DNA of 64,000 nucleotides, taken from positions 1 through 64,000 of the forward strand of contig JACATO010001568.1 of NCBI GenBank assembly GCA_018389105.1. The letters are read 5' to 3'. This DNA is from Nautilus pompilius (Eukaryota > Mollusca > Cephalopoda > Nautilida > Nautilidae). Within the stretch, counting starts at the first letter, position 1; every line of letters begins with the position of its first letter. A program made the position numbers and the translations under genes. Under the pieces are notes generated by a model. That model did not search any database. It was not told where the DNA came from and saw only the letters and a list, made by a program, of their open reading frames with translations. Shown in pieces: positions 1 through 64,000 of this stretch.

Positions 1-2410
1 GAGGTCCCAAGCTGATATAACAACACTACAGTGAACTACAGATTATGAAAGCTAACCAACTAACAGTAGAAATAAATGATTTATTTATTCCTTCACATAC
101 TTCATTTTAGTTTTATTTTATTTTATTTTTTAGATTGGTTACAGCTCTTGATTGTTTCTAAGCCTGTATTGGAAAACACGATACTTTCGGCCGTAAGGAC
201 GATGTTGAACTGGGCAGGTAATTAATTTGTGCTCAGTTAAATGCATATACATTTAGAGAGGTATTAAAGATGCCTTTATAAGTTTATAGTCATAAAATTT
301 TCCAAATATTTTATAACATTAACTTAACTTACTCCGAAAGAAGTATGGGTAAATTTTCTTTATAACAAATTTTGCTGAACTGCTTCTCAGTTGAGTCATG
401 TGATAACTACATCCATGTGCCTGACATTGAAATCCTGCCCAAGACGACAACCCGTCTTTATTATTTGTATAGTTCTAAATTTCTTATATACAAATGTAGG
501 TGGTTAAACTTTTATATGTCTGAATTGAATCATTTATTCAAACTTTGCAGAGAAAATACCTGGACTGTTTATGTTCATGTTGGTAAATGAATGTGATGTT
601 GAAACTGTGTATTTTTCCAAAGGTAAAGTCCAAGCATTTCCATCAATACAAGTCTAATTAACTATGAATGAACATGCTTACAATTCAAATTTTCTTCTTT
701 TAAGTTCAGAAGTACAAAATATTTTTTTTTTTAATTATAAGAACATAATGTAGCATGCATCTGACAAATAATTATTAAAGAAATACCATAGACGCTACGT
801 CGTTACCAGCTGTTAAACAGTTAGTTTGTGAAAAATCTCTTCTTTTTTTTTTTCAGTAGCCTTACAGTAATAGTCCAGAGATGCTGATATCTCTGAATTA
901 ACAGAGATGTAAGGGAGGTAACTGAATCTGAGTCAGCATGCACCCACACATGCAAATACAATCATATAGAAATTTGTGTTGGTTGCTTTTAGATAGATGC
1001 AATTTTGAAAAAAAAAAAAAATCTTTGACAATGCAGCACTGAAGTTAGATTTTCTGGGGTTTGAACTGAATATTTCAGAGAATTAGTTTTACAGCAGTTT
1101 TGATTTAAAAAAAACAAAACTTGTTGATGTCATGGTTAATTACTTGTGCTAATTAGTGAGGAAATATTGTGGTCATAGTGAAGAAAGTTATTGTACCAAA
1201 TGAATTTGGAAAGAAAAAGAAAGATCTCCAGGTTTGATGCGTCATTTGTGGAAAAAAACTAGATCTTTCATATTTAATATTTATCTCTGTTGGTGGGATA
1301 CAATTAATCACAAGAAAATATGGTGGTATCCTAGTGGGGAAAACTTTTGAAGTCCTATTACTGGTAGAACAAGTAAAAGAGTCTCATTTTTATACATTTT
1401 GTTGAAGCCACAAACTTTTAGGTAGAAAATAGTGAATAAAGTCTTTCCCCATAAATTTACATTGAATATTTATTGAATAATTAAGCAATGCATATGTAAA
1501 TGAAAATTTAAAATGTTTTAAATTAACAGCTGACTTTCCAAATGTAAGGAGAACTGATTGCACTTGATTAAGTTTTATTATAACTACTATAACCAATTTT
1601 AAAATGTTTCATTTGATGGATTTGTCAAAGAACTTTCTGTTAGAAGCAGACAGTACGTCTTAACTGAGGATCTGGTAGTTGAATGTTTTGGACAAATGAT
1701 TTGGAGGTGTTGCTAATTAGCAATCCATTTTGGATAAATGGTTTTAAATGATTGCTTCAGCAATAGGCACTTGTAGAAAACATTACACTTTTGACGTATG
1801 CTCATTGATGCTGGATGCTCTTACCTTGTTAGGTAGAACCCAGATTTATAATGCTGAGATTTATCCATCTCTGCTCGCATACTACTTTCCAAACCATGCG
1901 GGTAGTATCTTCCACATCATTGTGAATGATGTACTAAAATCCCAAGAAAATTAACTCAAGTTGCAGAGTCAGATGCTGTGCAGAGTTCCATGCACGACTG
2001 GATTATATTCTTCACATACATTTAGAATGGAACATCTTAAATTTAAGTAGAGAATGGCAGTGACATTTTTGGATGTAAATTTATCTATTGTTAACAAAAA
2101 CAAAATTCCCTAACACACAAAAGGAAAGCTCACAACCAGACCAACAGGATGCATAATGTATAGTGTGTGAATGGTAAGTATAATAGGTGAGGCAGGGGGG
2201 GGGGAATTATTTGATAAGCAAAGGAATAGACAAGTGATTGTTCAAGGCAGGTTTAAGATTTCTAATTAAAAAAAAATTCCATGATTTTTAACTCCAACTT
2301 TGAACAGAATCTGCCCAAAATCCTGACATTACCGATTTCCATTAACTGCCAGTCACATGGTTAAGTGAGGCAAAATCTTCATGACCAGACTAAAGAGAAA
2401 CAAACTTCTC
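1..2410. other. AT-rich non-genic stretch
   Basis: No coding region can be supported here. The sequence is AT-rich with short open frames that look like chance, several A/T homopolymers and a short dispersed repeat near 890-976 listed separately. It could be intron or intergenic DNA. Confidence 0.6.
886..976 (+). repeat. Short dispersed repeat, copy 1
   Basis: About 75 bases here, starting at AACAGAGATGTAAGGGAGG, recur almost unchanged near 6534-6607. Both copies contain GTAACTGAATCTG, CAGCATGCAC and ACACATGCAAATACAATCAT. The flanks of the two copies differ, so this is a dispersed fragment and not a large duplication. No family is recognised. Confidence 0.7.
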
Positions 2411-2416
2411 ATAGAT

Positions 2417-2520
2417 CAATGGTTCTTAACCTTTTTTGAGTCACGGACCCCTTTGAGAATCTGGTGAAAGCTATGGACCCCCTCTCTATAAAAATGCATA
2501 TAAGCACATAAACACAACAT
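2417..2520 (-). repeat. hAT-type terminal sequence
   Basis: CAATGGTTCTTAACCTTTT resembles the CAGNGGTTCT start of many hAT transposon ends. It is followed by a terminal-region sequence reading TGAGTCACGGACCCCTTTG. It sits about 180 bases beyond the C-terminal end of the minus-strand ZBED5-like transposase, so it is probably that element's 3' terminus. I could not find the matching inverted end upstream of the transposase, so the element is incomplete or too diverged. Confidence 0.6.
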
Positions 2521-2703
2521 TTTGCATACAATGAATATACTTTATTGAAAATTGATTGCCTCATACACAAAGTATAAAACAATCTTTACAAAGAATTATG
2601 TTTCTTACTCTTTTTCATGCATGCAAAAATTAATGGCCACCATGAAAAAAATGAAATACATCCAACTGGTGCAAATTAAACAAAAAAACAAAACTTTAAT
2701 TCG

Positions 2704-4436
2704 CCTCAAAAGTTCGTTTCAATGAAATTGTGGAGCGGTCTTTGACAAGGCAACACGCATGTCATGTCTGACATCCATTCGATTTCGACTTTTCGTTTTC
2801 ATGTGAACAAGTGCTGAAAACTCTGACTCTCAAAAGTATGTAGTAGCAAACGGAATCAGAGCACCCGTAGCCTGCTTTGCCAGACAAGAGTAGGCTTGTG
2901 TCAACGAACACCAGAATTCTCCAAGACTATTGGAGTTGAATTCATTACGTATCATTTCCTTTGTCTTCAGGTCAATGAGGTCATTTTTTGGCACGGTCTT
3001 CATCACTGATACAGTCTATGTCAGCAATGAGAGGATTATGAATCCATATTTCAACTTTAAGGTCACCTGAGCAGAAGTAACCTTTCCGAGAGTTCTGCAG
3101 TGTATCCAGATGTCTGCAGCTTTCTGCCTACAGAAAAATTGACAGGGCTTTTGTCACTCTCGATTCCATCCTGCAGAAGCACTTCCTCTAACATTGGAAA
3201 GTTTGCATAGTTGTCTGCCTTGAATCTCCTTGTCCACAGTGGCAGCTTGGCCAAAAGAACTTGCAGTCTTTCAGCAGCATCCATAATGGTGACTGCAGGG
3301 TCTTGAATCGAAAGATTCACCTCATTCACATGGCCAAAAATATCTGCCAAGTAAGCCAAGCCATGAATGAACTCCTCCCTGTCAAACTATTCTGAGAATG
3401 GGCTTTCTTTTTCTCTCAAAAAAAGTGAAACTTCTATCCAAGGTTCAATCAAGCGATTCAAGATTTTTCCTCTGGAAAGCCAGCGAACTTCTGTGTGGCA
3501 GAGAAGAACTTCATATGCTGCTCCCATTTCTTGACAAAACCTCTTGAAAACGTGATGGTTCAAAGCATTGTCTTTGATGAAGTTGACGACTTTCACGCCA
3601 GTAGACAAGACTTCTTTCAGGATTGCTGGCAGAGTCTTTGATGCCAATGCATGGCAATGTAGAAAACAATGGGTCACAATGACCTGAGGAGCTTCTTTCT
3701 TCACCAAAGCAGCAAAACCAGATATTTTGCCAAGCATCACAGGTGCTCCATCTGTGCACAGAGCACCAAGATTTTTCTTCCAGTTAAAGTTTTGCTTGGC
3801 AAAGAAACTATTCATTATTTCTAAGATGTCGATGGCCTTTGTAGTTTCCAAAAGGGGCTCACAAAATAGGAATTCTTTGATGGCACCAGTATGCATATAA
3901 CGGATGAAAACCAGGAGCTGGCTGCACTGAGAGACATAAGTAGTTTCATCCAGTTGCATGCTGAACGGAAATGGCGTAGCTGCCAATTCCTCCATTACTT
4001 GCTTGAAAACATTTTTAAAAATGTCAACAGTTCTGGAGTGGATGACGTTATTTGACAATGGCACCGCTTCACTTCCTCTGCTATAAGCCACAAACCAGCT
4101 CGATCATTTCCAGGGCACATGGCTTTACCAAGGTCTCTCCAATCATATGTGGCTTCTTTTGTGTCGGGGCAAATCCAATTTTTGTAAAGTTCCAGCTTTC
4201 TCAAATCAAGTCGCCTTCGCACGAAAAAGATCAACACTGTCCGGTGTATTTTCATGGTGGACAGATGTGAGATGCTCCTTCAGCTTTTTTGGCTTCATGC
4301 TTCCATTGGCAAAAACTTTGCCACACAGGAAACACTGCGGCTTTTGTGTCCCATCATGTTCAGCGATGAAAGTAAACCAAAAGATACGTATGCTTCGTTG
4401 TACTTCCTTTTCTTTGACATTTCCAACTTGAGCTAG
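2704..4436 (-). pseudogene. hAT transposase pseudogene, ZBED5/SCAND3-like
   Basis: This decayed minus-strand reading frame is the hAT-type transposase seen in domesticated proteins such as ZBED5. It starts with MSKKRKYNEAYVSFG near 4420. After a one-base frameshift it has a BED-type zinc finger (CFLCGKVF, then KEHLTSVH). The catalytic core spans about 4091-3387 and contains LDETT and CTDGAPVMLG, with RWLSRG further on. The C-terminal hAT dimerisation region lies near 2700-2850 (SEFSALVHMKTKSRNR). Breaks include the early frameshift, a further shift near 4080, another near 3390 and a shift at an A-run near 3000. An in-frame TGA also stands where the family has Cys before ESEF. The longest open segment is 234 codons. 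A hAT end lies just downstream. It is a dead transposon copy, not a working gene. Confidence 0.93.
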
Positions 4437-7400
4437 TCCAGCAAAACAAAGAAATGTGATGTAATTTATATGGAAAGCAGTTATTTTAAGCCTTTACTGG
4501 ATTTTGACATGCAAAAATGTAACCATAGCATAGGTAATTGAATATATTTAGGAAAAAGCATGTATCTGAAGAACCCTCAGTTAAACCTGAACAGTATATG
4601 AGAAGATTCCTAAGTCGTGATAAACCATGAAAATGAGAAATAAGCACTTAATATTGAGTGGCACAAGGTGGTGTTTGCGTAGTCGACGATGCTACCAATT
4701 TGAATGTCAGGGAGAATGCCGACATCTACTCGCTCTTCATGATTGTTCCCTCATCAGCCAATTAACATTTTGTTTCTAAAAATAATAATCTCATAATGCG
4801 CAGTAACCAGTCAGTATCCTTCATCTGGAGCGAAGTCTCCAAGAATTTATAGCAGAAGTTTGTGGAATGGCAGATACAGCTGGACAGTGTAAATGTCTAC
4901 CTGCCAAACAATAGCCAAAAAGTGGACAAAGCAAATTGACAGTGCTTTGATAGCAAGCCTACAATTCCCATGGCGTAGGACCCTTGTGGACCCTACAACA
5001 ATAACAACAACAGCACACAATGACCAAAACCTGGCCCTACATCTCTGTCCAGCCCCACCCTACCATAATAATAACAACCCTCACCGCAGCTTTCCATTGG
5101 TCAATGTCCACTCAGCAACTCCAGGTAACAATAACATGAACTGTCTAAAGTAAAGCTAAATAGCAAGATATATCACTGCTTGAGGATAAGGCAACTTTAA
5201 CAACATAGTAACTTTAATCTTGTCTTTGCCCTTTTCCTGCTGATGATTTTTTGTTGTACATCTTTCAGGATGCCATTGTGAAATTGAATACCTGAAGGAA
5301 CCCAAGAAGTGAGTTGTTTAGTGGATTTGTGATTTTTATTTTGCTAGTTTTAATGTTTTTTAAAGACAGAAATAGAGGAAGGGTGATGGATAAACTTTGG
5401 TTCTCTGGTAGTTTTTACTGTTCTTGGAAAGAAAGGAGATTCGATTGACTGAACAGGTTATAAACATATCGTGTGCAGTAAAAATTAATGTTTCTCATTT
5501 AAAAAACCAAAAATTGTTTTCATGGTTTTTTGACATTTTAAATTTAGCTCTGGAGAAACATTGATCTGATTTTAAGGAATTGATTTCCTGTGAGTGTGTG
5601 TGTGTATTTTGTTGTTTGTTGTTTTTCCAGCTGAAAGAAAATCTGTAAGCTGACAAAACTAAGTATAAAGAATGGAAAAATCCACAGGAACAGTTTGAGG
5701 TAAGTTTGAAACCTTCGCTTAGAGACTCTGCTGTCTTTCTCTCTTCATAGTGTGAGCAGATGCTGCCATACATTATTTTGAGTAAATTCATTCCCACAGA
5801 CACCTTTGGGAGACCCTTACAGCAGATTAGAATTGAACCTAAATTTTATTTTTTTTTACCTCTCAAATTACTGAATAGAATTTTATTGTTTATGAGAATT
5901 TTATCTGTGGTGTTTTTTTGTGTTTAACATTTTTTGGAGTTTTTAATCACCATTTAAGGGAGCTAATTTTTATTATGTTTCAGCAACGTTTTATGTTGCT
6001 GTCTTCAGGATTCTCTTTTTGTCAACATTTCTTGTGTCTATAATCTCATTTTTTCATTGAATTTGGTGGACTAATGACCATTTAAAGTTAAGCAGGTGTA
6101 GCTACCAATATTTTTTTGAGTTATAAGTTGAAGTGGTGTATAAGTCGATAGTACAACCATACTTCTGTACAGTAATAATAGTATAAAATTTCTGTTAGGG
6201 TTACAAAGCAGCTTTGGTGGATAACATCAGAGAGAGAGATTTGGGGAAGGAAAGAGTTTTAGGTGGTAAAGAAACAGAATGAAGGCAAATAAAGAAGCCT
6301 CAATCCGTATGGAACACAGTTTGATAGAAATTTTATCTATCAAATAAAAAGTTGAATCACAGGTATGGTGCTACAAGTTATGTAAACCCCTTAGAAATAG
6401 TTCTTATAAATTAGTAGTATAGCGGTATAACCATTTAGACTGCGTTGGTTTTGTGCATTCGTGTAGTGATAGAAAAACCGTCTTTGTTTACAAATTATCC
6501 TCAGAGTAGACTGAAGACAACTGGGCCTTCCAGGTCAACAGAGATCTAAGGGAGGTAACTGAATCTGGGTCAGCATGCACTCACACATGCAAATACAATC
6601 ATGTATAAATTCCCCCCATGGTACTTAAGTGTCCCATGTTTCCAGTATCATGATTTCATCCGTATATGTCAAGTGGAGTATAAGTTGATGATCAGGCCCT
6701 TGTAGAAAAAAGTATCAACTTATATGCCCAAAATACAGTACTTAAAAATGAGTTACATTTGAGGAAAATGGAGTTATAGACACATCTACATATATTACTG
6801 TGTAAGCTGGTGATCATATTATTACATACAATTTGTTTGTTAATTTGTCAGTAATATTAGGATTCGCCACAGTATGAGTTTCTAATCTAAACTGGCTGTC
6901 AGAAGTTATAACAATTAATTTTATGGTTTTCAACAGTTTTGTTTATTAATAGCTGGCATGACGTCTCTTATCTGTAATTAGTATAAACATAGAATTGATA
7001 TTGGGTTCTTTGATAGGCAGAGACATAGAATAACTCCAACATCAAAAGAGCTGAATAGAATTGCATTTCATTGGAGAACTTGGTGGTAAACTGATTTTTG
7101 AAATGTAGGTTTAAATAGTATGATATCAGTGGAAAGTTAATTAATTTTGTGGGCATGTTGTTTGTAGTGATCTTGTGGAAGAACTAAGATCTTTCTGTTT
7201 TGGCAGATTGTCCTCACTTTTTAACATCCATCCCTCCCTTTTTAGTTGAACCTACCTGGGTGAGTCAGGTCATGAACTTTTCACTGACCAAAAAGTTTTG
7301 CAGCAGCAGATATTTTGACATATCTGCAGTATCTATTTCTTCTGTATAATTTTCTTTTCAGAAAAAGCTTGACAATCTCTTGTCCATACAAGCCAACAGC

Positions 7401-9713
7401 AATACACATACAAATGACATTGGTAAGATTTGCTGTATCAAACTCAGCCTCCTTTGATAAATCTGATTTGTTCAGAAACCTTTTAGTTGACTGCATGAAA
7501 TTCCATGTGTATTAACAGCAATCATCTGGAAACTGGGCAATGTCTGGATTGTACCAAACAGAAACTAGCCTGAGATTGTTCAGTTTCCATTTGCTTTCAT
7601 TGAATGGAAACTCAATATTTCATGCAGTGCTTTTTCTAAAGATTTTAAAAAATGTTGTTTTCTTTCTGAAACTAGTTCACAGTTGATAGGGTATAGTATA
7701 GTTTAGTATATATAAAGAATGAGGGGGGTCTTGAACTAAATTAGGTTTATCAATTTGAGTAAAATATTATTTGTTTAGAACAGTTTACTGAAAATGAATA
7801 ATAGTTTCATTACTGTTGTTTCTAAATAAGAAAGAAAAAATATCTCCTCCTCATATCAAGTTATCAAAAATCTAAATTAAATTATTGATTTACATTTTCT
7901 GCATAGAAGCAGTTTCTTTCTCTTTTCCTCTTTCCTGTAGGGTTTGTGTGCAGATGGCCAACCTGGTAAATTATTATTGTTTGTTTTTTCAAATGGAAAA
8001 TGTTTGTGGGTAATTAAGCGTATGCATTATCCACCTCATCTTGTCAAGAGGTCCAGCCAAATACAGCCATTCTGAAAAGTTTTAGACTCCTGCCCTGTGA
8101 TGTTATAGTTAAACTAATGTTAACTAGTAAAAGGTATGCTTGCTTTATCTACTGCAGGCAGAAATATCTCCCTGTATATGAATTTTAAAAAAAACAGGAA
8201 ATGTGGCAAAACAAACTGTTATATTTCCTTTTTAGAAAAATATTCTGGTGAAAGGAAATTGAAGAGCTTCAGAAAAATATTACAAATGAATTTCAAGGCA
8301 CTTTTGCTTTTTGTTGTTTTTAACTTGTGGCTATTTGTTTGGGTACCTTCTGGTTTTTGTATACATTAGTGGAGAGATTTTCATCTTGTAGTTACAGGGT
8401 GCTCGTGTGTTTGGTTTTATACAGATTGAGATAAATAGACGGAGGGTTGGATTAAAGACCTGAAGTCTCTCCTCCCTCAAAAAAAAAAAAACTCTATTAT
8501 TACTCTACATTGCACCCAAAGCACCTGCCCTGGGGAAGTTTTGCAGGAACAGTTTTTTTTAAAAAATTAATTTACTAATTTCTGATATTGTCTTTTTTTA
8601 TTTTTATCAATAATGGAACTCTTTACTAGAAAAACTTCACAGACCTCAGTCAAACTACCAGACATATGCTGGTGGCCATAATTGTCACATAACCTTATTT
8701 TTAAAAACAAATATTTTGTTTATTTCTTGTTACAGGGTGAAAATGCACAGTTTCAATATTTGTAGGGTCTCTGTACATTCTCTCTTAATGTAGTAATCTC
8801 TTGTGAAGTTGATTGTGCAGTAATAAAGCAGTACTATTGTTTTGACTTTTATTTAACAAAATAAATCTATAAATAATAAATCAGAAACAAAAGAAATGCC
8901 ATGCATAATAAAATGTATGCACTAGTATACACCAGTAGAATAAAAGGGCAAAGTTCCCTGTAAAGCTGAAAACATTCAAAGTCAGCAGGATCTTGGGTGA
9001 GGTGATAAGATGTCTTAGAAAAGGTTTTAGGACATTTAACCATTTTTTATTAGTAATAGTCTGATTTATGGACAAAGGTGTTTTCCTTGTGGCACAATTG
9101 AAATTTTAAAAATTTCTGATAAGGATTGTATAATGATAAATAATTTCTCTGAGAGTTCCTGTAATGTTATGTGCTGAAATAAATGTTATTGGTTAGGCAT
9201 TAGTAGTGCTAGTAGCTATTTAGTAGTCTCCACCTGAACAAATACCGGAAGCAGAACAGTATAAATATTTGTAGAAACAGACTAGCTGAGGTTTTTTGTT
9301 TAAAGAGAGTTTAAAGCTTCCTGCTCTGCTGACTTAAAATAATCATTTTACTTTTATCACTGAAAATCTACTGCAGATAAGGAATTCATTTCAGATTGTG
9401 CTTTATTGATAAAATTCAGTGACTTGCCATATTAGTTTAGCAGCTGCCATAAATGTATGTATATTTAGAGACAAAATTTACATATTTGAGGTGTGTATTT
9501 GACATCTAGATGGCAAGCTACGTAGTTAGTAACTTTAATTCTACATAACTCCTATTTGTAAAGTGAAGTATGTTGAGGTTGTGGTGAAGTTAGAATTATC
9601 GCTTGCAGAGTATGAGTTTTGTTCTTGAGCAAACCTGCCAATGTTGGTTTATACTGTTAGGTTTGTGTCAGGCTGCCTCAGAAGCTATACTGATGTTCTG
9701 CTCTGTATTGCAG
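4437..9713. other. AT-rich stretch, no supported gene
   Basis: No gene can be supported. Bases 4970-5150 are rich in CAA/TAA-type simple repeats after a SINE-like CCCATGGCGTAGGACCC. A TKYKEWKNPQEQFE reading ends at a good donor (GAG then GTAAGT at 5700), but stop codons upstream prevent a convincing exon. The second copy of the 75-base dispersed repeat lies at 6534-6607. The remainder shows only chance-length frames. Confidence 0.5.
6534..6607 (+). repeat. Short dispersed repeat, copy 2
   Basis: This is the partner of the repeat near 886-976, differing by a handful of substitutions (GATGTAAGG versus GATCTAAGG, GAGTCAG versus GGGTCAG). Both are in the same orientation, 5.6 kb apart. Confidence 0.7.
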
Positions 9714-9789
9714 GTTCCACCACAAACTTCAAAGCACGTTGAATGAATTTCAGAGCAAGTTAACAGAGATGGAAGACTTACAGATGGAG
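9714..9789 (+). CDS. Candidate coiled-coil exon A
   Basis: A 76-base open block is bounded by a polypyrimidine acceptor (TGCTCTGTATTGCAG) and a GAG|GTTTGT donor. Reading with the first base completing a codon gives FHHKLQSTLNEFQSKLTEME and then DLQME, a heptad-like amphipathic pattern. It ends in phase 0, which matches the start phase of the next candidate exon at 10243. The family is unknown; it could be part of a host coiled-coil gene whose other exons I cannot join. This is one of few places in the window that behave like spliced host coding sequence. Both splice sites are predicted by eye only. Confidence 0.4.
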
Positions 9790-10242
9790 GTTTGTTACCG
9801 TTGTGATTTATTTTAGTTTCTTCATAGAAAGGTATCTGGTACTGATTGACACATTGCTGCTCTAAGGGGCAATAAGAAACAACCAAATTTAACTGGGCAG
9901 ACTCAAATTTGTTAATTGTTTTGGATAAACTTTTGTTTTAGATTTTCAGCTGAGCCCTATCCTTCCTTTCTTAGCTTTGCTTTTGTGGTTTAGTGATGCA
10001 AACAGTTTGTTGCCTACACATTAATACCATCTTGGGTTTATAGTACAGAATATGTCCTGGGTTTATAGTGTAAACAGGGTCTTTCCTATACTTACAGTGC
10101 AGACTCTGTGGTATCTTTGATTGTAGGTATGGAGCAGAATGTTGTTGTTTATCAAAGTACTACTATTCATTCTCTCCTTTAAATAGTTTCTTCTCTCTTA
10201 CCTGAAGTATAGTTTTGGTTTTTTCACCTTGTCATATTTCAG

Positions 10243-10345
10243 CTTGAGCTCAGGCAAGGGACACCGATCAGTAAGGCAGATCATTTGCAGGAAATGGAAT
10301 CCAAGCTGCTGCTAGATCTGGGCAAGTTAGACACAGGAAGCCAAA
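10243..10345 (+). CDS. Candidate coiled-coil exon B
   Basis: This 103-base open block is flanked by a TCATATTTCAG acceptor and a consensus GTGAGT donor. In the phase inherited from the candidate exon at 9714-9789 it reads LELRQGTPISKADHLQEMES and then KLLLDLGKLDTGSQ. It is rich in Leu, Glu and Lys in a coiled-coil spacing and ends in phase 1. I do not recognise the protein. A later candidate at 14415 would stop shortly after joining in this phase, so the downstream structure is unresolved. Confidence 0.42.
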
Positions 10346-13300
10346 GTGAGTCTCACCTATACCCAAAGTATCTGCTCTTGTTTGCCTCCTCCATATGTAG
10401 CTTTTAGATTTTATCTTAATCTCTCTAGCTTTGTTGAAGCCTCTCAATTTAAATCCTTTCCTGTAAGTTATATCCTCTTCTAAAAAAAAAAAATTATTTA
10501 TATACTAATTAGTATTGAAAGGAAAATAAATCATCAGGTCAGGAACACCGAATTCTGAGAAATTAGCAGACTTTACTTATTCCAGAACTAAAATATTTCT
10601 CGTTAATAACTTATCTCAGTAATTATAAATTGTTGCTTAAATAATTGTCAGATGTTGCCAGAGGACGGTTAACAAAGTGAAGAATTGGATAAATGGTTTC
10701 TCTCTGAAGTTTCCATTATACAGTTGTTGAGGACAAGTATGGGCATTATTAGTTGAGAAATGTTTTCACTTTTATGTTGTGGATGAACCAACCTACCATT
10801 TTTCCAGGCTGGATTATTCATGATTTAAAATATTCAGACAGCTTTGTTGATCTGGGGGTCGTGGGGATGCTAATTATCTAACTCAAACATTGTGCTCTGT
10901 GGTTCATAAAATATTTCAAACCTGCATCTGTCATATTCTTTCTTTGTGTGTTAAGGATAGAGCACAAAAACTGTCCACGCCTTTCCATTTATCGTACACT
11001 TTTCTTTTGGTTGTTGTTATGGTAGGTAATGTTTTTTGATTTGAGTAAGTTGGAACAAAAAACTGCATGGCATTCCAACCAAAATCAGGCTTCCAAATTT
11101 CTGATAACATGAAAATATTTGTGTGCTAATCAGTATTAGAGATCCAGAAATTATTTTCTCATTGAGGATCTTGTTCCATTAAATCAGAAGACAAACTTAA
11201 ATATTAACATTTCATCCAGGTACATCAAGTTTGCATGTAGTCTGTCTCTATATACATACAAGGGGAACCCCAAAAGAAATATCTATTTATTTTGTGAGGA
11301 ATGGTAAGTGGTATGGTAATAAAGATCATACACACAATGTTTTTTATATATCTTGCCACTATTCTGGAAGTTTTATTTCTTTTTATTTGCCAGGAAATAA
11401 CATATTACAGAGCAGTTTAAAATGGTGTTGATCCATATGTTAAATGGGATTAGTAATTGAGCCTCTCACAGCTGAGTAGATTTCACTGATTGAGGTTCTT
11501 CATTGTGTGATGATGAATGTGCATGGACACTTATGCATTGATGATATTGCTGTGAGGTTAGGGTTTGAATTGTGTGAAAAGTGGAGAAATAGAACTCTAA
11601 CTTAGACCTTGCTGTGGGAAACTGGCAGGAGCTGTCAATGGAGACAGTACACAGAAGGTTGAACTGATTTGGCAAACGGACACAGAGTTGAGTGAGAGTT
11701 AGCCCGTAAAGATGATTATTGATAACCTTGATTAATGTAAAGCTTTTGCATGGTGGGCTCGCATAAGCCTCAGAACATTAGGGACTAGTGGACAGTGTGA
11801 GAATGTTGAGAAATTCTGTTCACCAGTAGTTGCTCAATAAAGGCAACATTTCAATATAATGATTCTGACTGGCTCCACATTGGCAGTCAGTCTGTAGATT
11901 AAGATGGCGACTTGAATGAATGAAATTTTTCTCTCAATATGTTTTTTGACTGGCACTAAATTTAAAGTTATGAAAACCTGTTTCTTTTACTGATTGATTT
12001 TCATGAATAAAAAGGATAAATATTTGGACATAAAAACATTTAAAAATAAAAATTTCTCTTTCAACATGTAAACAAAGAGAATGTTCAGAAGAGATATTCA
12101 CTGATAAGAAAATTGGCTAGAAAGTATCAATTTAAAGGTAAAAAATTAAATGCTCGTGTTGTTGTTGTGGACATGCTAACAAATCTGAAATTTTGAACAA
12201 ATTAAACAACCCAAGCCAATTATTGTCACTTGGTAAATGTTTTTTTTAAAAAAGAGAATGAAAATGTACCTACATTTTATCACTAAAAGAATGGTAAGGT
12301 GTGTGACGAATCTAGTTGAATTGTTTCTGTATTTTGACATTTAAGAATATCAACAGACACATAAATCTAAATGTCCAGATGGTGGTTTGATTTGAGCAAA
12401 GACATAACTTCAAACCAAATGGAAATTTTTTGACTAATCCTCGACTAGGCTTTGTTTGAAAATCTATTTCGTTTAATGTACTGCTGCTGATGGTTTTGTT
12501 AAAATTTGAATTTTGTTTTCTTTAATCTAATACTAATGTGCATGTGTATACCTCAGCTACATTTATCACATATTTGTGTAGCTTGAAACTACAATGATCC
12601 AGCTTTCCAGATAGAGTGCTTTTGATACTTCATTGGTGATATACATGGTGTAAGTGAAAAATCTATCATTGGCTCCTTCCTTTCTTCAAAAAATGAATTT
12701 GCCTGAACAGTTTAGTTTGTATTAGATGCAATTATATAGGTTTTAGCACTATTGAAAATGATGTTTTATCAAAATTTGACACACTCTGTATGCCAACCAG
12801 AATAATGAAGAACTGTTTTTGGATCTGCATTCCATTAGAAATCTTGGCCGGTGGAGCAGATGGTTGGTCCTGATTGGACTACTATAGCAGTTTTTCAAAA
12901 CTTTTGCAGAATCTTACTGATTGAACTAACACTTTATAAGACATAATTTTTCCAGGACTATGTTTAAATCAGTGTCAGGAACGTTTCCTGAAATATCACC
13001 ACTTGAAAATTACTGTACAATTAGCAACACCCACCAAAAAAGACTTCGTACATATCTGGCATCTGTACACCAGGAATATTATTATACTTTTTCAGTATTC
13101 AGTACAATAAAATTGTACACCAAATATAGCACACAAGCAATTATTGTTCAGGAAAGTTCACATTTTGATGGCTTTTTTATTTTCCACTGTTTTTAGTGAT
13201 GCTCAGCTACTATGCATCAAGTGCATAACTTCTCTCGGACTTCAGATATTGGTTCCTAGGTTGGACACATCTGTCAAATAGAGACATTTTTTGGAACTAT

Positions 13301-15204
13301 GTTTTAACTATACTTGAAATTTTGCTATGCAGTGATGATGCTACACATTTCTGATCTTGCTGTTTTGCTAGTGTTCAACCGATTGTCTTGGTAAAATTTG
13401 AATGCTTTGATAATTTTATAAATCATAAGCAGTTTTGGTTATTATCTGTCTCTCTCATTTATTCATCATATTCACAGACAGAGTATGCAGGTCTTTGCCA
13501 TAATAATAATAATAAATGCCTTTCAAAAACAGAGCTTCAAGAAATGGTTTAGTTTTGTAGTTGATTTATCTGACCACATTATCACCACTATAAAATGCAT
13601 GTTAGCCAAGATACTTACCCATCTTTTTTTGCTGTTCATACATATTGTGAGTTGACCAAATGTGTTTAGGGAGGAAGGTGTAAGTAATCACTAAATAAAC
13701 CATCTTGTATTTTTTCAGCAGAATTGCAATGACTGCCAACATTTCAATTGTAGCAGCACCAACATCACTGCCATTGCATGGTTCCCTGCATAAATCAGGT
13801 ATCCTGGAAAATTGTTTGACAAAGCCACTAGTGACAGATGAACATTAAGGCCATTGCCTTATCAGTTTGCAATATGTATGTTGGCATGCCTTTTGTATAT
13901 GTGCCATTCATACTCTTCACTGACAAGTTTAAAACGTTTACTACTACTACTTCACATTTAGAAATACATGTTGTTTGGAGACAGGTTTTGTGTTACATCT
14001 GAGCCAAGTATAGTCAATTTGGAGCAATACTTTGAGCAGGTATTTGGTAGGAAATAAGTTGGATCTTACATTTATTGATGGATGTCATCTTTATGTATTT
14101 ACCACATATTGCAGGAAGATGGAATAACAATATATGCATATGCACATCATGGAAGTTTTGGAATGGATTGTAGTAAACCCATGGAGAGCATCTTGATAAA
14201 CAGTTGAGAGTCAATTGACCAAAGTTAATTTTTACAACAGAATATTATCTTTGAAAATTAGAAATGCTCATGCAAAATACTGAAACTTGACTTTTTAATA
14301 AATTTATTGTCACTTATTGGGGAATAAACATGCATGTGTGAATCCTATGATGTTTGAGTTGTTATGATATACACATCTTTTTCTCTGTAAAATAAATGAA
14401 TTATTTGTTTGTAGAGTTCTGCCGAGGTCCTTCCATTGATGAAACCTATAAATGATTTTTTGAAAAATTTAAACAGTATGAAGTCTTTATGGAAAAAACC
14501 CAAAAAGCTAAGGTAGGGTGAATCAATTAATTAATTAATAACGCTGTTTCTGTTATTGTGAGTCTTTGAGCTGATTGTTCGTTTGTTAAAAAATATTATA
14601 AACAAAAATGAAAAAAATAAATAAACAAGGTTTTAATACCCGTATATAGTTCAGCACAGTTATGCATGGGTCTTTGCTTTTGCGACAACTTTATCCTCGG
14701 AATGATCTTGGTTCTTGAAGCCTTTTACACATTTGGTACATGTTTTGCTGTCCCATATTCATCAGTAGGTAGCTAAATTTTTTTAGATGGTAAACAAAAT
14801 CACCAAATCGGGCTCTAAAATCTCCCAATATTAGAAATAGAGAAAACACGATGATGAATACTGGTTTGTGGCAAGATTTTCTAGCTTTATCATTGGATAG
14901 AAACCAGAGCCATCATATTGATATAACACACACTTTCATTAATTTGGTGGTGGAAAAGTGATGATGTAAAACACATCAAAACATGCATTGAATAAATCAG
15001 GCAATTCTTGTTTTTGTTTATTATTATTATCAAGTTTCATTAAACGAGTCTAAATATGAAAAATGTTTTTTGGTCAATACTGTTACACTGTGATATATAT
15101 CATAATTTAGGTGCTTATGGATGGGCAGGAACCTTTTAAAACATGATGACCATAAGCATTCCACAGAACTGCTGCACAATTGATTACCGTTTTATAGCTG
15201 TATA
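10346..15204. other. AT-rich stretch, probably intronic or intergenic
   Basis: No further gene can be supported apart from the weak exon candidate at 14415-14512. There is a short TAA-type microsatellite near 13500. The remaining open frames have no recognisable motifs or coding-like composition. Confidence 0.5.
14415..14512 (+). other. Weak exon candidate
   Basis: A TTTGTTTGTAG acceptor precedes an open frame reading SSAEVLPLMKPINDFLKNLN and onward to a Lys-rich end at a GTAGGG donor. Its phase does not match the preceding candidate exon without an early stop, so the two are not obviously one transcript. No family is recognised. Confidence 0.2.
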
Positions 15205-15470
15205 CTGACACACATTTACAAGGTACAAAACTCTGGTGGAGGAGCGTAATGCTGTGAGGCATTGTTATTCCTGCCTACATGGGGTCCAGCCTTTCTGACT
15301 TTGACAGAGAAAAATCCTACTACAGCTATATTTTCAGCTGATGGAGGAAATCTCTGGGAAACGTAAGAAACCATGCCAAGGAGATTAATCAGATGCACCT
15401 GCTTCCATTGCTAGACATTGACTTTAGCAGGCCAACAACCTAACCACTGGACTACTGCACCACCCATATT
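15205..15470 (-). repeat. tRNA-derived SINE-like element
   Basis: Read on the minus strand, it starts GGTGGTGCAGTAGTCCAGTG, which resembles a tRNA A-box region. A body ending in ACATTTACAAGG follows. The same head recurs at 36466 on the plus strand, and both copies share shorter body motifs. Assignment as a tRNA-derived SINE rests on the A-box-like head and multiple copies; no intact B box is visible here. Confidence 0.5.
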
Positions 15471-16054
15471 GCTGATTTATGCTCATGAGCTCTAATGATG
15501 TCTACTTTGGTCCTTTTTTTTTTTTTAAATAACCAAATTCTAGATGTTTCTTTCTCCAAATGGGTTGTGGGTGTGCACTTCCTGTCCACTGGTTTTAGGG
15601 TTTTTAAAAAATTACTGGTGTGTCTGAGTCTGCACTATTGTTAAAACATCTATCATACAGTGTGGGTAGACACTTTTGAATGAGGAGAGAGATAGAGAGA
15701 TTGGAATGTCTTTTTTTTTAATTCAGAAGGTAGAGATTCTTATAAGAATCAGCAGAAATCAAAATAGAGATGAGATAAATTACACTGGACAACAAAATGA
15801 AACTTTTTGTCTTCCACTGAGCAAAATGTGGGTGATCTTAGCTAAATGTTGGGTGCTGATTTCAAATCTGAAGTCAGAATTTGGCTAGGAACATCAGGTT
15901 TTTGAGATATGCATAAGGAGGAATTTCACCACTAACGCTATATTATGACTTGTTATATGAACCATATAAAGCTTGAACAACAATATTTGGTATTCAAATG
16001 TTTAATGTGAAACACATTTGCCATAATCGGACAACAGATGCTTGAGAAAGACTG
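15471..16054. other. Non-genic stretch
   Basis: I see no gene here. It contains a T-run near 15517 and a 70-codon open frame without recognisable features. Confidence 0.5.
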
Positions 16055-16561
16055 ATAAATGCAGTATGGAAGATATGAAACACATTTAACTTACATAGTA
16101 GATACATTCCAAGTGTTCAAAAATGTTTCAGACACTTGTTCTTCCGCTTACGTGAGGAATCAGTCTCCCTTTGGAGGAACCAACAGTAATCACCCATCAT
16201 TGGGATTGAATTTTACCCTGATATTTATTTTGCATCACCTTCAAGTCGTGGTGGAACCTTTCACCATGCTCATCACTGACAACTCCTAGATTGGTTGGAA
16301 AAAAATCAAGATGCGATGTTTGTGGCTTGGTGTTTTTCCTTGAGCGGGATGGTTTTTGCTCCAGTATGTGCCATTGCAGATTAGTCTAATTGTCTTTTGG
16401 GCATTGTCTTCAGGTTCCTCTTCAGAAGACTCAGAAAAACTATTGTCGTCATTAACACAAGATTCTTTGCCTAAACTGGATACCTGAAGCTGACCAAGTT
16501 GGTGAATCTTCTGTCCTCCAATGTTCAATGTCCTCTTCAGGTTCATAGTGTGGTTCATCAA
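16055..16561 (-). pseudogene. Remnant of an uncharacterised invertebrate repeat-family protein
   Basis: On the minus strand, across frameshifts, the reading includes LDFFPTNLGVVSDEHGERFH, then KVMQNKYQGK and, in another frame, GDYCWFLQRETDSSRKRK. I recognise this as a block common to many predicted proteins in invertebrate genomes, where it is usually unannotated and multi-copy; its function is not known to me. Upstream lies an acidic serine-rich 91-codon frame (SFSESSEEEPEDN) that may be its N-terminal side. At least two frame changes and a stop make this copy non-functional. It may belong to a mobile element whose enzymatic part is not visible here. Confidence 0.5.
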
Positions 16562-19500
16562 TGTTTCAGAATATTATGACTCCATATCTACATCCATAAT
16601 CTTTTCAGTCGCTAATTCTACCACCATATCTGCAGTTAGCATAGTATAGTCGCATTGCATTTTTCCATTTTGGAAACTTGGAAAATATATGCATTGTGTT
16701 ACCATATTCATAACACATTCCTAGTATCTACATTTGAGTATCATTTTAATACAGATAAGTACTAAAAAAATTAGTAATGCATGGCATCTACTTAGCATCT
16801 TAGCATTTACAGTTGACACGTATACATTTGTATAATAAAATTTGCCAAGGGTATCTGCCAAACAAATTAATAATATAATGATAACAATGAAGTATAAAAC
16901 AGATACAATTACTATTTTGTCTCAAGTTTTATAACATATAATATATGAACATAAAGAAATGAATGAATACTCGCAGTGAAATATCGATTAATTGTAAAAA
17001 CACTTCACCCCTAAACATTTTTTACAGTTTAGAATGTCAAAAACATACATGTAACAGATGTTTTCACTGTCCTTTGAAATAGTTTTTCCATCTCCATATG
17101 GAGATTTGTATGTACCAAATAAATCCTGAAAAAACACTAGGTAGAACAAAGGTTTCTATTGGATTTACAACATTGAAATAAACAGAGTTGGTGAGACACA
17201 ACGACTGGAAAATTAGCTGACTAATTTAAAATTTTTCTCCGCACCAATATAATTTTTTTATGAAATTATAATAATCATAAATATTTGTCACAACATAGTA
17301 TAAAAATACAGAGAGAGCCAAGTTGACAAATGCATCTATAACAGTTATTAGAAAACAAAATTATACTGGATCTCTCGGACCCAGTGCTGCATCCAAAGGT
17401 TAAAGGCTGCCGTGTACAATTTGCATGACTTTATGATAGAGATTGTGAGATGAAGGGTATTTATACATAATTAGGATTGAAAAAGATAGATAGTAATTGG
17501 TCAGCTTCACTTGTTATTGATTAAGTATAGTTTTCAAGTTCGGTGAGCTTATCGGTGAATTGCTTGCTCAATCAGCAAACTTCCAGGCAATAATTTCTGT
17601 AGTCTAAGTTGAAGCCCAGATTTCTGGAAGAAAAAGATTGACTTCTACAACAAATATACAGTATATAATACTCTTATCTTGTGTTAGTGTCAGCTGTATT
17701 GTGTTGAGATGTTAACCTATTATGGCAAAGCTGAGATTAAAGTATCAGTGACACTCAGAGCTTGCGGTGATTGCCATTTTGACTGATCTAGAAATCTTAC
17801 CTAAACACTGAATTGTTTTTTCATATCTCTGCTGAAGAGAGACCCTTTATGAATATGTTCTTTGGATTGGCAGCTGCCATATAACTACCTTATTTGGTGT
17901 GGATTAATTGGAAACTGTGGAGTAAAAAATCTAATTTGTAGTTTGAGCAATTTAGGACAAAATTTAAAACATCGGTACGACTAAATGTGATATGGTGAAC
18001 TGAAAAAGATGGCTGACTTTTGTTGTATTCACGAACACACGTGTGGTTTGCAAGTTTATTATCAACAAAATTAGATAACATTTTTTACAATTTCATTCTT
18101 AGTAAAATGTGTTTTATTGCACTATCTCATTGGTCTCCCCACACTTTTCTGTGGTTTGTATCCCAGCTAAGCATTGAACTAACTGGATTTTTGTAACAAA
18201 AATATTTTATTATTAACTAAAGAAATTCTAAGTTTTCTCTTTGGAAACTACATGAATATTTTCAGAGGCATGGCTGATAACTCTTCCCAATTTGTGGTAG
18301 GTGGGTTAAATTGTCATCTCAAATATGAGAAACTCATTTTGAATTTAAAAAAATATTAAATTTGTTTCACTTTGGCTAAAAGATTCTTCAACATTGGTTT
18401 GGTAGTTCCTGACTGGTCAGCTTTGATCGTCATTGTCCTCAGGACTAAATCCTGATGATGGTGCAAAATGTCAATCCATTTATTGGTTACTTTATTAACA
18501 GTAACAGAACAGGAAATAATTTTCTGTTGTTTTACATCTGCTTTTAGAAAGAACTTCAGACTACTGTGAGCTCAGCTCAGCTCAGTTAGTACTGACAAAA
18601 AGGAAATTAGTAAACTTAATATTAGGGTTAGGGTATTAAAACAAAATAATATCAAAATTGTTTAGTTTTCTTTTTTCACTTCACATATTTTTCATATGAA
18701 ATATTTTTGAGAACTCTATAGTAAATATGCAGGTGTGCAAATCCTTTTGGACTGATTGTTTGTAGAGGGCTAAAATAGAACTGGCTGCTTGTATCAACAG
18801 ATTACACTTGAATAAATATGCAGCAAAATGGAATTTTATATTTATTCAATGCTTTTTTATTCATTTTCCGAGTTCATTGAACTTAATGAGAATTATTTAG
18901 TTAAGTTTTCTATATTTGTAATATGCTCTCATTGATCTTTGAAATAAAAGCAAGGTTCTTTAAATTTTCTTTTAAAATCTATTTCAGGGTATGCAATACT
19001 TATCTACTTTTAAGGGTTTTTTTATTTAATTAAATATTAGCTGCGCTGTCTATAATCAGTTCTGGTTAGAGGAAGTGATAGGACTGCGGATCATGTATTT
19101 TGCAGCGATGTGGCTATCATTGTGAAGAATCTTTAGAAATGAGTTTGGTTACTGCTTAAACTTTAAACAGATTACTAAGCCTGGCTATTTCAGTGAAAGC
19201 TAAGGAACATCATGATTTTTGAAGATCCTAAAATATATAATTTATAAATCGTTCAACATCAACAGACAATGAACTAGTACATTAAATGAAAATAGTTGTA
19301 CAGCTGGAAGATGTCAGCATTCTGGCACAGAAGACTACCATTGAGAAAACAGCGAGTAGAAGAACAAGACCTCCGTCAAAATTCAGAGAAATTACAGCTC
19401 TGGCCACTTCAGTCATTCAGTCAACAAATGGTTGTGAGAAGGTGGAAATTAAAATGTTGACCACCAGCACTGAAAGGTTTAAGTTTGAAAAGCTAATTTT

Positions 19501-21190
19501 AATTAAACCTTTATTTCTTTGTTTGTTAAAAGTAAATTTCAGTTACAGACACATGGAGGTAATTTTTGTGGAGGAGTTTGTGTTGACTTTTGGTGAAAAG
19601 GACTTTAGCCATTTTGATATCACCACTAAAGAATAGAGCTGTGAAGTTACTAATCTAATACAGTTTGTTTAACTTGTGTAATGGAAAAGCGGTATAATGT
19701 GATTACATCAAGAAATTAAAGAACCATTCTAGACATGTTTCTGTTCTTCAGTAGTAGTAATTTTATTTATATTTGTAAAGCTAGCTTGGTACTAAATTAT
19801 TATGCCATAGTTACATTGGTTAATCATGGTGATGCCTATAAAAAAGCTGCTTTCTCTCACTCAATAGTCTTGAAAATAGTGATTATGTAAAGATAGCGGT
19901 AGTTTGTCATTAATTTCTTTGTGAAATGATAAAAAATTTTAATCATTAACTTGAATTTTCAAATTATTATTAGGTTTCACAGGAGCGTAACTTAACTTGT
20001 GAAATGAGTCTCTGAAGAAAATTAACCACAAATCTCTCTATTAATGCTTCTGAATAATGCAGAACTGTTTTGTAAAGAATTTTGAATTTTTGGTGGTGTG
20101 AGCCAGCTATTAATAATCCCGTCATTGTAGAGAAAGCAAGCAAGCAATTAATGGGATGGCTACTTCACCTGAATAGATGGTGTAAATGCATGATTTTAAT
20201 TACAGATAGAACAAACTTTATAAATAGATAAGAGGAATTGCATTTCCAACAAAGTGCGGCTGGTACTTTAGAAGATTTCCACAATGTTTGCATCTCTTGT
20301 CAGTTGACATAAGAAGGTACAAAAACCATAGTGAGCAACACAGAAACTAGAAATTAGTCAGATGAATAGAGATCAGGGTATTTAACAGGAGACTAGATTT
20401 TTTGTCGTCTCTTCATTAGTAATAGCATTTAGAAAACACTAGTCTGCTTACTGTTCATCACGGGTATAATTTTCTGGATAAAATTAATGAATGCAGTTTT
20501 AGAAAAAATTTGGAAGCGAGTTAAATTGAATAGAATGGTATGTTACCTATTCTGTCTCTTTATAATCTCAAAGAAATTATTTTAGATTTGGTAATTCTTC
20601 ATTGTGTTGTGAATGTTTCGTGTATACTGATTCCTGGGAAGGAAATAACACATGATAAACATATAAAACCCAAAGTCTTCGCTAGTGAAGGCTACTTCAT
20701 GTGACAGATTGCAGCCCAACTTCATTTTAGAGGGTGAGAGCAGTTTGCATGACTGAGGAAAATACATAAAACTGGCATTGTTGATAATGGAAGTGTTTGA
20801 GGAAGAAATCCCAAACTGCTTAAAGTATCTCTGGTATGCTTTTACATGGCAAACGATCAGCTAGTTGGAGAATTGGAAATGACCTGGCTGCAAATATGAT
20901 GATGTTTTTTGAAGAAAACTGCAAGAGACTTTAAAGGGGAAGTGGTCTCAACAGATATGCATCTGGCTAAAAATCATTCCTGAGAATAGGCAACCCCATA
21001 AGTCTGAAATGGGCAGCAGAAATGAATTTATTAACTTTTTACCAACAATTAACAGCTGTTTGTTCAAAGGCAGATCAGTGAGTGTAGAAACAGCTAAAGT
21101 GAAGCATTGCAGTGGATCATTACAAGTGTCTGGCAAAGGTGCCAAAAATTGGAATATTGAAGATATATTGACTTCTAGTAGCAGATACAT
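16562..21190. other. AT-rich stretch with one coil-like fragment
   Basis: Mostly non-genic. Around 19300-19470, two plus-strand frames both look partly coding: LEDVSILAQKTTIEK in one, and LRKQRVEEQDLRQNSEKLQ in another. This suggests a frameshifted piece of a coiled-coil protein, possibly a retrocopy or decayed exon. A short TTAGGG doublet at 18625 is too short to be telomeric. Confidence 0.35.
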
Positions 21191-21199
21191 GCAGGTTTT

Positions 21200-22190
21200 C
21201 ATCCATAATTCCATTTCCTCTAGAAGACATCCTATTGGGCGGGAATTCTTCTTCCAACAACATAATACCCAAGTCTAGGTTTTCCATATGCATGTGAGAA
21301 TTTGCTTTAATTTATCATATTGTTATGATTTGGGTGTGTGCTTTCAGTTGATGATCCAAGTGTTCTGTTGAATTTGTGTCAGGAAAATAACTCGAATGCC
21401 CTGATTCTTCTTCCAGATTATGGTCAGGGAAGATATATAGCATGTAGTGACATCCTGCAGAATAGGTGCATGAAATTTCAATTTACCTCATCAGAAAAAC
21501 TATCCTACATCCTTGACTGTGGACTGAGAATGTTGGCTTTGAAGCTCTTTGTTTAGTTTCCAAAAAACAGAACAACAAACTCATTTATACCAAAATTATT
21601 AATTGGTTATGTGAGAATTTCTGTGGTAAAAATGTAGAATCCCTTTCCTCTACCAGCAGTGCTGTTCTTGCATAATGTAAAATAACAACGGATCTGTCAG
21701 TAACGAGTGACCAACTCGTATATAGTGCAAAGTTCGCTGACGCAAATGTTACTGATATGGCATAGTAGTTTGGATTATGACAGATATTATTTACTAACCA
21801 CATCTGCATTCGTTGCCAAGATACTGTTGTTGACATTGACCATGAAACAGAAATAAGCCAAAACTGGTCCAATATAATCTCTACCTGCTTGGCTGCAGAT
21901 AATGTGTAGTACATAAGAAACCCCTTCCAAAAAAATAGAATGCTTTATATTTTGGTGGCGGATGCATCTGCATGACTGCCAAATAATGGTGGCATGAATT
22001 TTTCTCCAGTGAATCCAGGTTTCAGCAATTCAATTTGACATCCTCACCTGGGTTTTTGAGAAGTCCAACAAAAGCCTCCAAGCCTAATGTGCGTAAACCA
22101 CAGGTCAAGTAAAGAGGATGAGTGTCATGTTATGGGCTGCATTTGGCATGGTGAAAAACAATTTGTTCCCAAAGGATGTCTCAATTCTGT
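21200..22190 (+). pseudogene. Possible scraps of Tc1-type transposase
   Basis: Two short plus-strand readings resemble Tc1 transposase motifs. PIGREFFFQQHNTQV near 21230 matches the FQQDN block. SVMLWAAFGMV near 22120 matches the SVMVWG block. They lie in the reverse of the normal order, so they would be from two copies or a rearranged one. The evidence is thin, and no terminal inverted repeats were found. Confidence 0.3.
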
Positions 22191-25100
22191 CAGGTACATT
22201 GCCATTTTAAGAGAAAAATCTTGAATGCATCAAGTGTAGACTAATATTTCTGTAATAATACATGCTTTCGGATGTACTTTTTAGCTGCATTTTTCCTGGT
22301 TGAGTAATGTATTAATATGTTTGTGTGTTTTCTATGGTATTTCAATGTTGTCAGAACAATCAAATGCTTGAAGATATTTGGAAAAGTTATGTAATGGACT
22401 GTGATGGTGAAAATGATTATGAAATCTTTGTTTGCAAAATTTCCAATTTTATTCTGGGCCAAAAATTAACACTTCTTGGTTGCAGTGTTTCATTAACCTC
22501 GCTGATGGATAAGGTATAGTGACTGACTACTATTTGTTTTAACTTTCTGCACTATAGATTGCATTTTTTTTCCTTTCTACTTAAATTATGTTTTGAATAC
22601 TGAACTTTATGCAAAGTCATTTGTGCTTTTCGGTCATTCCATAAACTTTTTAATTAAGTGGGTGCATTTTGTGCAGTCAAGGCTAGAAGAAAAGGTAGAA
22701 AACCAGACAAATGCCAAGTTATTCTCATTTTTGTAGATTTTTAAAATTTTCATTTGTAGTTCAAGAAAAGGTTGTGATTGGATGGAAGCAAGTTAAACCA
22801 GGCTGATAAAGACTTGAATAAATACCAGTTTTTACTGTTTTGAACATGCAAAGATTCTAACAGATATATATATTTTCAAAAAATTCAGTAAATTCTAATA
22901 CAAATAATTAATTCCCATCAATTTCTTTAAACAGACGTTGCTGTTTTAACACAATTGTGAAGGATTTATGTGCAGTAGAACACAGTCAAGACTGATCACT
23001 TTAATGATAAAATTTTACAGCTCAGTAGAGAGTTTTATTTTAGTTGTTAATCTTCAGATGGTACAAACCAGTTCTTGTAAATTTATTAAAGCGTATTTCA
23101 GTATTTATCAAGCAAAATGAGAAAGGAGATGCTGTACCTGATTAGTGACCTTTTGGAAATAAACTATGCAAATAAGTTAGTTTCTTATTGCTACAAAACT
23201 TTTAACTATTTAAAACAAAATGCATACACTGTTGACAAAATTAATCTCTTGTACAGAACATCTCTATCATTTGTATCATATCCCATTATTATTATTATGT
23301 GAAGTATCTTGTAAGAGTTTTCAGAATGTAACATATTCCGCACATTTGCCCACTAACCTACTGCAACATCCCTGATGAACTTGGATTAAATGAGGAATTC
23401 ATTATAAAATATTTTATAATTTAAAATTTTTTTTGAAATTTCCAGTGTGTGGAAGGAAGCTATCATATATGGTTCTCTCTTAAATGCATCTTCAGAATTT
23501 TCGCATTGGTGCAGTGTACAACACAGCGCTTGGTTGATAATACAAATTCTACTGTTGGGAAATGTAAACATTACCTGAAGAATATTTAAACAAATGTCAT
23601 TACTTTATATCAGATTTAACTGATATATATATATATATATATATTATAGAGATTTTATCTGTTTTGGCTTTGAATTTTTTCTACATTAATATTTCTAAAA
23701 TTATAAAAATGTTAAGAAAACAACAAAAATATAGTGTAGTGTAAGTATTGCTGCCTGTACAGTTGAAGATATAGTTTTAACCACTGTCCCAACTTTGCAT
23801 GAACTAAGAAAATTAGAAAATTTCACAGCAGTAAGCAGGAAGGAGTTACGTGTGTAGTTTTAGCTTTGGTGACCAAGTAAAACCAAAATTTAAAAAACCG
23901 AAACACTGGCTGTGGAAAGAATCAAAACTCCATCTCTCATAGCTTGTTGGTAACCTGTTTTAATCAGCTTGCCCAGAGTACAAATTTCCTGACTTCAGGC
24001 TTAGAAACTACTTTTTCAAAATGTTCTGACATTGAAGGCTCCAATTTGTGGAGAAGTTATTAGTAAACTGGATGTCACTAGTGAAAAAACAACAGTTGCA
24101 TCTTATCATAGCTGTCCAATTTTTCTTATAGGAACCAGTTAAAACAAATTGTAAGAAGTTACCTTTTTCTTTCACTAAATAAGGTATTTGTTTGTATAAT
24201 ACCTAATTTATGGTTATTTGCTTCAAATCACTGATGATGTTCAAGGTACCAACTCCTCTTATGTACTCGATTGAATGATTTTATTGAATTTCTTGAAATA
24301 ACAAATATTTAAATTTATGTGACTTTAAATAAAACTACTTTTGATTTAGACATTGGAACCCATACATTCTATGCATCCATGCCACATGAAATGTTTTAGT
24401 TTCTTTGGCAGAAAGTTATGGCATGCACATAGTTGTTTGAAAGATATTACAAGTTTATTCTTGCTAAATTGTTTTGAAATTAATGGGTTTGCTTTCAGAG
24501 AATGTTTTTCTTTAACGTGTCTTTATTAACAGACTTCTGCAGTCCATTTCAATATGTATCTAAGAATGCACTAATAGGTTTTACTAGGAGAGAAATCATT
24601 GCAATATCATCACTTCACTTATCAACTGTTCGCCAAAGATCTTTTCAGCATACAAATGTAAAAGCCTACCTATGTTTTACTTAACGTTCTTGACAATACA
24701 TACTAATATAAATAAATGTATGGATTCTATTGATTGACCATTCCTCTTCCCTGGGCTGCCTGCATCAGCTATGATGGTTTCCTCCTGCCTACAGTACCAC
24801 TAATTCCTAATTAAATGTATAGATGAGCCCCCTACTTGAACTCTTTCAAATATTAAACCTATGGTAATTCTCTTACAGCTGCATAATCAGGAATTGTAGT
24901 AATAATGTGACATCACCTATCAAAAAAACATCAGTGGATCGGAGTAAAAGTTGAAGATGCTGTCTCTCTCGCACTCCTGAAACACATTCTGATAATTGTG
25001 ATGAAAGTAATAAAACACACAAAACTAGTTATCTAAGCTGTCTGTAAACTTAAAAAAATTAACTGACGATTCATTGGTATAAATCTGTATTCTTTAATTT

Positions 25101-25243
25101 ACATAATCATAGTCATTGTAATATTGACGTCTTTATGCAACGCAAATTCAAATGTGGTTATATTTTTCAGAATTACTGCAATAGCAAGAAAATTCTCACT
25201 GGCCGAGAGACTGCAGTCATGAAGTTTGGAAACAGATGGCTTG
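22191..25243. other. AT-rich stretch, no supported gene
   Basis: I see nothing gene-like. It includes a perfect AT dinucleotide run at about 23622-23644. The composition changes sharply to GC-richer sequence at about 25.4 kb, where the LINE begins. Confidence 0.5.
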
Positions 25244-25507
25244 TTTTTTTTTTCCTTTTCACACTTTCAAAGAGAATATCTACTTTAGATTTTAAAAGGT
25301 AAAATGTTTGTTTTAGTTTCGTGAGTCTGTACACTTTCTTTTTTTTGAGGTGGTGGGTGGGTGTGTGTAAGGTTGCGTTTGTTGTGTGGGGGAGCTGGGT
25401 CGGTTCCATGTTCGGCCGTCCGTCACAGCTGTTATGAGTGAGGCCTTATTTCGACCCGTGTTTTGTGTATGTGTACCTATTGCTAGTGAGAGCAGCGGGC
25501 TACCCAA

Positions 25508-25530
25508 CTCCTCCGTAAATACGGCAGGAG
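25508..25530 (-). repeat. Conserved LINE 3' hairpin, copy 1
   Basis: On the minus strand CTCCTGCCG and CGGAGGAG form a stem with one unpaired G around the loop TATTTA. The same hairpin with different loops occurs in the plus-strand array at 54252, 56560 and 57999, each followed by a GGGTAGCC or GGGCAGCC block and CTGCTCTCAC-like sequence. LINE reverse transcriptases often recognise a 3' stem-loop; that role is inferred here. Confidence 0.75.
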
Positions 25531-25559
25531 AGGTAGGATTTTTCCAGGCTGAACCCTCG

Positions 25560-28273
25560 GAACAGAGTTTTCTCTCTGTGTGTCCTTAGACAGAAGTATA
25601 TATCACGTTGGGATAATTGTTCTACATCATGCCGATTGTTACCTAAGCTTACTGTGGTTCTGCTTGTATGTCTGTGATGGACTTGATCCAGTTAGTGAGG
25701 GCGCTAACGTGGTAGTCTGTGCTCTGTATAGTTTGGAGTTTGTTAGTTAAGACATGCAAACCATTGGGGGGTATCTGGGGAGTCTCGTTATTTATTTGCC
25801 AGGTGTTTGCGCCCTTGACACAGGAACCAATCAATCTCGGCGTCTATGGCAGCGCGCGCCCACGCTGACATTCCTATTATTTTTTATTTGTAATAGATTT
25901 TTGGTGCGGCGTATGTGTGTATGAGTTGAGATTTTGTAAGATAGGAGAGGTTTGAAGAAGACCATGCTGTCAGTAAAGCCTTGATCTTGTTAACGGTGTT
26001 TGTCCAGTTATCTTTGTGTGTTAGTGGGAAAGAAGATGCCTAGTAATTATTTTGGCCTCATAACCATGCTGCTGTGGTCTTCTGTTTGTTGATCTTTGCT
26101 CCCGAGGCCTTTGCGTAGACCTCGAGAGCCTCCTGCAGGCTATCCATGTCCTGCAGGAAGAGCGTTGTATCGTCGACGTACTGCTGAACTTTGACGTCAC
26201 TATACCCCTAATGTTACCATTAGACCGGATAAAGGCCACCATCGTCTCAGCAGAGAGGATATAGAGCATGGCGCTCAGGGGGCATCCCTGCCGTATGCCT
26301 CTAGTTGGGTGGATAGGCGAAGAGAGGAAACCGTTTTGTTGTATTTGTGTGGTGATGTCTCTGTAGAGAAGGTGGATGAAATTAACGAAGTACTCCCCAA
26401 AGCCTAGGGCTTTAAGTGTTCTTATCAGAAAATTCCAATCTACCCTGTCAAAGGCTTTCTTTTGATCAACGGCTAGCATAATTCCAAGGGAATTTTCCGT
26501 GTCTAGCCTACTTGTGATTTCTCTGAACAGCTGGAGGGTATTCGTGATACTCCTACCAGGAACTGCGCAGGTCTGGTCAGCACTTGTAACTTTACCAATT
26601 ACTTTGCCTAGCCGATTTGCTAGCACCTTAGTAATAATCTTATAATCACTATTTAAGAGACTTACGGGCCTCCAGTTCTCCAGGTACGCCCCGTCGCCCC
26701 CCCCCCCCTTCGGCAGCAGGACGATGGTGGTGGCACACTGGGATTCTGAGAGAACCCCCCTACTGTATGCGCTATTCGCAACGAAAGTCAGGTCCTCTGC
26801 TAGGAGATATTGAAATCTCTTATAAAAGTCTAGCGTAAGGCCGTCCTTTCCGGGAGTCTTGTCTTTATTTGAGGCCCTAATGGCCTGTTTTACCTCATTC
26901 ACGTTTATGGGGCCTTCGAAGAGTTCGGCATCTAGGGGGTCTAGTTTATTTTCCAGACACGCCAAGATTTCGTCCTGAGCTGAAGGACAAGTGTCTTCTC
27001 TAGTGTATAATTCACTATAGAACCGAGACTCTTCCTCTAGGATGTCCTCCAAGTTAGTGAGGGTCTGGCCGTCTTTGTTTATTAATTTATTTATTGTTTT
27101 TCCCGTTTCTCTCTAAACCACAGAAGGATCTCCTACAACCTTCACCGTTCATGGCCGGTACTCGGGCCCTAATCCTCGCTCCTTCTGTTTTGTCTACCTG
27201 AATGCGGTTGATCTTGGTTTGGATGGCTTGTATCTTTTCTTTGTTTTCTAGTCCTAAAGCGGCCTGTTTAAGCTCTAGCTTTAGTTCCTCTTTCAGTCTA
27301 GATTCTATTATAGCTTATATGCACTACGTGCCTGACTATACCTTATGCTAAGTTCCTTATTCTGTCCTTGCCTAAGTCCCACCATTCCAGGGGGTCGGCG
27401 AACTCGTCCTTGCGCAGGGACCAGTTTCTCCAGATGTTCTGGACGCTCTCGACGTACTCCGACTCGGTCAGAATAGCGTTGTTGAGCTTCCATAATCCGG
27501 GTCCTCTGGTATTCGCTTGAATCAAGAAGCCGGCCGTGACCTGGGAATGGTCACTCCACGCGATAACGTCGTGCGCCACGTCCAGGAGTTGCCTAGCCAT
27601 GTGTTTAGATGCGTACACTCTGTCTAGTCTAGTGGCCACACTATACTTTTTACTATAATGAGTGTACGACAGCGCGTTCGGGTGTTTATATCTATCCGCA
27701 TCGACCAGGCCAAACCGCGAACACATGGTCTGCAGTTGTGGCGCTCCCATCAGATGCGTCCTACATTTAATGTCTGATCCCTGCCTGTCTAGCTCATGGG
27801 AGGGGACACAGTTGAAGTCGCCTGCAATGTATATGTCGTCTGCAGGGTATGACCTAAGTTCCTGCTCTAGTATATCATTGAAGCGCAGAAAGAACGCTGT
27901 CCGCTCCTTCGCAACGGTAGGGGCGTACACCGATACAATCATTACTTTTCTTTGGAGCTGGTTTTGGTAGCTGGCTATGACGATCCGTCCGTCGTCGTCT
28001 TTGTAGGTGTGTTCTATCTTTGGTTGTATGTTTGGGTGAAAGAGGATCGCTACACCTTTCTTTCTACCTATAGGGTCTAGGCTGGTTACTGCTAGTCCAT
28101 GCCAGTTGGTGAAGATACTTATCTACCTCATGGTTAGACTGCAGATGCAGTTCTTGCATGCAGATTATGCGGTCGTGTGTGGTGTGTGTCAGTTGATCTA
28201 GGTAGGTATTCCAATGTTTGTTGAATTTTATCCCTCTTAAATTCAGGGATAAGATTTCTAGGCGTCTAGACAT
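25560..28273 (-). pseudogene. LINE ORF2: APE endonuclease plus reverse transcriptase, broken
   Basis: The frame starts MSRRLEILSLNLRGIKFNKH. The endonuclease follows: CMQELHLQ, then after a shift GVAILFHPN, then IVSVYAPT, AGDFNC, RLDRVY and SDHSQV (about 28270-27530). The linker holds KTPGKDG. Reverse transcriptase blocks are WRPVSLLNSDYKI, DQKKAFDRVDW, RGIRQGCPLSAMLYILSAE and the catalytic YVDD (near 26180, after a one-base deletion). The thumb region (LSYLTKSQLIHTY, SAWARAAIDAEIDWFL) follows with stops. The zinc-knuckle C-terminus found in the plus-strand array at about 55520 is absent, apparently deleted before IYFCLRTHREKTLF. In life ORF2 would nick the target and copy the RNA at the break. 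This copy has several frameshifts and cannot do so. Confidence 0.93.
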
Positions 28274-28355
28274 AAAATCGTGTTCAAGAGATCATAGTCC
28301 GTGGTCGTTACCCTAATCGAGGCCGAAAGATCCGTCCAAAAGGAAGTGACGTCCT

Positions 28356-29506
28356 TCAGGTGGGCACTTCCATGCCATCAGCCCCTTGAGGCGTGTGGGG
28401 TGTAATTTTTTCAAGGACCACGGTGGGCGCCATGTTGGGCCTTTCCGCGGTCGCCTCCTTGGGCTTTTCCCCCTGCTCTTTTGGGGGTTTTTCCACCTTC
28501 CTCTCCTTTTTCTTGGGTGGGGTCGGTGGGTTAGAGTCCCGGACGGTTCTCTTCGGTCCTTTATTTCTCTGCGGCTTGCGGACCGAGACGACGACAAGGT
28601 CGTCCTCTCCTTCGGAGGCTGTTGGAGTCTTAAAGCCATCAGGGGGGTCCTTGCGTCCCTCTCCCGGGTCCTCCTGCTTTATTATGGGCGGTGTTTCCGC
28701 TGGGGTGTTGGTCTCCGTGGTGGGCTGCCGATCTTGTTTACTTGGTGTGGCTTGTCCCACCGTGTCCAGTTCTTGGGGTCTGGGCCTACTTACCTCTGCC
28801 TCTCTTTCAGCTCCCGTCGGGCAGCTGAAACGCGTATGACCTGTTGTCCGGCATATGCGGCAATAAGGTGGAGGTGCTGGCTGGTCCCGATAGAACACGG
28901 AGAAACTGTATGTCCTCCCATCCACAGTCTCCTGTATTCTCCTTGGTATCGGCTCTCTGAGTAGCATCTTGCCGCTCCTCTGCCCGGAGAGGAGCAGCAG
29001 CCCAGGGATGCAGTCATACTTAAGAGGTATGAGCGTCTGCCATAAGTATCTGCTGTGGCACTCTGCAGCCTGTTGTAAGGGGCAAGCCCCTGATCTTTAC
29101 CCACGCGAGGGGCGAGGCCCCCCTCATCACGTGGTTTATGCCTTTTATTGTCAGGGCTCTGGTGCAGAGCTCCTCCGCGTCACGGGTGGTACGGCTGATC
29201 ACCTCGATTGCCCCCCCCCCCGTAACTTGGGATCACCGCTCTGACCTTAGGAAGGAGCCCGGCCAGGTTTAGAGCACGCCCGACGTCCTCGCAGTAGACG
29301 CCGGTGGCAGGCGTAACGAAGAGAGAGCTTTGTCTCTCAAATTTCAGGCTGGACGCGTCCTTAGCGTCCAGCTCAAGTTCACGAAGGAACTCCTCAAAGG
29401 AAGGCATTCCTTCCTGGGCCCCATTGTCCTTAGAGGAGCATACCTTCGTGGCTGTGGTGTTGTTGGTGGCGGTTGCGTAACTTGTAGATGGTTGGGGCTC
29501 CATCAT
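28356..29506 (-). pseudogene. LINE ORF1 (gag-like, CCHC), frameshifted
   Basis: The start is fixed by the sequence MEPQPSTS, also found at 55335 and 58971. An N-terminal helical part (MPSFEEFLRELELD) leads to VRAVIPSYGGGG, where an 11-C run (29211-29221) shifts the frame. It continues with MRGASPLAWVKIRGLPL, another shift, then EPIPRRIQETVDGRTYSFSV. A single CCHC zinc knuckle follows, CRICRTTGHTRFSC (C-x2-C-x4-H-x4-C). A Pro/Lys/Glu-rich tail ends GADGMEVPT. Proteins of this type bind the element's RNA. ORF2 starts about 80 bases after the stop. Closely related ORF1 sequence recurs at four other places in the window. Confidence 0.9.
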
Positions 29507-29599
29507 GCTTGTTATGTGCAGCTCGCTAATGACTAGGCCCTCCTGCTGTACCTCTTTGTTCGGCTGGTGGTGAGGCAGTCAGTCACTAATCCGATTAGG

Positions 29600-30400
29600 C
29601 TCCAATTACAGGGAGCGGTCTGGTGCTATGGAAAGAAGAAGGGGGGGCTGGAGGGGGCTGTGGTGGCAGGGTCGGTGCTGGGGATTCGAACTGATTACTA
29701 TGTGGCGATCTGTCTACTGTGTCTTTAACCCTATCCTTTCCTTGGGCCTTAGTATCTAATCCTTATTACTATCCTGGCGTAGCTAGCTACGTAGGTGCCC
29801 AAAGGGTCCTGCTATCTAGTCTAAGTTGTTACAGTGAAGGGAAGGAGGAAAGGAAGGATAGAAGGGATGAAGTGTTTACAGAGTGGTTACGGAAGAAGGA
29901 GAGAAGAAAAACTTAAGTCTCTGTGGACTTTTACAAATTATGCGGGGCAAGATGAAGAAAATTCTAAGTCCGTAACCTGGTGGCTACTAACAGATATCTA
30001 GGGGGAGAAATCTCCCAAGTTCGAAACTTTTACAGATTACGTGCAATGGATGGTGAAAGGGTATGGAAAGGGGGGCGGGAGGGGTTATAGGTGGGGATTC
30101 GAACTACTTGAGGATTGATGTTTTGTTTACTGTGATAATTTTAAAACACTATGTATAAAGCTAGGGGTTTCACTTACTAGTACGTCCAGAGGCGTCCTAT
30201 CTATCACCTACTCACGGGAAGAAAAAAATAAAACTTATCTATTGAAGCGTGTAAAAGGATAAAATTATGTCTAATTTCCTATACACTAAACTATCCCCTG
30301 GCAACAAGCTCAAGTCTAGAAGATACAGGGGTGGACAAAAATATGCTAAGTCAGAGGACTTTTATGGGCCTAGTTTCGTTCCCACGGTTGCAGCCCCTGA
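29600..30400 (-). repeat. About 413-bp tandem monomers upstream of ORF1
   Basis: Two diverged direct repeats occupy the ORF1-upstream side. Each contains TATGGAAAG, a G-rich tract and the shared GGGGATTCGAACT (29680 and 30093, spacing 413). Shared TTTTACAAATTA/TTTTACAGATTA blocks and an ACGT-containing tail follow. On the minus strand the shared motif reads AGTTCGAATCCCC, close to a tRNA B box (GGTTCGANTCC). The layout recalls monomeric 5' UTRs of some L1 families; promoter activity is inferred. Confidence 0.6.
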
Positions 30401-30448
30401 GTCTCAGTTTGGGGAGCAGCATTGACAGTTTCAAGAAGTTTTTTTTTT

Positions 30449-30823
30449 TCAGAGGTCTTGCACTCGTTTTTCTCTGATGTCCTCTTGGCACCCTTTCTTC
30501 CTGCCTTCTGGTCCAGGAACGTTAGACTCATCAGAGTCGACGCTTGGTGTGGGTGCTTCTTCAGAATCTTCTTCAATGGTGATGATGTTATTGGAGACTT
30601 CTTTTCTGTTCCCTCCTCCCCCGCAGGTGTTGGTAGGACAGCTCGCTGGGGTATGTCCGGTGGTTTTACACTGAAAACAAAATGGCAGTTGTGCAGGTTG
30701 GTCTTTGTACACAACCGTAAACGACACCATGTGACCATCAATTGTCTCCCTGATCCTTCTGGGAAACAAACTAACCCATGGACAATATTATTACCTAAAA
30801 AAAAATGGAATTTGAGACCTTAA
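30449..30823 (-). pseudogene. Isolated LINE ORF1 fragment with CCHC knuckle
   Basis: The minus-strand frame reads FPRRIRETIDGHMVSFTVVY, then a CCHC knuckle CFQCKTTGHTPASC, then an acidic tail (ITIEEDSEEAPTPS) and a basic end. It aligns with the middle of ORF1 in the 28.4-29.5 kb copy but differs clearly in sequence. It has neither the N-terminal half nor any ORF2 beside it. It lies just upstream of the monomers, so the main LINE either inserted next to or recombined with an older relative. The coding frame is open for 107 codons. Confidence 0.85.
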
Positions 30824-33028
30824 GATTATTGTCTTTCATGTAAATAAACAGATAAGATTTCTTCATATGAAGATTCTTGAACTCTCAATTACTAGAAGGG
30901 GAAGGTTCTGTAGCCTTAAAGAATGTGTGCATGTCAGTTTTCATACTAAGGGTTTTTATTTGAATTTGTTTTAAAAATTTAGGTTAAAAATCCTCTACAA
31001 GCACCTCTGTAACCTTGCTAACGCTAATGCTTGTCTACAAATTTAGGGAAAGAAAAGCTGAATAAAATTTCAGCACACTGCAGAATTTCAAGAGCCACAC
31101 AAAATGAGTCACTTGAGTAGCAAAAATGTTAACGATTTTAAATAAGTCATAAATTAGCATAACGTCCAATAAAATCAAATATTAATTCGTATTAACAATT
31201 TGTTGGTTAATCCTTCTCCTATTACCTAGTTTTAAAAAAGCATTTTCCAAAGCAAAAATTAATTTATCACATCTTGTATGGGAATGATACTATTGTTCAT
31301 TTTCAGACTAACAAAAATCATCATAATGGACAAGCACGGGCTGAATTTGTTTGAATTGTAATGATTGCTTTGCATGAAACAGGTTTTACTATTATTGCTC
31401 CTAACCAAATTGACATTTTAAATCAGTGACAAAATTGCACAGTACCTCTCTGTCGATCTCAGCACATTTTTAGCAATGCTTTCTTTTCCCCATCTGGTCC
31501 ACAACAAACGATGATGCCATCTAGTGCCGCATTTCAACTTTCCCTGGCTGAAAAGTTGAACATTGCAGTCAAATGAAAAATCCATTTAGTATCTAGACAA
31601 GGAAAAAAAGATTCATTGTGTACCATGATGACTGTTTCTCACAAATACATATATACATAGCATTTTCAGGAATACTTCATTGATAGTAAATCCATGGAAA
31701 ACATACCAGATTCACTTATCATTATTGTTTAATTTATATGAATAATTCAAATGTAATTCACATACATTAAAACGTATACAGTAGACATGACCAAGCTCAA
31801 TCAATATAAATGGTTCTTTACATTGCATGGCATCCCAATCCTTGGAAAGTTCTACTTGATAGAAAACAATGTTGAGGCTTTGCTATATTATTACAAAGCA
31901 AATTTTTAAATGTTTAAATCAGAAAGGTTCTAAATTTTCATATGTTAATGTAGAGTAGGGACGTGCCAATCAATCAACAGATAATCATCTGTAATCTTCC
32001 TTATCTGTCTTTTAACTGAATATCAGGCTTCAGAAAAAATGAAAACTTTCATATTTTTAGTCAGAAAGGCCTGAATATTGCTCTGTTCTGCGTTTTCCAT
32101 ATTATACCAGGTTTCAACAACAAATTAACACAAAACCTATCTGACTCGAAGTTGAGGGGAAAAGGGTAGAAATGGTAATTCCACCGACATTCATTCTATC
32201 ACCACATCATCACCTCCACCCATATACCTCATAATGTGTATGTATTTTAGTGGGTCCCTCTCCTCAACCCAGGATTGACAACCCTGCACATAACTAGGTA
32301 AAAATAAAATTTTAAAAATGTAATACTAGTCTAAAAACATAATTCAAACTGCAACACATTAATGAGACTTAAGTTTATTCAAAAAAAAAAGAAAACAAGA
32401 GAGGATTGATTCCATGGTGGAAACTGAAATCTCCAAAAGTTTACCTAATCAATACAGGTATATCCAAATCCCAATTAATGCACAGATTGTTGCTTTTAAT
32501 ATTTTGGCTTTTAAATTCAACAATGTTCTACAACAGATTCAAACATAAGAAACTTCTAAAGGCTTTCAAAAATATAATAGAAATTTAGTACTTAAAATCA
32601 AAAGCTTAAAGATTTTTGTTAACTAATAAACAAGCAATTTCTAAATCTAAAACACACAACCATGTGAAATCCCAAGTTGTGAAAGTAATACTGGTCTACA
32701 AACACAGATTAAAAATTGAGAACAATTATGAATCTGTCAAAGGTATAACTTAATATTTGTGCAAGTTAACATATTTATCAATCTCTTTCTTTATAACAGC
32801 AGACAACTTGACACTGAGTTTGTTATAATATTTTAAATGACAATTTCTTGAATTACCAGTTCCTGATCAGTCAACTAGATAATATACTAAGCATAAATAA
32901 TTAGACAAAAAACAGTGGTAAGGCTCTCTATGTCATGAAGATCAGACTTTAAACTGATTAATTTACTGGTTTCCTACATATTAATGTCACGAAACATGCC
33001 CATTTCCTATCACCCTAAGTTTTATATA
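30824..33028. other. AT-rich stretch, no supported gene
   Basis: I see nothing recognisable on either strand. The composition returns abruptly to AT-rich after the LINE material. Confidence 0.5.
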
Positions 33029-34252
33029 TACCGGGTGATAGAAGGTAACTATGCAGTGGAGTATATATGTAATCATTTTGATTCCTCTCCTTGTGCTTTG
33101 TTGTTTGGATATGTAGTTTCCCCAATGAACACAATTTGCAAAAGTGAAACATGATTTTTGTAAATGGTTCTTTCAAAAGCCAAACGAATCTTTCCTCATA
33201 AGAAAGTGTACGCAAATAACAGTAAATACAACACACAGAGTTCAAAATTAGTTCTTACAAGAATTTCCTAATGCAAAGCTTCTAAACAGAAACACTGTAA
33301 GGGCACTGATTAGCAAATTTGAAGATACTGGTTCAGTTGAGGTTATCAGGTAGGCCAACAGTGTTGGATGAGAAGCTGTAAAAAAATTTCAGACACACGC
33401 TTCAGAGCCTTTCAAAATCACTGCATCGACTTTCTCAACAAGTGGATATTTCATATGGGAGCGCCCATAATGCTTAAAGGAGTAAAATATTTAACTGTTC
33501 AATGTGAACATTGTGCATGAATTGAAACTGCAGACCATGGTAAGCGAGATGAATATTGCAACTGGTTTAAGAATTGTATTGATAATACCAGCAACGACAT
33601 ATTGGATAAAACATTTTTTTCTGATGAATGCTGAATTCATCTCTGGATATGTTAATAACCAGAATACCAGAATTTGGTCTACTTCTAATCCCCATGAACT
33701 GTTTGAGTAACTATATCACAAATGCACTATTGGGCCTATATTTTTTGAAAAATCCCAACAATTCAGAGTGTTATTGTAATGACATAATATATCCTTCTAT
33801 TGGTGAATTAGACAAAGAAGAAATCAAAGATGCCTACTTCAAGCAGGACAGAGCCACAGCTCTCACATCTACTCAAATGATGAAACTGCTGGAAGAATTG
33901 TTTGGTGATCAGCTGATATCAAAAGGAATTTGGCCTGCACGCTCCCTGACCACATGCCCCCAAACTTTTACTGTGGGAGCAGTGAAAAGCAAAGGTCTTT
34001 GAAATAATCTCCATTTCATCGATGACCTGAAGCAAAACATCATCAATTTCAGTAGAGGAATAACATCTGAAGAATTGCAAAACATTTTTAAGAATATGGA
34101 AAACGTGTGGAAAAATATTTAAACGCGAGTGAAGCTCATTTTCAGCATTTATTGTAACACAGTTTATTGTAATACTTTATTGTAAGAGTTCATGTATTGA
34201 AACAAAACATAATAAATTTTCCACTACATAATTATTCTTTGATCACTCTGTA
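33029..34252 (+). mobile_element. Mariner-superfamily element with terminal inverted repeats
   Basis: The left end CCGGGTGATAGAAGG (from 33031) and the reverse complement of the right end, CAGAGTGATCAAAG (ending 34250), match with gaps. Both continue into a shared ACTATGCAGTGGA / ATTATGTAGTGGA block. Each end abuts TA-rich sequence, as expected from TA target duplication. The length of about 1.2 kb fits one transposase gene. Its right end directly touches a second, unrelated mariner at 34257. Confidence 0.82.
33255..34125 (+). pseudogene. DDE transposase of the 33.0-kb mariner-type element, broken
   Basis: Successive plus-strand frames give FPNAKLLNRNTVRALISKF and EDTGSVEV (helix-turn-helix region). 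Then come VHELKLQT and HFFLMNAEFISGYVNNQNTR with IWSTSNPHEL (the first catalytic region, normally FFSDEA..F.L.GYVN.QN). The third catalytic region follows (FKQDRATALTS, normally FQQDGAPCH). The tail LKQNIINFSRGITSEELQN is normal for this family. The usual acidic residues of FSDEA have changed (FLMNA), and there are at least three frameshifts. This is a dead copy of the widespread arthropod/mollusc mariner-like type with a DDE_3 domain. Confidence 0.8.
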
Positions 34253-34256
34253 TATA

Positions 34257-35469
34257 CGAGGTCTGTCCAAAAAGAAACCAAACTTTTTTAAAAACCAAAT
34301 TTATTGCTTTACTTACAATTTAATCAGCCTTCTGGTCGTCTTCAAAATAGTTCCCCTCCACTGTTGACACGGCTCCCAACATTTTTTTCCAGTTTTTGGA
34401 ACACATCCTGGAATGCTTTTCAGGGATAGTGCACAGTTCTCACAGCAAATTTTTCTTCGATCTCTTCTATCGACTGAAATCAGTGACCTTTCAGGGTGAA
34501 TTTCAACTGGGGGAAGTCACGGATAAGGAGTGACGTGAGAGCAGGTGCATTGTCATGGTGCAGCATCCAGGTTTTGTTTTTCCATGCCTCAGGACATCCA
34601 AGTAAAACTGTCTATTGATTGTCTGACCACATGGAACAAACTCATGAACGATGCCCTTCTAATCAAAAATGACGATCAACATCACCTTCACATTTGAGTG
34701 ACTCTGATGTGCTTTTTTTGGTCGCGGCAGCGATGATCCAACCCACTGCATCGACTGCCTTTTTGTTTCAACATTGTAGTCGTACATCCACGTTTCATCA
34801 CCTGTTATGACACTTTTCAGAAAGCTTTCATCAGCATTCGAAAGATCAAAGAGCTGACTGACTGTGACTCGGTTCTCTTTTGTTCATCTGACAGCAGACA
34901 CGGAACAAATTTTGCGGCTACACGATGCATGTTCAATTTTTCTTTTAGAATCACGTGGCACAAATTTACAGATGCCTACTTCTTCGGAAACTTCACAGAC
35001 AGTCAGGCGACGATTTCCACAGATCACAGCATGCACTTTCTCAATGTGATCTCATACGTTGTTGTGGAAGGTCGTCCAGATTTGTGATCTTCTTCTGTGG
35101 ACTTCTGTCTTCCCGGTTTGAAATGCTGGTACCACTTGTCACACATTGCGTACGGCTCAAACAATCCTCACCATAGGCCCTGTTACAACATTAGAAAAGT
35201 CTCTGTAAAAGTTTTTCCCATTTGAAACAGAATTTCACACACAAACTATTGCTCTTCAAGATCTTACATTGTTCAACTTGCACAAAATCGTCAAGTGCAC
35301 TAACATACGTTAACTCAAGCGCGTGTAGATCGATGACTAATTGACGTGGTGTGATGAAACTATTATTAAACTGAAGGTCAAGGTCACCAATAAACGACTG
35401 CAGTCGCAAGCACGCTGCGCCGGCTGGTTGGCACGGTTTTAAGTTTAGTTTCTTTTTGGACAGACCTCA
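34257..35469 (-). mobile_element. Complete mariner element with terminal inverted repeats
   Basis: The left end is CGAGGTCTGTCCAAAAAGAA. The right end, read in reverse complement, is TGAGGTCTGTCCAAAAAGAA. TA flanks both ends (34255-34256 and 35470-35471). The element is 1213 bp and holds a minus-strand transposase. The TA on its left is also the edge of the neighbouring mariner-type element, so it either inserted at that element's end or the two share the dinucleotide. Confidence 0.93.
34320..35310 (-). pseudogene. Mariner (DD34D) transposase, frameshifted
   Basis: The minus-strand pieces in order are CVKFCFKWEKLLQ and RAYGEDCLSRTQ (HTH region), then ITGDETWMYDYNVETKRQS with the first catalytic Asp. 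LIVIFD and IVHEFVPCGQTINRQFYL carry the second Asp. WMLHHDNAPALT carries the third. The spacing suits the DD34D mariner class. At least four frameshifts or stops break it, including a stop after the second Asp. The element would have encoded its own cut-and-paste transposase; this copy cannot make it. Confidence 0.92.
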
Positions 35470-35496
35470 TATATATATATATTATATATATATATC
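35469..35496. repeat. AT microsatellite at the mariner end
   Basis: A TA-dinucleotide run immediately follows the right mariner terminus. TA-rich DNA is a favoured mariner target, so the element probably landed in it. Confidence 0.85.
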
Positions 35497-36108
35497 AAAT
35501 ATTCCAAGAGAATATCTAATGGTAATAAGTCAGTCTTACAATGAACATCTTTCTTGGATTTCAATTATTTTAAAAATGTTTTTCAAAGTTTATGTGTATC
35601 ATTTGTTTTTTTCTTTCTTTCCTTCATTAAGGTCTCAATGTTTTTACATGAACTGAGCAATTATTCAAGGTGTTTTTTAACTATAATTTTCCATTAGCAA
35701 ATACATTTTTATTGTTACGATTACATTTTTGGCTTCCAAGTAAGAGCAGCCCAAAATTTCTACTACAAATTTTACTAATTGGCCAATTAATTGCTAATCA
35801 GCCATAATTTGGAGGGATCCTAACCAAGCAACAAGCACATGATTACTGCCCGCCACTAATAGCAAAGTTTACGTAAATGAAATAAATATTTTAGATTTAA
35901 AATTTAACACATTTAAATTTTAATACAACTCCTAACATTTAAAATATATTTATTTAAATTAATTTTTTAAAATGTTTTTTTAGTTTTGCTGTGATTTAAT
36001 TAAATTTCAATAGGAGAGCACCATTCCTAGCATTGTAGAGCAACTAGAATTTAGTTTCACAATTAGTAGTATGTTTTTGTTTGCTATGCTAAAATAAAAG
36101 CTCACTTT
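35497..36108. other. AT-rich non-genic stretch
   Basis: I see no gene or recognisable repeat in this stretch. Confidence 0.5.
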
Positions 36109-36345
36109 TTGAGCAGCAGATGGTCAGGTGGTTAGCTCACTGCCTGCTGTGGCAGACATCAGTTAGATCCATGCTGGAGACCTACCGTACCAATATTTCC
36201 TCTCGCTCCACCAGTGTTGGTAACCCCTCAACTGAGCTCCGGCTCCACCCCACAGCTAAACAGGACACCTAGTAGTAGGGACTTTCCACTACCTGCTAAA
36301 GACAGAAGTGCCAGGCCCCATTAGTTGCTGGAATAATAAGACTTG
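36109..36345 (+). repeat. tRNA-derived SINE-like element
   Basis: The head GATGGTCAGGTGGTTAGCTC resembles a tRNA A-box region, and AGTTAGATCCATG about 30 bases later is a degenerate B-box candidate. A GC-richer body unlike its flanks follows. It resembles the copies at 36466 and 15205 only at the head. Confidence 0.5.
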
Positions 36346-36465
36346 TTAGTGGTAACTATGAATAGATGATCTACTCCACCACGTTGTAGAATGAAATCCA
36401 ATCCTCTTAGAAATTTTAGTTTTAAGTTACAAAACATAAACAGAGCCCTTTATTACTGTGGTTAT

Positions 36466-36792
36466 GGGCAGCACAGTAGTCCAGTGTTAAAACACTGAAT
36501 GGTTACTCAAGAAAGGCAAGGGACCAAGTTTGCTTCCTGTGGAATGGCTCAGTTTGGTAAACCACCGAGGCACGGTTTCCTTTACACTCTTCTTCCTCAT
36601 TAAACAATCGTGTGGGTTTCCTTCCCACATCTAAAAATGAAGAGCTCTGGTAGCCATTTCCCCGATGTCAGAAGTTCCAGATTCCATGTGGCACGGTACT
36701 TGCAATCAGAAAACCACATCACTGTTCCTTCCCATGGCTGTTTACATTGTCAGAGTACAACAACAATAGTTATGGTTATTATATTGCATACA
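36466..36792 (+). repeat. tRNA-derived SINE-like element, same type as 15205
   Basis: The head GGCAGCACAGTAGTCCAGTG matches the minus-strand copy at 15205-15470. GGGACCAAGTTTGCTTCC may be the B-box area. Shared body words include GGTTTCCTT and CAGAAGTTCCAGA. It ends in a CAACAACAATAG-type tail, which is usual for SINEs. Confidence 0.55.
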
Positions 36793-39330
36793 TAAAGAGA
36801 ACCACAATTTTGTTTCCCAGATTTCTCATAAATTTTTACACAATCAATTCAATACAAAACAGATAAACAAACAAATACATTCTCAAACAAAATCAGAAAG
36901 GCTGTTGTTATGGTGCATTTGAGGATACAATCAGGAATGAAGCATTCTGGAAAAATCTGAAAATTTGCACCTGTGGGGAAGGTCCACTGGCTGTCTGAAT
37001 CATCCATACTAACCACTATTACTGCTGTCTATTAGAATAAACCGGAAAAAATTACTTATTTAATAAATCAAAATAAAGAAGTGAAAACTACTGCTTATTA
37101 AGAATAGAAGGATGGATGTATGAGGATGCAGCATTAACCTTTTCCATTCAAAAATGCAATGTCTAATAGGCACGTGTAGACAATTTCCAAGATAGATGCA
37201 CAAAATGAACCTTTCTGATTAAATTATTTAAAAACATTTAAAAAGTCACGGAATGGCTGAACCTAGCACTAATGACTTAGCACAATTCAGTAATCCAAAT
37301 GAAAAAAATTGGTATTTATAGTGCAGAAAGTAAAAAAAAGACAGACTAAACAATATTGATTGGTTTAGTAGAATCTCCTCACTGTCATTACTTTTGACAC
37401 CAAGTCTGTTGACCTTACTCTAATACTCAACTGATGGTACAGAATTATAGTTATGTTTACCACTACAAAGGTTTTTACCTCCTTCTTGGCGTCCGTCGTC
37501 TGTCCAAGTGTTGTCAATTCAGCCTGTCTTCCTCCAAGACTGTGTGGCGTAGCAGTTAGACTCTTCAGCTATGTTATAGAAGAAATCTAGTATCAGTTCA
37601 AAGAAATTGACTGGCCTCATGTCATCAAGAAAATAGATCTTTAGGCCAACAGACTGCAGATGCATTGGTACATTATCCTGCTGCATATGGCTCAAACTCC
37701 ACTCAACAACACCACTCTAACTATCAACATCCAATGCCTATCCATCGCTGTCTGAGCAGTTAAATTGAGATCCAAGGTATGACCACTCAAGATCTCCACA
37801 TCACCAGAAGGAAAAGATTCACTGTTAGATTCCATCGTGTATCAAGCAAATAATCAAACTCAGTAATCACTAGGTTCACAGTGGTAGGTAGCTTCACTAG
37901 TAAAATCACTTTTGCAGGAAAACAAAAACAAATAGTGATGAAGCAATGCAGACAAGCATCCTTTTACATGTACTATCGTTTGTGTAGATGGAAGTGATCA
38001 GTGAATAAATCAGTGCATGGCTGGTTTTAGCTGACTTAAATGTGAAAGATTAAATTTTAATTTGCATAAAAAGTGAGTAAAATTCTGTTTTAAAGAGAGC
38101 AGTGATAGAATTAACAAGTGAAACTTACTTTCTATGTTGCTACAACTGAGCGCTGGACAACACCTGCTGCCCAGATATATCCAGAAATTGCAGCCACATC
38201 TGACCTTTCACCTCTCTCAGATTGGCCACCTATGAAATCTAATACCAGAAAGCATAAACTGACATAGTTTACATCCCTAACTGATTCATTTTTTCCCCTG
38301 CACGAGTAGAATTGGGTAGTGAGCATCAAGCAAAACATAAAATTAACAAAAAGGAACAGTAGTAAATCAAACAGATGTACCAGTTTATGAGTTTCTAAGC
38401 CAACCACCTTATATCAGAGTATATGATTAATTATTATTTCATTTTATATACCTGAAGATTAAATATTAATTTTCATTATATATAAGACACATCTATTTCT
38501 TTTTTGTTTTTGGAAGTGGTTTAAGATTAAACATGTAGAAACATTTTGGTCTCTGTCTGTCTGTTCAAATTCAGTTTTTCATTGAGGAAACAAATAAAGG
38601 GAACGTGAATGCATTTCTCTCATTGGACATCATTTCCCCTCGAGTGATACTAGTGTTTCTCAGTGGTTTTAGCTATATTTATTTCCTGGTGATCTCAAGT
38701 CTGTTTTCCTTATGTTGGGATTGTGAGTGAAGCTGCTCCCTGTTTTGCTTCCAGAAGGAAGATCACCTGTAGTCTAGCACTTCAGACACTCTATAATGGT
38801 CTTTAAAAAAAAAATGAATTAAAAAATAATTATGAAAATGGCAAACCTTTCTGACAACATTATTACCATGAGAAACCTCCTAAAAAAACAATGACAAATT
38901 CTTCCAATCTTTGGAAAATAAGCACAGATTTGTACCTAAAACAATCATACAAGAAACAAACAAAAAAGAACAGGATGCCAAGTTGGAACAATCCAAACAG
39001 AGTTCAAAATTCTTGAAATGTGTACAAGAGACATTTCACATTATCATCATTATGGCGTAACCATGATAATTCAGGTGACTGCCCAAACCAACTGTCAAGC
39101 AAGAGACGTCAAATATACCAGTTCTTTATACACTCCATTTTCAGTCAGCAATTACTAAAAAAAAATAAATACATTCATGACATCTTAACTGATTTATCTA
39201 AATTGTCATGTGAACTGGTCTTTGCAAAGACTGCTTGATGTTTGTAAGTAATATGTTGGGTGAATGCCACAGTCCCATATTTACTATTATTTAACTTCAT
39301 CTTAATACATTTTTAGTAACTTTAGAAGTT
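36793..39330. other. AT-rich stretch, no supported gene
   Basis: Non-genic as far as I can see. A short SINE-like phrase (GTGTGGCGTAGCAGTTAGAC) occurs near 37540. The 91-codon minus-strand frame at 38132-38407 has no recognisable feature. Confidence 0.45.
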
Positions 39331-39339
39331 ATATAAGCT

Positions 39340-39800
39340 ACATCATGGACTACAGTGGATGCAGGGCTTGGGGAAAGCCTCTGCATATGAAAGCCAATGT
39401 AAAGCACAGGTTTGCATGGGTCCAAAAACTGATACATGAACTTATGGAATTTTGGATGTCTGTTCTGTTCTCTGATGAGACTGCTTCATCAATTCATATC
39501 AAACGGATAAATATACATTTCAAGCCCCATGAAGCATTTCAGGAGGCCTCCTTGCCCACAGTTCAACACAGTGGGTTTGTGACCAAGATATGAGATGTTG
39601 GAAACACTGACTTGGCATTTCATGAGGGAAATCTGAATTCTGTTGCATATACATCCATTTTCAATAATTATCTTTCGGCCACTTTTCAACAAGGGATTTT
39701 GATTCTGAAGACAATTTCTGCAAGAAATTTGTGCCACTTGCTGTACACAAAAACCACCACCCTATGGAAGAAACAAAAGGTTGAGTACCTAGGGGACCTG
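39340..39800 (+). pseudogene. Tc1-type transposase remnant
   Basis: The plus-strand frame reads KPLHMKANVKHRFAWVQKLI and then WMSVLFSDETASSIH. This is the Tc1 block that normally runs KARL.FAK..H...W..V.FSDE, carrying the first Asp and Glu of the catalytic core. Next come EASLPTVQHSG (normally PTVKHGGG) and, in another frame, HEGNLNSVAYTSIFNNYL. Frames change at least twice and the remaining catalytic residues are not identifiable. No terminal repeats were found. It is an old fragment. Confidence 0.72.
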
Positions 39801-40259
39801 ACACGAATCTGATAAAGGAAGTACCTTGATCTCCAACTAAAAAACGAGATATATTTCTGTGGCAAATCTTAAAAAATTAACTGAACTTAAAAATTTAGAC
39901 CATGTTATCACAAACTCTCATCACATACATGCCACATGAACTAGTCCTCCACCAGATACTAGATATTAATTTCATGTTTTCTACTATTTTGCACGACTCA
40001 TAAGTGTACATCTGTACCACAACAACAATTACTTATGCTACATTCTCATTTTCTTCTATAGATGAGATCTGTACAATTTGTAAAAGATTTTCAATTATTG
40101 CTCCAACTTAATATGTCAAATTTTTTGCAAAATATTTCAGAATTCAACAATATCACAGAATTTTTTAAAAAATTTGTCTATGGTTAGGATGGAGTCAAAT
40201 ATGAAATAATATCAACTTGTAAATATTGGAAGTTTTTACTTTTAACTTATTCATTTGCA

Positions 40260-40870
40260 GGTTGTTTGCGAATTATTGATGAAAAGACAGCAGTAAAGTT
40301 AAATTTAAAGCCGGGACAAAAGCTTTGCTCTAACTGTGAGGGAAAAAACACACTGATGAAGAAGAAATAGAACAAGTTTGAGTTTCATGCTGCTGGTGAA
40401 TATGAACCTCTTGAAAGTGTGAAAGATCTCGATACAAGTTTACATCCCTTGGTTGCTCTCCCATCAAACCTGTGAGCAGCTCAAATAAGTGTGGATATGC
40501 AAAAAGAAAACTCAAACAGATCACAACATAAACTCAAGAAAAGATATCAAAAATACTGGGAGTGAATGAAGCTGCGCTGACTTCACAGACAGCATCTTGT
40601 AACAATGCTCTGATCTGGATGAGTTCATACATGATCTGAAAATAAAAGTTAATAGAAGTACAACAAATGAAAAAAATTACAATTTTAACCCTTCTTCCCT
40701 CTCAATATTTTCAGAAATCTCTTTGACTGCAGATGAAGACAACGACCAAGATAATTATTTCCAGGAAAATATGTTGCATGCATATATGATGACTGGGTGT
40801 GTGGGTAACATAGTGGAGAAATCAGATGATAACCATGATGTGTTGGTCAATTTTTGAAGAATCATCCTTT
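40260..40870 (+). pseudogene. Remnant of an uncharacterised invertebrate repeat-associated protein
   Basis: After a TTCATTTGCAG acceptor-like site the plus strand reads LNLKPGQKLCSNCEGK with a CxxC pair. With frameshifts it continues YEPLESVKDLDTSLH, SPIKPVSSSN, YAKRKLKQIT and SKILGVNEAAL, then DLDEFIHDLKIK. I recognise the order (LKPG.KLC..C, L...L..LG.SP.K, YAKRK..Q, DLD..I..LK) from predicted, mostly unnamed multi-copy proteins in invertebrates. The function is unknown to me. At least four breaks make it a pseudogene. Confidence 0.42.
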
Positions 40871-41573
40871 TAAATGGCCAGCAAGACAGGATTTATGTTG
40901 GGTGCCATTCAACCATGTGCTGTGTGCTGTATGGATGCACCTCAGGCTACTGGACATGGAGGGTGACAATACATACTTGCTGATCATGACTCTGCTTTTC
41001 CTTGAGAAAATGAAAAGTTAATGCATAAATAGTTTCATATTAGTGTAAATATACAACTGCTACATATTTCTTGAAAGGGATATTGTGAAGTACACAGTTT
41101 GCACTCGATGCAGAAATGGGCCACTTTGAAAATCTTTTAGGTATGAAGCAGTAGAGTAAACCTTTTGAACTTCTGTTTAATAAGTTTGTATAAACCTACA
41201 TATGTGCAAAGAATGATAATTTTTACTCATTCTCTACATTGTGTTTCACTGCTATAAAGTTGGTTCATTTCACATTTTTTTCGTTGGTGCTATTGCAGGG
41301 CCCAGGAATGTGATAACAAGGAGATCTAGGTCTATCTTCTTTTCATCTCCTAAATAGCTGGTATGACAACAGACAAAAATATATCTGTTTAGCCTTTACA
41401 TAATGTTCTCCATTAGCTGTGGCATTCTAAAATTGCCAAAAGATCACTGCAGAAGTTTTTATCTCATTTTTCTTTTATCCAAGGAGAGTACTCAAAGGAA
41501 AATCACAATATAAATGCATTTTACTATTACCCAACCTTGCTGCACAGGCCTGGCAAGTTTCATAGCACTAGGC
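40871..41573. other. Non-genic stretch
   Basis: I see no gene here. It ends at a hAT terminal repeat. Confidence 0.5.
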
Positions 41574-42530
41574 CAGAGGTGGGCAAACTTTTCTCCCTAA
41601 GGGCCACATGGAACATCCATAAGGTCTCTAGCAGGTCACATTCGACAAAAAATTAAATTTAATAAAAGTTATTTTCACACAAAATACAATTATCAGGACA
41701 GGTTTACACAATTTCCTGGTGAATAATGCAACGGAATGATAACAGTGTGAAGTGGATGCTCACCTTTCACTTTGTCATTAAGCAGCTTTATGAGGCCAAC
41801 ATGTTTTCCTGTTAATGCAGGTGCACCATCTGTTGTAATGATTGCCAACTTGTTCCAAGGTAAACCAGATCCATACAAATCTTGGCCAGTTGTGGCGTCC
41901 CTCAATGGTTCAACGGACAGAAACTCTTTAGTAATTGCAAAATTATCATCAATTCCTCTAATAAACACAAGCAGTTGTGCTGTGTCTTGTATGTCAGTGC
42001 TCTCATCTAGTGCCAGTGAGTACCACTCGAATGACTTGTCAGCCTCAAGTAGTTGTTCTAACAGATTCTACAAAATGGCATCAATACAACGAACTACAGT
42101 TCTCTCCTTGACAAGATATAAGCTTCAATTTTTGTTCTGACTCTGGGCATGCAATATCAACAGCATCAAGCATACAATCCTTTAAAAATTCTGCTTCAGA
42201 AAATGCTTTGTTATGTTTGGCAATTTTATAAGCAAGGACAAAACTGGCCTTTGTGGCAGCCTCTTGTATGGTTGGTTTGTTTTACAAAAAAGTTTGTTGT
42301 GTTTTAAACCTCTCAACACGTCATCGGCTATTCACTGTAGTTCACTTTCTGATAAATTACTTCAAAGTTTCTGTGCTTAGTCCGAAAATGTCTCTTCAAA
42401 TTATACTCCTTAAAAACAGCAACACTTTATGCCATATTAGACACACTGCTTCACTTCTAATATTTGTAAATATTTGTACATCCATTGCTTGTTAAACGTA
42501 CGGTATTCATCTTCATTTTTCCGGGGTTTT
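41574..42530 (-). pseudogene. hAT transposase remnant, GTF2IRD2/Charlie-like, with one terminus
   Basis: The terminus CAGAGGTGGGCAAACTTTT (41574-41592) is a classic hAT/Charlie-type end, preceded by a possible 8-base target duplication half (CACTAGGC). On the minus strand the N-terminal part reads RTFNKQWMYKYF, then CLIWHKVLLFLRS and KRHFRTKH. That is a BED-type finger with its second Cys changed. The core reads VEPLRDATTGQDLYGSGLPW and LAIITTDGAPALTGKHVGLI, with the DGA.. catalytic surround. There are stops and frame changes between them. The C-terminal dimerisation domain is missing, and I could not find the opposite terminus. The host gene GTF2IRD2 contains a relative of this transposase; nothing suggests domestication here. 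Confidence 0.87.
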
Positions 42531-44149
42531 TGTAGCATTCATTGTTGGGATAACAAAATTTGAAATATATGCTAATATATATATTAAAAGACTTTAACAT
42601 AATAGTACGTCCATCGCTATCATCTCTTTCTGTTTAAATGGCTGCGAAATCTCATTGTAGTCTCGTTAAGTGTGTTATTCTGTGCGAGAATGTCTGGAAC
42701 CGCACAAATTGATATCGCCCTGCAAGAACGTTTGCAGGCTGCACAAATAGACTCTGATTACACGCATTATGTATCTATACATTCACACACAAAAGCATTC
42801 AAATTGAGGCAAACATATAAAAAGCTGCTCTCAGCCTTTTCAACACCTTAAAAAGTATTCCAGCAACTACACAAAAATTAAACAAAGTGCCAGAACTTGA
42901 ACTAATAATTGGGATACTGTCACAACTTCAGATCTTTTTATCAGAATAACCACCTTTCGTATGAATATCTTTTTGGCATCCTGTTCAGTAAATTTTTTAA
43001 AATATTGCCTTGTTAGTAACTCTCATTCCTCTTGCTAGTTTTCCATAGTTGACTGACATTTCACAAAAGTCCAAAGGAGAGTAGAGTCCAACTGTGTTTT
43101 TCAGAAATCTCTCTGATTTTTTCTAGTAATTATTGTGTATTAAGCTTGGCAGAATGCTTCAGATCATTATCCAATGTGCCATCCATATCAACCTCATTGG
43201 CAATTCATTGTCTCCTTGGCCAGCATAAAACTCATGCAATTTTTCACAATCATGCCTCACCATATGACAAAATGCTGCTTGTATTTAAGAAATTATAAGT
43301 AGATTGATCAAAAATTCATGTGTTGCTAGTTTACCTTTTTTTCGATATATTTCATGTCCCCTTCCTAAATTATAAATATGCATCTATTTTTCCAGTCAAG
43401 AAATTTACTGTTGTGCTATTTACGACTTGAAAATTACCAAGAGAAACAAAGAACAAAACATGAAAAACATAGACAATGGCTCTGCTAGGAAGCTAAAGGG
43501 AATGAAGTAGTAAAAGTAGTTCATTGCCAACTATGCATTACTGATGAAGATTAAATACTTTCACAATGTTGGTAAACTTGCACTAATGGGTCATTAACAG
43601 CCACTGAACTTTACTTTAAGACTCCACTGGGCTATGATGTCAATCATCTTAGTACAGAATAAACTAGAATTGGTCATCTTTTTTAAATTTGTCATGAATA
43701 TTCATAGATTGTCAGATGTTTCAATAAATGACTGACTTTATTGTTTCTGTCTTTAATCAAATTGTGTTGATAATTGTCAGTTTACTATTATTATCATTCT
43801 TTATGGTTCATGTGACACATCATTGTAAAAACGCTACACAATTTTTTCCAATCAATATGCAACATTCTTACAACTATATATTTCCTAAAATCCATTGTGA
43901 CCTTTTCTCTTCTGTGAGAATGTTATTAAGTTTCATCAACTACACTGCCAAATGACGCCTCCATACTTCCACATTTCTACCACTCTGCTTCATCTGATAG
44001 CACTGTGAAAAATATTTGGAATTTCCAACAAAAGTGTTCACTACACAGTGCAGCAGACATCAAGCCTCCGAGAGAGCAGTACAGATAGAAAACACAGGGA
44101 AAAGAGGGGACAATATATTATTATGTTGAGCAAACTAAATTGACAATTT
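42531..44149. other. AT-rich stretch, no supported gene
   Basis: I see no firm feature. A minus-strand reading LLNRMPKRYSYERWLF near 42950 faintly recalls the C-terminal end of Tc1 transposases but is too weak to call. Confidence 0.4.
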
Positions 44150-44745
44150 ATAGCATAGCTGAATAATAAAAAAACCTAGTCACCCTGACAACAGTAAAAA
44201 TGGGTCTTAGAGCTGCTGGTTTAAATAGTTGTGTGGATATTTAAAAAAAACATGCTATGCATTCTAACAGACCAAGAAAGGAAAAAGGCTGGACTGCACA
44301 AATACTGAACAGTAGAAGACTGGAACAATGTTATGGATTGATGAGTCAAAGTTGAGGTGTTCTGGTCCAAACATAGACTGTTTTGCAGACAAGTTAGAGA
44401 ACATTTGGCATCCTACAGTTAAACAAAAAGGCAACATGAAGGCTTGAGGGTGTTTTGGACATAATGCAGCTGATCTTTGTACAATTAATGGAACATTGCA
44501 TTGATAAAAGAGTGTTATCAGTCTTCTGAAAAGACATGCAATCTCTTCTGGCAGTTGATTAATGTGCAGCATTTATTTGCAACAAGATAATAACCGTAAG
44601 CACATTTCTTAATTATGCAGACAATGTGTGCATATAACAGGATCCCCCCCCCCAAGAACACAGTTTGGCCACTAAAATCATCTAATTTATCACCCATAAA
44701 CTTTTTAGGTGATGAACGACAAAAACGTCAGGAAAATGATGCCAC
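44150..44745 (+). pseudogene. Tc1-type transposase remnant
   Basis: The plus strand reads GLRAAGLNSCVDI (DNA-binding side), then MLWIDESKLRCSGPNID with the first catalytic Asp. IWHPTVKQKGNMKA and a CFGHNAADLCTINGTL block follow. LQQDNNRKHIS carries the second Asp, and SNLSPINFLGDERQKR is the region of the third acidic residue (normally SPDLNPIE.LW). Several frameshifts, stops and a C9 run interrupt it. This is a typical decayed Tc1 copy; terminal repeats were not found. Confidence 0.85.
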
Positions 44746-45213
44746 ATAACACAAAACAGCATAAACTCAACATCATCATCATCATAATATTTGCCAAAGT
44801 TACTTCATGGACTCCCAAAAATTTGCAAAAGTTGTTATTCGAGCAAAAGGCAGAGGGAGTTTACTTTGATGAAGCAGAGGTTTAAGTCACAAGTTTATTA
44901 TTTGATTTCTTTTGCATCCATCTACTGAATCTTACATTCACTATTATGGTGAGAAATGAATAAAATGGTGATATTCTTCTGTAGATAATTGTTCCCACAT
45001 GTGTTTGCTTCAAAACCTTTTTGCCAGTAGTTCACCATAAACTATATATGAGGATACAAACAATGTACACCCTGATGTATTCATGAATTATAAAATATAT
45101 ATATAAAATATTAATGGTGATTTCAGGTCTGAAAATTATGGTTCTGTTAAACCGTTAAAAGTAGGGTTTAGTTTTAGAATTTAATTATTTAAAAACAACA
45201 AACAATTTCTATG
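44746..45213. other. AT-rich non-genic stretch
   Basis: Nothing recognisable is seen, apart from short ATC and AT runs. Confidence 0.5.
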
Positions 45214-45517
45214 CAGACAGGGCAGGTAGGTAGGTAGGCAGGCAGGTAGGACGGTAGGTAGGAGGGTAGGTGGTAGGTAGGTAGATAGGAGGTAAGGTAG
45301 GTAGCTGGGTAGGTAAGGTAGGTAAGGTAGGTAGGTAGTAGTGGTAGGAAGGTAGGTAGGAGGGTAGGTGGATAAGTAGGTAGGTAGGTGGGTAGGTAGG
45401 TAAGGTAGGTAGGTAGGAGGGTAGGTAGGTAGGTAGGAGGGTAGGTAGGTAAGGTAGGTAGGTAGGGGGTCGGTAGGAGGGTAGGTAGGTAGGTAGGCAG
45501 GTAGGTGGTAGGAGGCC
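45214..45517 (+). repeat. TAGG tetranucleotide microsatellite
   Basis: About 300 bases consist almost entirely of (GGTA)n with scattered interruptions such as GGAGG, GGTGG and AAGGTAGG. The minus-strand frame through it reads repeated Pro-Thr-Tyr-Leu and is a by-product, not a gene. Confidence 0.95.
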
Positions 45518-45811
45518 TTAAGGCTGAGGCAGAAGTAATTCTATCCTGATCCATTAAGACATTTTTCCATTTGCCAGATGTAATCTGATAATTACAGTAC
45601 ACGTAATACACGGGCTCATTAGGCCGTAGTCAGTACAGTACTCTTACCTCTCCACCACCCACAACAGTCGGTGTATCACCTACAAAACAAAAACCCACCA
45701 TCTTCTAAAAAGTATTGTATTTCTCAACTCCGAGTCCAACCGGCTCTCGGCGGTTTCCTGTTTTAACCGTCGTAAAGTAATAAATCTTTTAAATATAAAC
45801 AAACAACTCAC

Positions 45812-45985
45812 TGTATGTAGAAGTGAAATATCCCATCGCCGACGATACCGACAGATGACCGCAGTAAAATCGCCACAGGGACAAACGACGCCGTCAATTA
45901 CTTCAACACAGGAATTCATTCTCGATGGCCGTCGTCCTCTGGATTCCGTAATAATCCCGTCGTCCAAGCCAAGATATCGCTGCAT
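45812..45985 (-). CDS. Candidate alternative first exon
   Basis: Minus-strand ATG at 45985 opens MQRYLGLDDGIITESRGRRP and stays open for 58 codons to a GTGAGT donor after CATACA. It contains CPCGD and an Arg-rich stretch. It may be chance in CpG-rich DNA; the family is not recognised. Confidence 0.22.
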
Positions 45986-46433
45986 TACCATCAGCACCCG
46001 TATCTATAACCAATCAGTCTGTGTAATCGGTAATCTCCATCAGTAATTTGTCGGTTATTAAGCAAAGTACGGAACAATCTGCTGCTGGAGCTCGTGGACG
46101 ACCACGAGGCGTTTTAGATAAAATAGGAAACCGAGTTTTAAGTGAAATTTAAACAAGTATTTTATTTTACGACGGTAAAATAGGAAACCGCCCCACACTT
46201 TACAGTGATATCATCATCATCATCACTGGTGATGAGAGACTAACATCGACAACGAAACCAAACCGGTCAGGGACCCAGTCCGCCCGCCATTGTAGCCGCC
46301 GTCGTCTGCCCGGCCGGCCGCCACCTTCACCACCCACCTACATCACATCACCGTCGGCTAACTCCTCCATCAATTACTCCTCCGGTTAATTTCACAAGCC
46401 AGCGAGATAATGTACTCGTAAGGAGAGACAAAC

Positions 46434-46482
46434 CTGAGAGTTTAGAAGGAGACTCGCAGTCCGTCTCCAGTTCTTCTGCCAT
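46434..46482 (-). CDS. Candidate first coding exon
   Basis: Minus-strand ATG at 46482 opens MAEELETDCESPSKLS and reaches a CTCAG|GTTTGT donor at 46433. The acidic opening, the CpG-rich context and the YY1-like element just upstream suit a first exon. The product is unknown, and no second exon was identified. Confidence 0.33.
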
Positions 46483-46560
46483 CCAACTACACGACCTTAA
46501 ACCTAAACATGGCGCCATTTTCCGCGGGGAGACATCACTGCAAAATCTATACTCTGAATA

Positions 46561-46989
46561 ATATTTGTCTTATTTTTAAGTTAGAATTTTATTAATAATG
46601 TTTAAAATATACGTATAAAATTTTAAAGATTTAGTAATTCAATGTCAGCCTTAAATTTAATGTTCAATCCATATTTCGTTCCAAAGTAGTTTTGGCTAAA
46701 ACCCTGTAGTTCTAACATACACAGGGACCGTTCATGTTACAGAAAACTAGGCGATGTGAAGTAAAATATCTTAATGCATTAACAAAATCTTTCTTCCTTT
46801 TTCCTTTGTCTGTAAACATTCGAAATTAGTCCTCAGTATCATTGTAGTAGGAATAGTGGAGGTATCTAAAATAATATTTGTTAGATATGGTTGTAGATGT
46901 TTTCTGATTATGAAAATTATTCTCGTAATTACCATTGAAGGAAAACACTGTATTTACATTGGGCAGTGAAAATATCGTAGCAATCCTAG
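46561..46989. other. AT-rich non-genic stretch
   Basis: Nothing recognisable is seen between the CpG-rich patch and the hAT remnant. Confidence 0.5.
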
Positions 46990-49240
46990 TACCTAGTGAA
47001 GCAATTTTTTTACATTCCAGACTTCAGCCCTTAAAATGAAGCGGCAACAAATATACTAGAATTCATGCGAAAACTCCCAAGAACTGAAAGTTCAAAGGAA
47101 GAGGCCAGTGAGGACGTAACAGTAACACAGCCATCTTTGATGAATGATACTGATGAAACTTCTGCTTCTGATACTGTGCCACCTACAGATGAGGCAGATG
47201 CCGCATCATCTCTTCCAGACTGTTGGAGTATGAAGCAATATGAGGAGTTCCCAAAAAAAATATGATGGATTGATTGTTCGTAGCAAGAAACTTGGTTGTG
47301 ATCACTGTGTCAAATTTGATTCCTTAAACATAAAGGGAATTCACGTATCAATTGAATGGGGAAGCTGCAGTGTTGAAGCCTCAGGGAAGGATAAAACCAT
47401 CCACCAAGCATCTCTCAGGAAGAAAATGAAAGAGCATTTTTCATCAAAGGCACATAGTGTTTGTGTAAAGCAACTACAGGATCGTGCAGATGATGCAATT
47501 ACAAAATGCATTGATAACACGAACCAGAAACATTTTGCCTCTACATGCAGAGTTTTCAATACGGTCTACAGTTTATCAAAAAGCAGCAGGCCATTTTATG
47601 ATGCTGAAGATGAGATTGAGCTTCAAATTAAAAATGGAGTTAACATGGGTGTTGGACTTCATTCTCGCAAAACTGCTCTGAAATAGTTGATCACATTGCA
47701 AAGGAGATAGAAAATTAAATATTTACCAAAATTATTGAACAAAATTTAAAAATCTGTGTCATCGTGGATGAAGCTTCAACCATATCTAGTAAGCCTGTGG
47801 TTGTAATTTTTTTGAAGATCATGATCTATCACCAACAATTTTCTTTGATTTGGTCAAATTGGAAGAACAGGGAGCAGAAACAATACACGCATCTTTGTTA
47901 AAGAGTTTGCACGATGGTGGATTTGATAATGAATATTTGAGAAATAATTTGATTGCTTTCTGTTTAGATTGGGCAAGTGTAATGCTTGGCTGCAATTCTC
48001 GGGTAGGCATTAGACTTAAAAATGATTTTCCTAACATTTTCATTTGGCATTGTTTAAATAATTGTTTGTAACTTGTTCTGGATGATACAGTCAATGATAT
48101 AAAACAAGTGAATCACTTCAAAATATTCATGGATAAAATCTACACAATCTTTCACCAATCAAACAAAAACCAAATGCAACTCTTCAAAATTTCAGAAGAA
48201 CTTGGACAACAAATTCTGAAGATAGGTAGAGTTCTGGGACCAATACAGGCTGCTTGCAGTCTAAGATCTGGACTTTGCTGTGTGGCATCCTTATCCAGCA
48301 TTGTACAAATATATCTCTAGTGAGACAAAACATTCAGGGATAGGTGCCCGTCTTTGCAACAAGCATTTCTTGGATGATTTGGCACTGATGATAGACATAC
48401 TGCAAGAAATTTCCTTACTTTCTAATGCCCTTCAAGCTAGATTTTAACTTTGCCAAGAGCTGAAAAACTAATAAAAGGTCCATTAAGGCATTTGAAATGC
48501 TCAAAGAACGTAAGGGAACCGTTGAAAAGGAAATTGCCTGTCAGAGTTGCTTCAGATGCCTTTAAGGATATTCAGTTCATGGAAACAACAAAGTTGTTAG
48601 CCTTCCACATCAAAAGCTACTGGAGGCAGTCATAGAAAATATGGAAAACAGGTTGATGGATTTTGATCATTTAACAATCAAAGAACAATGAACAAGAAAA
48701 TGACAACAAAATTCATGAACTGATGAACTTGCTTGAGCCAAATTCGTGGAATACTGAGGAAGTTGTTGTACCCTGGAAAGCTGCAGAAGAAAAACTGAGT
48801 GAATTCAGTGAAGTTTTCGATCATGAAATCAGCATTAACGATTTCCGTGACTATGTGGAAAATGTCCTACAAAATTCCCACAACCCTGTGATTCCTCAAA
48901 GTGTACAAAAGACTAAAATATTCTCAGTACTATTGCTGTCAGTTCTGCAGAGGCAGAAAGAGGTTTTTCAAGAATGAATATTATATATTCAGATAAAAGA
49001 AGCCGCCTTACAGTTGAGAATGTAGCAAACCTTATGACAATTAATCTGATTGGCCTCCCATTGGACTCATGGGATGCCACTCCTTCGGTCAAAACATGGC
49101 TTAGAAAAAACCACTCTGCTGATGACAACAGGGTCAAACAAAAGAAAGCTAAAGACATTGATGACAATCAAGTGGCTATTTGGAAATTTTTTAAGTGAAA
49201 GATTACAAATGTTAAATTATTAAAAGACTCAGGTAAAGAA
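46990..49240 (+). pseudogene. hAT-derived pseudogene, KIAA1586-like
   Basis: After a TTACATTCCAG acceptor-like site the frame opens MKRQQ, then MRKLPRTESSKEEASEDVT and an acidic spacer. CWSMKQYEEF and CDHCVKFDSLNIKGIHVS (zinc-binding region) follow, then IVDEASTISSKPVVV with the catalytic Asp. Next is CLDWASVMLGCNSRVGIRLK, normally with a second Asp-Gly-Ala-type motif. The C-terminal hAT dimerisation block is SSAEAERGFSRMNIIYSDKR and SRLTVENVANLMTINLIGLP. The order and motifs match the hAT-derived protein KIAA1586. At least six frameshifts or stops are spread along 2.2 kb. Terminal repeats were not found, so it may be a whole element with lost ends or a retrocopy. Confidence 0.87.
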
Positions 49241-51349
49241 TTTCTGTTATTATTTTTTTTTGCAAATGGAACATTCAATGGAAATGCAGCAAACACTATA
49301 GTCAAGTATTTTTATTTTTTACCTAGCTCAGAAAACTGAAGAATACATAAAATCATAAAATTTATAAACAGTAATATCTATAATTAATAATAATTCAAAA
49401 AGCACAAGCAATCAAACATGTATATAAATAGATATATCTTCGTATTACTTAGTTCATTAACTATATAGTCTAATATGAGTCTCCAGTTTCGATGTTATTA
49501 TAGTGAAGCTTTCACCATTGTTTAGACATTTTTTTAATTTGGGAAATAATTATAATTAATAATTTGATTTGCTAACCTGTAGAACACAGCAGCCCAAAGA
49601 TCAACCTTTGGACCTATGTCTGGCCAAACCGACAACATGCTGTTGTGAGAGAGAGAACCGGTTGTTAAAATATTTGAATCCCACCGCTGGGTATAGTACA
49701 TCTGATAATGTAGCTACCTCATGTTACAGGACAAGTTCTCCTTGTTTTTATATTTTAAAAAATCAGCAATAATTTTGTTTCATTGACATTTACTTTTTAA
49801 TTTCCATTTATTATTCATTCTTTGTGTAATACAAATATCTGCCTCATTCTCTAACTAAACTCATCTCAAAGCTGTCATTGAACATATTTTAAATAAAACT
49901 TAAAACAGATGACTAAATGAAAACATCTGAATCACAGTATCACCACGCCACAGTTCCGTCCCCTCCGCAATCCTTGCTGCCTGATGGAAGTTTAAGGTCT
50001 GACAATGTTATAAAGGCAGTTTTGAAAATCAAGGTTTGACTGTGTAACAGAGGCATTTGCCATAGCTACGGCACACCTTTCGGTAACAGTTCTTGACAGT
50101 CCCTTAGCAACATCCTGGGTTGTTCCACATGTAACTGTTTCTGATTGTGTGTCTGCCCTACATTTCATTGTGATACAAAGAGGTAAGAATTTAATTTTAT
50201 ATTTTACCATATAATGCAGTTAAATGTTTCATAATACGTTAGGTATGGGAGTACTTTTAACTTCTAATCAAGGATTCTACTGCTAAGAGAAATGATAATG
50301 CATTCCTTCTATTGTTATTGTTAGGCACATTTCATGGCCACCTAGAGTTTGTTTTTCTTTATTTAATCAAGCTGCAGGTAAAAATTACTATATTTGGGAA
50401 TAGTGGTAACAGTTAAAAGTTATGCAATGTGAAGGGTGATTAACATTACTATTTGCTGAAAATTAAACAAAAGCTCCCCAATGCAACATAACAGGAAAGA
50501 GTTTGCATATAGATTTTTTTAAATGTGAGAAACACATTCATGATAGAAATTGAACAGATTGTTTTTCCAGCTGAAATTTGTAGCTGTGGTTTTTATGCCT
50601 TCCTTTCTCATTTCATATCATTTAAAAAAAAAAAAACTAATTTGTTTGAATAGAGACATTTGAATGAAAGTGGTCAACTGCACACAAAGTTGTAATCATC
50701 AGCTGGGAGATTAATGCAATTTTAATAGCAGTATTTAACCCTTATGATGCTGAAAGCAGATATATCCACTTTGAAATTCAGACCCATTTGATGCTGGAAG
50801 CAGATTTACCCCACAGCTTCAAAAATACTTTTCTTCTATTGTGATAAGCAGGAATACCCTCAGATCTTTTAAAGCCCCACAACTATTCAGATGAAATTTC
50901 TAATTTCATTTATTGGTGGATAATCGAAACATTCCAGCCCAAATTGAATTAAACACTAAAATGATTAAATATCACCTAATGTGTGTGTAGTAGTTTTTCT
51001 TTCTTAATACATTTGAGCAATTCTTTCCTTTTTCCATTTACCTCTGCATAGTAGACCGCCATGAACTCGCTGAGGGAGGGAATTGGATAAAAGTAAAAAT
51101 ATATATATATATATTATTTAGAGTTTTCTGTGGATGGAGTGAATAAGTTTATTTTATTAGAATGCATTGTATTTTAAAAGGTAGAAAACAATAAATTTGT
51201 CCATAATGAAATTTGTGTCATAATGCATGAGATAATGTAATTAACAATGTAAAAACCAGAATTATAGGTGGATTTTGACATAATGTGCATGTAGCCAAAT
51301 ATTTTAGAACTCATTACTACAGTTTTCTTATTTAAAAAAAGAAATTATT
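49241..51349. other. AT-rich stretch, no supported gene
   Basis: Non-genic as far as I can see. It includes an AT run near 51103-51117 and a short internal duplication near 50745-50815 (GATGCTGAAAGCAGAT and GATGCTGGAAGCAGAT). Confidence 0.5.
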
Positions 51350-51826
51350 AGTTTTATTCATTTTCTTAGTAGAATTCTAAAAAGATAAAAATTGCATCTT
51401 AATGAGTGGGTGAATAACAATATTAATAAGAATATCCGACACCATTTGTTTCTTCCCACACCAGACTCAAGCTTCGCTATCAACTCAAGTTTTCCAAAAC
51501 ACTTAAATTCACTCTTTCTTTTCCCACCGCCATCTTTAGAGGCCATGGTTGATAACCTCTGTTCACTTTAGATGCTAATAAAGCATAAACAGAAGCTGAA
51601 TTGAAAGCCAAACTTGTGAGGTAAAGATGATGTACCATCACAGAATGGGAGATAGCTGCTGCCCACAGATGCCCACGCTGCATGTTAATTCATGTGCAAA
51701 AGGCGCCCAAACAAAATATTTTTTGCACAGCTCAACATGGACCTTTGTTGGGAGACCAGACAGCGTCTGCTGCTTCTGAAATCTGTTTCCGTTAAATAAA
51801 GGTTTTACTGTATGTGGTATGCATTC
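51350..51826 (-). mobile_element. Tigger/pogo-type element, 5' part only
   Basis: The minus-strand terminus CAGTAAAACCTTTATTTAACG at about 51823 is the characteristic Tigger/Jerky-like end, preceded by TA. About 280 bases later MASKDGGGKRKSEFKCFGKL opens the transposase. ELIAKLESGVGRNKWCRIF follows and matches the CENP-B-type helix-turn-helix (normally KL.VI..LE.G.S...LCREF). The frame degenerates after about 40 codons, and no DDE core or opposite terminus is present. Tigger transposases resemble CENP-B and Jerky host proteins; this is an old truncated copy. Confidence 0.75.
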
Positions 51827-52449
51827 ATAACTCCAAAACTTCTGAGCTAAATTAATTCCAAAGACATATGCAGTCTAATGAAAATAAATTTTAGAATTTA
51901 AAAGGTTTTAGTTCTTTTGATAATTTGAGTGCATGCCTCTGTTATTTCGTATAGTTTCTCTCTATATATTTTTACGTATCTAATTAAAATGAGTACAGCA
52001 ATAGAGTTGATGCTACATTTTATGCATCAGATATCATTTTTGCAACCAGCATCTTTACAATTGAATTATAATCTTTGAAGTAATGACATCACCGTATTTA
52101 CCTTTTTATAAAGGTTAAATGTCTCAGGTGATTGAAATTCTACTCTGATTGATTGATTGTACTGGAATAGAAAGAATAAAAGACTACAGCTGTAGTCTTG
52201 TGGAAAGATGAATAAAAAAGTGCACATGCTCTAAGAGAATAATAAATAGATTCAACTTTAACTTAAATACGAGTACATTACAACGTAATTTAAAATATTT
52301 TCAGTAACTTCTTTTTTGTAGGTACAATAATAAAGCAGTTAAGGCATCTGTTCTCTATAGAAGCTGTAGAACTTGCAGAAACTAAGACAGATAAAAATTT
52401 CCATATTAACAAATTTGCTATGTAACGTGGTAGTCATTACACCATATTT
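51827..52449. other. AT-rich non-genic stretch
   Basis: Nothing recognisable is seen. A sharp rise in GC at about 52460 marks the LINE material. Confidence 0.5.
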
Positions 52450-52479
52450 TTCAGACTACAGGCCAGTGGGAGGATAGGG

Positions 52480-53232
52480 TGTCGGCGTCGGTGTTGGTTC
52501 TGGCGCAGGGGTGATGGAGGCATCAGAACAGGTCGCCTCCGTGTGCCCTATCTCCCAACACCGTGTGCAGAAGGGGGGGGCACGAGGCTGATCCCGATAG
52601 ACTACCTGGAAGGTGTAAAACCTGCTGTCAACTTCTTCTCTTATCCTTCGAGGTATAGGCTCTGAGCATCATTTTCAAGCTGCGCTGACCGGACAAGAAT
52701 GGTAGGCCCGGCAGGCAGTCATATTTGGTCGGACGCAGAATCTTCCCAAATCTAGATAGAATGCCCTCTGGTATGGCGTTTGGTGTAGCCAGAGGGAGGC
52801 CGCGGACCTTAATCCATGCAACCGGACTGGAGCCTCTAAGGGGGTAACCCACCCCCTTAACCACCAGGTTACGGGTAGATAAGAGCTCCGCTCCGCGTCC
52901 TGAGGGGAACTGCAGAGGATCTCTGTAGCCCCCCCAGAGCCGGAGAGCACCGCCCGAACCCTGGCCCCTAATCCGGCCTCATGAATAGCCAGCCCAACGT
53001 CCACATTGTTGATGACTCCATCTCCGTAAAGAAACAGGGAGGAGTTCCTGGAGAAGCTGATCGGGCGTTTATTCTCCTGGTCATCTTCCAGGCCTTGGAG
53101 GAAGGCTCTGAAGGAAGGCTGCTCTGGAAGGTCTACAGGTGTTGCCAAAGGCGGAGGTGGTGAAGGCCGGGCTACGTCAGCAAAGGACGTCGTCGCCGCA
53201 GAGGTAGTTGGCGGTAGATCCATTTTAGACAA
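52480..53232 (-). pseudogene. LINE ORF1, second minus-strand copy, 3'-truncated
   Basis: The frame opens MSKMDLPPTTSAATTSFADV, then Pro-rich, then PSFRAFLQGLEDDQENK (N-terminal helix block) and VRAVLSGSGGATEIL. After a frameshift it reads SSPVAWIKVRGLPLATPN and PTKYDCLPGLPFLSGQRS. After another shift near 52640 a CCHC knuckle, CTRCWEIGHTEATC, follows. It aligns with ORF1 of the 28.4-29.5 kb copy over its whole length but is a diverged lineage. Coding homology ends near 52450 with no ORF2. That is odd, because target-primed insertion normally loses 5' ends, not 3' ends. A U2 snRNA remnant lies directly upstream. Confidence 0.88.
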
Positions 53233-53398
53233 AGTAGAACAAAAACCTGTAATAAAGGAAACAAAAGTTAACTTACTTAGATGCAGGCACCTGTCAGGCT
53301 ACTGCCCCAATGAGGCCTCGCCCAAATCGTTACTCGGGGATTCTCAGACTGCAATCACGAGATCTTTTTTCTCTTCTTTTTTTGGAACTTATATTATC
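53233..53398 (-). other. Spacer between U2 and LINE ORF1
   Basis: On the minus strand an A/T-rich segment is followed by a GC-rich block (about 53275-53355). A 30-base stretch bounded by GTAAGT and TTACAG then runs up to the ORF1 start. The GC block could be the true 5' end of the second LINE copy or a small structured RNA; I cannot identify it. The 30-base stretch is too short for an ordinary animal intron. Confidence 0.35.
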
Positions 53399-53410
53399 GT
53401 CTATTTTTAC
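53399..53410 (-). promoter_or_regulatory. snRNA 3' box
   Basis: GTAAAAATAGAC on the minus strand matches the metazoan snRNA 3' box (GTTTN0-3AAARNNAGA). It begins about 10 bases beyond the U2 3' end, the normal distance. Its presence shows the U2 piece comes from a real U2 gene unit rather than from a retroposed mature RNA. Confidence 0.7.
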
Positions 53411-53419
53411 ATTTGTTAA

Positions 53420-53584
53420 GAAGGAGCCGAATCCCGTCGGTACTGCAAGAACGGGCCGACTCGTGGCGAGCTGGGAGCAAGCTCCTTGCGACTCGCCGCC
53501 TTCCAAAAATCAGTTTAATATCGATGTCCCCCAAGTAGGGAACGTATCAGATATTAAGCTAAGAACAGATACTACACTTTGATC
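53420..53584 (-). ncRNA. U2 snRNA gene remnant lacking its 5' end
   Basis: The minus strand matches U2 from about nucleotide 25 to the end. It starts GATCAAAGTGTAGTATCTG, which contains the branch-site-pairing GUAGUA (53570-53575). The Sm site GATTTTTGGA is at 53502-53511, and the large 3' stem-loops are present, including the conserved TTGCAGTACCG loop. U2 in the spliceosome pairs with the intron branch point. This copy lacks the first ~24 bases (stem I and U6-pairing sequence). It also has a 3-base deletion (TTCTTA then GC) that removes one strand of stem IIa, so it should not work. The break falls exactly where a 17-base A-tract (minus-strand sense) begins. LINE sequences of one family flank it on both sides. 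Confidence 0.95.
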
Positions 53585-53601
53585 TTTTTTTTTTTTTTTT
53601 T
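53585..53601 (-). repeat. A-tract abutting the U2 break
   Basis: Seventeen T on the plus strand, or 17 A immediately upstream of U2 nucleotide 25 in U2's own sense. A same-sense LINE insertion into U2 would leave exactly a poly(A) tail here. The sequence next to it, however, belongs to an oppositely oriented array. Confidence 0.85.
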
Positions 53602-54251
53602 CGTCCTTTGTCTTCTTTCTTTCGCTCTTTCGTTTTCAGGAAAGAAGATTTTAACTTTAGGATGTCCTCATTTCCGTTTTATCATCTAGCACTACACTAT
53701 TCCTTTCAAATTCTCTTTTCTACATCACCACTCTTTATTTTCTTGTAACTTCTTTCCCCTGTTATATTCCCCTACGGATTTTCCTCTTTTTTCCCTCTCA
53801 TAACCGTACTACTTCAGTCTTCGTCGTGGAACTGGGCTCTGGCCGGGGACATGGGTTTTTTTTACCACCTCCCAGGTCGCGCTACTTCCCGTCATCATCT
53901 CGCTGACGGGGTCTTCTAGCCCCCCAACGCGGGACATCAACATTGAGATGTGTCGGATCTGATTCGCGGGATGATCTTTCTCAACCCGTCCATTGGACCG
54001 CGACATACTTTTCTCTGTTCTCCACTATCAGATGTCTCTTCTACTTTTTGAGGGAAAAACGTTGTTTCCCCTCCTACTTTTGGCATTTCTGCCACAATTA
54101 AAAAATTAAAGAGCCTCTTCCCCATCCAGTTGGATTTTGTGTTTAAAATAAACAGTGGTTCCCCCCCCCACCCCACCCCAGCATACACCTCTAGGGACAG
54201 GCGGAGAGTAAACTCCGTTTCGAGAGTCCAGCCTCTGGAAAAATCGTACCT

Positions 54252-54273
54252 CTCCTGCCGCTTTGCGAAGGAG
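54252..54273 (+). repeat. Conserved LINE 3' hairpin, copy 2
   Basis: CTCCT pairs with AGGAG, and CGC pairs with GCG across a TTT loop. The inner stem differs from other copies on both arms, a compensatory change that keeps the pairing. Confidence 0.7.
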
Positions 54274-54852
54274 ATCGGGTAGCCCGCTGCTCTCACTCAG
54301 CCTCCTCCCTCCTCAGAATAGCACCACACGGACGAAAAAAAGATCAGATAGATTTTGTGCTTAGGAAGACGAGATCGTCCCGCTCGAAGAGGCGCTGCCC
54401 AAGTAGAGTCGCTTTTGTGGAGCCATCCAACCTCTGGTCGCCGAAAGGTCAGTTTGGATTTTTCATCCCAGCCCGTAGTTTTTTTGCTAAATTTTCAGTA
54501 ATTATTAATTCCCTCGAGGAAAGTTCCCCGCTCGCATATCGTCAGTTAGATTACCTAGGTTCTTTTTCAGGTTTAGATGCAGGTGGATCTTGATAGCACA
54601 GGTTAGTTCCGTCCTCTCTTCTCTCTTTCTGATTCTGCGCGTAGTCTAGACACCACCTGCTGCTGCGTAAGGTAAGCCTATAGGCACGTCGGAGTTCGGT
54701 ACTTGTAGGGTTAACGATCCCCCACCGTTTTTGCCGAATCTCCACCTAGAGTCTATTTATAGTTTATGTTTCTATTTTCACTTTCCCTCTTTAGCTTAGA
54801 AGTGCGTGACGTAAATTGTAGGTCCCCTCCCATTGTTAGCTTAGCGTAGGTC

Positions 54853-54865
54853 GGCCATCTTGGCT
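54853..54865 (-). promoter_or_regulatory. YY1-like site in array unit 1
   Basis: The minus strand reads AGCCAAGATGGCCGA around here, matching the YY1 core AAGATGGC. Its surroundings (GGAGC nearby) resemble the YY1 site at the start of mammalian L1. It is repeated in unit 2 at 57028. It lies upstream of ORF1 but on the opposite strand. Confidence 0.5.
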
Positions 54866-55334
54866 TAGCTCCTTCCACGCACGTGGTAAATTTTAGCGCC
54901 GCGTCCGTCTTTCCTATCTCATTGTTCTCTTCCAGTGTCCGCCGCCGCCGCCCAGTGGGCCGTGTTTTTAATAAAGGAGCCTACTGGGCTCTAACCCCGG
55001 CAGCTCGCCTCCATTTTCAGCCTTTGCGAGTGTTTGTTCACAGCCCTGGTCATCGCCACGTGCCGGCATCCATTTGTCTATTGTCCGTCTCCGTGTGTTT
55101 TGCCGTCTCCCCCAGCATCCTTAAGCTCTCTTACTCTTTCTATCCTCCTCTATCCACTCGGTAGGTTCCTCGGTCCATCCCCCCCAGATTTTCGCTATCT
55201 AGACTCTTTCCATCCACCTCCATCCCGCTATCCTAGCAGCCATCCTTCCTTCCTTCGCCCCTTAACCTCTCCCTCGACACCTACTCCTCTCCAGTAGGCC
55301 CCTATTTCCGTCGGTAAGAACACCGAAGACATCG

Positions 55335-55940
55335 ATGGAGCCCCAGCCGTCGACTTCAACCAACGTTGATTACGCGAAGGCCGCCTTCGCAAGCTCCCAG
55401 CGAACCATCCGATAGACCTGGGGCCGATAACGGGATAAAACCTTTCGGCCAATTCCTGGAGGAGCTCGCCATCAACCCCGGCCACCCCAAGAACCTTACG
55501 TTCGAAAACAAGAGCTCGAAATGCCTCGCTTGTCCCGAGCAGGACGACACGGCCATCCACTGTCTATTCTCCTGCCCCGGCAACATAGAACTGTGGAGCC
55601 CAGTCCGAGATTTGGTCCTTCGCATTCAAAGTCCCCAGGACAAACTCACTTTGTACTGGCGCATCTTTGGGTTCCCCCTTCGAGTAAAAAGAACCGTCTT
55701 TCGAACTTCCTGGTCTTCTCCGCCCAGCGGATCCCTTGGGGCAGTCGGAAGGCTCTAGAGGGCGGTCAGCCCACCTCAACCAAAACTACGTGACGATTTA
55801 CTGACGGCAAAATATACGGTCATGCAGTCCAGCATCACTGACAGGGCGACATACTCGTCCATCTGGCTCATCAACGGCGAATTTCCGCAGGTAACCGTCT
55901 ACTACTCAGCACAGAATGAACCAACAACCTACAGCCTCAT
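55335..55940 (+). pseudogene. LINE ORF1 N-terminus fused to ORF2 C-terminus
   Basis: ATG at 55335 opens MEPQPSTSTNVDYAKAAF and soon hits TAG; the ORF1 N-terminal block resumes in another frame as FGQFLEELAINPGHPKNLTF. Without a break the frame then runs into CLACPEQDDTAIHCLFSCPG. That is a Cys/His knuckle of the kind that follows the reverse transcriptase in ORF2. SKKNRLSNFLVFSAQRI, the typical ORF2 tail, follows in a third frame, then TAKYTVMQSSITDRATYSS and NGEFPQVTVYY to the end. The rest of ORF1 and all of the endonuclease and reverse transcriptase are missing. This is one large internal deletion joining ENKSS to KCLACP. The unit could have been mobilised only in trans. Confidence 0.8.
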
Positions 55941-56559
55941 CACCAGGCCAACCCCCGGAGTTCACCTCCGTCGGCGGGCTACGGTGCTTTCGACCTACGA
56001 AGTTTCGTCCACTTTCGCCACAAGAACAAAGATTTTAACCCTTTCCTCTTCCTTTGTCTTCTTCCCTTCGCCTTTCGTTTTCAGGAAGAAGATTTTAACT
56101 TTCGGAAGAATTTTATCATCACCTTTACCTTTCCTTCATTTCCACCCCTCCCAGCCACCATCTATTTATAACTTTCCCCCTCCTCCTTACCCCCCCGGAC
56201 CATCCTCGTTCTTCCCTCCTATCAACGTGTTTCACTTCCTTCAGTTGCGGAATTGGGCGCTGACCGGGTCGATGGTCTTTCCACCGTCTCGGCCGCGCTA
56301 CTTCCCCCTCAAAACTGCTGCAGGGGTCTTCTAGTCCTACGCGGGAGCTGCACCCTTCAGGGAACGGGGCACCGGTCAGCGCGATGACCTTTCACCTCGC
56401 TGTCCGGGCTACTTCCGTCCTTTTCGCAAGGCGAGGGGAGAACGTTGTCTCCTCTCATCGGCAAATCGAGGCCGATACAGATCCCTCCCCCTCCGGTCGG
56501 ATGTCTCAGTGGCCCCTGCATACACCTCTAGGGACGGGCGGAGAGCGAACTCCGTACCT

Positions 56560-56580
56560 CTCCTGCCGGCTCACGGAGGG
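56560..56580 (+). repeat. Conserved LINE 3' hairpin, copy 3
   Basis: CTCCTGCCG and CGGAGGGG flank loop GCTCA; one G-T pair replaces a G-C-type pair. It is followed by GTCGGGTAGCC as in the other copies. Confidence 0.7.
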
Positions 56581-57027
56581 GTCGGGTAGCCAGCCCCCTG
56601 CTCTCCCCCCTCACAGCACTCAGCAGATTTCCGGTGTAGAAGACGAGACCGACCAACTCGAGGACCCATCGCGGCCGGTAAAGTTCCTTTGGAAGACCAT
56701 TTCTCGCCGGAAGGTAAGGGGCCGTTTCTCTGCTATTTCCAGTAATCTCCAGCTCCCGTAATTATTAATTCCCTCGAGGAAATAACATCACCTCCACATC
56801 ATCAGTCAGCTTAGGGATTCCTTTTCCAGGATTGGCCCCGGTAGACAGCTTGTTTATAGTGTAAGCCGCCCTTTTAGGGCTCGTCCAAACCCCCTCCGTG
56901 ATAGTCTCGGTTCCCCCTCTGTCTCCAGGTGGATTCCACCCCAGCGCCTCTTCATAGTCAGTTTTCCTCTGTTTCTTTTCCTTTCCAGCTCAGAAGCGCG
57001 CGATTAACTGTCAGCTTGGTGTAGGTC

Positions 57028-57040
57028 GGCCATCTTGGCT
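57028..57040 (-). promoter_or_regulatory. YY1-like site in array unit 2
   Basis: The minus strand reads GAGCCAAGATGGCCGAC, nearly identical to the unit 1 site. It was retained while surrounding bases diverged. Confidence 0.5.
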
Positions 57041-57369
57041 CAGCTCCTCTTCACACCACGTGGTACATGTCAGGCGCGCGCCCGTTCTCTGCTTCACACC
57101 CTGGTCCCCGCGCCTGCTACCCCCAGGGAGGCCGGGTATCACCAATAAAAGAGCCTACTAGGTTTTCCTTTTGCAGCAGCGGACCTCATCAGTGCGGTTT
57201 TACGGCGTAGAACTTCGGCCATTTACGGCACCGGCCGAGCGCCGTGACTGGGTCAGCGCCACGTGCCGGCCTCCCTCCGTCTCCTCCTGTCCGTCTCCCT
57301 GCGCCAATCTCCTCGATGTCTGTCTATCCACTCGTTAGGCTCCTCGACCCGTCCCCCCCCGGTATTTTC

Positions 57370-57500
57370 GCATCACTGACAGGGCGACAAATGCATCCAT
57401 CTGGCTCATCAACGCCGCCCATCAACTCCGCCCTCGCCTCATCTCAACTCCAGGCCGACCCCTCGAGTCCCATCACCACCCCTACGTCCGTCCGCCGGCT
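57370..57500 (+). pseudogene. Residual ORF2 3' end of array unit 2
   Basis: CATCACTGACAGGGCGACAA here repeats the ORF2 C-terminal sequence of unit 1 at 55834 and continues CATCTGGCTCATCAACG. In unit 2 it follows straight after the 5' region (CCACTCGTTAGGCTCCTCG, unit 1 equivalent at 55155). So almost all of ORF1 and ORF2 is deleted in this copy. Confidence 0.65.
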
Positions 57501-57998
57501 GTTCACCTTTCTGATGATGCCTACGTTTCGTCTGGGGACTAAGATTTTAAAACTCCTTTTCCTCCTCTTTATCCCTTCTCCCCCTTTTCGTTTTAGAGAG
57601 ATTGTAATTTTCGGAAGATCTTATCTCATCGGCATCCCTCTCCGTCTCCCAGCCTCCATCTATCACTTCTTCCCTCTTTTGGACTAACCTCGCTTCTCCC
57701 TCTCTCCTGCAGCTTCATCACCTCTGCTCCAGCTTCTGCCTTCACGATGTGGAATTGGGCGTCGGTCAGCATGACGACTGTCACCGGGCAACCTCCCGTC
57801 TACACCTCGACCTGACGTCATCTCCGACCACCACGTGACGAGGGGAGAACCTGTCTCCATCCATTTTCTCCTCACACGGCACTTTAAGCCTCATCTCAGA
57901 CTCTCGCCTCCCTCATCCGGTCACCCCAGCATACACCTCTAGGGACAGGCGGAGAGTGAACCTGTATCCGAGAGTCTCAGCCACGACAAACCGTACCT

Positions 57999-58020
57999 CT
58001 CCTGCCGTCTCACGGAGGAG
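57999..58020 (+). repeat. Conserved LINE 3' hairpin, copy 4
   Basis: CTCCTGCCG and CGGAGGAG flank loop TCTCA. The arms are identical to the minus-strand copy at 25508, while the loop differs. Confidence 0.72.
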
Positions 58021-58405
58021 TTTGGGCAGCCCCCTGCTCTCACCAGCCTCCCCTTCAAACCTCGGACGACCCCGAATTCCGACAGCAGAGCCGTTTTCTT
58101 CGAAGATACAGCATCTTCAAGGTAAGACACTTTTTTATGCAAATTTATTCAAATTTCCGTGCGTTTTGCGTTTTTCTCGAGTTCCTCGTGCTGTGAATTT
58201 CTCAGCCTAGCGACCTATTGTTAGTTAGTTTTCTCCATCCTGTGTTCACTCTTCGATTTTGGTGCCAGATTAGTTTAGAATGGACTTTGTTAGTCAGAGA
58301 GGGGCTTTGGTGATTAACCCTGTGTCAGGTTCTCATGCATATTCATTAGGTGGGCGGATCACTTTCCTGCTATTTATCTCTTTGTTAGCTCGTGCTGAGC
58401 CCTCA

Positions 58406-58795
58406 GGTTATTGTCTGTAGATTATCGCGTAGAGCTCGGGGTATTGTCTGTAGATCATCGTGTATAGCTCGGGTTATTGTCTGTAGATTATCGCGTAGAG
58501 CTCGTCGCGTAGAACTCGGGTTATTGTCTGTAGATTATCGCGTAGAGCTCGGGTTATTGTCTGTAGATTATCGCGTGGAGCTCGGGTTATTGTCTGTAGA
58601 TTATCGCGTAGAGCTCGGGTTATTGCCTGTAGATTATCGCGTAGAACTCGGCTTATTGTCTGTAGATTATCGCGTAAAACTCGGGTTATTGTCTGTAGAT
58701 TATCGCGTAGAGCTCGGGTTATTGTCTGTAGATTATCGCGTAGAGCTCGGGTTATTGTCTGTAGATTATCGCGTAGAGCTCGGGTTATTGTCTGT
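58406..58795 (+). repeat. 33-bp minisatellite, about 12 units
   Basis: The unit reads GGTTATTGTCTGTAGATTAT followed by CGCGTAGAGCTCG. Units are exact multiples of three bases apart apart from a short irregular start, so one frame stays open with LLSVDYRVELG repeated. Some units vary (GTGGAGC, GTAGAAC, GTAAAAC). It lies upstream of ORF1 in the third array copy, in the position where the others hold 5' UTR. No evidence of translation is seen. Confidence 0.95.
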
Positions 58796-58970
58796 GTTTA
58801 ATACTTAAATAATTTTAGGACATAATTATTTTCCCTGACTTAGATTAATTACTGTGACAGGATCCCTCTCTCCTTTGTTCCCCTCCACCCTTCACTGCTT
58901 CACCCTTTGACCACCGACTGTTTTCTGTCGCCTTTACTAATCATCTCTCGCTCTGTGTTTATAGTAACTG

Positions 58971-59375
58971 ATGGAGCCCCAGCCATCAACCGGTGATGCG
59001 GAATCGTCGCCGAGGCTGTTAAAAGCCCTGACGTAGGGATTAATCCAACTCCCGCGAAGGACGACGGGGCCACCGGTATTCCGTCCTCCATGGAATTCCT
59101 GCAAGAGCTGGATATGGAGCCAGGCAACCGGAAGAACCTAAGATTGGAAAAGAAGAGGTGTCTCTTCATAGACTGGAACAACAGCATGGCCACCTCAGAA
59201 GTCGGACGGCCTGAACGAACGAGTGAGGGCGGTGCTCAGTAGCTATGGGGGCGGGGCTACTGAGATAATTGGCAGTTCCTCGGCTAATGTCGAACTCCTC
59301 TGTACGAAAAGTCTAAACGTAAAAGGGACCAGCCACGTGACGAGGGGAGCCAGCCTCTGTCCACTGTCAGCTCCT
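58971..59375 (+). pseudogene. LINE ORF1 fragment, array copy 3
   Basis: ATG at 58971 opens MEPQPSTGDAESSP; other frames continue MEFLQELDMEPGNRKNLRLE, then VRAVLSSYGGGATEI, then ELLCTKSLNVKGTSHVTRGA. These match ORF1 of the 28.4-29.5 kb copy in order. At least three frameshifts break it. It stops short of the CCHC knuckle near 59370. Confidence 0.8.
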
Positions 59376-59787
59376 TGTGTTAGGGACCCCGTGTGAGCAC
59401 TTTGTGGGTGTTTAGGGTGACAAACTTAGTTTCTCCCGTAGCTCATTAATATTAAGTGGTCAGGTGCTTTCTTACCGATTAGTTTAATTTGGCTCCGTGA
59501 GATCAGTTCTTAGACTCAGATTATTTCCCAGATTTTCAGTGAGGACTCAGACTTTCTCTCTTGCTTCTCTCTGTGAATTCCGTGGATACTCGGGTTATTT
59601 TGTGTTATAGTTCTTTTGTTTGACCTTTTAATCCTCTACTTTCTGATCTCAGAACAGATGATCCTCTGCTCCCGTCTTCCTTCTCATCTTGTATCTTTCT
59701 TTTATTCCATCCCACCCGGCTCCTCGCTCCGTCCATCCTTTTCTTCCGTCTATTGTTAACCTGTCGGGTACCGGCGAGACACCAACG

Positions 59788-60338
59788 ATGTTCCTACGAG
59801 TACCCGACCTCGCTGATGAGGCCGGTAACGGGATACAGTCGTTCCGGGCTTTCCTCGAGGAACCTGGACTTTGAGGCTAAAAGTTCGCTATTCCTCTATC
59901 CAGACAAAACCATCCATTGTCCCGATGTAGGTCCGGCCTCGCTGGACGCTGGCCGACACGACGGCGGGGCCACCGAGGAACTGCTGTGTACGACATTAAA
60001 GGGATCAGCCCCATAGCGTGGATTAAAATTAGGGGTCCACCACTCAGTGCAGGGTGTAAAATTCCCCGAGAAGTACAAATGACGTAAAAGGAGACACCGG
60101 CTGAACGCACCAAGGTTGGCACCGTCTCCCTGAGCGACGAGGAGGAAGGAGACTCGACCCCCTTCGTCGAGGTGACGCGGAAAAAGGCGGGCAAGAGAAC
60201 CGTCAGGGGATCTATGCCCCCCCCCCCCACACCACCAGAAAGCTGAGAGAGGAGGATGGCTGAATCGCCTACAGCCCGGTCGCTGGATGCCCCTCCAAAC
60301 GTGACTCAGGGGACCGACCCCATGGAAGTGCCCACCTG
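59788..60338 (+). pseudogene. LINE ORF1 fragment, array copy 4, CCHC region deleted
   Basis: The reading GIQSFRAFLEEPGL precedes EAKSSLFLYPDKTIHCPDVG, then ATEELLCTTLKG, then IAWIKIRGPPLSAGCKIPRE. It then jumps to the C-terminal tail VEVTRKKAGKRTVRGSMPPP and, after a C-run shift, TDPMEVPT with a stop. The part carrying the zinc knuckle is missing. It is followed by an ORF2 start at 60407 in the same spacing as the minus-strand LINE. The first ATG at 59788 does not carry the MEPQPS start of the other copies. Confidence 0.8.
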
Positions 60339-60406
60339 ATCGGTGACCCTTCCTTTCGGACACAACTAGGTAACGTCCACGGACGAACGAGATCGGTATA
60401 GCGATC

Positions 60407-60600
60407 ATGGCTAGACGATTGGAATATTTATCCCTGAATTTACGAGGGATTAAATTCAATAAACACTGGATTACTTACCTGGATCATCCAGAACATTCCG
60501 CAAACCACGCTATCATGTGTCTCCAAGAACTACACCTAAACAGCCAACGCGAAATAGATAGATACTGTACTAACTGGGCCAGACGACTTTTACCAGCTAC
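60407..60600 (+). pseudogene. LINE ORF2 start, truncated after the first endonuclease motifs
   Basis: ATG at 60407 opens MARRLEYLSLNLRGIKFNKH, then IMCLQELHLNSQREIDRY, equivalent to the start of ORF2 in the 25.6-28.3 kb copy. Coding homology ends within about 65 codons, where composition drops to AT-rich. No reverse transcriptase, 3' UTR or poly(A) follows, so the 3' part was lost. Confidence 0.88.
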
Positions 60601-61549
60601 TGTTGTTGAGGTTTCCCCAAGCTTGGTGCCCAACTGCCACACACAGACTACTCGCTATTCTTTAAACCCTACACTAACCTCATCAACTGGAAGTATCTTG
60701 TCCTGGACAATGATGTTGTTGATTTTTAGCTGTCTGTACTTAACTTCAGCCAGATCAGTTAAAATATTATCCACAATTTTTATAATGTTTATTATTTCCA
60801 GAAGAATTTACGAAGGATGATCTCATACAGATCTGCTAAGACTCCTCACTAACCATTGTTTGTATTCTTAACAGAACTTCCTGGGCCTCTACTTTCACTT
60901 GTTTCTGGTCGTCATTGATTCTGAAAAGGGCTTTCTGTGTTTCTTGTCTAGTAAGAAGGGTTTTTTAAAATTTCTTACGCTGATTACTTTTTTCTAAAAA
61001 TAGACATGTTGGCATTTAAAATTTAAATACAATCTAATACATGTTTTCGAGTGTTTGTTACTTTTCTGTAGCTGAACCATAGCACCTAGAGGCCCCCAAA
61101 TGTTGGGTGTAGGTACTTCAAAACCTGGGACTGCTGCGTATTGGCCTCAAGTGATTTTTTGTGCAGCACCAGATACTCCAGCTGGTTAAAAAATAAAACT
61201 TCAAAAAGTCATTATCCTGCAGTGCATGAAGCAAATCAGAGAGAGAGAGGAGCATAACTCAGATATACTTATCAGAATATTCCAAACTCAGCCAGAATTC
61301 CTTTTTAATTAAAAAAATGCAAACTAGGGCACAAAAATAAAATGCTGTAAAATATGGAGAAAGTGCCTGGTATTTACAGCTGATTTAAATGTTTGTGGGG
61401 CTTTAGAAAACTTCAGTAGGTTAGCTTTTTATTTATATTTTCCTATTTACATTTCAATATAGCAAATCTAAATATGTATAGTATGTATTTCAAAGCAATG
61501 CCTTGTGTTGCTTTTGGCTGGCATACGTGTGAACAATGTCCATATAGAC
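60601..61549. other. AT-rich stretch, no supported gene
   Basis: I see nothing recognisable here. It begins where the LINE array stops. Confidence 0.5.
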
Positions 61550-62790
61550 AAGACTACAAAGTATATCCCATTCAGCGTCAATATGGCAAGATTTGTGAGA
61601 CTACTTTGAGTCGTAGTAGTTTGTTGCAAGCTTTTGATCAGCTTTAATTTTGAAAAGGATCAGTTACCAGAACAGTTAGTGACCATGTGTGAGATAGATC
61701 TTCAAAGCAATTTCTATGTTAGGAAAAGTAACTTGAACATCATTGTGAAGTATGATATTATACATAAATGTTTCCAAGATGCAGTCTTCCTTTTTCTGAT
61801 CCAAAAAGACAGAGGAATAACTGGAACACCAAGGTTGATATCCAGATCTTGCTTGTAGTAGAAGTCCAACAACTTACTTGCATCAATTGTAATAGAATCA
61901 GGGTCCACATCCAAGAAGATTACATAATTTGCTGTAGGTTAAGTGAAATTTCAGGCATACCAAAAGCCTGTTGATACATTGTTAACAGACCTTATTATGA
62001 AAAGCTTCCTTTAGCATCAGCTTATGGCTGCTGATGCACAATATGATGATGAGCTCAACACCTTTTAACTACAATCTTCTTTTCCTGAAAGAATCTTGCC
62101 AGCTTCTTCGAAATTATCATGACTAAATCTTTGAGTGACTTCAAAACACCAGCCACAGAATTCAAATTGAGTTACACTGCTTCCAAAGTTTTGCTGATGT
62201 TGTTGAAGTGCTTGCAAGATAAAATTCCTGTCTTAAGTTTACTCATTTGATCATATGGTCCTCATGCTTTACTGCAATATCAGCCACAGAATTCCCCTAT
62301 GTTAATCCTAGCACCTTGAATAAATATTAGAAATGTTCTGTCATTTCTTTTCTATTATGGCCTGTTGACTTAAGAAAGGTTACAAAGCGCGCTACACAGG
62401 CCGATTTAGTTTGAAATATTGCAAAATGACAGTAAGTTGGTGAATGTGAGCATTGTCTTCACATGAATCCAAAGATATTGAATTATATTTTTTTCTGTTT
62501 AACTCGATCAATCAGGACATCTACAACACTTTTGCCATGACCTAAGTCAGTTCCTTGCACACACTTGCTGATAAATAATTGATGTCTCTTGCCTTTGTTA
62601 GCTTTAGTCTGACTGTGCTATGCCAAGAATGTGTTATACTTTGCAATCAATTCCAACAGACCAAAGTAGTCACCATTGCATGCAGACCTAATTGTTTGAT
62701 CATTACCTCTCATAGCAAACCCTTACTCTGCAAGAAATGCTACCAACATCCATTACGAATCCTGGCTACTTCACTTTGATGTTCACCTGG
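61550..62790 (-). pseudogene. hAT-type transposase remnant, ZMYM1-like (DUF4371 type)
   Basis: Minus-strand readings in order are DQTIRSACNGDYFGLLELIA with KYNTFL, then KGKRHQLFISKCVQG, then QLTVILQYF in the catalytic approach. VARFVTFLKSTGH, a GARINIGEFCG block and LNLNSVAGVLKSLKDL follow. The C-terminal hAT dimerisation region is FPNIEIALKIYLTHMVTNCS with GKRSFSKLKLIKS and LTNLAILTLNGIYF. This order matches ZMYM1-like and TTF-type zinc-finger hAT proteins with a DUF4371 domain. Many stops and frameshifts are spread along 1.2 kb. Only fragments of the catalytic region can be read, and no terminal repeats were found. Confidence 0.83.
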
Positions 62791-64000
62791 TATAAGAATA
62801 GCTTCAGGAGAAGGTCCATCAGTAGGTCCAGATGCATCACGTTGTAAGAAGATACACTTATAGGTGCTTAGCAATTCTTTACTCCAGCTCCTGCTGCTTC
62901 TCTCAAATACTTCTTCATCACTGTGACTTGTTAATTGTTTCTCCACAGCCTTTTTTTTTTTTTTTTTCCTTATTTCCATAATATATGTTTTTAAAATTCT
63001 CACTGATAAGTCTCAAGAATAATGTGAGAGCTGACGACTTCCCCTTTTCAGAACTGTTTGGGTAAACAACCTGTTATCTGACCCTAATGGGATCTAGAGA
63101 TGGTTGGATACCTAAACCAGTGTTGTTGCTTATCCAACAACTTTCTTTAGTTTTGTTCAGTAGTAAAGACTGGCTGAACTATTTTAAATATTAGTTAGAT
63201 AACATGCTGCAACCTACCGTCAAGCAAGAAGTGTAAAGGATGCTAACTATTTCACAAAGGTTGGATATTTAATGAATTTACTTGGCTTATATTGGAAAAG
63301 TCAGATATCAAAGACCAGTTGGATAACTGGAAGTCAAATGACAGGTTGTTGACTGATTTGATTTTCTTCTATTAAAGCATTTTATAATCTGATACAATAC
63401 AAATTTTAAAAAGATGATAACATTTTCTTTAAAGTTTGTTTGCAGTGTAAAATTTTATGTTTGTGTTTTTGTTGTTTTTATAGTTTGTGTTATCATGGAG
63501 TGGATCCAGAATTTTGAGAAAGTTGGGGTGATCAATAGAAATAGCGGTGGTAATATGGCACATCTCGGAAACAGGGTGGGTGGGGGAAAGACAAATGCAA
63601 AACCAACTTCCTCAATACTAATCCTGGCCTACAAGAATGAATGACAGAAACCACCCTGTCATCTAGAGCTCTGTTGTTTGACCCTTTCCATGTTAGTTTG
63701 GAATAAATAGTCTGAATCAGTGTTGATTATAGTTGACAGTTGGGTGAAATGTGGAGATGGACATTGGCACTGTTTCTCTCAATTATTAGCCAGGCAGCTT
63801 TCCAGAGCCTATGGGGCAAGTGAGCAACCCCATTTTTGCTTGACCAATATACCCGCAAAATACAGCCCCAAAGATCTTATCTCATCATTGTAACATAATA
63901 AAATTAATACATAATCCATCAGTAAAAAATGAAGGAATACTTCAAATGTCTACCATTCAGCCTTTATTCCATGTTCTTCTTGCATCCACAATAAAAATGA
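62791..64000. other. AT-rich stretch to the window end
   Basis: No gene is supported. The 87-codon minus-strand frame at 62740-63003 includes a Lys run from a T17 tract and cannot be tied to the hAT remnant. Repeated GTTGGATA phrases near 63097, 63260 and 63320 may mark an old repeat, but no family is recognised. Confidence 0.45.

Follow-up and report, generated by a model that had tools for sequence, protein, structure and literature searches.

Keno and Utopia are LINEs that insert into U2 snRNA genes. The endonuclease is of the APE type in Keno, a member of the Tx1 clade, and restriction-like in Utopia; the publications describing them place the start of the U2 flank at about nt 39 for both, at TCTGTTCTTATC in the case of Keno (PMC4640811, PMC6136364). 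Occasional tandem insertions have been reported for Utopia-1_NVit, and reptile families have weaker specificity. In Drosophila 28S genes, tandem R1 arrays appear to lengthen when new elements insert into target sequence that lies at the 5' ends of copies already in place (PMC2718515). A literature search, with limited coverage of subscription papers, returned no U2-targeting LINE besides Keno and Utopia, and none at nt 24/25.

The stretch of Nautilus pompilius DNA analyzed here (the window) comprises the first 64,000 nt of contig C1494 in a 727.6 Mb assembly. We consider it likely that an L1-like LINE group inserts preferentially at the start of GATCAAAGTGTAGTA in a U2 variant, piling up head to tail, and that the feature in the window is such an array. 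The assembly contains a precise 3' junction, a 5' break at U2 nt 24, an empty gene, head-to-tail arrays, and many tail-head pairings. Like Keno, the group consists of non-LTR elements with an APE-type endonuclease that lie in U2 and have U2 3' sequence behind their 3' ends. The flank begins at nt 25 (GATCAAAG), however, and not at Keno's TCTGTTCTT near nt 39, so that the identity with Keno raised in the initial annotation is not supported; the arrays and the many copies outside U2 also set the group apart. Utopia shares the U2 target, the occasional tandem insertions and the weaker specificity, but combines a restriction-like endonuclease with the nt 39 flank, where we find an L1-like APE domain and nt 25. 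The resemblance to R1 lies in arrays that lengthen as copy after copy inserts into target retained at the 5' ends of earlier ones, although R1 targets 28S and its ancestral type makes a 14-bp duplication; here the target is U2, and families whose heads have only GATC in common with U2 share at most about 4 letters. If true, this would be a third U2-targeting LINE system, L1-like and at a new nucleotide, and would mean that LINEs had occupied the U2 niche once more at a different position.

The feature in the window is probably a U2-site LINE array (Table 1). U2 had been reported here from about nt 25 to its end, with an Sm site, a 3' box and an A17 tract at the break, followed just downstream by a LINE ORF1 in the same sense; our analysis agrees on both counts. 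The Rfam U2 model (RF00004) matches at 53417-53590 (-) with 103.8 bits (E 7.4e-20), the sole match in the window above the gathering score, and nt 25, the G of GATC, falls on position 53584. Both an Sm-type site (ATTTTTGG) and TGTAAAAATAGA, which we take to be 3' box-like, are present, and the ORF1 frame spans 52675-53298 (-) with an ATG at ~53223. Nucleotides 1-24 are missing from this copy, and neither the sequence, nor Rfam, nor a pattern scan of the window reveals a complete 5' end with stem I; the closest match to nt 1-26 elsewhere in the window has nine mismatches, and we regard the closest match to nt 1-18 (three mismatches, at 57571) as chance. The second-closest match to nt 25-50 in the window has eight mismatches. 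The initial annotation lacked two features: a second A-tract followed by GATC (53361-53383) between the U2 half and ORF1, and an opposite-sense LINE 3' region upstream of A17, where self-comparison aligns 53601-53934 with 56047-56346. As a control against over-reading GATC, it follows 8 of the 1299 A-runs of four or more in the window, the junctions described here included.

Table 1 Features of the window around the U2 half and of related LINE copies.
Feature	Position	Strand	Basis
U2 snRNA variant from nt 25 to the 3' end, lacking its 5' part	53417..53584	-	Rfam U2, sequence, intact counterpart L036
A17 in U2 sense, abutting U2 nt 25; LINE-type 3' junction	53585..53601	-	Sequence; same junction in other contigs
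U2 3' flank with 3' box-like sequence, common to intact L036 as far as GTTCC	53384..53416	-	Sequence
Second A-rich tract, then GATC (GATCTCGTG...), head of next LINE leader	53361..53383	-	Sequence
LINE 5' leader with donor-like CTAAGTAAGT; CTAGGTAAGT in other copies	53224..53360	-	Sequence
LINE ORF1, MDLPPTTSAATTSFADV..., later part in different frame from L037/L039	52675..53223	-	Open frames, sequence
LINE 3' region with repeat blocks A and B, antisense relative to U2	53602..54334	+	Self-comparison
LINE-LINE junction, A7 then GATC	54335..54345	+	
LINE 5' region of an internally deleted copy, in which the ORF1 start (~55335) joins the zf-RVT end of ORF2	54346..56046	+	
More head-to-tail LINE copies; ORF1-like starts ~58970 and ~59880; endonuclease start near 60400	56047..60820	+	
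Degenerate LINE-group copy (ORF1, endonuclease, RT), no U2 site	25345..29578	-	

The U2 model matches at 20 places in the assembly. A complete 5' end is present in three, of which two are canonical (187.8 bits) and one, L036, is a variant (163.3 bits). In eleven others (L037-L042, L044-L046, L048, L051), U2 begins at nt 25 with an A-rich tract in front, and the remaining six are degraded, retrocopy-like or otherwise different. The window copy is of the variant type, and L036, near a contig end, is the one intact variant gene found in the assembly. A complete U2 with a 3' box and an upstream element common to the broken copies, L036 is a putatively functional gene and the empty target site. It is very improbable that the broken copies are ordinary U2 retrocopies (processed pseudogenes) that lie beside LINEs by chance; some copies do look like retrocopies by eye (L043, L047, L050), but in 11 of the 20 matches U2 begins at nt 25 with A-rich sequence before it, and window-type copies retain native 3' flank, both of which speak against it. 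The canonical genes L034 and L035 (C2023) form an inverted pair ~2.4 kb apart and, by eye, differ from the LINE-associated variant chiefly in the 3' stem-loops. An extra A in U2 (GATCAAAGTG) is presumably arthropod-like.

A search for the junction itself with AAAAAGATCAAAGTGTAGTA, which joins A5 to U2 nt 25-38 and was allowed up to two mismatches, gave 175 matches compared to 31 for the reversed control. Among the 100 matches listed of these 175, 52 are exact and 48 have one mismatch; we read all of the exact sites and 21 of the 48. The exact sites, at which A5 meets GATCAAAGTGTAGTA, lead into 39 LINE leaders (33 h1, 5 h2, 1 h3), 9 U2 3' halves, 1 shorter U2 fragment and 3 other dispersed repeats; as the initial annotation had anticipated, many LINE copies are joined to U2 at the same nucleotide. 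Of the 48 sites with leaders or U2 halves, 41 are preceded by a same-sense LINE 3' tail, 6 by inverted LINE 3' region, and 1 by U2 nt 1-24. A LINE 3' motif lies within 300 nt in 40 of the 41 tails; L101 was placed by its tail alone. The 21 one-mismatch sites comprise 9 LINE leaders, 10 copies of a dispersed repeat that contains U2 nt 25-50, and 2 others (L042, L092). Other contigs show the junction too, behind A-tracts of differing lengths, so it is not one contig's error, and an assembly artefact is ruled out. A second repeat, dispersed and with U2 nt 25-50 following A-rich sequence (GGAGAAGAAAAGAAAA joined to GATCAAAGTGTAGTATCTGTCCTTATCAGCTAA), was seen at L054, L055, L075-L083 and L090, mostly in large contigs.

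Tails and heads meet in many combinations at this base. One tail family pairs with three leader types, and another with two leader types and U2. With motifs at two mismatches or fewer, there are at least 11 same-sense tail-head pairings (13, or 11 if t2 and t2b are merged); a looser table at up to four mismatches gives 17, at which setting some of our motif-defined t and h classes are wrong by eye (L070 and L093 among them) and class tU2 is correct for L106 alone. Under the stricter limit of two mismatches, 27 of 73 loci have a tail, a head or both without a class. Taking each pairing as a separate insertion, we arrive at many insertions at the same nucleotide. One could argue instead that unequal crossing-over and segmental duplication amplified one or a few U2 insertions, with no target preference, and duplication has left its marks: window-type segments lie in C1494, C906, C1244, C1116 and C437, with 12.8-13.6 kb from U2 half to promoter piece, and the promoter pieces described below have a common upstream fragment. 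But crossing-over within LINE bodies creates no new tail-head junctions, several tail types meet several unlike leaders at the same base, and a tract of CAAAC plus 10 A's also sits at nt 24/25 of a dispersed U2-headed repeat, L119, making this account unlikely. Duplication may still explain parts of the pattern. The six junctions with the inverted LINE 3' region, the window type, look like one duplicated arrangement, and the similar segments in C906, C1244, C1116 and C437 suggest that the window locus itself was duplicated.

The missing 5' portion of U2 is found elsewhere. Using a genome-wide pattern for nt 4-24 that permits loop variants, we obtained 60 matches and none in the reversed control. 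Apart from the 2 canonical genes, all 58 were read: 52 are a promoter plus nt 1-24 broken at nt 24, 1 is intact (L036), and 5 lie in other contexts. The 52 broken pieces are 74-91% identical to L036 over ~62 nt of upstream sequence plus nt 1-28, compared to 42-51% farther up. After nt 24, 51 of them continue into leader-like sequence of several kinds that begins with GATC (42), GATT (7) or otherwise (2); in the remaining one, L106, nt 24 is followed by 34 A's, after which a GATCAAAG leader begins. A same-strand RT match lies downstream within 12 kb in at least 25 of these 52 pieces (17 within 5 kb), a lower bound since the count used 76 of the 112 RT rows. Together with the common leader types, these matches suggest that the leaders after nt 24 belong to LINEs. 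At three mismatches, the 5' half pattern gives 131 matches (3 in the control) and the upstream element alone gives 99 (9 in the control); more promoter or 5' half pieces thus exist than the exact pattern reveals, some of them dispersed. The 52 pieces also have in common an upstream LINE ORF1 fragment that L036 lacks, so part of them arose by locus duplication and not by separate hits in separate U2 genes. In the promoter-linked copies (upstream ends of L114-L168; L033 2149-3320), this fragment meets the U2 promoter region at about -62, and in L033, by eye, the frame from the fragment enters U2 as ...FSAFSG followed by a stop. Five copies (L119, L120, L135, L147, L157) are dispersed, begin near U2 nt 1-4 (GCTTCTCGGCCTTCTCTGGCTAA or close), and have unlike flanks and other bodies; in L119, CAAAC plus 10 A's sits precisely at nt 24/25.

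A long target-site duplication (15-17 nt) is unsupported. Families with a GATC-only head share no more than these four letters, and in 50 copies from L114-L168 the first four letters past nt 24 are GATC in 41, GATT in 7 and different in 2; in L106, nt 24 is joined directly to the A's. In the h1-h3 leaders, such a duplication is indistinguishable from inherited sequence.

The initial annotation had suggested that the locus is a hit target. A simple hit does not fit the arrangement that we find, in which the U2 half lies between two junctions of an A-tract with GATC in a LINE cluster and similar segments occur in five contigs, this one included. In its fuller form, the idea would be that the U2 half is the leftover 3' half of a LINE-hit U2 gene and that a second LINE inserted just downstream. 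The window copy does still have its native 3' box, with ~33 nt of the gene's own 3' flank, and the closest 5' half, which bears a promoter, lies beyond the window at C1494:67200 (+), 13.6 kb away. That 5' half is on the opposite strand, however, and its GATC leads into a different leader; moreover, the downstream LINE has an A-tract in front of its GATC, and a LINE inserted in the gene's flank would leave none at its 5' side. We therefore find the leftover-half explanation doubtful, if far from negligible. The U2 half is probably not what remains of a hit gene but a U2-derived module belonging to a LINE array. Because an A-tract with GATC borders both sides, it was most likely inserted at GATC as a unit, as either a polyadenylated U2 read-through RNA or a U2-containing 5' LINE leader or remnant.

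The element behind these arrays is L1-like. A 1199-codon ORF2 frame in C2327 matches human L1 ORF2p at E 9.4e-71 (242 bits) compared to E 1.5e-23 (86 bits) for the best R2 protein, and its endonuclease and RT align to residues 7-869 of human L1 ORF2p. It has an APE domain at residues 11-245 (Exo_endo_phos, E 2.3e-11) and a zf-RVT at 1021-1071, and not the C-terminal restriction-like endonuclease without APE that characterizes Utopia. By homology, ORF2 is thus L1-like in endonuclease and RT, with L1 and R2-type enzymes as the solved-structure RT matches. The group differs from LINE-1 in the zf-RVT match at the C-terminus, the U2-like leaders and the U2-site arrays. At least 112 RT matches (the best candidates) belong to the group, often several per small contig.

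To what extent is the targeting strict? We located LINE 3' ends by a nearby motif, which gave 897 matches and none in the control; from 100 exact matches listed among these (C2-C340 only), 40 were drawn at random and 20 of those used, a sample that spans the wider LINE group and not the array families alone. One end (L179) lies at a U2-like site, GATCAAAGTGTGG, one (L181) has a partial match, GATCAAATG, and 18 have no U2 sequence. Flanks without U2 had been named as evidence against a U2-targeting family, and they are common; the claim stands insofar as U2 is a target at one nucleotide, but nearly all copies would lie in U2 if specificity were strict, and 1 in 20 points to a preference. The flank begins with G in 18 of the 20 ends (scoring L175, A9TA4 followed by G, as G), compared to 24% after A-runs in the window (binomial P ~1e-9, or ~4e-9 without one of L184 and L185, which are one duplicated locus). 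We infer that the wider group inserts at A/G sites generally, with the U2 site as a strongly favoured case.

Insertion would proceed by target-primed reverse transcription with the priming nick opposite U2 nt 24/25, presumably made by the element's own endonuclease. The new copy would be bordered upstream by GATC (rarely GATT or another sequence) and followed, after its poly-A, by GATC, giving U2(1-24)-GATC-LINE...poly-A-GATC. The site would remain open, and later copies could stack up in head-to-tail order, much like R1 in 28S genes. In C437, a head that consists of U2 25-191 lies ~5.9 kb from the next U2 head, with an RT in a 1193-aa open frame between them.

The leaders invite a bolder reading. 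Three leader types open with U2 nt 25-40 or more and then diverge, and a fourth is U2 25-191 itself; in L041, the native U2 3' flank is joined to ORF1. The remaining families have GATC or GATT alone in common with U2. All 50 promoter-linked copies (L114-L168) have a donor-like GGTRAGT or near variant 73-106 nt downstream, whereas none of three dispersed look-alikes scanned alongside does; the 50 are not independent cases, since their leaders are related. We tentatively entertain the possibility that these LINEs are parasites of the U2 snRNA promoter. The first copies in an array would presumably be transcribed from the promoter preceding them; the 5' leaders of several families, from nt 25-40 up to the whole of 25-191, would rebuild the target at the upstream edge, so that a new copy could insert beside the promoter and the site be kept open; and the conserved 5' splice donor in the leader might prevent early transcript ends or permit splicing. 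The donor-like motif itself may act in splicing or in keeping transcripts going. Open-frame lengths give no sign that the newest copies lie nearest the promoter. With arrays, an intact empty site, both U2 halves and relaxed copies in one genome, direct tests would be possible of target preference, of the way arrays grow and of how an snRNA promoter is used.

The window contains other features as well. In the internally deleted LINE, the start of ORF1 is joined to the ORF2 zinc-finger end at 55335-55760 (+); its zf-RVT match (E 0.0066) is under the curated cut-off. The degenerate copy at 25-29.6 kb has a 3' flank, GTGTACAGACTCACG..., in common with L184 and L185 (both C314), a duplicated locus. 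Frames at 3387-4103 (-) and 41693-42067 (-) are presumably derived from hAT-like transposases; the former has a DUF4371 match under its cut-off and the latter no Pfam match. An AGGT tetranucleotide repeat of ~73 units occupies 45224-45512, and a 33-bp tandem repeat of ~12 units lies in a LINE 5' region at 58402-58795.
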